Translations under genes and position numbers: made by a program
The notes under the pieces: model-generated
Told to the model about the DNA's origin: nothing
Databases searched by the model: none
What the model saw: only the letters and a program-made list of their open reading frames with translations
Part shown: piece after piece, positions 1-64,000 of the stretch
Layout of the letters: each line of letters starts with the position of its first letter
How positions within the stretch are numbered: the first letter of the stretch is position 1
NCBI GenBank assembly: GCA_021030905.1
Contig: JAGFMI010000015.1
Coordinates: forward strand, 930,001-994,000
Reading direction: 5' to 3'
DNA length: 64,000 nt
DNA from: Pyrenula massariospora
Lineage: Eukaryota > Ascomycota > Eurotiomycetes > Pyrenulales > Pyrenulaceae

Positions 1-1708
1 CATCGAGTCTGGGATTCGAGTCTGTTTATGAACGTTAACGAAGTAGCTTCCAATGGTCTCAACATCTGGGGCATTCGCAACTTGTGGTCAGAGCAACCGA
101 GCCCAGAGCCCTATTGGCTGTCGATTCCTATACACAAGAACGATTTGCCAGAAGAGGCAGACTTATCTCGTGAGCTCTTCAAAGCCTTTGACGTCTTGCA
201 TTTTGATGCAAGTGGCATGCGAGTGCCATACCTGCGAATTCCGGCGAAGATCAACATTATCCATCCAGATGAGGGCGGTCGTCAAGGTATGAATTTTGCG
301 TCTTTATGCTCGTTGATCTTTGAGTGCGTCTGACGAGTCACCTCATTTTATAGTTGTCTGTGAATTCCCTATTCCAGAACTATTTACCAGCGACCGAGAA
401 ATGCAGGAAGAGCCAGTTCAAGTACCACTCAAAGCCTGCTTTCAAACTTTGCTTTTGTCAACATCTTCCGCATCATCGCTCTTGCACCACAATGAGTCTC
501 TCGCTACGCGCCTCATTACTCTCGACCTCCTAAGATCCGCCTTGGAGTGTTGGGTCCGCTTTCTCGCACAGTTGTCTTCAGACAGTTCGTGGACAGGCGA
601 TAACAGAAAGACGACCAACTCAGATATTTTCACCCATGATAACAATATGCTGCAACTCAAAGCATTCTCATCAACTATTGAAGATCTTTCGCAAGCAGTA
701 CATTATACGATCGACTCAATTACGCTAGGTCTGGGTAGCAAGTATCAGAGCCAGGATCACGAATCTCCTCAATTTCGACTACAGGAGATCAAACTCGAAG
801 TACAAGCAAAACTCAATACCTTGCAAGCCCTCTCCTCAGAGCTTGTTAGCCGTGAAGAGCGTATCTCGGAGACGATACGCTCCCTTGCCACCCAGTCCGA
901 GGCGAACAGTCTCCAAAGTGTCACTGCTCTCGCCGCCATCTTTCTTCCCCTGACTCTGGCTAGCAGCCTCCTCGGAATGGACCGACGCGCTCACTCCCTT
1001 GGGATGATATGGTATGACTTTGTCGGTTTGGCATTGCTTATGGGCGTTCCCCTCTTTATCGTGTTCTCTATCATCTCCACGGCTCAGAATGTTTCCACCA
1101 AGACTGGAAAGCAATCGATTAAGACCATGCTCTCTCTCACCGCCACTACATTCAAGATTCGCTTCGACCGCCGAAAGGCTGAAGCCGAGAACAGGAAACT
1201 CTTAGCAGGTGGTAAGATCACCGCCGACGAGGCACGCCGGAGGTCGAGAAAGGACATTGCCAAGCGCCTTGCATCACACGACCGCTTTCCTGGGAAGCAT
1301 ACGCTCAAACCATCCATCTCCGTCCTCCTCCACGCATTCAGCCTACTAGTCATCGCATCATTCCTGATTGGCATGTTTCATAGCCAGGATCTTGGCCTGC
1401 GCATGCTCGGCTTCGGTGCAGCGGCAACGGTAGGAGCCGTCATTTTAGCGTTTGCATTTTGGGCAGTGTTCTCGGGGTTGTCCAACGCGTTGTTTTTCGT
1501 GCTCAAATGTCTTCTTGTGTCTTCAGTCATGCTACTTCTACTGTTCAGCGAGTATTTCGGTTTTAGAAGCGCGGCGTTGCCAAAGGCTAGGGAACTAGCG
1601 AGTCAGGTGTGGAGAGTAGAGGCTCTTGGATTATTAGTGCTATTGGGCTTGGGTGAATCTGCTTGGACCGGAGAAGAAGCAGGCGTTGCCTCGTTACCGG
1701 CAGGGTAG
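1..1708 (+). CDS. CorA-like membrane protein (5' partial)
   Basis: The frame is open back to base 1, so the gene probably starts upstream, although an ATG lies at 28. Exons end at 286 and resume at 354; the 67-nt intron (GTATG...TATAG) joins two reading frames in correct phase. The soluble N-terminal part is followed by helical sequence and then a hydrophobic segment with LASSLLGM, at the place where CorA/Mg2+-channel-like proteins carry the first pore helix and the GMN signature. The N of GMN is replaced (GMD). A second hydrophobic stretch follows, then a basic loop and three more hydrophobic stretches at the C-terminus. Fungal genomes hold many such CorA-like proteins of unknown cargo. The family call rests on topology and the LLGM motif; magnesium transport itself is not shown. 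Confidence 0.7.
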
Positions 1709-2408
1709 GACCAAGAGCTCCCATCGCCTAGAGACAGTGAAGATCGTTCTAGAAGTAACATTATGTGGAAGCGCCTTTACATACGGAGAAGTGCCCGTGC
1801 CTATGGCTAATCTCTGGTTGTATCTCTGATACAACTGTAGTGTAATAACTCTAGCCCGCCTGACATAACACCATCCCCACTTCGCATTGGCAGAGTCATC
1901 TTCTGTGACTCACGCCTTTCGCAAAGGAGTGAGAGGAGGCATGGCATCAGATCTAGTGTTTCCTTCCGCAAAGTTACCGCTACTTGAACGGCGACCCACT
2001 CTCTTACCCTCGTATTGATCTCGCTCTAGATTGGCAATATGGAGGTTTGGGCACGATTTATAATGTCTACTTGAGCCATGAATATGGCCAAAGAGGTTGA
2101 AGTGTCCTTGTATTGTCGTACGCATCATACGCGGACGGCGTGGCGCTCGAAGCGCATTTGATTGGGGAGGTAAGAACAAAGAATGACTCCAACGCGGAGA
2201 CGACAGACCCCTGCACCCGGACCCTAGGAGAGTCTTGTATTGAGAGCGTCTTCTCTGTCTTCTAGTCTTACTCTCGACACCCATTTCGCCGCACCTGCTC
2301 GGTCAAGGTTGCAAAGCATCCTGTTCTGACAACTTGCCATCGACTCGGCAGCGGTCTCCTCATCCTCACTCCTCGCCATATCACCTCGAGGCTGTCAACG
2401 TAGCCATA
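1709..2408. other. Intergenic region
   Basis: I see no supportable gene. It holds the 3' flank of the CorA-like gene and the promoter side of the R3H-associated gene. An upstream in-frame TTG at 2334 is not a credible start. Confidence 0.6.
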
Positions 2409-3570
2409 ATGACGACACTACCCATCCATCCCAAACCCGCCTCAACCAGCGGTCCCCCGAGCCCGGGAAAGACAGCCAACATCGCCATCTGGACAGAGAA
2501 CGCAACCCATTCTCTCCCCCCAGAGCCAGTCTCTCCCCCTCCAGCCCGCGGCACCACCGTCTCGCTCTCCATCCCCCTCGACGACTCGCACAAGCGGCCC
2601 ACTGCCACCACTGAGGACGATGATGGAATCGCCACCATCGCGGCGCCAACCCACCGTCCCAAAACCCCACCCAGCCGCCGCGACAGCCTCAAGCGCCGCG
2701 AAGCGCTCCTCAAGGGCAAAGAGGGCAGCCGCCAGCGACGGCGGTGGGAGAACGGTCAGCCCCCTCTCTACCCACCTGCTCATCTGTATCTAAACCAAGC
2801 CTAACTGACTGACTGACTGACTGATACAACAGACCGCCTCCTAAACAACCCTCACGCGGTGCCCCCGCTGCCGAGCGACTGGGAAGTGCACCCCACCTAC
2901 CCGCGCCACGCCACCGTGCCGTACTACCTCGCGCCGCTGTGGGACGAGGGCGCGTACCATCGGCAGAGGGAGCGGGAGCATGCGAAGCGCGGTAAAACTG
3001 CTGATGGGGGTGATGCGGCAGCGGCGGGGGTGCCGAGAGAGGTGCGGGAGAAGCTGAAGCGGGCGCGGGCGGCGAAGGGGATGCTGCAGGGGCTTGAGGA
3101 GGAGGTGCGGGGGTTTCTGAGGCAGTGGGGGGAGAGCGAGGAGGAGAGGAGGAGGGTGGGGCTGGGGGATGTGGAGAGCGAGGGGAGCGATGAGGATGAG
3201 GATGAGGTGGTTTTTGTGGGGAGGAATGGGGTGATGCGGGATGAGTGGCGGGAGCGGTGGAGGGGGCAGGGGAAGGGGGAGGTGGGGAGGGAGAGGATGG
3301 TTTTTGAGGGGATGGAGGGGGATAGGGGGGCGGCGTTTGGGTGAGTCTCATGTCGCGTTGCTTTGATGTGCTTTGAACTGACTGTTATGCTGTAGGAGAT
3401 GGCTGGTGCACAATATTGCTACGTATTACGGACTGCGGACTTGGTCGGTTACAGTTGGCGATCCCGCCAGGAGAGAGGCATACGTGGGTATCCAGGAGAG
3501 GAGCCGTGGCTCATCAGCGGACAAGGGGAGTTCTATGGGCTTGCCGAGACCGCTGTGGTGTATGGTCTGA
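2409..3570 (+). CDS. R3H-associated N-terminal domain protein
   Basis: Three exons, 2409-2754, 2833-3340 and 3396-3570, give 342 residues. The N-terminus is Pro/Ser/Thr-rich. It is followed by the conserved block RRDSLKRREALLKGKEGSRQ that crosses the first junction into ENDRLLNNPHAVPPLPSDWE and a VPYYLAPLWD segment, which I recognise from the fungal R3H-associated family. The last exon has RWLVHNIATYYGL, containing the R-x3-H core of an R3H single-strand nucleic acid binding domain, so a nucleic-acid role is likely. The middle is strongly acidic and Glu/Gly-rich. The first ATG in frame (2409) was taken as start; an upstream non-coding exon is possible. The first intron has the unusual donor GTCAGC and a TGAC tandem repeat at its branch region. 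Confidence 0.8.
2804..2824 (+). repeat. TGAC tandem repeat in intron 1 of the R3H gene
   Basis: A CTAAC is followed by several ACTG/TGAC units directly before the acceptor of the 2755-2832 intron. Each unit contains CTGAC, a usable fungal branch-site sequence. Confidence 0.7.
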
Positions 3571-4069
3571 ACAGCCAGTAACAATTGGGTGTTTGGGTAT
3601 TTGGTCGCACATCATGACAAAGCCTTTTAGGTGATTCTACAGAATACGAGAGTAAGGGGTACGAAGTTGACCTCATGACACAGCTCATCTTGTCAGTAAT
3701 GCCTTGGGATGGGTATCTCACTGCAATGCTAGAGAAACACTCTTGTTCATCCCAATGTGCTCTAGCGTGCACCATATGCGACCCCCGGCTCCTTCGGGAA
3801 GGCTACCTGTTGCGTCTTAATGGCCAGGCAACCGTCTCAGACTGCGGCTGTACATTTCTCTTCAAGGGCTCTCTAAAAGGTGTCACTGAACATGAGTTAC
3901 CTCCACGGCCGCCCCACCATTCATTCTAGGTGTACCATACTTCTAACACCCGCCCTACTATCTTAGTCTGCGATTACACTGTACCGAACTTACCCTGTGG
4001 AACTGGTCTCAACTCGGATCGCACACAACACTCATTACAGCAGTCGATTATAAACTGACTCAGGCCACC
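3571..4069. other. Intergenic region
   Basis: Holds the 3' flank of the R3H gene and the promoter of the 2EXR gene. A short open frame near 3675 shows no recognisable protein features. Confidence 0.6.
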
Positions 4070-4780
4070 ATGTCTTCCCCACCCCAAGCTTTCCACCCCT
4101 TCGTCCGCCTCCCCGCTGAGCTCCGCGGGCTGATCTGGCGCCACGCCATCTTCTCCTGCCGGAGTCGTCTCATCGAATTCCGCACCGACTGCCACTTTTC
4201 CAACGTCGGTTACATAGCCAATGCTCTCGGAAACCAGGTCAGCGACATTGCGTGGGAGTGTCGGACCGCCAATCCGGCGCTTTTGAGCGCCTGCCGTGAG
4301 TCGAGGGGTGAGGGTGTGAAATTTTGGAGGATGCGCTTCGAGCTTGGAGCGGGGAGGTGTGTGTACATCGACCCCGAGCTCGACGTGGTGTATGGGAATC
4401 TGAAGTGGGGCGAGCTGTTTCGGATCTTCGTGGAGGATCTGATGGCGTCTGATGTTGGCGGGGTCGGGCCGCGGAACGTGGCGCTGGCGAGGTCGGACGA
4501 GCCGTATCTGGAGGCGCTGGAGAAGCTCCGTCCGAGGAGGGTGATTTTGGTTGTTGAGTCGGGCGTGGAGGGTTATTTGGCGGAGTGGGACGGGGAGGCA
4601 CGGTTTGTTGCGTTGGGGCGGGATTCAGGATGGGGATGGCGTGGGCAATGCGAACGTCTTGATGCGGCGTTGAAAGAGTCTGGATTGGAAGCGTATGTGG
4701 TTCGGCAGGTTGCGGGAATCAGGAGGGGAAAGGATGGTGGAAAGGTTGCGGAGGATGCTTCCATAGGTCTTGGGAGGTAG
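4070..4780 (+). CDS. 2EXR domain-containing protein
   Basis: Single exon, 236 residues, starting at an ATG in a good context (CCACCATG). Residues 5-25 read FHPFVRLPAELRGLIWRHAI, the hallmark opening of the fungal 2EXR family, whose members resemble F-box-like segments: F-x-x-F-x-x-L-P-x-E-L-R-x-x-I-W. A central VYIDPELDVVYGNL stretch matches the second conserved part of this family. Function of the family is not known. The gene is GC-rich compared with its flanks. No signal peptide or membrane segment is seen. Confidence 0.85.
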   Translation: MSSPPQAFHPFVRLPAELRGLIWRHAIFSCRSRLIEFRTDCHFSNVGYIANALGNQVSDIAWECRTANPALLSACRESRGEGVKFWRMRFELGAGRCVYIDPELDVVYGNLKWGELFRIFVEDLMASDVGGVGPRNVALARSDEPYLEALEKLRPRRVILVVESGVEGYLAEWDGEARFVALGRDSGWGWRGQCERLDAALKESGLEAYVVRQVAGIRRGKDGGKVAEDASIGLGR

Positions 4781-6068
4781 AGTGACAGCCTTTGGTCAAC
4801 CTTGACAGTACCATTTGATGCCAGCGCATTTCGTTTGAACCATTGAAGGAATTGTGGCAAGAATGAAATACCAGCGCGTTGACATCGTACCATCTTCAGC
4901 ATACACAGCCGAGAGAGCAATGCCAGCGGGTGGTTACCACAATCCGCGATGGTGGCTATCTTGACTCAGAAATCCTCTGCTCCATAAGACTCGGTTCGCG
5001 GCCATGAACGTAGACGTTTAAGAGAAACGTCACCAGGCGTTGTCTCAGAGTGTTGTTGGTCTACTTCAATCAGCAAATAATTTTACCTCCGCCATTATGA
5101 CTCCTTCTTCACTCGCAATCATCGTCTTGCTCAATATCAGCCTCTAGGTTCTGCCAAAACGGTTTCAAGGCCGGCAAGCTGCGTCTTGCCACTTTTCACC
5201 ATGGCCAGGCTCGGGAAGCCACTCTGGAATATCGGGGATCATCCTCTAGCATCGGAACAGCTCAATATCAGACCCAAAAGCTGACCTCGACAGATCAAAG
5301 ATGGCAAGTAGCTGCGAAGCCCCGGACGGGTCGTTGAGTCATGTAGCTGCGGGAACGTTTTGGTCTCTTGACGCGCAGAGCTGCTGAAACGCCGTTTTCA
5401 GAGACCTTTCTGCTTTGTACAGTGTCCAATGGATCCTGCTGAGCCATTTGTTGGAGGAAAGGCTTTGCTGGGGATTCGCTGTCGGCAAAACTCCGTCACT
5501 TCAAGTTGCAACGCGAGGCGGTTTCTTGGCGCTGCTGCGGTCGAGGCTTTTAAGTTATCGATAAAGCGCCTTCCTCGGCCTCCTTCCAGACCGTCGATTC
5601 TCTCAGCCTCGAGCGCCTCTCTCTTCGTTAGGTATCTACCTACCTGCCTTAGGTACGACATAATGTTGAGATAGTATCTCGACGCTCATGATCCCGCACT
5701 AGCATACTCCCATACTATCGTGGGTCTAGCATGCAGGTAGTTCTGGAAGATCGACCGGCTACGGTAAGACGCATTGACTTGGAAAGAACCTCCTCGCCAA
5801 ATTGACTGCGCGCCTATCTGACGACCCTGAGAGCGGCTTTCCCCCGGCGAGATCCTTGTAATGCATGATCCACTGTTGTTGTTGTTTTACAAGGGTGGTG
5901 TAGATTTGGCAAATGCAGCCTAGGACAACACATCATCCCTGACGGACCTTCTCCTTACCTGCTCTTGGTCAAGTGTCAACGGCAATAGATCTGATAGCCA
6001 TTCGCGAAGCGCGACTTCTGTCCGCTCACTGATGGCGGATCCTTCCCTTCTCTTCCTCTTTGAAGACC
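4781..6068. other. Intergenic region, 1.3 kb
   Basis: No gene is supportable. Near 5631-5655 there is a run of TACCTACC and CCTTAGGTAC elements that also occurs near 18230-18262. The rest looks like ordinary intergenic sequence. Confidence 0.55.
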
Positions 6069-7662
6069 ATGAAATTTGTAGGCATGCTATTAACAATATT
6101 AACATCGCCAGCGTCAGGAGACTATACTTATTGGGTCGATGACTCCTGCAAACATTATCGAAACGACGCATTTTCAAAAGGTCTTTTTGGAGCTAAGGAC
6201 ATGGCGAGGTCAGGGTTGAGAAGATTGTATAACAATTCAGACCACTACATTGACACAGTGTTTCAAAGAATATTCAAAACTACCAGAGCTCGAAACTCGG
6301 AGAACGCTACCGGCAAGGTCACAGGTGCAAGGTCCTTTCTTACAAGGCTTTGAACCTATACTGATATAGTCTGTGAGCCAGAAGTTCTTCAAGCAATTTC
6401 GAATATGTCTATAACCGACGCGCGGGACAATGCGAACTATCGCTATTATTGCGACAACGATCCTCAAGAAGAAGATGGTTCTTCTCGGTGGACGCTTCGT
6501 CCAGACCCGCCCATCGAAGAACGCTCAAAGGGGTACATACCACAGAAAAACCGACAGAGGTTGCCCTCAATAGAACCCCCTCTTCTTCCTTATCAAGAAT
6601 GGGAAGATGTTGCAAATGGTGGTGCGGAAATGAAAGTTGAATTCCTTGTCGAGTTAAATACTGATCTTCTGGCTTTTCCTTATAGTGATAATGGGTGACA
6701 CCATGGGATGTCAAAGTCCTCGCCTTTTAGCAGTGACTTATCCATTAACCAAGTGGCACCATACTCCGGATCCATTGCCTGGCAGAGAAAATAGAGCTAC
6801 AGCTACGGTTTGTGTACCGAACCACCCACTTTGGGGATATTTTTGGACAAGAACAATGCTGAAAAAGGCTCATCCCCGTAGATCTGCAATTATCAACTAG
6901 ACGGTTATATTCATTCTTTCGACAACTTTCCCCGGGACGCGGATTTAAGCGTGCAATTTAGTCATACTTCTTCAACAATACACAGTATCAATACGATGAC
7001 TGCTATCACAGTACTCCACGAGGTTCGTCATTCATCCTTGCTAAGCTAAGCTTCATTGGAATGCTCATGACCTTCCTCTTCTAGTTCTGCCATTTCCCTC
7101 CTTGGAGACGTGAGATCCCCATCCTCTCCCTCCGCATTCTACATTTTGCTAACCACTCAACTTTCTCTATCCAGACGATGACCAGCTATCTCCAAGAATT
7201 CCCGGCGATAGAGCCTACGGTTGGGAGGACGTCCAAGCTATTCCTACCCCAAGAGACTCTCTCAATAACTGTGACAACTATGTGTACGGGCTCTCCACAG
7301 TGCGTCGAGTTTTCTTGATTAGTTCTGATATGTCCTTGTAGGTACTTTGCTGTCCTTGCGAAACTTGCCGATCGCCAGTTCCGATTATCGAATGTAGAAA
7401 TATTGGCGGGTGTGGGAAGCATGATGTACGTTTCTAATTTTTAATACTCTGAAGGGAAGTACGCGCCGTCATATACAGCTATGAAAGAGAAATTTTGCAC
7501 ACGGATGAAGGGGTGAGATTAGATAATGTTATCCGCGCGTGCTTGGACGTCAAGAAGGACCCGTGTGGGTCAGATGGTCTGGTGGGTAAAATGATGTCTT
7601 TAGGACATATAATTTCCTCTCCGGAAATCAAAGCCGGAGTCAATAGAATCCGAGAACCTTAA
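6069..7662 (+). CDS. Secreted Asp-zincin-like metallopeptidase, copy 1
   Basis: Eight exons join in phase: 6069-6324, 6370-6621, 6686-6807, 6882-7022, 7085-7109, 7175-7283, 7342-7425, 7479-7662, giving 390 residues. The protein begins with a signal peptide (MKFVGMLLTILTSPASG). A Cys-containing RYYCDNDP block follows, then an ICNYQL segment, and TVLHEFCH provides the zinc-binding HExxH. GDRAYGWEDVQ after it fits the D-x-x-Y-G element that carries the third ligand in lysine-specific/M35-type peptidases, and NNCDNYVYFA matches the family's NADxxxYFA block. The HExxH is assembled from two exons, and the second of these is only 25 nt. The gene ends 9 bp from the end of the convergent GH95 gene. 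A paralogue lies at 12833-14132. Activity is inferred, not shown. Confidence 0.75.
7085..7109 (+). other. 25-nt microexon of metallopeptidase copy 1
   Basis: The exon encodes FCHFPPWR plus one base and is bounded by CTAG acceptor and GTGAGA donor. It supplies the second half of the HExxH motif. The paralogue has a microexon of identical length and phase at 13786-13810, which supports the model. Confidence 0.75.
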
Positions 7663-7671
7663 AATTCAAAG

Positions 7672-10198
7672 TCAAGCGATCAACACAGTTCCCTCCCTAT
7701 CCACTACCCTCCTCACCACCCCCGGCTTAACCACCCACTCCGCATCCGTCGCCTTCCCATCCCCATCCCACCCAAAATCCAACACCCCGCCGCCTCTTAC
7801 CCTCACCCCTCTCACCTTGCCTCCACCCCACGCCGCCGGAATCGCCGGCCCAACCACCACATCCCCCACCCCGCGCACATCCCTTACCAGCATCTCCACC
7901 ACCGCCCCATTAACCCCAAAATTCGCGTCGATCTGGAACGGCTCGTTCCGCCCGCTGTACATGCTCAGCCCGTTGTCCGCAATGTTCTCGGCGAGCGCGA
8001 AGCGCAGCTCGTAGTAGGCCTGAGACGAAGAGTTGAGGCGCGCCCAGCAGGCGGAGCGCCAGAGCTTCTCCCAGCCGGCGTTGGCGTCCGGGCCGGCGCC
8101 CGGGCCGCGGGAGAGGAGGGTGGTGTGGACGGCGGAGGAGATGGAGGAGGGGTCGGGGTAGGTGGGGTGGGAGGTGTTTGTGGTTGTGGTGTTTGTGGAG
8201 GCCGGGGCGGGGAGGGGGTTGATGAGGCTGTATCCCGGGTACCAGCCGTAGAGGTTGGAGAGGTGGCGGTGGGTGTCGTTTTGGACGTCGAGGTCGAGCT
8301 TCCATTCTTGAATTTGGTTCCAGGAGCCGATGTGGATGCCCCGATCTAGGGCATTTAGGGTGCTGGAGACATTGACGAGGAAGGTGGGATCTTCGGATGC
8401 GGGAGCGGAGGAGAGGATGTTTGCGAAGAGTTCCGAGAGGAGCTGCTGGTAGTGCGTGCAGCCAAAGGTTGTGGGACCGTGTTCGGGGCTGTTGCAAGGA
8501 TTTACGACGAGAGTTCCGTCGTTAGTGTGCGTGTCTAGCTGGAGCTGTGATAGCCAGAATGCGGCGTGGCCGCGGAGCATAGGGTAGCCGGTTGATGTAT
8601 ACCAAGTGGTATTGCTGGAGTAGTCGTAGTGGTCGAAGACGTGTGTCATCATCCATGCGGCACTGGCTGGGTAATTGGCCCATTGTGCGTCATTCTTCAT
8701 TGCTGTATGGCCGAATATGTTCATCTCATCGTGGACGACCCAGGCACCAGAGTCAACTGGTGCACCGTAGAGAAGCTGGGCTGTGAGCTCGCCACGAGGG
8801 ACCCATGTCTGGGCCATGTAATTCCAGAGCGGATCCTGGAGATCACCGAGACCTGTGGCGTCGACAGCCCAATGGTTCATCTGCAGGTTAATGTTCGCGT
8901 GGTAGTCACCGCTCCAGGCGTTATAGAGGCCGTACGCCCAGCGACCCTGGAGATTAGGTGGTAAGGAACCCTCTCGTGAAGAACATCTAAAAGAGGTGTT
9001 AGAAAGAATGGCAGAATTAGCAGCCGCGGGCTTACATGAATAGATGTCGGGCATATGCTTGCATTAGGGTTTCAAGGTACGGATCGCCAGCTTCAGAGTT
9101 AATGTCATACTTGGCAAGGATCTCTGATAACTCAAGTCCCGCTGAGCCAGCCGTGTCGGGTAGCTCTAGCAAGAAGGCATTCGCAAGCAGCTGATAATCT
9201 CTCACGTGAGCTGAGTAAAGGTCGGATGGTGACTTCGAAGCTGCTGCGGACGTGCTGCCTTCAACATAGGCGGCGGGGTCTTCACCTCGGAAGGAGAATT
9301 GGTGAGCGGCGTCGCCGGCAGAAGCGTCATAATTAGTTCCACCACCTATAACAAGGGTAAAGGAGGTCGCCTTCGTGGAAGCTGGAATGACGAGAGAGCT
9401 GGATGAAGAATTTGTGGAATTACTGCATGACGCACTCATAGTAGCGTTGGATGATATCAGTCGAGCAATTAAGTCAACACGCATGCCGATATCAGCCTTT
9501 GTCTTTATCAGCGTCCACATCAATGAGCATAACAAAGTTCATACCTGTGTCTGGGACTGCAGACGGACATACTGATCGGCCTCGCTGCAGCTGGCACTCA
9601 CAAGTGATGCAGACTGCAATTGATTCTCAAGGCTGATAGACACTTCCGGTAGAGTGCTAGTTGACGAGACATCGTAGACGCAAACAGAATCTGGATATGA
9701 ACAATAGACTCTTGTAGTGACGGTACTAGAGTTTGACTTGAAGACCGATGATTGTGTACCGCTGTCGAAGTCCAGAGAACGGTTATACGCATCGTATGTA
9801 CCGAAACCGTTGAACGAAACACTCAAATTGCCAGCTACTGCATAGCTGCCATAGTTCAACGCGTCATCATAGAGCTCTGTTAAGTTGCCGGTCCCGTTCT
9901 GAAAGATCCATTGCCTGATCCCAGGGAGATATTCTGCCTTTGAAGCTGTGGGATTGCCTCCCTCGTATGAAGTATTTTCGAATGGACCTCCAGACCACAG
10001 GCTGTCAATGTTCAAGTTTACCTTCTCTGAACCTGGAGCACCAAACGGGATTGCGCCAAGTCGGCCATTTCCGACAGGGTAGCCTTGACGGATCAAGTCT
10101 GAATAGACAGCCGGAGAACTTGACCAAAATCCTTTCGCTGAAACAAGAACTACAGAAGAAGCCAAAGACAAGGTTGCCGAAAGAAGGAAAGACGGCAT
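7672..10198 (-). CDS. Glycoside hydrolase family 95 alpha-L-fucosidase
   Basis: Three exons on the minus strand, 10198-9545, 9496-9036 and 8986-7672, give 809 residues, the normal length for fungal GH95. A signal peptide (MPSFLLSATLSLASSVVLVS) indicates secretion. The order of motifs fits the family: PVGNGRLGA and LWSGGP near the N-terminus (the beta-sandwich domain), then across the second intron SREGSLPPNLQGRW, HANINLQMNHW with the catalytic Asn pair, NSPEHGPTTFG in the region of the general acid, and FQIDANFG with the base-assisting Asp. Introns are 48 and 49 nt. GH95 enzymes invert alpha-1,2-fucosyl linkages, for example on xyloglucan side chains. Many N-glycosylation sites are visible. 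It converges on metallopeptidase copy 1. Confidence 0.92.
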
Positions 10199-11367
10199 CT
10201 TGCTTTGAGGTCCAGCTCCTCATAAAGCCAGAGTTCGAGGGCCTCAACAAGATTCATGAGCAACAGAACATTCAGAAACTAGAGATTGAAAATGACAGAT
10301 GAACTACCATATGCCAGACCTCAATTAGGAAGGAAACCTTCATTTGCGGAGACCATGTACTAACGCAGGGAAGGCCATAGGAATTTCTCCGGACGGTCGG
10401 GATCAATTTGCCCGAAGAAAACGACATGGCACCCTGCACAGATCTGGCAAGGAAATGGGTTTATCTCATCGGTCAGAAATGCCCAAGAATGATCGAAATT
10501 CTTGATCACATCTCGACAAAACAGCGTCGGTAACTCCTGTGTGCAACGACCTGAAGAACGTCTCGATTCCCTGGTGCATTGGTTCTACCATGCATGAAAG
10601 CATTGATGGAAAAAGGGTACATCCTGTCTCTGTAAGACTGGAGCTCTTTGGCTCAGATCATTGAAGTTTCATATGATATCGGTAGAGCCTTAGTTACCCG
10701 GTAAAAGGTTTGGCTACTTTCTACATTGATGGGTAGATTGTGGAGGGCAATGAAAGTAGAGGAGAATTCACAGATGCTTGGCAGTGCGTGGAACGTGGAT
10801 TTGGACTTCTAAAAATCCGTGGCGTTAAGCGTCGTAAAAGTGAATATTACACTACTTTCCCTTTCCACCCAATTTTGTCTGTGAATGCCGCAACTTCTAA
10901 TCCAAAGTGTAGCGACGAGCAGCGAAACATAGCGTGGAAGAAAATTGAAAAATATCCTAATATTCTAGGGCAAGAGCCGCACACATTTATGCTGTCAAAA
11001 TTTTAAGCACTCAGAAAAATCTGAATCTTAAATTCTGCTACTGCATGACCGCTGCCTTGTTATTCGCAGGTTGAGAACATTCTTTTTACCAAAGGTACGT
11101 CTGAAGTAACTTAAGGTGCGTTATTTGCATTCAAGTTGTGGTCGACTTGCGCTCTGAGATTCGCATGGGAGAGAGTCTGTCACTGTTCTCAAGTATAGAA
11201 AATTTTCATTACTCTCTGTCTTTCTCGTTTCCTGCTGCTCGGCGAGGCTTTCAGCTTCACTTGCTTTCTTTGAAGCTTGAATGACGAGCGACATATCAGA
11301 GCGAAACGCTTCTATGTGAATCTGCTCATCTTCTCCATCATTCCAACGTTCGGCATCCTTTCTCACA
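10199..11367. other. Intergenic region, 1.2 kb
   Basis: Divergent promoter region between the GH95 gene (minus) and the GrpB-family gene (plus). Short open frames are present but none starts with a convincing ATG or resembles a protein family. Confidence 0.55.
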
Positions 11368-12261
11368 ATGAGACGGCCAAAGTCCAAAGTCATGCACAAT
11401 GTTGCAAAGTCAATATCAAGATGGTTTATTAGACACTCAAAATGGACTGATAGTGATACGAAACTACAAAATGGGTGGGTCACGAACGATCATAGCTTCG
11501 ACTCTCCATCATCGAGCCTCCAATACTCTGTTAGTAGACCCATACCTTCTCAAGGCACCTCGCGATCACCATCACCGCCGCCGCCCTTCGTGGCGACCCA
11601 GCGCCCAGCAGCAGTCCGCCGCACTTCGATGGGCCTCAGAATTATTCTTTGCCCATATAATCCCGATTGGGCTTGCGAATTCACTTCTATTGCCAACGAT
11701 CTGTTGGCGGACCTCGCTGACGAGCAAGCGCCGTACCTCCGAATTGAGCACATTGGGAGCACATCAATCCAAGACATGTCGGCAAAGCCAATCATTGATA
11801 TCGCTATTGTTGTGGACAAGATACGTCCCTTCATCGATCCTTCGGATCCCTCTACTTTCTACGTTGACAAGGTCCACTACGCCCTCGTCTGGGGAAAACG
11901 ACCTGGTGGGTATCACTACATTGGGGATGGCGGGATTAAAGGTCGCCCATCTTTCAAATTGTCCAGAGCTGATCTCCCCTGGAGACATGTCTTCTTGATA
12001 GAGGAAGGGAGTCTATTGGAGAGGAGCTACATGGACTTTAGAAGAGTGCTGAGAGATGACGCAAACGCGGATCTCAGAGTGGAATATGGCGAACTGAAGG
12101 AAGAGCTAGCAGGTCGGGAGTGGGAGGATGTGATGGAATACGCAGAGGCAAAGAATGAGGTAATTAGCAAGGTACTTAGACGGGCTGGATGGTCGGATGA
12201 GATGATCTGTGAAAAGGAAGCCCTAGTTAGTAGAGACTGGGATATAGAACTACCCTATTAG
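11368..12261 (+). CDS. GrpB-family nucleotidyltransferase-like protein
   Basis: Single open frame of 297 residues from the ATG at 11368; an in-frame ATG at 11629 (MGLRIILCPYNPDW) sits right before the conserved domain and could be the true start, because the first 87 residues are low-complexity Ser/Pro-rich. The domain shows RIEHIGSTSIQDMSAKPIID, which carries the G-S-T-S...K-P-I-I-D signature of the GrpB/DUF UPF0157 family (nucleotidyltransferase fold), then GGYHYIG and W-R-H-V-F-L, also typical. The family often sits with kinases such as dephospho-CoA kinase in bacteria, but its fungal substrate is unknown. No signal peptide is seen. It lies between the two metallopeptidase copies. Confidence 0.82.
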   Translation: MRRPKSKVMHNVAKSISRWFIRHSKWTDSDTKLQNGWVTNDHSFDSPSSSLQYSVSRPIPSQGTSRSPSPPPPFVATQRPAAVRRTSMGLRIILCPYNPDWACEFTSIANDLLADLADEQAPYLRIEHIGSTSIQDMSAKPIIDIAIVVDKIRPFIDPSDPSTFYVDKVHYALVWGKRPGGYHYIGDGGIKGRPSFKLSRADLPWRHVFLIEEGSLLERSYMDFRRVLRDDANADLRVEYGELKEELAGREWEDVMEYAEAKNEVISKVLRRAGWSDEMICEKEALVSRDWDIELPY

Positions 12262-12832
12262 CGCACCTTATTAGATGCTGCTGAAGCAGGCAGCCAAAAA
12301 TACACGAGATAGCGAGATGTACCCATAGATAGACAGACACTTCGACACAGCGTATCAGCGTTCCTCTGGTAAGGAAACCATTGATGCCTCCTAGCGATCG
12401 AGCGCTACCGCGCTGGCAGGAATTGTACTGTATGCTGTTGGTGAGCTCTCTGTGTGGGGTATGGATGAGTGGCTGCCCCCCAACTGTGGCTGCGTTGACC
12501 CCTAAAGGGTGCCGGATTTTGGCCGTGGTGCCCTTAAAGGTGCGACCATCTTCAATTGCGGCTGACCTTGCTGGGAACTCCACACGGCGCAAACACGGGG
12601 CAACGCCGAACGAGGTCTTATCGACGCCTTTTGCCTGCGGTCATTGAGTGTTTGCTATTCGCGACGATGGAGAAATGGTATTCGTTATGGATATCAATGC
12701 TGTGCACCATTGCATTTCCTTTTGTTGTCTTCCGATCGTCTCGCGGGTAATATTCGCAAGGTAAGCTCGCAAAAGCATACATTCACGATCGTCTTTCCTA
12801 TCCATTGAATACTTCGCCCTCGCTGAGCGTTC
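12262..12832. other. Intergenic region
   Basis: Holds the promoter of metallopeptidase copy 2. An 88-codon frame near 12381 has no family resemblance and was not called. Confidence 0.55.
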
Positions 12833-14132
12833 ATGAAGAAAGTTTTAGCCTTCGCCGCTTTAATACCACTAACTTCTGGATACTGGTACTGGATCGATCA
12901 AAGTTGTAAGGATGCTCCGAACAACTCGTTTCAGAGGGGTCTCCACGGGGCTCAAGATATGGCGAGAAGCGCCTTAAGAAGACTTCGTAATGAGAGCGAT
13001 ACATATCAAGCCGAGGTACCATTCCGAAATATCGTCAAAGCTAGTAGGTCTAATGACAAGAAGATATTCCAAACAATTTTCAAGACCAGTAGGTCTGAGA
13101 ATGCGCTGAACGCCGTCGGACTCGTCGAACGTATGCAACGCCTTTTTTTGGTCCAACTTTTGGCATTGTGCTGAACAGCTTTAAGGTATTCTCAGCAATC
13201 TTGTGGAGATGCAGCCAACATCTTTCCGTATTGCTGCAAATTTCCGTTACTACTGTGACAACGATCCTCAAGAGAAAGATGGAACATCAAGGTGGAAGAT
13301 CCGTCCAGATCCCTGGCGGTGGTTTCAGCCTGCAGGTTACATTCTGCAAAAGGATCGACCCAGAAAACCTCATACTGAGGACATTTACGAACCCTTTCAG
13401 GAATGGGAGGACCGTAGTAATGGTATTGTCATGGGCATAATGGAGGGCTGCCAGGAACCTAATGTCCAAGGTGTATCATATCCTATTCATGGATGGGCCG
13501 ACAGTCATGATCACTTAGGGACTTTACCAAGGGCTACAGTCACAGTGCGTGAAGTTTTTGCCTCAGATAATCCGCCTAATTCTCGTCACAGATTTGCGAT
13601 GCAGCGCTTGAGGGAAAAGTACACTCATTCGAGGATCTTCCTGAAAGTCGCACTTTAGCGTCTAATGTCGAGAATGGACGGGCAATTATCGATGAATTCC
13701 AAGCTATAACAGCATCTACTATTCTTCACGAGGTTTCCCACAGCCAATTTTGCCCAATGTGAAGGACTAAACTAATGGTCAACAGTTTTGCCATTTGCCC
13801 CCTTGGGAACGTAAGTCCTTTCAGGCATCATCGCGATTTAATCCCTAATTATTCTCACACTCGTCATACCCAAGATTCATACCTCTGCCAGCCTTGACTG
13901 ACACTTCATGTCTTCAGTCGACGATATTCCATCCCCCTTCCCTGACCCACAACATCAAATCTTTCTCGCTTACGGCTGGCACAATGTACAAGACATAAAA
14001 GGGACAGCAGATTCCATCCGCAATGCTGAAAACGTTTTGTATTTTGCTTTATTCGCTAAGCTCGCCGATCTCGGCATCCGCTTGGTTTCAAACCCCATAG
14101 GTCGGCGCAATGGGCGCATAGAACGCTCTTAA
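12833..14132 (+). CDS. Secreted Asp-zincin-like metallopeptidase, copy 2
   Basis: Five exons in phase: 12833-13130, 13186-13544, 13592-13732, 13786-13810, 13918-14132, giving 345 residues. It parallels copy 1 throughout: signal peptide (MKKVLAFAALIPLTSG), WIDQSCKDAPNNSFQRGLHG, FRYYCDNDPQEKDG, GCQEPNVQGVSYP, ICDAALEGKVHSFEDLP, STILHEFCHLPPWE and AENVLYFALFAKLAD. The intron and 25-nt microexon splitting HE/FCH are conserved. Differences are an extra RSNDKKIFQTIFKTSRSEN-like repeat in exon 1, absence of the copy 1 intron at the YV/YFA position, a shorter C-terminus, and Phe where copy 1 has the Asp that should be the third zinc ligand (IFLAYG versus GDRAYG). It may therefore bind zinc poorly or be inactive. 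The last intron (107 nt) is less certain. Confidence 0.7.
13786..13810 (+). other. 25-nt microexon of metallopeptidase copy 2
   Basis: Encodes FCHLPPWE plus one base between AACAG and GTAAGT. Length, phase and encoded motif match the microexon of copy 1. Confidence 0.75.
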
Positions 14133-14453
14133 CGACACGTCAATCACAGATTTGGGGCATAGGAGATAAGAATCAAAGCGACAAAGAGAAGGAGACGTTG
14201 CAGGAACTCCTTGAGTTTCTGAGGCGCTCATCTCTGGTTTCCAGTGTATGTGATCAATTTCGCCAGTTCATAGTGGCTTATGTCGCCATGTTTGGTGGTT
14301 CCTTCGGAGAGTCATCAGCAATCGATTCTTCTAAGCCCGCGTTTCCATCAACATGCATAATTTTGACGCCAAAATAAATCCAGAATGCTCCCGATCCAAT
14401 CAATAGCACATCCAAAACTCTCGTAACGGTCATAACTTCATCAAGCATTCATC
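14133..14453. other. Intergenic region
   Basis: Shared 3' flank of metallopeptidase copy 2 and the convergent P450 gene. I see no gene. Copy 1 has a further C-terminal exon; I could not find a convincing equivalent here. Confidence 0.5.
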
Positions 14454-16138
14454 CTATTCCCCATCCCCCCCATCACCCTCCCTCCTAACCAAAACCCTCA
14501 ACCCCTCACTCCCCTCCCTCTGCAACGGCACAAACATCTCCCTCACCATCCCCACATCCCCATACCCCGTCCGCCACAACCCCAACCTGCCCCCAAACCC
14601 CGCCACCACATTCCCCAGCACGATCTGCATCTCCGCCATCGCCAGGTTCTGGCCCGCGCACGCCCGCGTCCCGCGCCCAAACGGCGCCCACTGCCTCTCG
14701 AGCCTGCGCCGCTCCTCGGGGGTGCTGCTGCTGCCCTCGAGCCACCGCTCCGGCCGGAAGGCGAGCGGGTCGGGCCCGAAGACGGACGCGTCGTGGTGCA
14801 GGTCGGGGATCGACATGCTGATCACGGTCCCCGCGGGGAGGACGTGGTTGTTGTAGACGGTGGGTGCGGTCGGGTTGACGCGGCCCAGACGGCCGGACAC
14901 GGGGCACAGGATGCGCAGGCCTTCGGTGATGACGGCATTGAGGTAGGGGAGTTTTTCGAAGGCTTTGTAGCTCGTGATGTCCGCACCCGGTTCATCAAGG
15001 GGTTTGACCGTTGCGATCTCTTCGCGCAGGCGGGCGAGCTTGTCGCGGTGCGTGAGGAGGAAGTAGGTGATGAGCTGGAGGGTGGAGCCGGTGGTTTCGC
15101 CGCCCGCGGCGGTCAGGGCGGAGGCTTCGTGCGTCATGCGGAGCTCGCTCTTCTCGTGGGGCGGGAGCGCAGGGTTGAGGTACAGCTCGTTGAGGATTAA
15201 AGGCCATTTGCGCGCTTTCTCGTCAGGGGGGTTGCCCTGGGTCTTGGCGACAAGGGCGGCGTTACGCTTGAGGAGATCGACATGCGCGAGGAGCGCGTAC
15301 TGGTCTGGTGGGACGAGGTATTTGAGTACCGGTAGGGGGATAGCTTCCAGGATAGGCCAGATGATAGGAAAGTGGCGGTGCAGGAAGCCGAGTCGGAGAA
15401 TTTGGCGGACGCTGGCGTTGTAGACTTTCTCGAAGGCAGGGTTTTCGAGGTGCTGTGGGGCGGAAGGGAGAGAGTAGGCATTGATTACATCTGTGGAGAA
15501 AGATTCGTAGGCGTCGCCAAGGTGTACGGGTTTCTGCGTTGACTCGCATTGTTTGAGGCGGTTAAGCAGAGCCCGGGTGCGGTCGAAAAGCAGAGGCTCA
15601 ATGCGCGCGATGGCGCTAGGGGAGAAGGACTTGTTGATAGCGGAGCGGCGGAGGCGGTGGAGGTCATGTTTTATGGTACCAAAGGGTGCGAACTGTTGAT
15701 TTGCGAAGGAAGTGTAGACTGGGTCTTTATCGAGTTTGACATAGGCATTGTATTGTTTGTCGAAGAAGGAAGGATCTCGGACGTGGACTTCTCTGGGATT
15801 GATTCTGACGATTGGACCTGAAATAATAATGGGCCTCAGCTTATTGGCTAAGGTTTCCATGGATAGGACGAGAAATGTCGTCAGTGTAACTCACCGTATC
15901 TGTCATGAAGCTCTTGGATCTTGAACGAGAATTGACCTCCGCCATCCTTTATACAATCATAGTAAAACTCATACCATGAAGTCGCCCCTGCAAGCTTGGG
16001 ACCTGGAATCCTAGCTAGAGGGGAAAGGAACGCTCGAAAGGTCAACAACAGAACATAGGAAGTTATCAATATGAGTATAGCAATCACAACGGTTGTCAAG
16101 CTTGGGGCGGACACTTGGAACGCGGAAGTACTCGCCAT
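14454..16138 (-). CDS. Cytochrome P450 monooxygenase
   Basis: Two exons on the minus strand, 16138-15895 and 15817-14454, give 535 residues, normal for a fungal microsomal P450. An N-terminal membrane anchor (residues about 15-38) is followed by ARIPGPKLAG. The I-helix has AAGGETTG with the proton-relay Glu-Thr, the K-helix has EGLR (ExxR), FRPERWLEG is the PERF-type segment and FGRGTRACAGQNLA is the heme-binding loop with the axial Cys. All catalytic landmarks are present. The 77-nt intron lies right after HDRYG, a common place in fungal P450s. Substrate cannot be told. Genes for an MFS transporter and an NmrA-like protein follow on the same strand. Confidence 0.95.
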
Positions 16139-16894
16139 GGTAATCCCACCCGCTTGGAAACTGCTTCCTCTGGCGGGTTCCGCTGATCCCAGAAAGCATC
16201 AAGTATTAAAAGTGCGAGTGAAACAAGCGCATCGTCATCGCTTGCCCTGTCTCCCCGCGGACACCAAGCAGGCCTAGATATTGAGAATTTTGCCATCACG
16301 TAAAGGATTCGGACGATATCGTGCCCGCATAGCTCTATGATGATATGGGAAAGAATGGTCAATTGAACGTCTCCCATAGGCCAGTGCTACGCCATCAGAT
16401 TCATCAGCCTCCGCGCATGAAGACTGGAAAGCTAAGATCCAAAGGATCTGTGCCGCTGCTCTGGGCCCTACAGCTGCAATTGTTTGGGGAGTTCATGGAC
16501 ATCGCGCCCCGCCGTGACCACATCGATAGGCGGAATCCTTTAGTACATGCAGCTAATTTAGCAAGAAGCAACCAAACCCAGCCCGCAGATTTGCAGGACC
16601 TAGCCCTTGGGCAGGCTTTGCTGCTCCATACTGGGGCTCGCTGTCGTAAACTTCTCCGAGAGCGAGTCTCCGAGGGCGAGGATGTTGGTCTATGTTATTG
16701 CACGGTCTAGGTTTTTGAACCGACTTCGAGTGACAAGGGCAAAAGACTAAACAAATCCCGAGCATTGCGGCTATTGGTTGTGTCATGGTTGAGAGGATAA
16801 CATAACTAATGAACTGACCATCGGAAGCTAACCCTCCATGTTGACCACACTTCAAAACAGTTGAAAGGTCCGCTGTCCTGGCGTCACTAACGAC
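16139..16894. other. Intergenic region
   Basis: Holds the P450 promoter. Open frames on both strands here have no recognisable domains. Confidence 0.55.
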
Positions 16895-17968
16895 TTAGTT
16901 GTATCCACTCTCGGCTATCTTCTGAAACACCTCCATCCTGACCTTCTGCAGCTCTTGACGCGCTTCGTCCAACCCAGCCTTTGCCGTGTCTAGCTTGCCA
17001 GCCCAATCTTGTTCTCTCTGCTTCGCGGTCTCAAGCTGGTGTGCAAGATACTCCCTAGCAGCTAACATCTGCTGGTTTCCCTCTTCGATCTTCTGATGAA
17101 ACTTTAAGTCTCTGTAGAAGTTATCAAAGATCACGTTGCCCACTAAACTGCTTTCTTGAATGTCGATGGCTGCCAATGGTTGAATTTGAGGCTGGAGTCT
17201 GCTTGCCTGGTTGACGAGCATGTGTACGTTCGACATTCCGTACTCAGCTTTACCTAAAGCGCTTGACTCGGCTATATCAGTAAACAAACCGCCCACATGG
17301 CCCCCTACGTTCATCATGTCACGTTCTGAAGCGCGGAGAGCCTTCTTCATTTCGTCAAGGCATTCATTGATTCGGTCCATCGCTTCGGAGAGAATTGAGA
17401 CGACTTGTGCTTCATTTCTGGAGGCATACTCGGCTTGGTCGAAAGCTGCTTTGGCTTGGTGCATCTGTTCTTCACGCTCATCCTCACCGGGGAACTCCGG
17501 AGTTGGTCCCTCAAAGATGGAATTGTAGAGTGAATCGAGGCACTGTTGCAGTCGATCATGTTCGTTCTTGACAGCTTCCAGATCTGCTGTTTTCTTTCCA
17601 GCTTCATGCAGATTTTCGTTGAGCTTGGCCTTTTCTTGCCTGGCGCGATTCTCAGCAGTGAGGGCATCGAAATACTCTTTCTCCTCCTTGCTTGCCTTTG
17701 CTTGGAACACTTCTTTCTTTCCACCGATCTTGTAGGCAAATTTCTTCACGTGGCTGTCACGATACCTTTCATGGTCTTTGAGTTCTGCCTTGGTTCTCGA
17801 GGCAAGGTGATCTAGGCGCTTCTCGGCGTCTGATAGTTGTCGTGCCGTATCGTCAACATACGCCATGTGTTGCTTCAGTGCCGGCGTTGCGTAATCCGTT
17901 TCTGCGAGGCAATACAGCAGACTGGCATTTTGTGTCGCTGCCGACAGGACCTTCTCGTGTGTGGACAT
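16895..17968 (-). CDS. Coiled-coil protein of unknown function
   Basis: Single exon, 357 residues, ATG at 17968. Nearly the whole protein is charged and heptad-like, with long helical stretches around residues 45-170 and 270-350 (for example EKRLDHLASRTKAELKDHE and QLETAKQREQDWAGKL), and a Gly-rich centre (NVGGHVGGLFTDIAES). No signal peptide or membrane helix is seen. I recall similar single-domain coiled-coil proteins in other Pezizomycotina but cannot name a family. A BAR-like or cytoskeletal role would be a guess. Confidence 0.75.
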   Translation of the reverse strand: MSTHEKVLSAATQNASLLYCLAETDYATPALKQHMAYVDDTARQLSDAEKRLDHLASRTKAELKDHERYRDSHVKKFAYKIGGKKEVFQAKASKEEKEYFDALTAENRARQEKAKLNENLHEAGKKTADLEAVKNEHDRLQQCLDSLYNSIFEGPTPEFPGEDEREEQMHQAKAAFDQAEYASRNEAQVVSILSEAMDRINECLDEMKKALRASERDMMNVGGHVGGLFTDIAESSALGKAEYGMSNVHMLVNQASRLQPQIQPLAAIDIQESSLVGNVIFDNFYRDLKFHQKIEEGNQQMLAAREYLAHQLETAKQREQDWAGKLDTAKAGLDEARQELQKVRMEVFQKIAESGYN

Positions 17969-18815
17969 TTTCGAATGTGGAAATTAGATGATGCGAGCAC
18001 GGTGAGGGTGAATGGGAGGTATAGCGGAGTAGAAAGAGATCGCTGAGAATGTGGCGACAATTGTATTCGCGAAAATGGTATGACATCCGCCTTGATAACT
18101 TGGAGTTTCGCCGAGGGCTTATCCTGAAATAGCAGCCGAGGTCGGCCATTAGGCTTTCTATGATGGCGCAGCGTTTGATAACGTGAATACTGGTGACCGC
18201 TTTTAGGCAGCTTCCGTGCCTATCTGCTCTACCTCGGTAGGTACAGGTAAGTAAGGTACCTTTGACCGCAACTTTGCCGGTTGACTGTATTTAAGGTATT
18301 CTATTTTAGCCGGATACAGCAGTTTGTGCAAGAAAGAAAGAACCATCTAGGATGTGCGAAAAGGGAAAGAGCCATCCGGTGTGTGCAAAAGGGAAAGAGC
18401 CATGTCTAATGTATCTGAAAAGGAAAGAGCCATAACTTTGGGGACATTATTGCATTATCGTGGGAGCTTAAATAAGCCTCATTGTAAGGTTAATTAGTGC
18501 TCAAAACCGGCTTCAGTACGCTCGGGGAATTGCTCTCGTGGATCTTGCGAGAGCAATCCCTCAAGACAGCCAAGATCAAGACTTCATAAATCACGTGACA
18601 CACATATCCAACGTGAGCCCTCATCCGCTGTCAGCGTCCTTTCTTCTCCTGCTGCGCCGTAAAAGAGCATTACAAGAGCGTAGCACGACCATTGAGACCG
18701 AGCCAAGGATGAATGCGAAGCCTGTAACGAGCTGGACGCGCAAAAATTGCGGGCTGTTCGTCTGCTGCAATTTTAGAGCGATAGGCTCAGCAACTAGAGC
18801 AACGTCAGATTCATT
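17969..18815. other. Intergenic region with tandem repeat
   Basis: Contains TACCTCGG/GGTACC-type elements near 18230-18262 and four degenerate copies of a ~29-bp unit (listed separately). No gene is supportable. Confidence 0.6.
18322..18435 (+). repeat. Degenerate ~29-bp tandem repeat, four copies
   Basis: The core GAAAGAGCCAT recurs at 18336 (as GAAAGAACCAT), 18365, 18393 and 18423, each preceded by TGTGCAAAAGG-like sequence. Spacing is 29, 28 and 30 bp. It lies upstream of nothing coding on the plus strand and beyond the 3' end of the MFS gene. Confidence 0.8.
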
Positions 18816-20190
18816 TCAATGATCAGACCAAGCGACATTCTTACAAGCGGTAGGAATGCCAATTCCGGTCCAGATAATGGAAAGCGCGGCTGGCAGTGCC
18901 TCTATCCCTAGTATTTCGGTCAGGAGAGGGGCGATGACCTGTTTAGATTTCAGTCCAGTCCTAATGTCTTCAACTTGGGCTTCCACCGACCGTAAAGAAT
19001 GTGCCACACACAGTGCCTGCTAGAAATGAGAATGAGAGTATCGATGGATATGATTTAGCCCAAGGCCAGAAAAGGAGCGACAGTAGTCCACAAAGAAATG
19101 TTGCATAACCCGCCATGTTGACAACACCAATTCTGTCGCTAAGGAAGCCTACTATTGGGCGCCCAAAACCCATTCCCAGATTGACGAGCGCACCGGCCAT
19201 AGCTGCTTGTTTGATCCCCAGGCCAGCATCGATACTGCTGTCGGGTATAGAGAATAAGATAAAGGTGTAACCAAGGGTGCTGAGACATGACCAGCCAAGG
19301 ACTAGGAGGAATCGATAGTCCCTCAGGAGGCTCAAGTCGAAAGCCTGCTGGTTCGGAGAGATTTGTCTGTTTCTATCCCGTATCAACAATGCTGATAGCG
19401 AGGTCGTTGTAAGGACCGTAAGCGCAATGACGCGAAACGACCACCTTAGGCCGAGCCTATCGATCATTGCTTCAGCACCTAACGAATATGCCAGTCCCCC
19501 TAAGCCACTGCCAGAAGCTGCAATGCTTGTCGCGAAAGATCGCCGTTTATTGAACCATTGAGGCACTATCCCGACTGATCCGACGAAAAGGAAGCTACAC
19601 CCCCAGCCAAAGCAGAGGCCTTGTGTGAGACAGAGATGCCAGACTTTTGTGGCGAAGCTCGCAAGAATGAGTGAGATCGTCTCGAGGATCACTCCGATAG
19701 CTAGGGTAAATCTTGTCCCAAATCTTCGACCAACGTAGGTGACTAGAGGTGCGATAAAGGTAATCTGCGAGATAGAGAGGCCGCCGATGAAAGCGTACGT
19801 GATTTCTGAAGCGTCTGTAAAAAGGTTGGAATGAAGATAGTGAGCAAGATAAACGCCAAATGCCTGGTGAACCATTAGTCAGGAAGCAATACAGTCTCGA
19901 GCTTTTGATTGAACGGTTTTCCGATGGCTCGCGGTAGCATCCGAAATGCTGTGAGGACTTACTCCATTCACACCCCACGTGTTGGCAATAATCAACAGCA
20001 TGCAAGCAACACATACCCAGCCATATCCTCCATCAGGCTCCGTTGATAGACTCTGTGTAGCATCAGGTCGAGCATAGGATTCTTCCAACCGAGCCTTGAG
20101 TTGAGCATCGTCGACGTTGCTGCTAGTTATAGATACAAGGGAAACTTTGGTTCCCAGTCCCTTCTCATTGGTGTCAGCTTGCTCTACCAT
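18816..20190 (-). CDS. MFS transporter, monocarboxylate-transporter-like
   Basis: Three exons on the minus strand, 20190-19963, 19863-18991 and 18938-18816, give 407 residues. The cytosolic N-terminus (MVEQADTNEKGLG) leads to PDGGYGWVCVACMLLIIANTWG, the D-G-G-Y-G-W-V opening of the fungal MCT/MCH-like MFS family. About eleven to twelve hydrophobic helices follow, with YVGRRFGTR after TM3 and GRPIVGFLSDRIG as the family's loop motif. The last intron uses the donor GTCGGT. Transport of monocarboxylates or related small acids is a family inference only; many members are exporters linked to secondary metabolism. The longer open frame upstream of 20190 was not included because the family starts near this ATG. 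Confidence 0.85.
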
Positions 20191-20633
20191 GATTTGCAAG
20201 AACTTCCAACGATCTTTAAGTCGGCCAGACCATGTCACTGTCCAGGTGAAGCTGGATGCAAGGCCGAGTTGGATGGAGTAGCTGGTACATGAGCACAGGG
20301 AAGTCTGGGGGGCCGGGCGATTCCTTAGTGCCTTTCCACCTTGAATGCTCTTGATCTGAGATGCCAGGAACTGCACAGTGCGCCCAACAAAGTCACCGGG
20401 TCCACGTGGGCTAGAGCGCTTTACCGCGTGTAATGGTGGCCGGGAACGCGGGATATATCTTCCACATTCACCGTGCACATGGAATCAGGGGTAAGAAAGT
20501 AATAGCGGGCGCCACACCGCTTCCCGGTCATCTTGGCGAGCTCCGGTAGTAAATGATATTGCATTGATTTAGGTGTGTCTTTGAAAATTGATCACGGATT
20601 AGTACAGCTAGGAACAATGGAGAGCGGCATGAA
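20191..20633. other. Intergenic region
   Basis: 5' flank of the MFS gene; the minus frame stays open upstream to about 20478 but shows no family similarity. Confidence 0.5.
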
Positions 20634-21139
20634 CTAAGGAGAAGATGGTTGCTGCCATGCCGTGCTATGCATGAGGGAGTATATGGTAACGGCCATGAAG
20701 GCTGGCATAGATAATTTCACGAGCAGAAGCAATAAGCAAGTAAATAGAATTAAAGCCAAGTCAAAAAGAGCCCGCCGTGTGGTTCTTGCACCCATAGAAA
20801 ATTTGTGCATAAGAAGGGCTACTAAATAAAGTTGTTTCACCATAGACGCCACTTTCCCATCACGCTGGAGAGGTGGGATGCTGAACAACACGACAAAATA
20901 AGAAATACTTAGCGGCACAAGAATTGCATCAGGACCGAGCGACAGGCGTAGGCTGTCATAGGCCGCCTGACAGGTGAAGAAAGGTTCGTCAAAGAGCTGC
21001 ACGCATTGTACCTTAGCTGGACCTCTACTGTGCGGTGTGGATTAAGAAAGTGGCTGAGGATTGGGATGTGAAGGTGCAGGTTCGGATAACCTTCCCTTGC
21101 CAACGTACCTAACAAAGTCTTCTCGCGTGGTCGCCACAT
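20634..21139 (-). CDS. Possible small membrane protein (doubtful)
   Basis: Two minus-strand segments, 21139-21109 and 21022-20634, join in phase through a GTACGT...AGAG intron and would give 139 residues. Two hydrophobic stretches are seen (about residues 46-65, AILVPLSISYFVVLFSIPPL, and near 103-130, LFDLALILFTCLLLLLVKL). I do not recognise a family. The start ATG is uncertain and the first exon is very short, so this could be a fortuitous frame. Confidence 0.3.
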
Positions 21140-22041
21140 GTCCTCGAGGGTTTGCGGTTGTGCGTGGGCAAAGAAGTAGTGCTTTTCTAACACCTTTCAA
21201 ATGGTCCACATCGGCGGTGATTCCTCCTCATCTTCAAGAACCGCAATAACCTTAAAATTTTTCCCGCGGCTCAACCAGCCGACCTAGGCGAACAGCCGGT
21301 GCGGCCTTCGTCCGTGCACTCGCGAAATAAAATGATCATCCAGTAGCTCAACGCCACAGGGGAGACTGGGAATCTCAGTGAAGAACGTGCAAATGAGGTC
21401 GGTAAATTTAGAAAGTTGAAAAAAGTACCTTTCAACCTGTCATTGCAACTCTGCTTTCAATCCTCTTAACCTTGTGAAAGGCGACCTGAGCAGTTGACGC
21501 CGTCTCAATCAGGATGGTAGAGACTGGTTCTGCAGGATCGCGCACTGAACCTACCTGAGCCCACGTATGAAAAATGGAACATACTGATAGTGTGTTCTCA
21601 GGCATGGAAATTATAGCGCCCTGGGAAAGAAGAAAAAGAGAAATTTCATCCTCCGATCTTGGTGACAGATGCAGGTCCTCAAATCCGGCAACGTAGATGG
21701 CAGGCAACACAGACCGTCAAGAACCGTTCCTCAACTTGGGGATAGAGTGCTAGTTGGATTACTAGCCCGCGGCTGACTAGCGTCCTAACAAAGCTCTTAG
21801 GTGTGACAGCGCAAATCTATTAATGGCATGAGATTAAGGAGCAATGTGATGATAGATGATGAATATCCGAGACCGTGATAGCGACAGACATTATTCTACA
21901 TTTCGCGCTTTCTGGAGTCTTGTTATCTGATAGACTTGGTAGGCAAAGCCTGCAGCTCACGCCACAAGCCTCTCGACCTTTAAACTCGGGGTAGTGAATG
22001 CGTCATGCGGTCATTGACCATCGTAATTAAGGCCGACCACT
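21140..22041. other. Intergenic region
   Basis: No supportable gene. A 92-codon minus frame at 21432-21710 lacks an ATG start and any family resemblance. Confidence 0.5.
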
Positions 22042-23167
22042 CTATTGATTTAAGATAGCAGACCAGTCTGATTCCTTGATCCATTTCTCGATTCCACCTT
22101 GTGGAATTTCAATCCCAAGCTACATCCATACGTTGTCAGCCATCGTATTTGCGCTCACGGGAGTGATGAAGGCATGAACTCACCTCTTCCGGCTTTTTAA
22201 CTTCGGGGTCCCCACCATCATACCCAAAATCATTCCAAAAGCCCATCGAATCACCCATCTCGTCATCTAGCGGCGGTCCAATGGCCTTCCTGGCAGCCTC
22301 GTCGGAGATCTCCTCGTAGCTGATCGGCACTCCCAGATTTTTCGAGACAAGGCTCACAAGCTCGAGAACGGTCAAGGAGGCCGAGCGCGCAAGGAGCGTG
22401 GTACCTGGATGTGTAGTGAGGATAAGTGGTTTGACGAAGAGACCGGTTTCGCGGGAAGCGACAATGAACGGAAGCTTTTTAGCTGGATGGAGAGAAAGTT
22501 TGAGCTTTAGAGCTCCTGTCGCGGGATCCTGGTAAAGTAAGTAGTAATTCTAGAAGCGGAAACGAAAAATTCTAGGAACCTTTTTGAAAGCAAAAGGATT
22601 CGTCTCTGGATCGCCGATGTGGTTCTCCACATATAGTGGCATGATGAACACAATTGTCTTCTTCGCTAGATCCGGATGGGCGCTGTGAATATAGTCCGTT
22701 GCGGCCGCCTTGGCGTCAAAATGGAAAACATTCATGTACTTGCCCTTGCTCCACTTCCTTGCGCTTGAAAGGCTGGACCAGATGAACTTTTCCAGAGTTG
22801 GCACTTCAGCAGCGGCGTCGATTACATTCTTCGCTTGAGCAAGCTCGAGATCGTAGGTTACTGGGCCAATGGGCCGAGTAGGCGTGACTTGGGCCCAAGT
22901 CGAGGGCTGCTGGAAAAGCGTCCAGAAGTCTGTCACGGCGAAGATGGCGGTAGCGCCTTCGAAAGCAGCTTTGAGAGAAGCCTGGTCTGAGAGATCTCCC
23001 TTGGCTAGCTCGACTCCCTTGGTGGAAAGGGATTGTGCGGAAGGCTTGGAAGGGTCCCGAGTCAGGGCTCGGATACGCCATCCTGGAGTGTTTAGGAAGT
23101 GAGTTATGACGCTACCGCCTTGGGACCCGGTAGCGCCGAGGACGACGAGGATTTTAGGGCTGGACAT
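22042..23167 (-). CDS. NmrA-like NAD(P)-binding protein
   Basis: Three exons on the minus strand, 23167-22580, 22528-22184 and 22119-22042, give 336 residues. The N-terminus KILVVLGATGSQGGSV holds the G-x-x-G-x-x-G dinucleotide-binding loop of the atypical SDR/NmrA family, followed by RALTRDPSKPSAQSL and KGDLSDQASLKAAFEGATAIFAVTDFW, all typical. The active-site Tyr of classical SDRs is not in the usual Y-x3-K arrangement (SSARKWSKGKYMNV), as expected for NmrA-like sensors and isoflavone-reductase-like members. Introns are 51 and 64 nt. Family members either sense NADP/NAD ratios or reduce small aromatic molecules; which applies here is not visible. Confidence 0.88.
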
Positions 23168-24575
23168 TTTGAGAGCCTGAGGTTTGAAGAAATGGAAGAA
23201 AAACAGGTAGTTAGATAATGAAAAGATTTGGATGGTGTAACTGGAAGAATAGAGAGGATGGATTGGCGACAGGTGGCTGACCTCTATCTCTTTATATGAA
23301 CAGACGCCACCTTTATCTCTTTAGAGAATATACAGTCGTATATTAGCGTACAACACCACGCCCCAAAGCATTCATTGCATCTTTGAGCCCAATCAAGCGC
23401 CATACCAAATTTGTGGCAGCCCGTCGATCAATCCAGCAGGATGACAAAGCGACCCCGCCAAGCGGGTAGCAAAGATCCCCTGCGGGAAGAATCATGCACC
23501 GTCTCCCCGGCGGTAGCGGTTCAAAGCAGAGACATCAATGACGAGCACTCGATGTGATAACCCGAGATAGAGCGTATGGCCTCCGCCAGGATCAGCCGTG
23601 CATAGGGGTCAACAGTGCATTGCTTCCGGTGGTCCCGAGGGCGTCGAAATTCTGGATTACTAAATTACTGTCAGCAATGTCATCCAAGAAATTTGAGTTT
23701 CAATGTGAGCCGCTTCTTTTAAGGTGCTCAAGGCCACAGCGCGAAAGATGCGAAAGTGTGTAGAAATGTTGCAGTGCCTTGAAAAAACGATGAAGGAGAA
23801 GTCTGCGTCGAAGGTCGGCGCCAAATTCCAAACTCAGCCCCAGATCAACCTTGGGTCCCTGGACTGTACATCATTTTCCTCTTCTGTCCTCCGCACGATA
23901 TCTGTGACTCCTCATCGTTTCGAGGCTGGAATTGACATCTCCAGTCTATCTGTACAGTGCGATGGGGAGGAAGACAGCGCTGTCCTTCAGCAGCGTGTCG
24001 CAGCGCCCCAAATTTATGAGAAGGCTTTTTAAGATGCTTACAGACTCGGATAATCATCGACTGCATCTCTCACGCAGCGCTGTCTTTTTTCGCAGAAATA
24101 GGAGGGAAACTTGCTTATAGGCCGACGATGCCGGGTCTAGCTTCATCATTACAGCCTTAGGCACAGACACGGCTGATGTGTTACACATAATTTCAGCCTC
24201 AAATGAAGATGTTTTCCATCGGAGCAGGCTCAACAGAGGTCTTTGTTCGGGATGACCATGTAAAGCGATTCTCTTGGTGAAGATGCCCCGCGAAGAGGAT
24301 CTCTATTTCTATCCAGACAATGGCTCCTGCAACAAAGACAACCATGTTCCAGCTCTCCCTTGCCGGAATCGGGTTTTGTGGACGATTTCATTTTCTCACT
24401 CTACCACAGCTTGACCAAGCCGATTCGCACCCTAGTTAAGCTCGAGGCCTATATATCCTTTTCGCCTTTTACATTTGACAAGTCCAAGTGCCTGAAAAGG
24501 TGAACTAGTAATCTCAAGACGAGGGGAACTCCAAGAAATCCGTATGCTCTACACGCTGCCCCTAACCGATCCAGA
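23168..24575. other. Intergenic region, 1.4 kb
   Basis: Divergent promoter region between the NmrA-like gene and the basic disordered protein gene. Short frames near 23554-24120 have no family features. Confidence 0.55.
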
Positions 24576-25637
24576 ATGTGTCAGCTCACTCAACCCCATT
24601 ACAAGTTTTGTGCCTGCATCGGAGGCCCTACGAGAACACCTTGCCCGAATCCTAGCTCATCTTGCGACACTCTTCTCTCCTCCGCGACTCTAACCCCCAT
24701 TGTCCTTCACTGCTACTGTCCTCACCACAGCAGCGCCGGTTTTCTATCCGAACGCAAAGGTTCTTCACGCTCGCGTTCCAATTCCCGTTCATCCCGACCA
24801 CCTCCAGTAGGTGGTCAACCGAACGTCTTGCGTCGTTGGTCGTCAAGGAGGCTCGAGATACCGGACAGACCGGCGAGTGTCGCAGGCGTAGTGGAGGGAG
24901 AAAGAATCAGTGCCAGTGGCGGCAGCGGCTTCGAGGGAAAGGACAAAGACAAGAGACCAACGAGTCAGACCTTAGGGAGCCAAACCTTAGGAAGGGCGAA
25001 GCTTAGCTCAAAATCTGTCCGCTATCTGCGACCAATAAGCGTGCTAGGGTTCAACTTTGGCTTTAAGGAGAAAGACATGGAGAGGCAGAAGCAAGAAGGA
25101 TTTGAGAAAGACAAGGAGATTGTCAGGCCGATACCGAGGCGGCCCGTCGCCGCGATTGGGAGGTCACAGAGCGTTATGGGGCGACCGCAAACTACTGGCT
25201 CAGGTGCTGTAATACTAAAGGACCCTGAGTTGCTGAGAAGGAGGAGCCGGCTTATGATGGAGGAGAGTGTAAGTCACCCGAGCAGTCTGACGCCTGGGTG
25301 GAAAGGGACGAGCAGAATGGTGGAAGAAGGGCTTGACAAGGAAAAAGAAGTGACTGGTACTACGACAGGGTCGGGTGATGATACAGGATTCGAGGAGAAG
25401 GACAAGGAGCCTAGAGAAGTGGGAGAGGGAGAAGTGCCTAAAACATTTGAAACGATTCTGAGGAGAACCGCTTCGGAGAAGGACAAGGAGGGCCTAGCGA
25501 GGAGGTACGGGGATTGGGAGGGCTATGTCAAGAAGCAGAGAGAGAAGGTCGAGAGTTGGAAGGCGAAGAGCCGTCTCAGGAAGAAAGAGAAAGGGGAAAA
25601 GAGAGGCTCGGCAGATGGAGAATGCCAAGTCATGTAG
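24576..25637 (+). CDS. Disordered basic protein with Cys-rich N-terminus
   Basis: Single exon, 353 residues from an ATG. The first 55 residues hold nine Cys (MCQLTQPHYKFCACIGG... and HCYCPHHSS), a pattern I recall at the start of small fungal proteins of unknown function. The remainder is low-complexity: Ser/Arg-rich (SRSRSNSRSSRPP), then repeated acidic/basic KDKE-type elements (GKDKDKRP, FEKDKEIV, DKEKEV, EEKDKEP, SEKDKEG) and a Lys/Arg-rich tail. No membrane segment is seen. Function unknown. Confidence 0.65.
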   Translation: MCQLTQPHYKFCACIGGPTRTPCPNPSSSCDTLLSSATLTPIVLHCYCPHHSSAGFLSERKGSSRSRSNSRSSRPPPVGGQPNVLRRWSSRRLEIPDRPASVAGVVEGERISASGGSGFEGKDKDKRPTSQTLGSQTLGRAKLSSKSVRYLRPISVLGFNFGFKEKDMERQKQEGFEKDKEIVRPIPRRPVAAIGRSQSVMGRPQTTGSGAVILKDPELLRRRSRLMMEESVSHPSSLTPGWKGTSRMVEEGLDKEKEVTGTTTGSGDDTGFEEKDKEPREVGEGEVPKTFETILRRTASEKDKEGLARRYGDWEGYVKKQREKVESWKAKSRLRKKEKGEKRGSADGECQVM

Positions 25638-25905
25638 CTACTGTTGACGGGTGAATGGCACGGTGATCTTTACATCTGAGAGGTTTCCGAAATCTGTCTA
25701 CTCGATCGCGTCTACATTCAAAGAGTATCGGCTCATATCGACCGCTGGACATTTTAGTTGAAATTAGCAACGGCACTAGGGTTTAAGAACCTTCATTCGC
25801 GAAAGATCGTCAAAACCCTTGACTAATATTACTCCGCACGGATATTTTCGGCTGAGATCATCAAACTATCCTATCAAGGACCTCCGAACACATTCGTCAC
25901 ACGCC

Positions 25906-26772
25906 CTATCTTGTTGAGATCCTGCAACGTCGTCTACACTCCTCACTACCCAAATTACTCCCTGTCCCTACAGGGGGGACATTACGCTCAACACCTGCCA
26001 CACTCACATTTCCGCCCACAACTGCCCCCACAAGATCCGGCGGCAGAACGAACAGCGCGTTGGCCAAATTCGTCGTACCACTATCATCCGCAGCCAATGC
26101 GCTTACCAGCTGCGAGTTCCGGCAGCCCGTGTTCTGCATCGTGTGCACGCTGCCCTGTGGGAAAATCGTCATTTTCCCGGGAGAAAGAGTCTCCCTGACC
26201 ATCCGGGCCCCGTTCTCCATCACCATGTACGTATCCGTGGTCCCCTGGACGGCGACAACGAAGTTGCTAGCCCGCGGGTGGAAGTGTGGCGGGAGCATGG
26301 CGCAGGGGCCAAGGTTGAGCATAGCCATGGTGAGGCCGTTGCCAATGGTTGCGGGAAAGGTGGCGGCGTTGGCATTCACGACGCCTCCTGGAGAGAAGGT
26401 GTATTTCTCCTGCTTGGTGAAGTCAAAGAGCCAGTCCGAGTCCTTGGGAAGCAGGTCGAGGCGATCGAGGGCGGTGTTGGCCATTTTGAGCTTCGCGACG
26501 AGGGAGGGGTTGCTGTCCTTGTCGACGGCTAGGGCCACGGAGGCTAGCGTGGCAATGACAAGGAAGAGAAGGGTGAAGAAGGCCATGGTAAATGTCTTCC
26601 AGTTGAAACGACGCTTGCGGTCGGGCGGATCGTGGAACTCTTCGAGTTTGTAGGCGGCGGCTTCTGTCTCAGAAGTGGAAAGGTTGTTGTTTGTGAAATG
26701 TTCGGGTTTGTAAGGAAATTGGCGGACACTACTTATGATTCTGTGAAGTGATGCAGAAGGAAGAAGCTGCAT
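25906..26772 (-). CDS. Spherulin/germin-like cupin protein
   Basis: Minus strand, single exon. The longest ATG frame (26772) gives 288 residues with an internal hydrophobic segment; the ATG at 26586 would give 226 residues starting with a clean signal peptide (MAFFTLLFLVIATLASVALAV), the usual arrangement for this family, so the shorter form is more likely. The body KLKMANTALDRLDLLPKDSDWLFDF and YTFSPGGVVNANAATFPA is typical of fungal spherulin-1-like cupins. The metal-binding HFHPRA is present, but the Glu expected a few residues on is Asn (HPRASN). The second cupin motif has GSVHTMQN. Secreted, possibly dehydration- or stress-related by family; enzymatic activity is unknown. Confidence 0.85.
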   Translation of the reverse strand: MQLLPSASLHRIISSVRQFPYKPEHFTNNNLSTSETEAAAYKLEEFHDPPDRKRRFNWKTFTMAFFTLLFLVIATLASVALAVDKDSNPSLVAKLKMANTALDRLDLLPKDSDWLFDFTKQEKYTFSPGGVVNANAATFPATIGNGLTMAMLNLGPCAMLPPHFHPRASNFVVAVQGTTDTYMVMENGARMVRETLSPGKMTIFPQGSVHTMQNTGCRNSQLVSALAADDSGTTNLANALFVLPPDLVGAVVGGNVSVAGVERNVPPVGTGSNLGSEECRRRCRISTR

Positions 26773-28075
26773 TGTGTTATTAATGCTTGGACATCTTTGA
26801 GATGGATAAGATTTTGGAAATCTCAGGAAGGGGTAAAGGGAGCCATATATGCTTGACGAGATCTACGAGAGCAAATGATTGTCTCGTAGATACCCATCTT
26901 TGGAACTCCGACCTAGTTACTGTCTTGATCCGTCTCTTCGTAACGCGGGGAAGTAATCATCGTCGTCCTCTGAGCCCAGCGATGCCGGATATCACAAGTC
27001 CCTATATCCTGAAGCAGAGTGAGCCAATCAGCGCAGCCGCCTTCTGATCTCGATGGAGCCTGCAGACCAGAACTCACGTCATCTGGCACGGTCCGCCTCT
27101 TGTTTTTTCTTGTCGACATGGATGCACAGGGCTCAAGGGACCTTTGCCATGACGATCTAGAATTAGACTCGGCGGATGAAGTCGAGAGACAATTGTAGCC
27201 TCACGTACTAGCGGCTCCAACGGCCTGTAGGCTCTGATTGCCCAGTTGAAGAGAGCAAAGAGTACGAACCTCGTAGATGCCGATCGATAAGCTTGATAAT
27301 TGGACCTGAGGACGGCGGGGTAAGGAAGGATTATCGATGTAGAGCGGTGGCAGGGAAACAAGAAACAGCAGTCTTCCGGCGGGGGCGGGTTTCCTTTCAC
27401 AGCAGGCCGTGTCATTGCCAACATTGACCGCGCCAAAGGCGGTGGTAGTCCGTCATACTACTGCATGATGACAATTACGTGTCTCGCATTGGGGCATCGT
27501 AGGCTCTTCTGTACAGAGAGAGAATGCTTAAAACGTACTATGATGCCTAAACAAGGTTTTTCAAGACGAAAACATTGTTAACAGCGGGGATTTTTTTGGC
27601 CCGCAGATCTTCGTATGAAGCGGAAAGAGACGATATCTGTGATTACATCTCGAGAGGTAATGAGGCAAGTAGGATCTACACCGCTCAACGACGGAGATGG
27701 TAGTACCGCGACCGCGCATGTCACACTGAGACCGTTGATGGCCCAGATAGCCAAGAGAATCAATGCATCAAAGCGTGCTACTCGCTACCTCGAGAGTGAC
27801 AAAAAAGTACGATGAACCGCAGGGTCAGCCGACACCTACCGTGACCTAAAGAACGCTTTCCTGTCAGGGAGGCTTTCTTGTCTCCGGGCCATTCGGTAGA
27901 AGTAGATATAGCTTTGCCATAAAAGTGAGTAGACAGAACTGTTGCCCCTTAGGCTCCAGATTTCTGTCACTCTTGATGAGGTCTTTTCATCAATCCGCCT
28001 TCCACTCTCCTCCCCTGACCTCCGTACCAGCAACTCGCCTTCCCACCCTCCTCATACGAGATCTTGCTGCAAAGT
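26773..28075. other. Intergenic region, 1.3 kb
   Basis: Promoter side of the cupin gene and 3' side of the next minus-strand gene. Minus-strand open frames at about 27074-27436 lack a convincing start and family resemblance. Confidence 0.5.
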
Positions 28076-29146
28076 TTAAAGCCCTGAAGGGTTGGCGCAT
28101 CCATTCGCATAAATAAGCTGATAGGAGTCACCCTGTTCATAAGGTCCCGGGCCTTGACCGAAAGAAAGTATATGGCCACAGCGTCCGTCCGGTTCATCGA
28201 GATCCATCACCGCGGCATCTGTGTAGATCATGAACAGCTCACACAGACCACCCTGCCCCTGACCGGCCTCTGGAACGTCAACAATGCCTGCACAGCCCTG
28301 GTTTTGCATGCAGAGCTGACAGCATGCTGACGGGTCGCGTGTTGGGTACGACATGTAGAGCCTGGCTGCACTGGCTACCGCTGTCGGCGGGCCGAGGGGA
28401 AGACTCTCTGTGCCAGACGCAGGGACGTAAGCACTTGTCAATGAGTCCGGGTGACAGGCGGCATTGTAGATGGAACCGACTGTGCTGGGTGCATACTGTT
28501 CGGTGATTGTCGTAATATTTGAGGCAGCGGCGTAGTAAGTCTCAGTAGTTGTTACGGTGGATGCGGTGGGCACAGGTGTCCCAGTGGTTGTCGCAAGCGA
28601 CACTATATCGGTGAGTTTAACGGTGGAAGTAGCATTTAGTGGAGTAATGGTTGTGGTAAGGGTGGTGGTTGGTAGAGTGCTGCACGCCGTAGTGACATCG
28701 GAACTAACATACGTGCATTCCACGGACTGCGGCCAAACGTCGTCTAAAGGTTGATTGCTGCCTGAGGCCCAGATGGTATACATTGACGGAGAGCCAGTCA
28801 AGTAAGTTGTCGTAGTCGCATTCAAAGTGCCAACAGTCCATGTATGAGCGGCAAACTCATATATAGTCTCCGGATGGATCGTGGTGCCATAAATGGTATT
28901 GACTAGCGTATTGGTAAGAATATAATCAAACGTTGGGAGAATTTCTGACACAGTCTCCGCGGGTTGAACGAAATTAGTAGTAACAATATTAACAGCACTT
29001 GAAAAGCTGATTGTCGGGACTGGGCTGATCGAACTCGGCCCTCTTGTGCTGAATGTCGAGCAGACTGTCAGGTTCGTCGCGGAGCTTTGTGCAAAAGTGT
29101 AGAGTACAATGTTCGCCGTCAGAACTGCGACCGGGATGATAGCCAT
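28076..29146 (-). CDS. Secreted Ser/Thr-rich protein with C-terminal Cys module
   Basis: Single exon on the minus strand, 356 residues from the ATG at 29146. The N-terminus (MAIIPVAVLTANIVLYTFAQ) is a signal peptide. About 200 residues of Thr/Ser-rich sequence with several N-glycosylation sites follow (TTTLTTTITPLNATSTVKL), typical of cell-wall or mucin-like fungal proteins. The C-terminal ~110 residues contain CCQLCMQNQGCAG and CELFM, spaced like a PAN/apple-type or WSC-like Cys module. No GPI tail is visible at the C-terminus (CANPSGL). Function unknown; surface or wall association is likely. Confidence 0.72.
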   Translation of the reverse strand: MAIIPVAVLTANIVLYTFAQSSATNLTVCSTFSTRGPSSISPVPTISFSSAVNIVTTNFVQPAETVSEILPTFDYILTNTLVNTIYGTTIHPETIYEFAAHTWTVGTLNATTTTYLTGSPSMYTIWASGSNQPLDDVWPQSVECTYVSSDVTTACSTLPTTTLTTTITPLNATSTVKLTDIVSLATTTGTPVPTASTVTTTETYYAAASNITTITEQYAPSTVGSIYNAACHPDSLTSAYVPASGTESLPLGPPTAVASAARLYMSYPTRDPSACCQLCMQNQGCAGIVDVPEAGQGQGGLCELFMIYTDAAVMDLDEPDGRCGHILSFGQGPGPYEQGDSYQLIYANGCANPSGL

Positions 29147-30857
29147 CTCTGCAGGCAATCTTGCAGGTCCTTCGGGAGAGACTGTCGTTGGTCACCATCC
29201 CTGAGGCTCGCTAGATATACATAGTGCCATCTTTGGTACAGAGCATCTTCTTGCTTGTCAGTTACGCCAAAGAACTGCGATCAAGGACAGAGCGCTGAAG
29301 AGTCTGACCTCTCACAAGGAGATAGTCCGGAAAGGAACATCTATTGTGTACCACATATTAGTCCATCGAAGCAGGCTAAAGTCAAAGTCACCAAATACAG
29401 GGCAGGTGGAACTTGAAAAATCTCAAGGCTCAAGAAGCCAGATGTTGACGTCGTTCAATGGTAATTTGAAGTGGACACAAGACATTTCTAGGGATTCGTA
29501 AAGATACACTCGCGTAGATTTTTTGCTTTACCAAAAGCTTTGGACATCACTCTCATTAAATTCGCTCACAATCGTGGATTGCCTAAACGCACGATTAGAA
29601 GATTTCGACATTGTACAAATGCGCGGGTAGCAGAGCGAAGCCAAGGCAGGGATATCTCACGAAGGGCGAAACAGAGGCAATCTCTTGACAGATGGTTGAA
29701 CAAGATCAAGAACCTAAAGTCATTTGCGTACAGCACAGGCTCGTGTTGTGTTGCTCATGATCGCGCGGCTAGACGCAGACGAGGGGAGGGCATTCGTGAT
29801 GGCTCTTAGTAAAGTTCACCGTCAGCATTGACTTTCTGGAATAAGTTTTCGTGTACTTTGACGCGCGGCGGGGACCTTCTTGAACTGGCATTGTGAAGAA
29901 TCCTTCCCAATTTCTTCCCGCTGCGTCCACAGCAATAGATTTATGCCGTTCTTGCAGGGTGTTTCGTCTCAAGAAGGGATGAATCACACGTCTCGTAGGG
30001 CGTCGCTCCAGAAGAGGGTCTAACAGGCGCGGGAGAAGGTCATTGTGTTAGAATGCCGTATAATCCTTCCCCCCATGCATTTCCCTGATTTGGCTAGCAT
30101 CTTCCTCCAACATCTCCTGTCCTCGCCTTATTCGTCAAGGCGATCATATTCGCTGACATGATCGGTAATATTCCTCAGGTACCGAAACTGCTGAGACGCA
30201 TGAATCTGGTGTTCCTCCCTTTCTCTTCGCACGGGTTGTGACCGTTGGTTCGCAGATCCTCTGCGACCTTCGACCTGGCAACCGGCCGCCATGACCAACC
30301 CACAACGAGGAGGCTTAATATTCCCCCTGATTCTTCCGAAGAAGTTAGGAGGTATCTGCTATAACACACTCTCTAGCACAGTCCTCGGCTTCGGCCCCGC
30401 CAAGACAAGTACTTATCCAGAAAAGATAATGGAGCTGGACAAGCGGGCGAATGAGATTCGCCGTGCAAACTTCATCTGGCTCAAGATAGAATCTAAACAT
30501 TAGAATCTTCTCCAACATTACCGAATCCCTTTACAATGCTAACTGATCATTGCAGCCGCAGTCTTACTTCTATGCGTTTACAGCCATTTATACTATTTAC
30601 GCTCAGTTATCTGCTCCCGCAACAGTTCCGCCTAGTAACTTTATGTGAAGAGCAACACTCTTTTCTCACAGAGACCACTAAAAAGTTCCAGTCTTTCATC
30701 GCATCTGGTTTTGTTTCTTCATGTTGGACACTTCCCTTTTGTCTACATCTTACTTGTTGCATGATGGTAACAAGATTTTTATGAATATCAAGCCGGATCC
30801 CGTACACTAGGTCGATGCTCTTCTTTTCGCTCGATTTCGAAGCAATTACGTTCAAAC
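29147..30857. other. Intergenic region, 1.7 kb
   Basis: Divergent promoter region. Several frames under 100 codons occur; none starts well or resembles a family. Confidence 0.5.
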
Positions 30858-32451
30858 ATGATTTTGAGTCTCCTGCAAGCAACCGAAGTGTTGCTTCTCT
30901 TTCTCCTATTGTCACCTAGCTCAGTGATCGCAGTAGACGATGACGAGGCTTGCGAGTGGGAAGGACCTGATCTGAGACCCGGTCTTGGTGTCGAGTTTGA
31001 ATCCAGTGATCTACGATTTGGTGCGGATTGTAATGCAGAAAAAACATATAACTCTAAGGGCAAACCGGTCATCGGCTTTCAAGAAAACACTTGGATGCTC
31101 ACAGGAGATACTACCGTCGGCCAGGCAGGTATTCTAAGTGCAGAATACATAATCAATGGCAAAACATGCAAACTGGGAACAAATGCGGCGGTGAGAGCGG
31201 CTCATGATATTGAGCAGGACCTTGTGAGTCATAATCTTAAGAACACACTTTTACGGATTTTTAAACCTTCCAAACTTGTCAGGTGAATTGGAATCCATAT
31301 AGGACTATGCCACACAATCGCTATCAAATTCGGGGAAGTCAGTGCTATCCTTGGAGTGTTTCAAGGCCAAATACTCCCGGCTTCCCTGACAGTCTCCGTT
31401 GGGCTCCACAAGTCACAGCACCCATGCCTTTGGCGGCAATCTACGAGCTGTGCGAAAAGGCATTAAATCACGAGCCCTCGTCGATATTGCCAGGGAATCC
31501 AGATTTCACCTCCTCACTTTTTTTCGTTCTACCAACTTTCTTCAACATCATGCCACCAGATCTCAGACCGAGAAGGTTGACCAGGGATGTCCTGGGTTTT
31601 CTCACAATAGTCCTGTCCTACACCAAAGTCGCGGATGTCTATGAGCCGGATTTCAGTCCGAAAAGGCTCATGGCGATTATGCCTCGGACGAATTTCAAGG
31701 CCATTTATTGGCAGGTCATGCGCGATGTTAGAGGGGATTTGTTTCGCATCATCCAGTATCTTGCATGCTACAGGTGGGAGAACCGTAGGTACAGGTAAGT
31801 GGCATAAAGGCGATCGTCTTCAATATGTGGAACGTTGGAAGCAACACCTCTGACGAAGGATTTACCGATCGTGGACTACGCAATATCGTCCAATTCCTCA
31901 ACATACACTCTAACCTGTTCTACATCCCGAACCGAGAATCTATCCCTTGACCACTAGTTCTTTCATTCTTTGTCCCATTTCTCCTCTTCTAGAAACCTCT
32001 GCACCCTTATCATCCAAATCTCCCGGCCTATCCCATCTCAGGGCTCCAAAGCATCCCGCTAACTCTCTATTCACCCTCTAGTCTCGACGACGAGTACTGC
32101 TACATTGACCGCCGAAGCGGTCACTGGATGCTCAGAGATACTCTCGAGACCAAACGATTCGTTGTCCACGACTCCGTAACCAATACGCAATACGGGCTCC
32201 GAGTCCGCGACTGGCTCTACAGCATCATGGATCCCAACCCCCACCGTGACGACGCCCTGACGAGGCTAGACAAGAGGATGGACGGCTCGATCGGCGCGCT
32301 GGGTCGCAAGATGGAGTTCGTGTACGGTACAACGCGGCTCGTGCCTATCTGGGAATTTCGTGCTCTTGATCTAGTCAGATATCCCGATTTTGAGGAACTT
32401 GTGGGGAATGTCGAGAGGGAGGTTCTGTTTTTGCATAATCAATTCGGATAA
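30858..32451 (+). CDS. Orphan secreted protein
   Basis: Three blocks joined in phase: 30858-31223, 31283-31794 and 32082-32451. The first intron (59 nt, GTGAGT) is firm. The second gap (287 nt) is far longer than other introns here and may hide one more exon. A signal peptide (MILSLLQATEVLLLFLLLSP) is followed by Cys-containing sequence, RLMAIMPRTNFKAIYWQVM, a C-terminal DGSIGALGRKMEF and PIWEFRALDL. I recall this combination (PR-TNF-x-IY near the middle, IGxLG and EFR near the end) in fungal secreted proteins of unknown function. No catalytic motif is recognisable. Confidence 0.6.
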
Positions 32452-33025
32452 GTAATGCGATCGTGTCGAGAGACGTGGATGGCTCCTCCCCGGACTCCAG
32501 GTTGAGAAGGGAGGGCCGTTGACTCCGGTACAGCATGCCGTGACCACGTGCTCATAAGTAACATTATCTTTGCCTGGGGGGAAATTTACATTGCACTCTA
32601 TAGTAGACCGTTCGGAACGCCCGCCTGTGTACCTGAATTTAAGTGAGATCAGGTTAATGGAGACACAGATCCAGCCTGTCAAGGTGTTCTTTGGTTTCCT
32701 CAGTCCAGTACAACAATCGTCAGTCATCATGATAAAGTAAACGAAACGTATTTGGTGTTGTATTAATGTTACTTCTACTCAACCAGGAGCAAGGCTCACC
32801 CCAGAAACTTCACCTCAGGTCAAAAAGCGGTTGCGCCTAGGAAACACATCATGAGGCTTCGAAGCAAATTATGGTACAATTCCACTGGTAGTCTTTGGGC
32901 ACCCTACCCTACTACAATACTATTTTGACTTGTTCTTATTACCAGCTTAGGGGATAAGCAGCTTATGCCTTTTTTTTATGGTAAGTCACAAAAAATTTCT
33001 GCATAACAGGGAACTGTAGAGATGT
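32452..33025. other. Intergenic region
   Basis: No gene seen between the orphan secreted gene and the tRNA. Confidence 0.55.
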
Positions 33026-33030
33026 AAAAA
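33026..33030 (-). terminator. Pol III T5 terminator
   Basis: Five T on the minus strand begin nine bases after the tRNA discriminator base. No run of four T occurs inside the gene, so full-length Pol III transcription is possible. Confidence 0.7.
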
Positions 33031-33038
33031 GTAACGTC

Positions 33039-33170
33039 AGGTCCTGCCAGGACTCGAACCTGGGTTTCCGGAAATCTTTTTCATATCAGAACTGTTTATA
33101 GTGTTAGTAATGCTCAAGGGGATGAAAGGACAGTCTTACTCCGAAGTGATAACCGCTACACTACAGGACC
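33039..33170 (-). tRNA. tRNA-Gln (CTG) with two apparent introns
   Basis: The ends pair as a 7-bp acceptor stem (GGTCCTG with CAGGACC), discriminator T. The D arm (GTGTAGCGGTTATCAC) and T arm (CCAGG TTCGAGT CCTGG) are complete and the body matches tRNA-Gln. The 5' part of the anticodon stem, TCGGA, ends at 33140 and is followed at once by GTAAGA, then TACTAAC (33109-33103) and AACAG (ending 33092): a complete 48-nt spliceosome-type intron. Removing it places loop TTCTGA, anticodon CTG, next to the stem. A short ~12-nt insert then sits after base 37, the canonical tRNA intron position, before T and stem TCCGG. If instead only one canonical intron existed, the anticodon would be AAG on a Gln body. 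Confidence 0.8.
33092..33139 (-). other. Spliceosome-type intron inside tRNA-Gln
   Basis: 48 nt, donor GTAAGA, branch site TACTAAC with the branch A 12 nt before the acceptor, acceptor AACAG. Length and signals equal those of protein-gene introns in this window. Confidence 0.65.
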
Positions 33171-33420
33171 AAATCCATGCACAATCGAAGCTAAAGAAAT
33201 TTATATAATTTACATAATTTAATTTCAACACTGGGATCGCATAAGTCTTCTAGAGTGGGGTGAGCTAGGTGTGGAGTCCCCTAAGCTTGGCCTACCGCGG
33301 AATTTCGATTCCGCCAACCTCCCCTCGAGGGCCTCCGCCTGGATATGAGTCTCGCGCATGGAGCTGTCGTAGGTCAGGTAGTTGCTAATTAGCTTGTTGC
33401 CTCGCACGAACATTTCTACC

Positions 33421-34392
33421 ATGTCACCCTCTCCCTCGCCATCCTCTCCGGATACAGATATGCCCCGCATAAAGTTCAAAGTCGATACCTCCCGCGCTCT
33501 TGCCCTTACAGAATCCTACAAATCGGTCCTACACACGCTCAAGACTGCTACCTCCTCTACTTCCTCGGCCAGATCACTACCACGTCTAGTATGCGTCTCC
33601 AAACTCAAACCCGCCTCCGATATCCTTGCCCTCCACTCCCCCTCCCACTGGCTCCCCCAGCTGCCCTCCTCCGAACAATCTGCCGCGAAAAGCACCTTAC
33701 CCGAACCAGCCCTCCACTTCGGCGAGAACTACGTGCAAGAGCTCCTCGAGAAATCCAAAATCCTCCCCGACACGATCAGATGGCATTTCATCGGCGGCCT
33801 CCAATCCAACAAGGCTGTACAACTCGCCCGCGACGTCCCCGGCCTGTGGGCCGTTGAAAGCGTGGACACTGTCAAAAAAGCAAAATATCTCGACCAAGGG
33901 AGGGCGCAGCAGAATCGCGTCCACGACCAGCCGTTGCGCGTGTTCATCCAAGTCAACACCTCGGGCGAGGAGAGCAAATCCGGTGTCCCGCCCAATCTGC
34001 CGGAGCCCAAGCCGAAGTACTCGGCCGCGCACGACCAGGAGGCGCTGAAAGAGTATCCTCTCCTCGCTCTGGCGGCGCACATCCAGGATTCGTGCCCGAA
34101 GCTGCGTCTTCAAGGGTTGATGACGATCGGGGCGCTGGCGCGGTCGCAGGCTACGACGCCGGAGACGGAGAATGACGACTTTCTCTGCCTAAAGGAGACG
34201 AGGGATCGGCTTGAGACCTTACTATTCCTCGATAAGGGGCAGCTGGAGCTTAGCATGGGCATGTCAAACGACTTTGAGGCTGCAATACGGCAAGGCAGTG
34301 ATGAAGTGAGAATTGGAAGTACGATCTTTGGGGAACGGCCGCCGAAGAAGGAGGCTAAAGTGCTGGAAAACACAGAGGGACAGCAAACGTGA
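33421..34392 (+). CDS. PLP homeostasis protein (YggS/PROSC family)
   Basis: Single exon, 323 residues from the ATG at 33421. It has the Ala-racemase-N fold landmarks of the YggS/PLPBP family: LVCVSKLKPASDI with the Lys that binds PLP, HFGENYVQELLEK, IRWHFIGGLQSNKA, VFIQVNTSGEESKSGV, LRLQGLMTIG and the C-terminal LSMGMSNDFEAAIRQGSDEVRIGSTIFG. Every block is intact. The protein binds pyridoxal phosphate without a known reaction and buffers B6 vitamers and amino-acid pools. There is an extended, low-complexity insert after LALHSPSHWLP and another after KSGV compared with bacterial members. It lies 250 bp from the tRNA gene, divergently. Confidence 0.95.
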   Translation: MSPSPSPSSPDTDMPRIKFKVDTSRALALTESYKSVLHTLKTATSSTSSARSLPRLVCVSKLKPASDILALHSPSHWLPQLPSSEQSAAKSTLPEPALHFGENYVQELLEKSKILPDTIRWHFIGGLQSNKAVQLARDVPGLWAVESVDTVKKAKYLDQGRAQQNRVHDQPLRVFIQVNTSGEESKSGVPPNLPEPKPKYSAAHDQEALKEYPLLALAAHIQDSCPKLRLQGLMTIGALARSQATTPETENDDFLCLKETRDRLETLLFLDKGQLELSMGMSNDFEAAIRQGSDEVRIGSTIFGERPPKKEAKVLENTEGQQT

Positions 34393-34667
34393 TTCCTGGC
34401 AGTGGCAAAAGGTGAGCAATAGATAATTTATCGGCCTTTTAGACTGTGTTTCATTTGCATGGAAAGCGTGGCCAATGTAATAACAAAATAGCATAAAGTC
34501 GCTAGATATATGCATGATATGCAACAGAATCCCGCGCCGCCACCGATATCATAGATTAAACAGCCCAAAATCCGTCTCCGCCGTGAGGAGAAAAGGAAAT
34601 TCGTCCTGTGGGCTCTCCTGGTCAGAGACCCACAGATAGGTGGCAGGAGAATTGTCACCTGCATAAA

Positions 34668-37600
34668 TCAGGTTTCTCCTGTTCCTAAGGACAACTTTTC
34701 CTGCATACTCTTCAGTAGTACTTGTGGGACGGTGTCTTGGGTTGCACGGATTGTTACGCGGAACATCTAGTAGAGCACCGTTTCGTCAGCACAAGCCGAG
34801 GATGGTTCGAACATTCCAGGGAGACCAGCGGGAACGACTTCGATGAACATACCTTCTGCTCATAATTCGGCTCCAATCGTAATAAACATCCACATTTCCC
34901 CTTCTCCATCTGGAACACCGCGCAACCCACTATGTTCTTGGCATTTGGATCTACCGCTGTCAGGACTTTCCACTTAAATCCTTCTACTACCCTTCTCGTT
35001 GAACTCGGATCCATGGTTTTGGTGCCCTTTCCAACCGTCACTAGCCCGAAGGTATTCTGAGCCTCCAGCGGACCTGCACCGATCTGCTTCCAGCGTTTGA
35101 AAAATTCTTCTGCAGAAAGCTCTGATGGCTCCATATATTTGTGGGGAAGAACAGGAAGCTTAAGTGTGTAAGCTTGGAGTGCGCCAGCAAGATAGGAAAG
35201 TCGGATGGTCGGACTCTCTTCAAACGGGCCCTTGCACATAAAGAAAGCGGTCTGTTGGACTTGCTGCCCTGCGCCAACATTTGGGTCAGGCAGACTTTTG
35301 GTGTCAATCTTGAGACCCTCAGGGCTTGCATTATCAAGTGTAGTAGTAAATGAGCCTACGGGAAATGAAGACTTGTTCGTGAAGTAGAGCTTAACGACGC
35401 CGATGTGAGCGCGGTACTCACTACGAATACCGACCTGGATCTGCGCGTCTTCAAAAAGGATGCCTTCTGCGGCGAAGAAAAGACGATTGAAGCCGGGTTC
35501 CCAATCGGGGGTAAGGTGAGCGGCAGAAGCGAGGTTCGGGAGTGAGGCTTCAGAGTGGCCATTCATGTCCAGACCAGCAAGGTCTGAGGTCGAGGAGCCG
35601 TTTGTGGGCGACTTTTCCACTGGACTAAACGTGGAAGTTCTCGAAGAGATTCCATTTGGAGGGCCAGAAGACGTTCCGTTTACAATGCCGGTAAATGTTC
35701 GTTTGAGTCCAGTGGTCTGGGCCATCTGAACCTCTTTCTTATCAGCATTAGCATCCTTTCCACCAACAACCCATGTCCGCTTCTCGCTCGTGCCAACCGA
35801 CTTCCGGTGAAGGCGTGAGAGGAGAACAGACGCTCTTTCAGAGAACGGAGGCATCTCATCGCACACCGTTCGAAGAAGCTCATCTGTTGGCATGGTAGCC
35901 AGGGTTATGTATTCACAGGCTCGTTGCTGAAGTTCAGAGTCAGGAGAATGGCTGTAGAAAGCAAAGACACTGAGCAGTTGAGGTTTTATTTCGGGAAATA
36001 GATTGACGAATTTGATGAAAGAGGACAGCAGCAGGGCTCGCGTCGAGTCTGAGCAGCTCATCATCTTCGACTGTAAAGCCATGAATTGCTCAATTGGACT
36101 GCAGCCTTGATTATCAGCAATCAGGTGACCGAACTCCCCAAGAAGGTAGCCACCGATCTTAATCAAGGTGTCGTGGCAGTTGTCTCCCTTGACATACTGT
36201 AGGATGTTCGAGGCAGCATAAATTTGAAGTTCTTCGTTATTGGTGACGATTTGAACGACCCGTTGCCACACTTCGTCACTCACGTGCTCACCAGCCATGG
36301 CCAGGAGCCGGAGAGAGATATCAACGTACCACCTTGCATCAGTGGCATATTTTTCCGTAAGAATAGCAATCTTCAACACCATCTCTTCCCGCATTGCAAA
36401 GTCAGCAGTTTGCAAATATCGTAGAAGCTCATTGACAATGGGCTGCGCATTGGTCGTATCACACATGCTATAGAGGAGATCGAGACCTTTTCGGCGCACA
36501 CTGATGTCACGATCTCTCAGCGATCCGATTATTATATTTTGGTGCTTTTTGATAGGGTCAAGCGTCTCAGCCCTTGCAGCGAAATGTGTCATTGCATCAA
36601 GGCCTAAGTATCGTACATTCGTTTCTCGTGATTGAATGAATTTTCCAAGTTTTGAAGAAATTTGCATCATCAGGTTATGTTCGGTATCAAGGTGAATGAG
36701 GAGGTTGATGGCTTCGAAAAGGACAGCATTCTGGGCGTTGTTCTGTTGTACATTTTTTGGCATTTCTATAGCGTTTTGAAGAATTCGTTGCACGGATTCC
36801 CTTATAATTTCCCTGACATGGGTATCTTCTGTAAGACTCGTCAGCACTGTCTTCCATCGTCAAAGAGAATGACTACCAGAAGGCGGGTAATATTGTAAAA
36901 TCTTGAGGAATTTGACTTGGATCCATGGGCAAGGAACCTTGTAGTAAAGATAGTCTTCTGAGACATCGCTGTCGACAGCAATTCTCTTTAGTCGTTGTGC
37001 CGCCTTGACGTAGCTGCCTTTGTAGGCTTCTGGTCGGTCTTGGATGAGGGCCATCACCAGGGATGTTACAGACAAGGTCACACCCATATCCGAATCGTCC
37101 ATTAAAGAGATGATTCGTTCGGCCCATTCTTGCTGGACGATGCCCGGGTGTTTCCTGTATAGCCGAAGTAGGGTGAGAGCGGCCTTCTTTTTGACGAAAG
37201 ATTTGGATGTCCTGTCCGTGTTGTCAGCACACTGGTCGTTGGAGAAATTCACTTTTGACGTACGGCGAGATTAGAAGCCTATGCACATCTGCGCTCAAGG
37301 CCTCACCCATCTCTCGTCCTCCCACGTTTGCAACCGCATGCAGCGCCAAGCAGTTGTTGAGCTCATTGTGATCCAACAAGTCCTTCCGAATACTGTTGAC
37401 GACTAGATGAATGAGTTCATGCTCCTCATGAAGGAACAATGTAACGGCTAGGTATCCGATTTGCTTCTCCGAATATTTGTTTGCTGAGATCAAGTTGACG
37501 GCTTCCAGATGTCCGAAGTCCACATTGTACCCCTGAATGTAGATGTAAAGGAGCTTGCAGACGTATTTTTTCTTCTGGTAGCCATCCAAATTTCCACCTT

Positions 37601-37715
37601 TGAACTTCTGCCGTATGTTGGCGAGCTCTTTGTTGATCCGCTTTTCCTCTAGTTCGCGTGCTCGCGCGTTGCGGAGATCGGCAATGAATTGGACCAGACC
37701 TCGCATCGACGACAT
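34668..37715 (-). CDS. AP-2 complex subunit alpha (alpha-adaptin)
   Basis: Four exons on the minus strand, 37715-37264, 37211-36877, 36828-34853 and 34766-34668, give 953 residues, the usual length. The N-terminal trunk ([73 protein letters not shown]) is diagnostic for alpha-adaptin and carries the Lys-rich stretch that binds phosphoinositides. A Ser/Pro/Gly-rich hinge (about residues 620-690) leads to the appendage domain, with [19 protein letters not shown] and the platform ending in [18 protein letters not shown] encoded by the last small exon. AP-2 links clathrin to cargo at the plasma membrane. Introns are 48-86 nt. Confidence 0.95.
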
Positions 37716-38307
37716 GTTGACCGAGGCGCCTCAGCCCCAAGGCTGCTCGCCGAAGACACCAGGCTAGGTAGGCTTTGAAGTCTCAGATGCACGGCACCGT
37801 CATCATCTGTCAATGCGGGAGAGCCGGGCAAGCATGTCGGGGTTGGTGGCTGATGTGGCCGCGGGGGTTCTCGACCGTTCGTCACGGGCGTTCTCCAGGT
37901 CAGCCTGCGATTCAGGAGCAGGTCCGATTGAAAAAGAGGAACAAGAGGACGAGTCATGCAGGGTTCTTCTCGAAAAGTTCCACAATGGAACCGTTTACTC
38001 CAAGAGTAAACCTGACCAAAGCCTCGGCGTCGGTGCGGCTCCGACGATCTGCCCAATCAGCATTAGCGCGCCTCAATTCCGCTGTCTGGGGCATTCCGGC
38101 TGCACACTACTGCAGAGATATTTACTTTCAGTCGCGCAAGCGCGTGGGATGAGCAAAGATCAAATCGGTTCCATTGCGAACTGCATTAATGAATGCTGCT
38201 AATGACTACCAGAATGCGGAAGTTCGATCCGTCGACGACATGGTACCTAGTACTCCTTGCCTCTAACGCCGCTAAATGTCCGAGACGACCTCCTTCAATG
38301 TTCGTCA
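37716..38307. other. Intergenic region
   Basis: 5' flank of the AP-2 alpha gene and 3' flank of the Cys-rich gene. GC-rich frames on both strands overlap one another and show no family features. Confidence 0.55.
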
Positions 38308-38747
38308 CTATGCCTTGCCGGTCGTGAAATCAACCTCGCCCGGCAAGAGACCGCCGTCCGCCGCCCTCTCGCATGTGCAAGACCCTGGAGGATAAGAGCT
38401 TTCAGTTCGCTGCTGGACCGCTGCCGATCAGAGGCACTTACCCTTAGAACGTCTCCCGCAGGCGCAAGTGTCTCCCCGGACCTTTTGGTTTTCGACGGCG
38501 GCTCTGTCGCATGTACAATGACCGGCCGGGCGCGCGCCTAGGAGAATGGATCAGCACTGGGAGAGTCATCGGCGCAGAGAGGAGGCGTACGGCAAGAGCA
38601 TCGAGGACCGGCAATGACATTCTCGGTGGCGGATCTCTCGCACGAACAATTCATGGCAGAGTGTTTCCCGCAACTGCACGTTGCCTTTGCCTGGCAGACA
38701 CATTGTCCAGAGGTTCGGCCGCAGCAGCTTGACGGGACGGTAGACAT
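38308..38747 (-). CDS. Small cysteine-rich protein, DUF7871-like
   Basis: Three short minus-strand exons, 38747-38591, 38537-38442 and 38384-38308, join in phase to 109 residues. Introns are 53 and 57 nt with GTACGC and GTAAGT donors. The protein is built from repeats of a Cys motif: QCVCQAKATCSCGKHSAMNCSCERSATEN, then CSCRARPAGHCTCDRAAVEN, CACGRRSKGSCTCERAADGG, ending PGEVDFTTGKA. Cys-x-Cys pairs every 8-12 residues and ATEN/AVEN/AADGG spacers are those I recall from a conserved Pezizomycotina family of small Cys-rich proteins. Metal binding is a plausible inference from the C-x-C pairs. No signal peptide, so intracellular. Each exon is too short to stand out alone. Confidence 0.85.
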
Positions 38748-39315
38748 GGCGGATGGTGGTGAAGGTGTCTATTGCGTAGACTTGTAAGAGGTAGACAGAG
38801 TTGATGAGACTGGTCGGTGGAAGGGTATTAAAATTCGAGGAGAGCGACCGGTTGAGCAGGCGGTCGGGGCTCTGTTCTTATGAAAGGCTCTGTCGGACAC
38901 TGTCTGACCAATGGCCGGGGTGTGATTGGTCGCTGCGCAGGTGGACCCGCTGCCTTGGCTTTCTTTTTTTCTTTACTGCCTTTCCTCGTGACTCTCCATA
39001 AGGTGCTTTCCATTGTCAACCTCACACCGACAGAACACGGCCCTCTGCGACCGACAAGGCTCAACTCCTCGTTTCCGCATCTTGATATTGAGCGTTTTCG
39101 GTATTCCTATTTCAGTAAAGGGGGGCGCCTCCCTGGTCCGAGCGCACATCTCCTTCCCCGAGCCCACCAGTCCGGTTAAGAACTTCGCTCTTCTAGCTTC
39201 ACAGCTTTCAATAATGTTTCATATGTATGACAATCCTGATCCGTTGCTAGCAGCCTCTTACACGTGCGCTCGCCCTGCTCGATGCAGCCATCCCGCACTA
39301 GAGCGTTTGCGCGCT
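38748..39315. other. Intergenic region
   Basis: Upstream flank of the Cys-rich gene and 3' flank of the oxygenase gene; no gene seen. Confidence 0.55.
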
Positions 39316-40174
39316 CTACGAGATACCACTATCTTCGCCCCTGAACACGCTGCTCAGAGGTCCCTGTCTCGTCCAAATATTCATGCCCAGTTTGCTGCCG
39401 CTGCTAACCGGCAGCCCTCCATGGATGGTCGCTCGAATTCCACTACCATCTCGATGCAAGTTTTGCCAAAACACAGCATTTCCTTGTATTGGCCGGAACG
39501 TGACGCCGGCTTCCCAAGGCTCATCGCAGTTGATATACTGGCACCATCGCTCGTCCTTCGGCGCGTCCAGAAGCGGAAAGTTAGTTCCACCGCCGGTAAT
39601 GTCATCGCTTGCTGCCACGTAGACGAAGAAGGAAGTCAGCCGATTGCCGCCATACTCGTTTGTCGTATGTGCAGCGGATTCGAACCAGTCGGTGTGCAGG
39701 TCGTATTTCTCTCCTTGGCCATACTGTACTAGTTGCAGTGCTTCAAGGTGGTTTCTTGGAGTGTCATAACCCTGAAAGGCTAAGGCGCGATCTTCGATGC
39801 AGCGTACTATTGGGTCCCGTGGGATCGTCGTAGACTTTGACGTGCGTGTGGTGGCGTTGACCCGCTTCCCCGATGCGTCATTCACTTCGGAATTCGAAAA
39901 GGAACCTCTTCTAGAACGTTATTAGTGGAGCCCAACGGTGAGCCTTGGAGGGTGCCTCCTACGTGACTTCTTGGACATGGACGGCTTCCTTGTCCGTTAA
40001 GAAACCTGGCAGATAAATGACAAGGGGGTCTTTAGAGAGTATGCGGACGGAATATCGTGCTTCCCGGCAGCTTTCTCTTTCCAGCCGAACTTGCTCCTCA
40101 GCACACCACACTTTGACGTGACCTTCATAGACAATCAGAGAGGCCAGAATGCTCAACAGCAGCCATAGCGCCAT
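39316..40174 (-). CDS. Prolyl 4-hydroxylase-like 2OG-Fe(II) oxygenase
   Basis: Two exons on the minus strand, 40174-39963 and 39910-39316, give 268 residues. The N-terminus (MALWLLLSILASLIVYEG) is a signal anchor or signal peptide, so it enters the secretory pathway. The catalytic core has YGQGEKYDLHTDWF with the HxD iron ligands, GGNRLTSFFVYVA, GGGTNFPLL, GNAVFWQNL and ATIHGGLPVSSGSKLGMNIW with the distal His and the 2-oxoglutarate-binding Lys. All ligands are present. Fungal members hydroxylate proline or related residues in secreted proteins or metabolites; the target is unknown. The 52-nt intron acceptor was chosen for frame and resemblance; a shift of a few bases is possible. Confidence 0.88.
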
Positions 40175-40661
40175 TGGGAGATCCCGAAGTACTGATATAG
40201 TTAGATTTCACGTGATGGGATCGTGCCGAGAAGAGAGCTAGCTAAATCTCTTTCAGGTGAATTGACCACAGATACGCACAACGTAAGAGAGATGGAATAC
40301 AACAGGACTGTTAACTTATGCTAGGCGTCCTCCTTCCGTTTCCAAAACTCAGTGAAGAAAGGTGCGTCCTCTGGGGGTAGTCAGGATGTAGGACAGCGTC
40401 AACAGCCAGGGAGGGTGGGGCTGAAACTAAGACCGTTGCAACTCCTGAACCCCTGGAGCTGACCGAATAAGGCCCACCCTTGATTGAGCCATATCGTAAG
40501 TGACTTTTCAGGATGCTTATTGTCATTTTGCTGAATGCTTTGAACGGATTTATAACTTGTTGCTGGCATCACCGTGCAGCCGCCCCTTCACCTGGCTTTC
40601 GTGAAGATAGCTAATTTTTTCTCATGATATTCATCTGCTATAATTTTCAATTCTTGGTACG
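40175..40661. other. Intergenic region
   Basis: Divergent promoter region between the oxygenase and the PDI-like gene. No gene seen. Confidence 0.6.
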
Positions 40662-42026
40662 ATGATGATAATCAAATCTTTCGCCTTCTTTCTCTCTGTG
40701 TTGAAACCGGCATCTGTTTTTGTTTCGGCGGAATTAAGAGAAAATATCTCGGAGTCAGGCTTTCATTCATTAGTGGCAGCACAAGACTTGGTAATGGCTG
40801 CGTGTAGGCAAGCCCTTGCTCGAAAGTTTCATCGCTGAGAAAGCTTACCACTAGACTGCAGTCATTTCTGTAAGGTCTAATGCTTCCAGATAACGAACGA
40901 CGCTAATGAAGTAAACGCCTCGTTCTAGCCTTCGAGGTGAGTCCCGCAGCACAGTTCTGAGCATTCATTTCCTGTTTTTTATACTCTGACTCCGGTGAGC
41001 ACAGTGCTTCTAGCCAATCCTTGTATATAGATTATGTGGTAGCTGCGTCGATGTTGCAGCCACCGCTCGTGACGGTCGACTGCACCGTAGAATCAAATCT
41101 GTGCAAGAGTTTGGACATCAACGCATTCCCTGCACTCCGCGTTTTCCGCCGTGACGAAGCCTCTGCAACAAGATACCGGGGCTCGAGATATGCAAAGGAG
41201 TAAGAGTTCCTCCTGCCGTGGCTAAAGCTTGCCTGTTTACGATATCAGCATCATCTCCTTCATGACAGCCCAATCCCTGCCTCCTATCTCAACCCTTACC
41301 TCAACAAACATCACGGCATTCAAATCGCTCCCAAGTCCATCGATATTTATCGCGTACCTTTCCGTATCTGACGCATCTCTAATCCAAACCTTCACCGCCT
41401 TCGCTTACGAGCATCACACAACGCTCCCTTTTGCACTAACCGTCGATCCCACTCTGGCAGCTGCCGAAGGTGTTACCACTCCTAGTGTCGTCTGCTATCA
41501 ACCGTTCATTCACGATGCTATCGCCCTCACCGGCTCGTTCACCGCCGAAACTCTTACTTCGTTCCACAAAACCTGCATCACTCCCTCCATCTTTCCCCTT
41601 TCCCACCGCAATATTGACTCTTTTCTTGCCATTCGTAAACCGATCGCATACCTGTTTCTCCCGCGTCAACCGCCATCATCCTCCTCGACGCCGAATGACA
41701 TCCTACTAGCATCTCTTCACCCCTTCGCAAAAGCGTACAGCCCGTATGTATCATTTGTGCACGTAGACGCAGTGGAGTACGCGCATATGGCGCCGATGCT
41801 CGAGCTAGAGGAGGGAAAGTGGCCAGCCTTTGTGGTGCATGACACGATCAGAGATGATGTCTATGTCTATCCGCAGGATGTAGAAATTGGAAGAGACGGC
41901 GTGGAGAAGTTGGTGCTAGGGGTGCTACAGCAAACCCTTACGCCAACGAACAGGCGGCCGTCGGGTAGTATCGGAGAGGATGTCATGGAGGAGACGGGAG
42001 GCGCTAGTGGACATGATGAGCTGTGA
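40662..42026 (+). CDS. PDI-like ER protein with HDEL, catalytic site not visible
   Basis: A signal peptide (MMIIKSFAFFLSVLKPASVF) starts at 40662 and is followed by SGFHSLVAAQDLVMAA, the beginning of a PDI a domain. The next ~300 bases are broken by stops in every frame. Firm coding resumes at about 41005 with TVDCTVESNLCKSLDINAFPALRVFR, passes the 41200-41248 intron into IISFMTAQSLPPISTL, and runs through b and b' domains to the C-terminal GHDEL, a fungal ER-retention signal. A second catalytic a' domain is absent. Where the W-C-G-H-C site should be I see only one Cys in any spliced model (for example HFCK with two tiny exons). Either a non-catalytic PDI relative or a gene decaying at its active site. 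The exon model between 40800 and 41004 is unresolved. Confidence 0.65.
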
Positions 42027-42113
42027 TTCAAGATATCTCGAGTCGCACTGGCATAGCCTTGAGAAGGCTTGGAGATTTGATCAGTACACACAGGGGACCG
42101 CTTAACATTGACA

Positions 42114-42437
42114 TCAAACGAGTTCATGTTGCTGGACAGCGTGATCGCTCGTCTGAGATAAGGTTCTGGCATTCTCGATGAATGAGGCTTTCCGGATACA
42201 AGTACAATGCACTGGCTCACCCGTAACTTCTGATCTTGCAGATTCTCCTCGGTCTGCTAGGCCCTTTGTTCGGCCGAAGCGCTCCGCAACCTCTGAGTAG
42301 CGGAAGTCTTCCTGGGCGAACACGACCCCCAAGGCCTTGTATCGCTCACCTCCGATTTCTTCTATCTGGAACGACCTCCTTTTAATTTTGCTTCTGTTCC
42401 CAAAATGGCCACCTAGTCCCCACATGTTGTGGGTCAT
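42114..42437 (-). CDS. Hypothetical protein (doubtful)
   Basis: 107-codon frame with a real ATG (MTHNMWGLGGHFG). The part AQEDFRYSEVAERFGRTKGLADRGESARSE is protein-like in composition, but no family is recognised and it may be a fragment. No splice partner was found. Confidence 0.25.
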   Translation of the reverse strand: MTHNMWGLGGHFGNRSKIKRRSFQIEEIGGERYKALGVVFAQEDFRYSEVAERFGRTKGLADRGESARSEVTGEPVHCTCIRKASFIENARTLSQTSDHAVQQHELV

Positions 42438-43506
42438 GCTTAAAAGGGAAGTTTCATCCTTGGTAGGGAACTTTTATGTACGATCTCGGGCTTTTACCGA
42501 TCAGGAACGCGAATGCCGCATTTGAGTTTTGCATTTGGTACTTCGGCATACCAAGTCGAGATGGACAAAATTTTCAAAATGAGTGAATTAATTGTCAAAA
42601 GTCTCAGAAATCATATCGAGAAGCTCTCATAGGATGATCATATATCTCTTGGATCCTACGACTACGGTAGATCCGCATCGAGCCCAATAGCCTTCAGACA
42701 ATAGCAAGCGGGCTCCCCGAGACTTCTCAATCTTATTTCGCATCTCAAGTCAGTCAGCGAAATATCGCTCATCCAGCAATTTTCTGATGCTTCCTGAGTA
42801 AGACCCTCAGCTGATATATTCATGATACTTCTCCAAAGTAATAGCTTTCTCCTACAAATCAACCTTAATATAACTAGCCCTTCATCTTACTAGCTCGTTC
42901 TACGCCGCTTATTCCGTCAGCAACGACGCCATCATACGGTGCAATGGACGATTCGCCGTCTGGGAGAATGTTGGTCAAGTGATACTCCTCGAACGGCTCT
43001 AGGTTACGTCGGTCTCTATTCATCAGAGCGCTCCAGACAGAATGTATGGTCGAGCCTGCACTATCCACCTGTGGTAGGCAAAGATTGGGGGACGGATAGG
43101 GTTTGCGAGGGTCATGCGTTGCAGTCGCTCAGCTTTCACCAAGTGGGACAGTGACTTGATGTGGGTGATGCGGTGCACAGGCATCAAGGTGAAATTAGAT
43201 GCCTTTGCTTCAGTGTCGATGAGAATGCCGACATATTTCTGAGATCCATATCACCAGACATCGCACCACGACATGTTCAGAATTCTTCCTCATGTACTCT
43301 CAAAGTCTAGAAGCAAGAGCCAAACTTTAACTTCGGATATCGTTCGAAAGATCTTGTTGTTATCATGGCTCTCAGCGGCTCTGTACGAAGCTGTAAGACG
43401 GGTGACATCGTGAAATTCCAGAGCCCTCAGAAATGGTTTCCCGTCGATTTCGTCCTCTCAGAAACGGCAAGCGCAACAATCCTGCTCCAGCTTTTATACT
43501 TTCTAG

Positions 43507-44022
43507 GCTGACCATCTATCGCAACAGATTCTTGCTTCTCAAACTATAGCTACAGATTCCGCCAAGACTCCAAATTTCCCATCTCTTCCAACCGAAAACA
43601 TGCTGGCAATCTATGATGAGCTTTTCTCATCGGTCAAAGATTGAGGCTGCTGGTCAATAACCTGCAAAAATTTAGGAAGAGTAGCAAAGCTAGGGGCAAT
43701 GCTTTCGATAGCAAAACTTGGTCATGCGAACATCGACGCTGAAATTTCAGCTACCAAGGAGCTCGGATATCGCAACCAGAAATCAGGCAATGCCAATCTC
43801 TTAGACTCTTATCTTGCCAGACTTCTGGATCTCAAAGATGAAATTGCCCAAGACATGTCGCGCTTGACATTCATAACGTCCCGCGAGTTTCAAGAGACGA
43901 TATATTTAATTAGAGATTGCCGCAAGGAAAAGGCCTTAAAAATAGCGATGGAGCATGTCGGTCTATATATGGGCGAAGAGTTAAAGCTCTGCGGGTGGTG
44001 CTCACGCTCTGAAGCATGTTAA
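43507..44022 (+). pseudogene. Probable gene relic interrupted by TGA
   Basis: One reading frame runs from a TTCTAG acceptor-like site at 43506 (ADHLSQQILASQTIATDS, then PSLPTENMLAIYDELFSSVKD) to a TGA at 43642-43644 and continues in the same frame to 44022 (LGHANIDAEISATKELGYRN, LARLLDLKDEIAQDMSRL). Both halves look like real protein, helical and charged. No intron with correct phase removes the TGA. A possible upstream exon starts at the ATG at 43365 (MALSGS). The family is not identified; a HeLo/STAND-type N-terminal domain was considered but is unproven. Confidence 0.35.
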
Positions 44023-45265
44023 ATACTTTTGTATTAGCCTGGAGGAGACATGAAATGACGAGGTGAGGCATCGTCTTTGCCGGTAACAGGCTCGGTGTGG
44101 CTCTTCGGTGAGCTTCTCTTCGCTGTACAAGGCCGTCCTGCAGCGGCTGAGAACTTCGTCACTCTTTTGACCAGAGCAAAATTCCACGATTCGTACTATG
44201 CTTAATTGGCGTGCCGTGAAACTATGTTCCTTCGCTTGTCTACGTAATGATTGGTGGACCCGAGATGGCGCGGAGACTGGAAAAATTCTTGGCAGCCTGG
44301 AGTTGAAAACACACCAATCTACGCTTCTTCTTTCACCCAACCGGAAATATCTTCTTCTTATCCGCGAGATCAAATGCATTCAAATTGCAGAGCCATGACT
44401 GTCATCTCGGCATTCTAAAGAATCTTCCGGTGAGGGCAGGAAAATGCTACCTAGATCCGCTATTGACCAGAGACCCTTGATCTATCGCAAAGCAATGCAT
44501 TGTTCCTCGATCTGGACCATGCATTGCCCTTGTTCGTCTGCCTAGCTGCATACCCACGAATCTTTCGTTGTCTTTCTAATTAAGTATCGTTGAATTGACC
44601 CACTATCGGCTTCTCGGAATTAGAGCTGTCTCAGACTAGCACTCTACCCTCATTGAATGCTCTCGGTGTCTTGAGAAGAAATATACCGCAATGGCACTTC
44701 TTTAGTCCTTCTGAAACTCGTCAGATGCCTCTGTACAAGCCAGTATACTTGTTACACATGCGTCAACTTTTCTGACGCCTGGACAATTTAATTTTCAAGT
44801 CTCAACAAAAGCATCTTGGAGGATCGGTATCTAGTTGGCACCCGCCTGGCGCATATTGGATGCGCCACGATCTCTGACATCCAGCCTCGTATCACTCCGA
44901 ATGGCGTGTCCCAGATAACTCTAATTCCGAAAAGCCGATAGTAATTTCCTATGTGCAGTTGTTTTGCTCCCCTTCGTTCCATTACGGGGAGTATTATTCC
45001 GTCATATGTATTACCCAATCAGAGCTCTTCTCTCTAACTAGATTCGGTTTACAAGGTCTTCTTCCGTACAACTTAGGACCTAAACATATCGAACATGGAT
45101 GGCAAACAAGCTCAAGGCCGGGAACCGGTGCGGCGTTGTACCTTGCATGTCGGGTTTAGAACTACAATCTGTTCTGTGGACAGCTCATACATATATGTAT
45201 GGAACATGGCTTGTCTTCTAAACACTCTGAGAAGCTTCGCTGGTCTTGCCTGAGTCTATCCAGCC

Positions 45266-47761
45266 ATGTCTTTCTGCTCACTGCTTGCACTAGCTCTCGC
45301 TGGGCTTCCTGCTCTAATAGACGCATACACCTGTACGGTCGGATTCACGGTATGACAATACATCCAATCGCTGACTTTTTGACAGGGAAGAATGTTGTCA
45401 CTGGAGGAGGCGGTGGATTTACTCCAGGTATTCACTTCAATACCGGGGCAAAGGGAGTCACATACTTGAGGTAGGTCTATTTCTAGCGGCTCGATCGTCA
45501 CTGCTCGTACTGAAAATAACAGGACGGATATTGGTGGTCTATACAAGCTCAACACTGCAGATGATAGCTGGACACCACTTCTAGACTTTGCCAATGACAC
45601 AACATGGTAACTCTTAGTGAGAGAACCGGTCTCGTCATTGTACTAACCCTTGTCCAGGCATGACTGGGGAGTTGATGCTGTCGCTTCCGACTTGACAGAC
45701 ACACAGATCGTTTATGCAGCAGCCGGCATGTATACCAATAGCTGGTAAGTCCTTTGACACTGAGAGGATCTTTCGATCTAATCAATACCAGGGATCCAAA
45801 CAACGGCGCGATCCTCAAGAGTACAAATCAGGGATCCACTTGGGCTTCGACCTCCTTACCCTTCAAGGTTGGTGGTAACATGCCAGGGCGGGGGATGGGT
45901 GAAAGATTAGCCGTCGACCCGAAGTTAAACAGTGTTCTTTATTTTGGTGCGCGGAGCGGTAACGGCTTATGGAAAAGTGTGAACTCTGGAGCGAATTGGT
46001 CAAAGGTTTCAAGCTTCCCTGACGCCGGTATGTGGATTTAGAATTGATGACAAGGAAATGATGCATTACCGGTATAGACTCGAGTTGACACCATCCTAAA
46101 TAGGGACATACGTCGCCGATTCTTCGGACAGCTCAGGCTACAACAGCGATATTCAAGGCATTGCCTGGGTCACATTTGATACCAACTCTACCACGACAGG
46201 CGGCGCCACATCCCGCATTTTTGTAGGAGTTGCCGATAAGGCGAATTCAGTGTACGTTTCTGAGAACGCGGGCTCTACATGGTCTGCGGTTGCAGGCCAG
46301 CCTACTGGCTACTTACCTCACAAAGGCAGAATCGCTGCAAAGGAGCACGCATTGTATGTGACTTACAGTGACGGCAGTGGCCCATATGACGGAACAAGTG
46401 GTTACGTGTATAGATACGACATTACTGCCAAGACGTGGAAGGACATTTCTCCTGTAGCAGCCTCAACGAACCCAGGCTACGGGTACGGTGGTATTTCAGT
46501 CGACGCCCAGAAGCCTGGAACAATAATGGTGGCTGCTCTCAACGAGTGGTGGCCAGATGCAAACATTTGGCGAAGTAACAACTCCGGCGCAAGTTGGACA
46601 CCCATCTGGGAATTTACAAGCTACCCAAATGAAAACTTCTACTACAGCATGGATAACAGTAACGCACCATGGATTAGCAACGCTAAGTCCCTCGACAACA
46701 AGAATATCGGCTGGATGATCGAAGCTCTTGAAATCGACCCTTTTGACAGCAACCATCTCCTCTACGGCACCGGCGAAACAGTTGTCGGTACTCACAATCT
46801 CCTCGACTGGGACACCAAGCACAACATATCCCTCAAAATCCTCGCATCAGGCATAGAAGAAACTTCCGTGCAGGGCCTGATTGCCCCTCCAGGTGGCTCT
46901 GCCCCTCTACTATCCGCCCTTGGCGACGTTGGTGGTTTTCAACACACTTCCCTCACAAAGGCTCCGACAACCTGGTACACAAATCCGACATATGGCACAA
47001 CCTCATCCATCGACTACGCTGGCAGCAACACAAAACAGATCGTCCGCGTCGGCAACTCCGGCTCCGACGGCAACCCACAAGTCGCGCTCTCCTACGACGG
47101 CGGCGCCAGCTGGTCCGCCGATTACGCCGCGCCAACCACCTACTATGGCGGCAAAGTCGCGCTCTCGGCGCAGGGCACCACGGTGCTCTGGTCCTCCGCC
47201 TCCAGCGGCGTCCTCGTCTCCAAGAGCCAAGCCTCCTTCTCTACGGTCAGCAGCCTCCCCTCCAGCGCAGCGATCGCCGCCGACCGCAAAAACGACACCG
47301 TCTTCTACGGCGGCAGCGGCGGCTCGATCTACGTCTCACACGACTCGGGCGCGACGTTCGCCAAAGCCGCGTCGCTCGGGTCCAGCACGGCGGTCAACAA
47401 CATCCAGACGAACCCGAGCGTGGCCGGCGACGTCTGGGCCTCGACGGACAAGGGCCTCTTCCACAGCACGGGCTACGGGACGAACTTTACGCAGCTCGCC
47501 GGCCCGACGCAGGGGTGGAGCTTTGCGCTCGGCAAATCCACCGCGAACAGCTACGGGTGGAATGTGTACGGGTTCTTTGGGATCGGCGGGGTGAACGCGC
47601 TGTACGAGAGCAAGGATGTGGGGAAGACGTGGACGATGATTGAGGATGCGAAGCATGGGTTTGGGAGCGCGAGCAGTAATCCCGTGGCGGCGAGTGCGGA
47701 TACGGAGGGGGCGGTGTATGTGGGGACGAATGGGAGGGGGATCTTTGTGGGGACGCCGTAG
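45266..47761 (+). CDS. Glycoside hydrolase family 74 xyloglucanase
   Basis: Six exons, 45266-45332, 45386-45470, 45523-45606, 45658-45744, 45792-46027 and 46104-47761, give 738 residues. A signal peptide (MSFCSLLALALAGLPALIDA) leads straight into YTWKNVVTGGGGGFTPG. The two seven-bladed propellers carry repeated BNR-like elements (S-x-D-x-G-x-T-W types such as SENAGSTWS, SKDVGKTWT). The putative catalytic Asp residues sit in RTDIGGLYKL and ALGDVGGFQH, as in the family. No cellulose-binding module follows; the protein ends NGRGIFVGTP. GH74 enzymes cleave the xyloglucan backbone. Introns cluster in the first 850 bp, while the last exon is 1.66 kb and GC-rich. With the GH95 fucosidase it could degrade fucosylated xyloglucan. 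Confidence 0.94.
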
Positions 47762-48073
47762 GTGGAGAGGTGAAAAGATCGGGTAGGGGTTGGAGTGGAG
47801 GACTTATATACTTTAGACGCGATGCTTAGGACATAGTATTGATATATTTCACGTGATATCAATAAACGAGATGTAGCGCACGAGATTGGCTGTCATGGAA
47901 CACCTTTGTAAAACGGGTATCTATTTTCGTTACATTCGTAGAATCTCAGAAACTAAGAAAGTCTCTTGCACTGTACGTTCAACTCCATTTTGAAACCTGC
48001 ACCAATACATATACATCTTTCAGCCCTTTGCCTAGCTTTCCACACTCACGTCCCCCATCTCCATGTGATCGAA
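47762..48073. other. Intergenic region
   Basis: Shared 3' flank of the convergent GH74 and Fig1-family genes. No gene seen. Confidence 0.6.
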
Positions 48074-48885
48074 TCACGACATGTTATACGAATAATCCCC
48101 CCTCGTTTTCTCGCCTTGCAAGATCCGACCACTGAGGATGACCCAAACGCACTCTAGGACGAAAATCATAAACTGCAGGAATTGGATCGTCGGCCCTGTA
48201 CTTGCGCTCCAAAAAGCCTGGTCGTCGTCCTTTTTCGGAGCCGCAACCCATTTCTTGGGGTCCGTGAAATACTTCACTGCGTTGGCAGTCTGTGTTGTTC
48301 CCACCGCGGCGACAATGGCAAGGGTGATGGATGCAGTGGTTAGACACACAGTGAGGGAGCGAAGGAGGGCCGTGCGGGTGCGGAAACAGAGGTCGGTGAT
48401 GAGGTGCGAGATGAGAGCAAGGCAGAAGAGGGCCATGGCAGGGACAATGAGGTAGAGGAAGATGTGGTCCTTGAGCGTGTAGGCCAAGGAAACCCAATTC
48501 TGGGCGTCATCCTTGTCCATCCCCTCGAGACTATGGACCTTATTGACGGCGCTGGATTGAGAGCGGCCAGAGGTGCCGATGCAGTGGGTGCCAGCTTCTT
48601 TGGGGCCGGTTAGGCAGATGCCGAAATAGTTCACTTTCATGGACCAATGGAAGTCGCCGGACTTGCCGGTAACGGCCTTTATGTTTATGAGGTAGATGTT
48701 TCGTATGCCGGACGAGGTGGACGTGCAGCCGATGAGGGTGAGGACTGGGTGAGGGGTTAGTGAATGACCACAATGGAGGGGGCATTAGAAGGAGGAATAC
48801 CGTAGAAAAGGATGATGGGAAGGGTGAGGATGTAGAGGCCAAGGCGAAGGCCTGTGTAGGACTGTCGAGACGGTTTGCTGAACAT
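48074..48885 (-). CDS. Fig1-family membrane protein
   Basis: Two exons on the minus strand, 48885-48801 and 48744-48074, give 251 residues. Four hydrophobic segments are visible: residues about 12-30, LYLIVPAMALFCLALISHL, LTVCLTTASITLAIVAAVG and FLQFMIFVLECVWVILSG, the claudin-like topology. Right after the first helix comes LIGCTSTSSGIRNIYLINI, the G-C-x-S-T-S...N-I-Y signature of the Fig1 family (calcium influx and membrane fusion in mating). The extracellular loop has two further Cys. Fig1 homologues regulate low-affinity calcium uptake and sexual development in filamentous fungi. The intron is 56 nt. Confidence 0.88.
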
Positions 48886-50225
48886 TGTCGCTGGTGAATT
48901 GTGGACAATTGGTACGAAACTTTTAAGAGAACAAGAGATGATAGAAAGGGAAACTGGAGCAACGAGGTAGTAGCGACGTGAGGGATGTTCTTGTGCTTTG
49001 AGGTCGAGAGCTGTGAATGACTCTAGGCAGATATCACTAGGCACCAGCACCCTCCAGAATCACACTAACTAACTGATAGTCTCAAATAACACTGAAGGGT
49101 GCCGGGAGCAAACCGGTAGTTATATCTGTCCCTTGACACTTTACCTTGTACAGTCTCCGGTCTCGACTATTTGTCCTTCTTGACCCCCGGCAGCGTTGCA
49201 CAGCCATACGGATCGTCGAGTTACACTATTTTGCTGGCTCAAGGCAGACCACCGAATCCGTGACGACATTCGACCTATGAACAATATCCGCCCCCAGATG
49301 TCATTGAAACGCACAGAGACAGTCGACACACCTAGACGGGCTCTCCTGGGCGTTGTTGTTGGTGATGGAGGCGCAGCCATATGAATCAGTTTTGATGCCG
49401 GTGCTCTGCATTGGGGGCCGACAAGGCTGCTGGCATGACTTGCAAACCACGACATACCACCGCTAAGGCACTTACCCGTCTCTTGTAGCGGATTGAGACG
49501 CGTTACAGTGGTCCTCTCTGTTGTCGAAATATTCTATTCGCGCATTCAGGATAAAGAGTTGGCCTGGGATATCCAAAGCAAGAGCCAAGTGTCTTGAAAG
49601 TGCTGACCCCCACAATCCAATCAATCTTCGTCCGGCAGCTAAGGATCAGAGTATCCATCTCAGCCACTCGAATAAAGCCCGACAGATCCTCAAAGTGGAT
49701 GGTGACGAATTGCAGCTGGCGGTTAGAGGAGGCTGATGGAGAGTCAAAACGCCGCAATCCTGAGACGCCCCTAGGAAGTATCCCCAGCCCCAAAATTCGG
49801 GGGCTACTTCCGGAGGCTAGAATCTAATTCTTATACCGCGGCAGATCTATGGGGCAGCAAATAAGAAAACATAATTGTGCCTGTTCAGTAATATTCATGT
49901 GACAGCGCAGTATTGGAGAGCGCCCATAGGAGCAAACCCTAGGTGTATCGGATAGTGACGTGTGATCGATTTCTAATCAAATTGCGACAAAGACTCTAAG
50001 AGAGGCTCCCGCTGAGAGACAGACTAAGCCTTACTCACAATGCTAGAGGGAAAGAGGTCACTAATTATTTCAAATACGGTGCAGAAAGCTCAAAACGTCG
50101 TTTCACCGTTAGAAACATGTCCGAGTCCGATATATTGGTAGATGCATATGTAGTAATAGAAACAATGTCCCACAAGCGCTCATTTATGACGTGGGCTCGA
50201 GCCCCGTGAGCCCATTCCCATCTTC
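48886..50225. other. Intergenic region, 1.3 kb
   Basis: Upstream flank of the Fig1 gene and 3' flank of the next gene. Overlapping small frames at 49500-49830 on both strands show no family resemblance. Confidence 0.5.
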
Positions 50226-51324
50226 TTAATTACCATCCCCCGTTTTCTGCCCACCCTCTACATTCACCTTATTCAGATATGTCTGCGTATACTCCTTGAC
50301 AATGTAGTCCGAGTCGGCAATCGTGAGTGTATCATCCGACCTCAGATTCGCACTTGTGGTCACCCCATCGCGATTTGCGGCTGCGCGAGCGATCGCTTTA
50401 TCCGCTTCCAAGCTAAGGACTGGTTGCATCGCCTGATCGGTGTCCTTGAGCTTGCCGTATACGTATGCCTCGAGTGCAAACCATGCAATGTTATGGGCAT
50501 TCCGAATCGCAAGTGGTGGGTTGTCATTCTTCTCCGCATACCGCGCTAGAAGTTTTGCTGTCGCTGGAGTCATGACATAGCGATACTCGTCCTTTGGAGA
50601 GTTGGGGAGGACAATCTTGACATCGCTGATGCCACCATGCCTTGTGCCATACACAGGTCCGTTAACTTTGTCGATGAGAGTCAAGGCTTGGACCCAGTGA
50701 CGGGCGCGAGTGTCATATGAGCGAATGTCGTGCGTGTCGCCATTCTTTCCTTTTTGGCCCTCTTTAATAGCTTTATCGAGAGTAGAGAAAGAGAAAAACC
50801 AAGGACAGAACGTCAGAGTAGTGTTAGAGCGGGTACGGTCGCTTGATGGGAGGTTCGCTACGGCAATGGCGGCATGAGTCTCTCCTTCACACGCATGAGG
50901 ATGATCTTCATTATTTGTGCGACAATAGATAGATGGAGTATCCTCCCCAGACCAGCCCTCGTCGGCGGTGGACGCCCTGTTGAATACCTCTGTGCTACCC
51001 CGTCAGATTCGACTTGAAGGATTATGAAAGGGACTTGCCTTGAAGATCTTTCTGATATTTAGCATTCCTAGGCGTTGGACCAAAATAGTCTAAAGCGGCC
51101 GTGCTCTCGAAATCGATCTTTTTAACAGCTTTGTCGGTAAGGAGCCTCTGAGCTTCGCGAAACGAGTCCCTAATGGACTCCTTGTCCTTGGCGGAACACC
51201 CATTAAAGTTACGAAGGGGTACTTGAGGTCGAGTTTGTTCGAGCATACCTCCGGCTTCGGGACTTGGAGCTGCTAAAGCCGCCGGGGCTGCCGCAGCGAA
51301 AAGAAAGAGAAAAGCTGAATGCAT
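50226..51324 (-). CDS. Secreted metallopeptidase-like protein, active site degenerate
   Basis: Two exons on the minus strand, 51324-51039 and 50989-50226, give 349 residues. The intron is 49 nt with a GC donor (G|GCAAGT) and CACAG acceptor; the phase is correct and the second exon is open for 254 codons. A signal peptide (MHSAFLFLFAAAAPAALA) is present. The layout recalls fungal Asp-zincin-like secreted peptidases: a CRTNNEDHPHACEG block, TLTFCPWFFSFSTLD, then HWVQALTLIDKVNGPVYG where HExxH and D-x-x-Y-G would stand, and NAHNIAWFALEAYV for the usual NADxxxYFA block. The catalytic Glu, second His and third-ligand Asp are all missing, so hydrolysis is unlikely. It may be a non-enzymatic secreted protein. 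Family assignment is inference. Confidence 0.65.
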
Positions 51325-52142
51325 GATCAAGAAAGAGCTCACTGGAATTGAAAGCAATCCTACGCAAGCGCAGGGCTAGAATTGACAGAGAAGGAAAATA
51401 AGTTCTAAGAGATTCCGTAAACGTGCCAAAGCCAAGCAAGCAAACAGGGAGAGACAAAAAGGAACATTGGGAACGTGCATATCTTAAGACAGTGAGACCA
51501 GGCCGTTAAGGGAGGGTACAGCCCGGGGTTCGCCAATCTTAGCGAGATCATAATGTATTTGCGATATGTGCGATCAACAGGAGATCCTATCTACAGGATG
51601 GGATGCGACGAGAATGGCGGTTGGTGTGAAAGTTGGGTGAGGTGGGCAGTGCCATGCTGACGAGTGGTTGCTTGTTGGCGAGGCGTTCGGTGACCAGTTA
51701 ATAGCCTGCGAGGCTAACCTACCAACGCAGCGTTTCGAAGAGTCGACGTTGTGCCGCACACGAGGCAGTGCTAGTCGTCGTTCTCTTAAAGACCTGCCTT
51801 TCGCTGTGCATTGATAGTGGACGGTCGAGGAGGTGAGGAAGGAGTTGTGAATGTGCGCCTATTGGAAAGTTGTCATGTTGGGTGCGTGGCATTTAAGAAG
51901 CGCCTGCGGGAGATTCTTCGAGTTCTTTGCAACCACCACGCGGCCGTTGATATGCGCACACGTAGCCAATCATGACCATCTTTTCCGACGCGTCAATACG
52001 TGGAAGGCTCGCACGCGGGACAAGCGCGACTTTCACGTGAGCTGCCTTCCTGTGTCGATTGTAGAGCCAGCTTCTAGTACCAGGATGCTCGCGGTGTTTT
52101 CAAGCCTTGGATCGCATCCGTAGCTATGATCGAACTATTGCG
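51325..52142. other. Divergent promoter region
   Basis: Between the degenerate peptidase-like gene (minus) and the ATR kinase gene (plus). No gene seen. An in-frame TTG at 52107 precedes the ATR ATG but is not a credible start. Confidence 0.55.
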
Positions 52143-55100
52143 ATGGCGGTGGCGAGCGAACCTCGACATGGGCGCCAGCGACAGCTTAATGGAGGATCTA
52201 CACACCCTCACGAGCCACCTTCATCATCTATCCTAGCCGCACACCTCGCTCCAGCAAACGGAAAATACGCACCTCTAGATTTGGACCGTGAGAACTTCGC
52301 TCAACTGCTTAACGAGTCGCTTGGAAGTGACAGTGACGGGCAGCCTAACCTGGCCAATGAGCCTATCGTCAACCATAAGCTCGTTGGCATTATCGTCAAA
52401 GCCGGCCTCGAGCATGCCATCAATCGACCTCGAGATCCGTTTGCCGAGGAGGAGGTTTCAGATACGGAGTATGAAGCATTACGCTGTCTAGAGGTCGTCC
52501 AGTTGGCATTCAGCAGATGCCCGGAGGTAGCGTATCAAGTGTCTGGCCAAGATGAGCCTGGTCTGAATGATCATGGGACGCCGCTGTTTGTTTGGCTTAT
52601 CCCAAGACTCACTAACATTCTTGTTCGATGGGTCTCGCCTACGGAGCAGCTGCAGTCAGCTTTCTGGAATTTAGTCGGCTGCATTATCGGATCCGAGACC
52701 AGATGCCGCCAGGCGCCTCGATCATGCGGATCAATACTTCAGTATGTCCAAGACTATATCATTGAGCTGGTCTCTGCGATCGAAAGTGATCCATTTTTTC
52801 TTGGATCCAAATCTGTGACAGACTCTAGCGAATTCTTTGCCGTCCAAATGGCAAAGCTAAATCTGCATGATGCTTCGTTGCATTTTAGCTTAGGAGTAAG
52901 GGGCTTTGATGAAGCTGCCATGGTTTGCTGTTCTCTCATAAAAGTTTTGTCATCTGAAGCAGAATTGGCTGTGCGACCATCAATAGTGATGCGACGGCTT
53001 CTGCAGTGGTCTTTAGACATGTTCCAACGTTTGTGGCAGGCTGTGACAGATGTCCTCGAGCAAAGAGTCGTTGCACAAACAGAAAATTTTCATCTGCTTC
53101 TGACAATCCTCACAGCACTTTGTAGTATTATTCCTTCCATGCAGAGGCAATCTATTGGGATCTCTTCGAAAGCAAGCCTTCTTTGGGCACAATGCGCAGC
53201 AGAGTGCGCCAGGCGAGCAAGTCAAATGGATCACAGCTTTGCAGAGCATCTCTTATCCGAGATTTTGAGTATGATTAATAAAATATCCCGAGACGACAAG
53301 ACTCAGCAGGCTTTGCGAAGTATTCTATTGCCCGCTTTCGTTTCGACCTTGACGGATAGCCATGCAGTTCAACCAATACAGCAACTTCTTCGGGATTGCA
53401 AGGGCCAGATTGAGGCGCTATTAGATACCTCGACAGCACACACAAATTTTTCGACGCTGGCTCCTAGCGCTACATCGATTACTGCTCAGGGCGAATATTG
53501 TTCCTTTCAATACTCGGACGGCAACCTGCGACCTCGGAAACGGCTTCGTCTGTCTACAGATGACGAAGATCAGCCAGTCGAATACAATCCATGTCAGAAA
53601 CTCATTCGTCGCCTCTACCGTTTGCTAGGCTCGCAAGAGGTCTCAGACCTGACCGGACTTTCTGAAATTGCGCCGATGACTTTTGGAAAACTATCCGAAA
53701 AGGACCAGTGTCGGGCAATGGAGGAGATTGGCTTGGTATCCTGTGCTGGTAGTGGCTGTCTTCAAACGAACGCTGAAAATGACGTACTGGGTCTATCCTG
53801 TCGGATATGTGATGAAGATTATCTATCATCTCCACGGGCTTTGTGGGAAAATACACACGCCAGTGAGCTTTTCGAGGTTCTGTCCGCCATACTACCGGCT
53901 TTACAAAAGTCTCCTAAGGCAAGAGTACTTGCATTGCTTGCTCTTCGCCGACTTTTAGCCCATACCTTTGATCCAAGTTATTTTCGGCTCGGCCAAACAG
54001 CGCTAGGAGAATGGTGCTTGCATTCTCTCCAAAGCTCTCTGAGGGAAGTGAGAATTGCAGCTGGTATCACTCTGACTGCTTTCATGAGAGCCCATAAAGA
54101 GATGCTCCCTGGCCTCTTCCGGAGCAATCGAGTCATCGGCCTGGACTTTCTCCAATCGCTTCTTCAAAAGAGTGAGCCCGCTGTTCAAGAGACATGCATT
54201 CTCAGCCTATCTCGAATCGCGGAGATTTCTGGAGACGATGAGCTCAATATTATCCTAGTTCGCTTCATAGAATACCTGGGTCACCCCAATGCATATCTTA
54301 GCGCGCTGGTGTATAACGAGATACTCAGAGTTGCCCAGACAAGGGATACTACGCCGCTTGTCTTATTTAAGCCATTCTGGCGCACAATCGCCGTGGTAGT
54401 GATTAAAAATATCCAAACTCGGCCAGCTATTGCACAGCAACTGTGCGACTTGCTGAACATGAAAGTCTCGAGCTTGTTGGCAATGACGCAAGAGTATACC
54501 CTACCATACCTTGTGCTTACGCGAAAACAAGACATCATCCTGAAGATTGCTAGGGCGCATGGAGCGAGTACCACGCCCTACGAGTTGTGCACACAAAAAA
54601 CGAATCTTGCCAGTATTTTGACGTTCTTGTTGACGCAGCCATTCGCAGATCCAGAAGAATCGGTGATGGGTCTATTAACTGAAGCGGCTCCCGAGTTCAA
54701 GGGCCAAGAGCTCTCCTCATGGGCAAAGCTGGAACCTATTCTGGTTACATGTGAGCTTTTGAAAGCTATCACTGATGCCGGTGAAGGTAAAGCCTCAAGA
54801 GTTCACCAAGCTTTACGACTTTTAGCAATCCTTGACTCAAGGCAAGTCTCGAAGAAAGGGGATATTGTTGGCCACTTCCTGGAGGAATACGTACTAGCAA
54901 TCATCACTGAGTTCAACAACACTCTAAATGACAACAAGATGATGCAGCCAAGCCTGGAGAAGCGCCGCTGTCTTGGTGCGATCGGCGAGTTAATGAAGCT
55001 TGGAAAGAGCCGCTTGAACGTCGCCCTGCCGCAGATCGGCGCCTGCTTGCGCTCAGCAATGGAGAATGAACAGCTGCGCGATAAGGCTTTTGAGGTGTGG

Positions 55101-58100
55101 ACAGTTATGATGACCTCTCTCAGGGAGGATGACATGGGGCCTCTGATTGATCAAACACTCGCTATTATAATTCGTTTCTGGGACATCTTCCATGCAGAGA
55201 CGCAGGACCGCGCATACAATCTCATAGCCGAGATTTTGAAAAACCATACCTCGCTAATTCGTGATACATTCAATACCATGCCTTCACTTGCAACAATCCC
55301 AGTCATGGCAAAGTTTGAAGCAGAAATTGAAAGTCTCAAGAGACAGATGGACCTGAAACATCAATTTCTTGCGTATATTGAGCGTTGTAAAGACGAGAAC
55401 CCAACTGTTGTTGAACAGTGTCTGTCTGAGCTTGTGAAGCATCTAAGACAGCACCAAGAATACCTACATCAAACTGTCTTAAGCGAACAGCCGGACCCGG
55501 TTGTCGCTGACCTTAGTCGATGTCTGCTAGACTGCGCCGTAAAATTTGCTGCTACTTCAACGACCAACATCAGCTGTCTATCCGCGCAATGTCTTGGCCT
55601 GATAGGCTGCCTGGATCCAAATAAAATCGAAACCGTGAAAGAAAAGCCAACGATATTAGTAACGTCAAACTTCTCTAAAGCTGAAGAAGCCTTTGATTTT
55701 ATTATGTTCTCCATACAGCACGTCTTGGTTAAAGCTTTTCTCTCCGCCATAAATACAAGGTCTCAAGGATTTCTCTCTTGGGCTATTCAGGAATTGTTGA
55801 AGCTCTGTCAAGGCAATATCGATGGTACTCCTCGAAGTCACACCCTCCGCTCAGAACCGTTTCATCGGCATTGGGCTGATCTTCCAGAAGACGTACGCAA
55901 CGTGTTGACTCCATTTCTTACGTCAAGATACAATCTGACTGCTGCGAATACGAAAGGAAGGAACTACTCCTATCCTATCTTTCAGTCTGGACTGACTCAC
56001 GCGGAATGGTTGCGGACAATCGTCCTTGACCTCCTCCAGAAGGCACGAGGCGAGAATGTAAGGCTAGTCTTTGGAATTTTTAGCAAGATCATCAGTGGTC
56101 AAGACGTGTCTATTCCCGAGTTTCTCTTACCTTTCATAGCATTGAGTGTTATCATCAACGGAACCCAACAAGAAACACAGCAGCTGATCGACGAGATGCT
56201 TCACATTCTTAGTCAACCACTTGCTGGGAGCCACAGTGATCAGGAAAATCTCAAGCTTTGTAGCGAACGCGTGTTTAATGTTCTCGATCATATGTCAAAT
56301 TGGCATCAAGTAAGGAAGAAACAGCATCAATCGGACCATGCACGACTGGAAAGAGGCATACGTGATCCGTCAATCGATCTCGTGGCGGATCAGATAAAAA
56401 CTGTGGAGAGAGTTCTAGCTTCAATTCCGCCTGACCTAATTTCAAAGCGCGCAATTGAGTGCAGATCTTTCGCACGTGCATTATTTCACTGGGAACAGTA
56501 TATCAGACAGGTAAAAGACGGAAACAACTTGAATGTGTCCGAGGATGATTTACTCGAGCGCCTCCAGGAGATATATACACAAATTGATGAACCTGATGGC
56601 ATCGAAGGCATTTCGGCCCACATGCAAGTCTTGAACATCGATCAACAAGTCCTCGAGCATAGAAGTACTGCGCAATGGACGGCAGTTCAGAGCTGGTATG
56701 AAATCAAGCTTGTCGAACAACCTGAAAATGTTGATTTGCAGGTGAATTTATTGACCTGCTTGAAAGAATCCGGTCAGTATGAAATTCTTCTCAATCAGTT
56801 CGATGGCCTTGTCACCACTAAAACTCTTCCACAAACAATGCCTTTCGCTGTCGAGGCTGCTTGGGCCACTGGGCAATGGGACCGGCTTGCTAGAATTATC
56901 AGCGACTCGCGAGGTTCTGCAAAGTCTGGGGAGTTTAGTCTCGGGGTTGGTTCTGCATTCCTTTCTCTCCGCTCTGGTAATCGAGACATGTTTCAGTCGA
57001 CTATAGGAAACCTTCAGCGGAGCGTCTCAGGAGGCTTGACGACTACAAACACTATTTCACTACAGGCATGCCACGATGTTTTGCTAAAATTGCATGCACT
57101 CGCCGAATTGCAAGAACTTTCCCATGCTAAGCAAGATGAAAGAGACGCTCTTTTCGCCACGATGGATAGACGACTACACCTTTTGGGAAGCTATGTGGCT
57201 GACAAACAATACCTGCTGGGGCTGAGAAGGGCGGTCATGCAAATTCTTCCACAGTTTTCAAAGCTTGATCTGGCTACAGCATGGCTCACAACGGCGAAGC
57301 TAGCCCGGAAGAGCAATTTCCTAAACCAAGCTTTCAGCGCCGTCTTGCATGCTTCATTACTAGGGGACAAATCTTCCACGATCGAGCATGCAAAGCTTCT
57401 CTGGAAAGAAGGTCACCATCGAAAAGCCATTCAGAGCTTGGAGGGTGCAATTGATTCCAAGGTCTTCGCCGCTCAAAGTTTCACCACTAACGAAAATGAT
57501 TCAGTTACCGCAAGTGCAGCGGCGCATCAACAACAGGGTCAAAACTTTATGACAGCAAAGGCAAGCCTTCTCTTGGCGCGCTGGCTTGACTCAGCTGGTC
57601 AAACATCATCAGATGTGATTGTCAAGAATTACCGGCAAGCTGTGAGCCTTCATAGGCAGTGGGAGAAAGGGCATTATGCTCTGGGAAAGCACTACAATAA
57701 GCTTCTTGACTCTGAGCGCAGCAAGCCTACGGGGAAAGAGTCGGAGAAGTTTTTATCTGGAGAGCAGACAAAATTGGTCATTGACAATTACCTGCGGTCT
57801 CTCACTCTGGGATGTAAATACGTTTTTCAGACAATGCCAAAGGTCTTGACACTTTGGATGGAGCTTTTAGCAGGCGTCGATCAGCCACAAGATCCAAAAC
57901 GTGGAAATGAACAATTCCAGAACCACTGCATCGCTCAGCGAAAGAAGATTATCAACGAGACGAACGCGCAGATGGAAAAGTACCTTCATCGCTTTCCAGC
58001 GGTGACCCTTTATACCATATTGCCACAAGTTGTTGCCCGTATATGTCATCCCAATCCAAAAGCCTGCGATATCTTAGTATTGATGGTAGTCAGAGTTGTC

Positions 58101-59546
58101 AGAGCCTTCCCTAACCAAGCTATGTGGACCTTGCTAGCTGTCCTCAAATCTAGTAGCAGAGAACGCGCAGTGCGTGGTAAGCGAATAACTACCAAGCTCG
58201 CTGAAAACGCCAGCAAATCCAAGGCGGGCCACAAAGAAGCATCAGCTGCGGAACTAAATATGCTGCTGACCCATAGCCAGAAATTTTCAGACGAGCTTCT
58301 CCGAGTTTCAGACTTCCACATCGAAGGTAAACCCTCAAAGGTCTCTTTGTCAAGAGACCTTGGATTCAATCACAAGATCGCCCCATCTAAATTGGTTGTT
58401 CCGATCGAAGCAGCTTTAACTCCAGCATTCCCAAATAGCGCCGATGCGAGTACGATGAAACGTTTTCGACCTTTTCCAAAGGAGCCAGTCACGATATCGG
58501 CATTCCTAGATCAGGCTTCTGTACTTCCGTCTCTTCAACGCCCAAGGAAGCTCACACTCAAAGCATCTGACGGCAAGCTCTATTCGCTAATGGCCAAGCC
58601 AAAAGACGACTTACGCAAGGACGCTCGACTGATGGAATTCAACACCACTGTAAATCGATTCCTGTCCAAAGACGTCGAGGCGGCCCGCCGTCGTCTCTAT
58701 ATCCGCACCTATAGCGTTGTTCCTCTAAATGAAGAATGTGGTTTGCTCGAGTGGGTTGAGAATTTGAAGACCCTCCGTGAGATCCTCCTTAATCTTTACA
58801 AAGAGCGCGGTGTCAACGTCAATTTTATCGACATCCGCAATAATCTCGACGAAGCTGTCGCTCATCCAAACTCAGACAAAGCCGCCACCGTTTTCAACGA
58901 ATTTGTCCTTCCAAAGTTTCCCTCAGTCTTCCAAGACTGGTTTGTCGAGACTTTCCCCGATCCCTCCGCCTGGCTCGCAGCACGGCTCCGCTACACCCGC
59001 TCCTGTGCCGTAATGTCTATGGTGGGCCACGTTCTCGGTCTTGGCGACCGCCATGGCGAGAACATCCTCCTAGAAGAAGGCAGTGCGGGTGTCCTGCACG
59101 TTGACTTCAACTGTCTTTTTGACAAGGGCCTCACCTTTGAGAAACCTGAGACGGTCCCCTTCCGCCTGACGCACAACATGATCGCTGCTATGGGTGTGTA
59201 TGGCTACGAAGGGCCGTGGCGTAGGTGTGCAGAGATCACACTCTCGCTGCTACGTGCCAACGAGGATGCGCTGATGACCGGGCTTGAAACTTTTGTATAT
59301 GATCCGACGGCAGAATTTGGAGGGCAAGGCGGGGGAAGGAAGAGGGTGCCGAAGATTGTAGATGGGGTTGAGGTTCCGGGGACTCCAGAGGCAGTGCTGG
59401 AGGGAGTGAGAGGTAAGGTCAGAGGGATGCTGCCAAATGAGTCGGTTCCTTTAAGTGTGGGTGGATACGTGGATGTGATGGTAGGGAGAGCGACGGATCC
59501 GGGAAGATTGGCAAAGATGTACATTGGCTGGTGTGCCTTTCTTTGA
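52143..59546 (+). CDS. uvsB: ATR/Mec1-type checkpoint kinase (UvsB orthologue)
   Basis: A single exon of 2467 residues from the ATG at 52143. The long N-terminal HEAT-repeat region includes the ATR-typical UME stretch (roughly residues 970-1080) and a FAT region before the kinase. The PI3K-like kinase domain starts with LTLKASDGKLYSLMAKPKDDLRKD carrying the ATP-binding Lys. GLGDRHGENILLEEG holds the catalytic loop, HVDFNCLFDKGLTFEKPETV the metal-binding D-F-N and activation loop, and the last 33 residues (YVDVMVGRATDPGRLAKMYIGWCAFL) are the FATC domain. The HVDFN and RLTHNM sequences favour ATR over ATM or TOR. It phosphorylates checkpoint effectors at stalled forks and resected breaks, with an ATRIP partner. 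A 7.4-kb intronless frame is notable in this intron-rich window. Confidence 0.95.
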   Translation: MAVASEPRHGRQRQLNGGSTHPHEPPSSSILAAHLAPANGKYAPLDLDRENFAQLLNESLGSDSDGQPNLANEPIVNHKLVGIIVKAGLEHAINRPRDPFAEEEVSDTEYEALRCLEVVQLAFSRCPEVAYQVSGQDEPGLNDHGTPLFVWLIPRLTNILVRWVSPTEQLQSAFWNLVGCIIGSETRCRQAPRSCGSILQYVQDYIIELVSAIESDPFFLGSKSVTDSSEFFAVQMAKLNLHDASLHFSLGVRGFDEAAMVCCSLIKVLSSEAELAVRPSIVMRRLLQWSLDMFQRLWQAVTDVLEQRVVAQTENFHLLLTILTALCSIIPSMQRQSIGISSKASLLWAQCAAECARRASQMDHSFAEHLLSEILSMINKISRDDKTQQALRSILLPAFVSTLTDSHAVQPIQQLLRDCKGQIEALLDTSTAHTNFSTLAPSATSITAQGEYCSFQYSDGNLRPRKRLRLSTDDEDQPVEYNPCQKLIRRLYRLLGSQEVSDLTGLSEIAPMTFGKLSEKDQCRAMEEIGLVSCAGSGCLQTNAENDVLGLSCRICDEDYLSSPRALWENTHASELFEVLSAILPALQKSPKARVLALLALRRLLAHTFDPSYFRLGQTALGEWCLHSLQSSLREVRIAAGITLTAFMRAHKEMLPGLFRSNRVIGLDFLQSLLQKSEPAVQETCILSLSRIAEISGDDELNIILVRFIEYLGHPNAYLSALVYNEILRVAQTRDTTPLVLFKPFWRTIAVVVIKNIQTRPAIAQQLCDLLNMKVSSLLAMTQEYTLPYLVLTRKQDIILKIARAHGASTTPYELCTQKTNLASILTFLLTQPFADPEESVMGLLTEAAPEFKGQELSSWAKLEPILVTCELLKAITDAGEGKASRVHQALRLLAILDSRQVSKKGDIVGHFLEEYVLAIITEFNNTLNDNKMMQPSLEKRRCLGAIGELMKLGKSRLNVALPQIGACLRSAMENEQLRDKAFEVWTVMMTSLREDDMGPLIDQTLAIIIRFWDIFHAETQDRAYNLIAEILKNHTSLIRDTFNTMPSLATIPVMAKFEAEIESLKRQMDLKHQFLAYIERCKDENPTVVEQCLSELVKHLRQHQEYLHQTVLSEQPDPVVADLSRCLLDCAVKFAATSTTNISCLSAQCLGLIGCLDPNKIETVKEKPTILVTSNFSKAEEAFDFIMFSIQHVLVKAFLSAINTRSQGFLSWAIQELLKLCQGNIDGTPRSHTLRSEPFHRHWADLPEDVRNVLTPFLTSRYNLTAANTKGRNYSYPIFQSGLTHAEWLRTIVLDLLQKARGENVRLVFGIFSKIISGQDVSIPEFLLPFIALSVIINGTQQETQQLIDEMLHILSQPLAGSHSDQENLKLCSERVFNVLDHMSNWHQVRKKQHQSDHARLERGIRDPSIDLVADQIKTVERVLASIPPDLISKRAIECRSFARALFHWEQYIRQVKDGNNLNVSEDDLLERLQEIYTQIDEPDGIEGISAHMQVLNIDQQVLEHRSTAQWTAVQSWYEIKLVEQPENVDLQVNLLTCLKESGQYEILLNQFDGLVTTKTLPQTMPFAVEAAWATGQWDRLARIISDSRGSAKSGEFSLGVGSAFLSLRSGNRDMFQSTIGNLQRSVSGGLTTTNTISLQACHDVLLKLHALAELQELSHAKQDERDALFATMDRRLHLLGSYVADKQYLLGLRRAVMQILPQFSKLDLATAWLTTAKLARKSNFLNQAFSAVLHASLLGDKSSTIEHAKLLWKEGHHRKAIQSLEGAIDSKVFAAQSFTTNENDSVTASAAAHQQQGQNFMTAKASLLLARWLDSAGQTSSDVIVKNYRQAVSLHRQWEKGHYALGKHYNKLLDSERSKPTGKESEKFLSGEQTKLVIDNYLRSLTLGCKYVFQTMPKVLTLWMELLAGVDQPQDPKRGNEQFQNHCIAQRKKIINETNAQMEKYLHRFPAVTLYTILPQVVARICHPNPKACDILVLMVVRVVRAFPNQAMWTLLAVLKSSSRERAVRGKRITTKLAENASKSKAGHKEASAAELNMLLTHSQKFSDELLRVSDFHIEGKPSKVSLSRDLGFNHKIAPSKLVVPIEAALTPAFPNSADASTMKRFRPFPKEPVTISAFLDQASVLPSLQRPRKLTLKASDGKLYSLMAKPKDDLRKDARLMEFNTTVNRFLSKDVEAARRRLYIRTYSVVPLNEECGLLEWVENLKTLREILLNLYKERGVNVNFIDIRNNLDEAVAHPNSDKAATVFNEFVLPKFPSVFQDWFVETFPDPSAWLAARLRYTRSCAVMSMVGHVLGLGDRHGENILLEEGSAGVLHVDFNCLFDKGLTFEKPETVPFRLTHNMIAAMGVYGYEGPWRRCAEITLSLLRANEDALMTGLETFVYDPTAEFGGQGGGRKRVPKIVDGVEVPGTPEAVLEGVRGKVRGMLPNESVPLSVGGYVDVMVGRATDPGRLAKMYIGWCAFL

Positions 59547-59853
59547 GGATCATAGCATTGGGGTTTGTTTTGAGGGGTCGCATTTTAGAAAACGGCTTAT
59601 GACTGCATCTCCATTGGAGTTTCTCGTATGAGACTGAATGCTATACTGATCAATATTTTGATGGATACAATCTTGTTGTAAACATAATTTTAATTTTATC
59701 GCTTGAAGGCATTAGGAGCAACGGAACGTCAGTATTGGCTGAACAAACACAGGCAATGGTGATATGAGCGGTAAGAAGAGCTTGCTAGTGCGTGCATTGA
59801 TACGCATGTAATTTAGGCACTTTGGAGGCAGATGTCACTACAGTCGTCTTCTC
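59547..59853. other. Intergenic region
   Basis: Shared 3' flank of the convergent ATR and Tad2 genes; AT-rich, no gene seen. Confidence 0.6.
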
Positions 59854-60787
<934 letters not shown>

Positions 60788-61317
60788 CACGATTAGCCTT
60801 AGCACGGCAAATCCCTATTGTAGAGTGGCGGTAGAGATTGTGGAGAGATGAGCCTAGAAGTCATGAAGACTTGCTGGAACTCAGTGTTATAGCTCTTGCA
60901 GAAGTCGGAGTTTTTTCCAACTGGGAAGGAAAGACGTTTGAACCATGGAGTATTCCGATCCCCGGTCTTTCCGCGAAGGCATTCTGTTTACGAAGAAGCT
61001 TCCAAGAACAGCAAGTCTTTAGGTGGCTTAAAGTTCTTTGGCGTGAAGGTAGTTTGACATTTCAATTGAGCCGTCTAGATACCAATTAATGGGCAAATGA
61101 AGGACGAGGTGTTTTATTCAAGGATTGTTGGATGCAAGCTTGCTAAAAGCGGCGGTGGGTCATCTCCAAATCGAGCTCCCAAAATCATTCCTCCGCAATC
61201 CAGATCAAATTCCAGGATTACCTTCATAACCCCCGACCCTTTCTAGTCATGAGATAGCATCTAGTGACATACTGGCCGCTCTCAATTGTCTTTCATCCAC
61301 CTTCAATCGTCTCTAGA
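60788..61317. other. Divergent promoter region
   Basis: Between tad2 (minus) and the RNPS1-like gene (plus). No gene seen. Confidence 0.6.
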
Positions 61318-62471
61318 ATGCCCTCACCTTCCCGGTCACGCTCACGTGGCCGTTCGCGCACTCGGACTCCAGCGGTAGAACGCGACAACAGCCCGAAAGC
61401 CCGCTCAGTCTCTCGATCTCAATCGCCACCACCAGCTCGGTCTCGTACGCCATCACGCTCTCGTTCTCCCCGCCGCTCTATCTCTCCTCGAGCCAGATCA
61501 TATACAAGGAGCCTCTCGCGCTCGCCAAGACGAAATGGGTATGTCCGAGGGGACAGTCGAAGCCGAAGCCCAGATTACAGAGGGAGGAGAAGTTACAGAG
61601 ATAGGAGCTATAGTCGCACCCGATCTAGGACCAGAAGCTTGAGCAGAGATAGTGCTACTGGCCGGAGAAGTACAAAGGTGAGGAGGCTTTGGCCGTTGAG
61701 ACGATGAGTTAGCTGATACGGCTGGCAGATCGTTGTGGAAAAGCTCACCAAGAATGTGACTGAAGCGCATCTACGAGAGATCTTTGGCCATTACGGTGAC
61801 ATTCAGTCAGTCGACCTTCCGATCAACAAACAATGTGTGTTTGGCCCCCGCGATTCTTCAGTGCCGGTCTAACATGAGCAGTCATGACTAACCGCGGCAC
61901 CGCCTACATTGTATACCACACTTCTTCCGACGCCGAACATGCCATATCCCATATGCACGAAGCTCAACTTGACGGCGCAGTCATAAATGTCAGCATCGTC
62001 CTCCCTCGTCGCGCCTTCCCACGTTCCCCTCCCCCGCCTAAGGACAGTCGCAGACCGCCTCCGCCATCGTACAGCTCTCGTGGCCCTGCACCTCCGCCAC
62101 GTGGCGGCCGTTACGGCAGGTCCCCGCCTCCACTTCGAGGTGTCTATGGAAGGGCGCCCGATCCAAGAGACGACGTGTATCGTCCTGGTCCGCGAGGCCC
62201 GCCACCTCGCCGATCTTCATACTCTCGCTCGAGGTCTCGTTCTCCGCTTCCTCGCCGGGGTAGAGGAAGATCTTATACACGCGATCGATCATATTCATAT
62301 TCAAGGAGCAGGACGCCGCCGAGACGGAGGGCACCGCCGCCACAAAGAGGAGGTGGGAGAGGAAGAAGAAGTCCAAGTTACAGCAGCTACAGCAGTTATT
62401 CGAGGAGTAGGTCTCGAAGCTACAGCCGCTCGAGGAGCAGGAGTCGGGGACGCTATGGTGGAAGGAGGTGA
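61318..62471 (+). CDS. RNPS1-like RS-domain RNA-binding protein
   Basis: Three exons, 61318-61677, 61729-61834 and 61882-62471, give 351 residues. Exon 1 is an Arg/Ser-rich arm (SRSRSRGRSRTRTP, SRSPRRS). The middle exon and start of the third encode one RRM: IVVEKLTKNVTEAHLREIFGHYG (RNP2 side) and RGTAYIVYHTSSDAEHAISHMHEAQLDGAVINVSIV (RNP1-like). A second Arg/Ser/Pro/Gly-rich arm (PPRGGRYGRSPPP, SYSRSRSRSPLPRRGRGRSY) closes the protein. The RS-RRM-RSP order and RRM type match RNPS1, a component of exon-junction/ASAP complexes that influences splicing. Introns are 51 and 47 nt. The second is TGTG-rich at its donor (GTGTGT). Confidence 0.9.
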
Positions 62472-62957
62472 AAAAGCCAGCTTGAGATGGAATGTTGAAA
62501 GGCTGTTCAATTGGCTATTTGCTGAAAGTGTTTTGAGGAGTGTGAGAACTTCAGGTGGTGATGCTATGAAGTGGTCAGGGGAGACCTCTTCTCATCCTCT
62601 AGCGTTCGATGGGAGTGCAGAAACTTTCGGGATATTGGTTCATCTTTTGGCCTTTCTGATGTCAAGCGAATTCTTACACAGCTGTACCTTTGTGATTAGT
62701 TATAAGGCTTATGCCCTGGAGGAGTTCTAAGCGTTTGTTCATCGGCGCAATTGCTGCCGAAAAAGGCCCGAATCTTAGAAGATTTCTACCGGGGAAGGTT
62801 CGGCGAGCCTGAGAAAGTTTGGCGTTGTGATGCGATCATGGAAGACTTCACACCTTTTCTCTCCTCTCATACAAGCAGTTGTAACTCGACGTCCTCGAAG
62901 TCTTCAAAGTGATACTGTTAAGTGTTCTCTGATTGTTGCTTGCCTAGATTCCCTACC
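62472..62957. other. Intergenic region
   Basis: Holds the 3' UTR of the RNPS1-like gene and the promoter of the heme lyase gene. The frame continuing to 62730 is a shadow of the RS gene. Confidence 0.6.
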
Positions 62958-64000
62958 ATGGGCTGGTTCTGGGCCGACACAGCAACGCAACAAACTCCTA
63001 TTATTTCGCCGCCTCATCCAATTGCTCCTTCCGATCAAGCGCCTCCGGTAAGTTATGCATGCCTAGCAGACAGTTTCTATCTAACATAGCTACAGCCGGA
63101 ATGTCCCATGCACAAAGCTGGTTCCACACCGCCGTCATTTCCGCTGCGACAAGACAGTCCGACCCGAACAGAATCATCATGCCCGGTAAAAGCACCAAAT
63201 AGAAGATCTTGGGGCGATCGATGGTCAAAGCCCGCTGAGAAGCAGATACAAAGTTCAACACCTCAAGCCGAAACAAAATCATCAACTCTATCCGCTCTGA
63301 ATCCGCTCAACTACATGTTCTCTTCCATCTCCAATGAGCGCTCTGCCGAACAGTCAAGATGCCTACCCCGAGAACGAGAAACCTCCTCAATACCCCGAAG
63401 CGACGGCGATGCGCTTTGGGAGTACCCTTCGCCACAGCAGATGTACAATGCGATGCTAAGGAAGGGCTACACCGACACCCCCATTGACGCCGTCGAGTCA
63501 ATGGTCGCAGTACACAATTTTCTGAACGAAGGAGCATGGCAAGAGATCGTTGGGTGGGAGAATATATTCTCGCGCGGTTTAAGGGAAGGCTGGGCAAAAT
63601 GTAGACGAGGCGAGGAGAACATTGCGCTTGAAAGGGCGATGGCGGAGGCTATGGCAGAGCCGGTTGAAGATGGGCCGAGGTTAGTACGATTCATGGGCAG
63701 GCCTGGAGACATGACACCCAAAGCGCGTATGCTGCAAGTGATGGGTTGGTTGTACCCGTCAAGATTTGGAACCGAGCCGCCGTTTGATAGACACGACTGG
63801 TATGTGGCGAGGACGACACCGAGCGGCCAGAAAGAGATACGATACGTCATTGACTATTACTCTGGAGCACCGGAACCGACAGGTGAGCCGGTATTCTACC
63901 TAGATATCCGGCCCGCCATCGATGGGCCTACGGCTGCTGTGGAGAGGATGATGAGGTGGGGTGGCGATGCATGGTTTAGGGCGAGTGGGCTTGCTACAAG
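62958..64000 (+). CDS. Cytochrome c heme lyase (holocytochrome c synthase), 3' partial
   Basis: Two exons, 62958-63047 and 63096 to beyond 64000; the frame is open to the window end, so the C-terminus is outside. The first exon is MGWFWADTATQQTP; the 48-nt intron (GTAAGT...CTACAG) leads to PECPMHK, the Cys-Pro heme-regulatory motif at the usual place near the N-terminus. Then come LNPLNYMF, SIPRSDGDALWEYPSPQQMYNAMLRKGY, VHNFLNEGAWQEIVGWE, LVRFMGRPGDMTPKARML, FDRHDWYVAR with the catalytic His, YVIDYYSG and VFYLDIRPAIDGP. These blocks are diagnostic. The enzyme attaches heme to apocytochrome c or c1 in the mitochondrial intermembrane space. Whether it is the c or c1 form is not decided. Confidence 0.93.

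Follow-up and report, generated by a model that had tools for sequence, protein, structure and literature searches.

Putative spliceosomal introns in tRNA genes of Pyrenula massariospora

The 48-nt insert that interrupts a tRNA-Gln(CTG) gene of Pyrenula massariospora is, with a probability of roughly 0.8, an ordinary U2-type spliceosomal intron in a gene of Pol III type, and one of many. Inserts of this kind were found in 15 nuclear tRNA genes (21 inserts at 15 positions in standard numbering, this gene included), a genome-wide extent that goes beyond the earlier sequence-only reading, which described a single gene. The splice signals, the positions of the inserts, the restored structures and identities, and the recurrence are all features of the DNA itself. 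It also seems likely that mRNA-type introns have spread through a large share of the cytosolic tRNA genes and that the spliceosome is an obligatory part of tRNA maturation. If so, single genes would carry several introns, even in the acceptor and T stems, translation would depend on pre-mRNA splicing, and many tRNA genes would be invisible to the standard tRNA finders.

The interrupted tRNA-Gln(CTG) gene

The window, meaning the whole 64,000-nt stretch of DNA that was analysed, lies on contig C6 of the genome. The single tRNA that cmscan (Rfam tRNA) identifies in it occupies exactly 33170-33039 and scores 46.1 bits (gathering score 29); ARAGORN in its bacterial setting reports no tRNA in the whole window. 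The parts of the gene are as follows.

33140..33170, minus strand: exon 1, bases 1-31 (acceptor 5' strand, D arm, anticodon-stem 5' strand, A box)
33092..33139, minus strand: 48-nt spliceosome-type insert at 31/32 (GTAAGA...TACTAAC...AACAG)
33109-33103, minus strand: branch sequence TACTAAC, its branch A 12 nt upstream of the end of the 48-nt insert
33086..33091, minus strand: exon 2, bases 32-37 (TTCTGA), anticodon CTG
33074..33085, minus strand: 12-nt canonical 37/38 intron of TSEN type (read by ARAGORN, after splicing, as Gln(ctg) i(38,12))
33039..33073, minus strand: exon 3, base 38 to discriminator T (anticodon-stem 3' strand, T arm, acceptor 3' strand)
33060-33050, minus strand: B box, within exon 3
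33026..33030, minus strand: T5 run, likely Pol III terminator

The intact Gln-type body that had been read on the minus strand is borne out by the cmscan match, and all arms of the mature form pair (acceptor 7/7, D 3/3, anticodon stem 5/5, T stem 5/5). Every element described for the 48-nt insert is likewise present, from donor GTAAGA through branch TACTAAC at 12 nt to acceptor AACAG, as are the insert of about 12 nt after base 37 (12 nt at 33085-33074) and the T5 run following the gene (33030-33026). Structure-based prediction before and after removal of the 48 nt, which had been proposed as a check, changes the ARAGORN call from Leu(aag) with a 60-nt intron to Gln(ctg) with a 12-nt 37/38 intron, in agreement with the predicted loop TTCTGA and anticodon CTG. 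A cloverleaf of correct identity, as expected of a nuclear tRNA, is obtained after intron removal.

The borders of the 48-nt insert are unique (0 equivalent placements), so GT..AG at both of its ends is an event of about 1/256. The insert sits at 31/32 and carries donor, branch, and acceptor, in contrast to a canonical TSEN intron at 37/38; the latter position is occupied in this gene by the separate 12-nt intron only. With its A box, B box, and T5 run, the locus is by sequence only a Pol III-type gene. Transcription of the tRNA runs away from a YggS-type gene at 33382-34392 on the plus strand. The best named protein matches come from Pyrenula ochraceoflavens (YggS-type PLP protein, 66%; AP-2 alpha, 89%), which points to a fungus of Pyrenulales type (Eurotiomycetes, Chaetothyriomycetidae). 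The proteins P0001, P0121, and P0241, close relatives of three window genes (77%, 92%, and 84%), are seemingly encoded by one ENA contig of 33,057 bases.

The mRNA introns of two window genes, located via homologous proteins, provide a small sample for comparison (n = 6), from which three examples are given here.

37212..37263, minus strand: AP-2 alpha mRNA intron, 52 nt, GTACGT..TGCTGAC..CAG, branch to end 12
36829..36876, minus strand: AP-2 alpha mRNA intron, 48 nt, GTAGTC..TGCTGAC..CAG, branch to end 12
18794..18844, minus strand: MFS transporter mRNA intron, 51 nt, GTAAGA..ATCTGAC..TAG, branch to end 11

All six are GT-AG introns of 48, 51, 52, 52, 86, and 99 nt with a branch-to-end distance of 11-19 nt, and 4/6 pass the YTRAY test applied to the tRNA inserts below. 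The tRNA inserts resemble these introns and have the length, termini, and branch of a U2-type intron. The rules for fungal introns given in the excerpt of PMC5832005 are GT-AG and RCTRAY at 6-36 nt.

Fifteen interrupted tRNA genes

The 15 genes belong to seven isotypes (Gln, Arg, Leu, Ser, Lys, eMet, and Asp), and their inserts range from position 12/13 to 71/72, in the D, anticodon, variable, T, and acceptor arms. In the following list the number after the contig gives the mature bases that precede each insert.

Gln(CTG), C6: 31
Gln(TTG), C3: 31
Gln(TTG), C16: 31 and 62
Gln(TTG), C5: 62
Arg(ACG), C22: 28 (position 29/30, within the anticodon stem)
Leu(CAA), C27: 33
Leu(TAA), C4: 33 (GC-AG)
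Leu(AAG), C30: 27 (position 26/27) and 78 (acceptor stem)
Ser(AGA), C30: 52 (variable arm) and 78 (acceptor stem)
Lys(CTT), C15: 12 and 64
Lys(CTT), C3: 33 (ends TTTG) and 71
Ser(TGA), C2: 23
Ser(CGA), C32: 23
eMet(CAT), C4: 16
Asp(GTC), C15: 50 and 60

Removal of the inserts leaves an acceptor stem of 7/7 pairs in 14/15 genes (the exception being Gln on C3, 6/7), a T stem of 5/5 in all 15, and an anticodon stem of 5/5 in 13/15 (Gln on C16 and eMet, 4/5). The anticodons then match the bodies, and the discriminator base 73 is G in the Ser and Asp genes and A in those for Leu, as expected for these tRNAs. ARAGORN assigns the isotype of the body to 13/15 spliced genes, with Leu(TAA) on C4 called Lys(ttt) and Gln on C16 given no call. 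Run on the native genes, it returns the same isotype and anticodon for just three of the 15 (Arg(ACG), Ser(AGA), and Gln(TTG) on C5), a wrong call for six, and no call for six. A canonical 37/38 intron is also present in 13 of the 15.

Two individual loci deserve description. In the tRNA-Asp gene (L179 80-290, C15:242950-243330) the two inserts leave between them a 10-nt exon, GGTTCGATTC, that is practically the B box alone. In Lys(CTT) on C3 (L036, C3:627650-627950, minus strand) the insert after base 33 reads GTGAGT..AGCTAAC and ends TTTG in place of AG. This last locus, together with L035, L041, L112, L140, and Gln on C16, had been taken for a pseudogene with a broken 3' end; that assignment was dropped when a second GT..AG insert was recognised, which in L041 was its first and only one.

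Two Arg(CCG) genes (L039 and L040) probably add two inserts. Their GT..AG acceptor-stem inserts give 7/7 pairing once removed, but since the acceptor still pairs 6/7 by eye when they are left in place, and ARAGORN calls Arg(ccg) in both forms, these genes are counted as probable only.

Splice signals and insert properties

The termini of the 21 inserts are GT-AG in 18, against an expectation by chance of about 0.17 of 21 for GT..AG when equivalent placements are counted; the other three are GC-AG, GT-GG (Gln on C16), and GT-TG (Lys on C3). Exon borders were set by hand from the tRNA fold and the splice rules, and 10/21 have no equivalent placement. The last exons of Ser(AGA) on C30 (3 nt) and Lys(CTT) on C3 (2 nt) are so short that the second inserts of these genes constitute weaker evidence; leaving both out gives 16/19 GT-AG. 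Donor position 5 is G in 19/21 inserts and position 6 is T in 15/21. A YTRAY motif lies 9-14 nt from the end in 19/21 (CTRAY in 16/21), as compared with 12% of shuffled inserts (window 7-15 nt, two inserts taken too short), and the inserts without YTRAY at the proper place are those of Leu(AAG) at 26/27 and Ser(AGA) at 70/71. Lengths fall between 46 and 56 nt, with a median of 48.

Candidate donor-branch-acceptor triples in the window show no overall excess (27 vs 36.6 in shuffles). Those of 45-54 nt number 10 vs 5.4 in shuffles and those with a branch distance of 12 number 4 vs 1.3; these counts are not used as support. The inserts of different tRNA families show no similarity among the ten compared, and only those of the Gln paralogues are alike. 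A many-copy family of introner type does not emerge either: a DNA search with the window gene returns three places (itself, C3:367087, and C16:233159), all tRNA-Gln.

Some properties speak against easy expression, namely TTTT in 5/21 inserts, which could be a stop to Pol III, and the introns at 12/13 and 16/17, which split the A box. TTTTT occurs in none of the inserts.

The tRNA-Gln paralogues

The gene search and the D-arm and anticodon-arm patterns together yield five tRNA-Gln loci. The Gln(TTG) gene on C3 has a 47-nt insert at the same site as the window gene (31/32; GTAAGT..TACTGAT..CCAG) and one U.U mismatch in its acceptor stem (6/7); ARAGORN calls it Phe in native form and Gln(ttg) when spliced. 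Gln(TTG) on C16 carries a 47-nt insert ending CCGG at 31/32 and another one within the T stem, and with C33 and an altered T loop its sequence looks decayed. The remaining two loci, both on C5, are a Gln(TTG) gene with a T-stem insert only (C5:113349) and a Gln(CTG) gene without any spliceosome-type insert (L022, C5:111226). Comparison with other Gln(CTG) genes of the genome, a check put forward with the original observation, turns up this uninterrupted copy, so the gene in the window could be dispensable.

Three copies have an insert at 31/32; compared pairwise, these inserts agree at 32/48, 33/48, and 32/47 positions, and the mature forms of the same copies differ at 9, 16, and 18 of 72; over all Gln loci the differences are 9-21 of 72. 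Compensating change was counted over four related sequences, the row for Gln(TTG) on C5 including the T-stem intron as body, and finds nine cells in which both partners of a base pair have changed vs a shuffle mean of 3.5.

The patterns used were the Gln D arm (≤3 mismatches, 80 matches), a D arm one base shorter (2 mismatches, 5 matches), and an anticodon arm without interruption (1 mismatch, 95 matches). All nine D-arm matches with ≤2 mismatches were inspected or known, as were 2/71 with three mismatches, one being Val. The five exact matches to the anticodon arm comprise two Gln genes, one non-tRNA place on C3, and places on C7 and C24 that were left out; one-mismatch matches were left out of the Gln count. 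A BLAST-type search started from a typed Gln sequence recovered a single locus, one already known, and is so insensitive that its negative result carries no weight.

Survey of the genome

The survey was pattern-based and covered the organism's own 37.8-Mb genome (33 contigs). Scoring 63/1116 candidates against RF00005 gave at least 41 matches. The B-box pattern GGTTCGANYCC has 97 matches, of which 70 were examined, 19 fall in loci or the window already included, and eight lie on C25/C26; a GGTTCAA pattern added 10 matches from 100 of 215 places. These 80 B-box-type pieces (70 + 10) were read only if they had ≥4 T-stem pairs. A class II D-arm pattern has 37 matches (7 already included, 10 examined, 2 on C26, 18 left out), a Lys-type D-arm pattern 2, and a Val/Asp/Glu-type D-arm pattern 15 (3 examined). 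Exact-pattern scans of viral and prokaryote collections gave no match, which is uninformative on fungi.

At least 46 tRNA-like loci were found outside C25 and C26, the contigs with organelle-like tRNAs. These 46 comprise 15 with spliceosome-type inserts, 2 probable, 24 without (23, one with a T stem of 3/5, and L170), and 5 unparsed. The inventory is incomplete, genes for Phe, Tyr, His, Asn, Ile, Pro, and Trp falling outside the identified set.

For nine anticodons every nuclear locus found is interrupted: Gln(TTG) with three genes, Lys(CTT) with two, and Arg(ACG), Leu(CAA), Leu(AAG), Ser(TGA), Ser(CGA), eMet, and Asp with one each, their sole locus found. Uninterrupted genes were sought specifically for Gln, Arg(ACG), the Lys-type D arm, and the class II D arm, with eMet and Asp outside this search. 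An uninterrupted Arg(ACG) anticodon arm has four matches at ≤3 mismatches, and the three examined by eye are non-tRNA; the Lys(CTT) D-arm pattern at ≤3 mismatches finds only the C3 gene and one non-tRNA place.

Alternative explanations

The sequence-only reading offered two alternatives, a spliceosomal intron that had entered a tRNA gene or a dead copy. The former is strengthened by 14 further genes with inserts of like size and signals at many positions, and by the tRNA structure and identity that are restored on removal.

That the interrupted loci are dead or dying copies, with the cell's tRNAs supplied by uninterrupted genes, is unlikely. Uninterrupted Gln(CTG) (L022), Leu(TAA) (L037), and Ser(AGA) (L028) do exist, the survey is non-exhaustive and may have missed others, Gln on C16 lacks both AG and U33, and Gln(TTG) on C3 has its U.U acceptor mismatch. 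In the excerpt of a review (PMC4090602), moreover, short insertions in eukaryotic D and T arms are taken as signs of pseudogenes, found mostly in one of many synonymous copies. Against this, the spliced genes have a perfect acceptor in 14/15 cases and a perfect T stem in 15/15, and dead copies would not be expected to retain donor, branch, and acceptor. The Gln loci have moved 9-21 of 72 positions apart with pair changes on both sides well above the shuffled mean (9 vs 3.5). In addition, nine anticodons are without any uninterrupted nuclear gene found; if all of their loci were dead, codons would be left unread unless genes were missed, which makes dead copies unlikely. As for the window gene in particular, all of its arms pair, and the Gln(TTG) paralogue retains the insert signals though its stems have changed in compensating pairs; a dead copy is thus not supported here.

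Less probable still is the suggestion that these are ectopic tRNA introns of the kind seen in Crenarchaeota or Cyanidioschyzon merolae, cut by the tRNA splicing endonuclease, with GT-AG incidental. Precedents in the D, anticodon, and T arms are described for nucleomorphs, with similar ones in C. merolae nuclear genes, in the excerpt of PMC4090602. The best approximation to the required motif is seen in the Arg(ACG) insert, with 3/4 central, 3/3 intron-side, and 1/3 exon-side pairs. A simple pairing count with shuffled controls nevertheless finds a bulge-helix-bulge (BHB) in 0/21 inserts, and even the 4-bp central helix is found in 0/21 vs 1.8% of shuffles. The excess of GT..AG (18/21 vs 0.17 expected) and the constrained branch distance also argue against incidental termini, as do the canonical introns: among the 13 in the 15 genes one has GT..AG and is 16 nt long, and GT..AG occurs in none of the canonical introns of ≤39 nt that were listed.

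The notion that the window tRNA has one 60-nt canonical 37/38 intron and the anticodon AAG agrees with the native Leu(aag) call and with a loop, G32-T33-AAG-A37, that obeys the rules, and is scarcely credible, given that the body is Gln, that AAG on a Gln body without the class II long variable arm presumably makes no sense, that the Gln(TTG) paralogue would also give AAG and the C16 copy ACG, that the bases preceding the canonical intron read CTG and TTG, and that the inserts in other arms are left unexplained.

Proposed maturation pathway

TSEN relies on the mature body to cut at 37/38, and the spliceosome is nuclear. For a U2-type spliceosomal intron in tRNA-Gln(CTG) we infer the use of the spliceosome, the order of the steps, and the function of each copy. 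The nuclear spliceosome would remove the 48-nt insert from the primary transcript and thereby restore a pre-tRNA that retains its short 37/38 intron. Following the known pathway, TSEN and Trl1 would then take out the 37/38 intron, only after the spliceosome has acted. The D stem, the variable arm, and the T and acceptor stems are outside the cutting sites of TSEN. Introns in the acceptor or T stem would require spliceosomal splicing ahead of RNase P and 3'-end trimming, and with acceptor-stem inserts the last exon would have to be joined before 3' trimming.

Such a pathway would give the spliceosome a part in making tRNA, a role outside current understanding, and would set two splicing machines to work one after the other on a single RNA of about 72 nt. 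It would also offer a sensitive natural assay of the spliceosome on Pol III transcripts and on tRNA exon pieces down to 2-12 nt in length, and a case of spliceosomal intron gain where every tRNA molecule needs correct removal. The tRNA sets of related genomes would then be under-annotated.

Relation to known systems

Introner elements are numerous short spliceosomal introns, and in this the inserts are like them; unlike introner elements, tRNA inserts of different families are dissimilar (ten compared). The canonical nuclear tRNA intron, handled by TSEN and ligase at 37/38, is itself present in the window gene (33085-33074), in contrast to the 48-nt insert with its donor, branch, and acceptor at 31/32. 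Introns of U6 are reportedly the subject of a 2016 study by Canzler et al.

The closest parallel is provided by the introns of fungal U3 snoRNA and U6 snRNA, which are mRNA-type introns inside a small structured non-coding RNA. Those of U3 have GT-AG termini and a RCTRAY branch in the same distance range, occur in some paralogues of a genome and are absent from others, and sometimes number two per gene (PMC5832005, excerpt). According to the same excerpt, no small structured RNAs other than U3 and U6 were known in 2017 to be interrupted frequently. The hosts described here are, unlike these, tRNAs (at least 15 genes, 15 positions), and the introns mostly lie beside TSEN-type ones.

The non-canonical tRNA introns of archaea, nucleomorphs, and C. 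merolae resemble the present inserts in being spread over many sites of the tRNA, with more than one in some genes. The archaeal and C. merolae introns depend on BHB-type motifs, in contrast to our inserts, and those of the Guillardia nucleomorph measure 3-24 nt, against 46-56 nt with a splice-site consensus here (PMC4090602, excerpt). The excerpt treats C. merolae introns as endonuclease substrates and nucleomorph ones as unexplained, D-/T-arm insertions elsewhere as likely pseudogenes, and does not contain the word stem "spliceosom". Archaeal non-canonical introns were sought with BHB models in the excerpted part of PMC8450103. No report of spliceosomal introns in tRNA genes was found among the best matches in openly licensed literature (titles and abstract starts, few subscription papers).

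Other tRNA-like loci

An uninterrupted class II tRNA (L170 36-120, C11:1037360-1037690) is called Ser(gga) by ARAGORN, an anticodon that, to our knowledge, is unexpected in a fungal cytosolic set. Four tRNA-like loci without isotype assignment, L050 (two places), L079, L115, and L168, several of them GC-rich, could be tRNAs with more than one interruption or repeats derived from tRNA; acceptor and T stems are paired in three of the four. On C26 (15 kb; L044 and surrounding loci) the order of the organelle-type tRNA genes is mirrored on both strands, the arrangement that a palindromic assembly or a large inverted repeat would give. Finally, several unrelated tRNA genes (L008, L016, and L034, on C8, C27, and C20) are followed by a sequence, AGAAG.GT..TTTTTGCC.., that is similar by eye.
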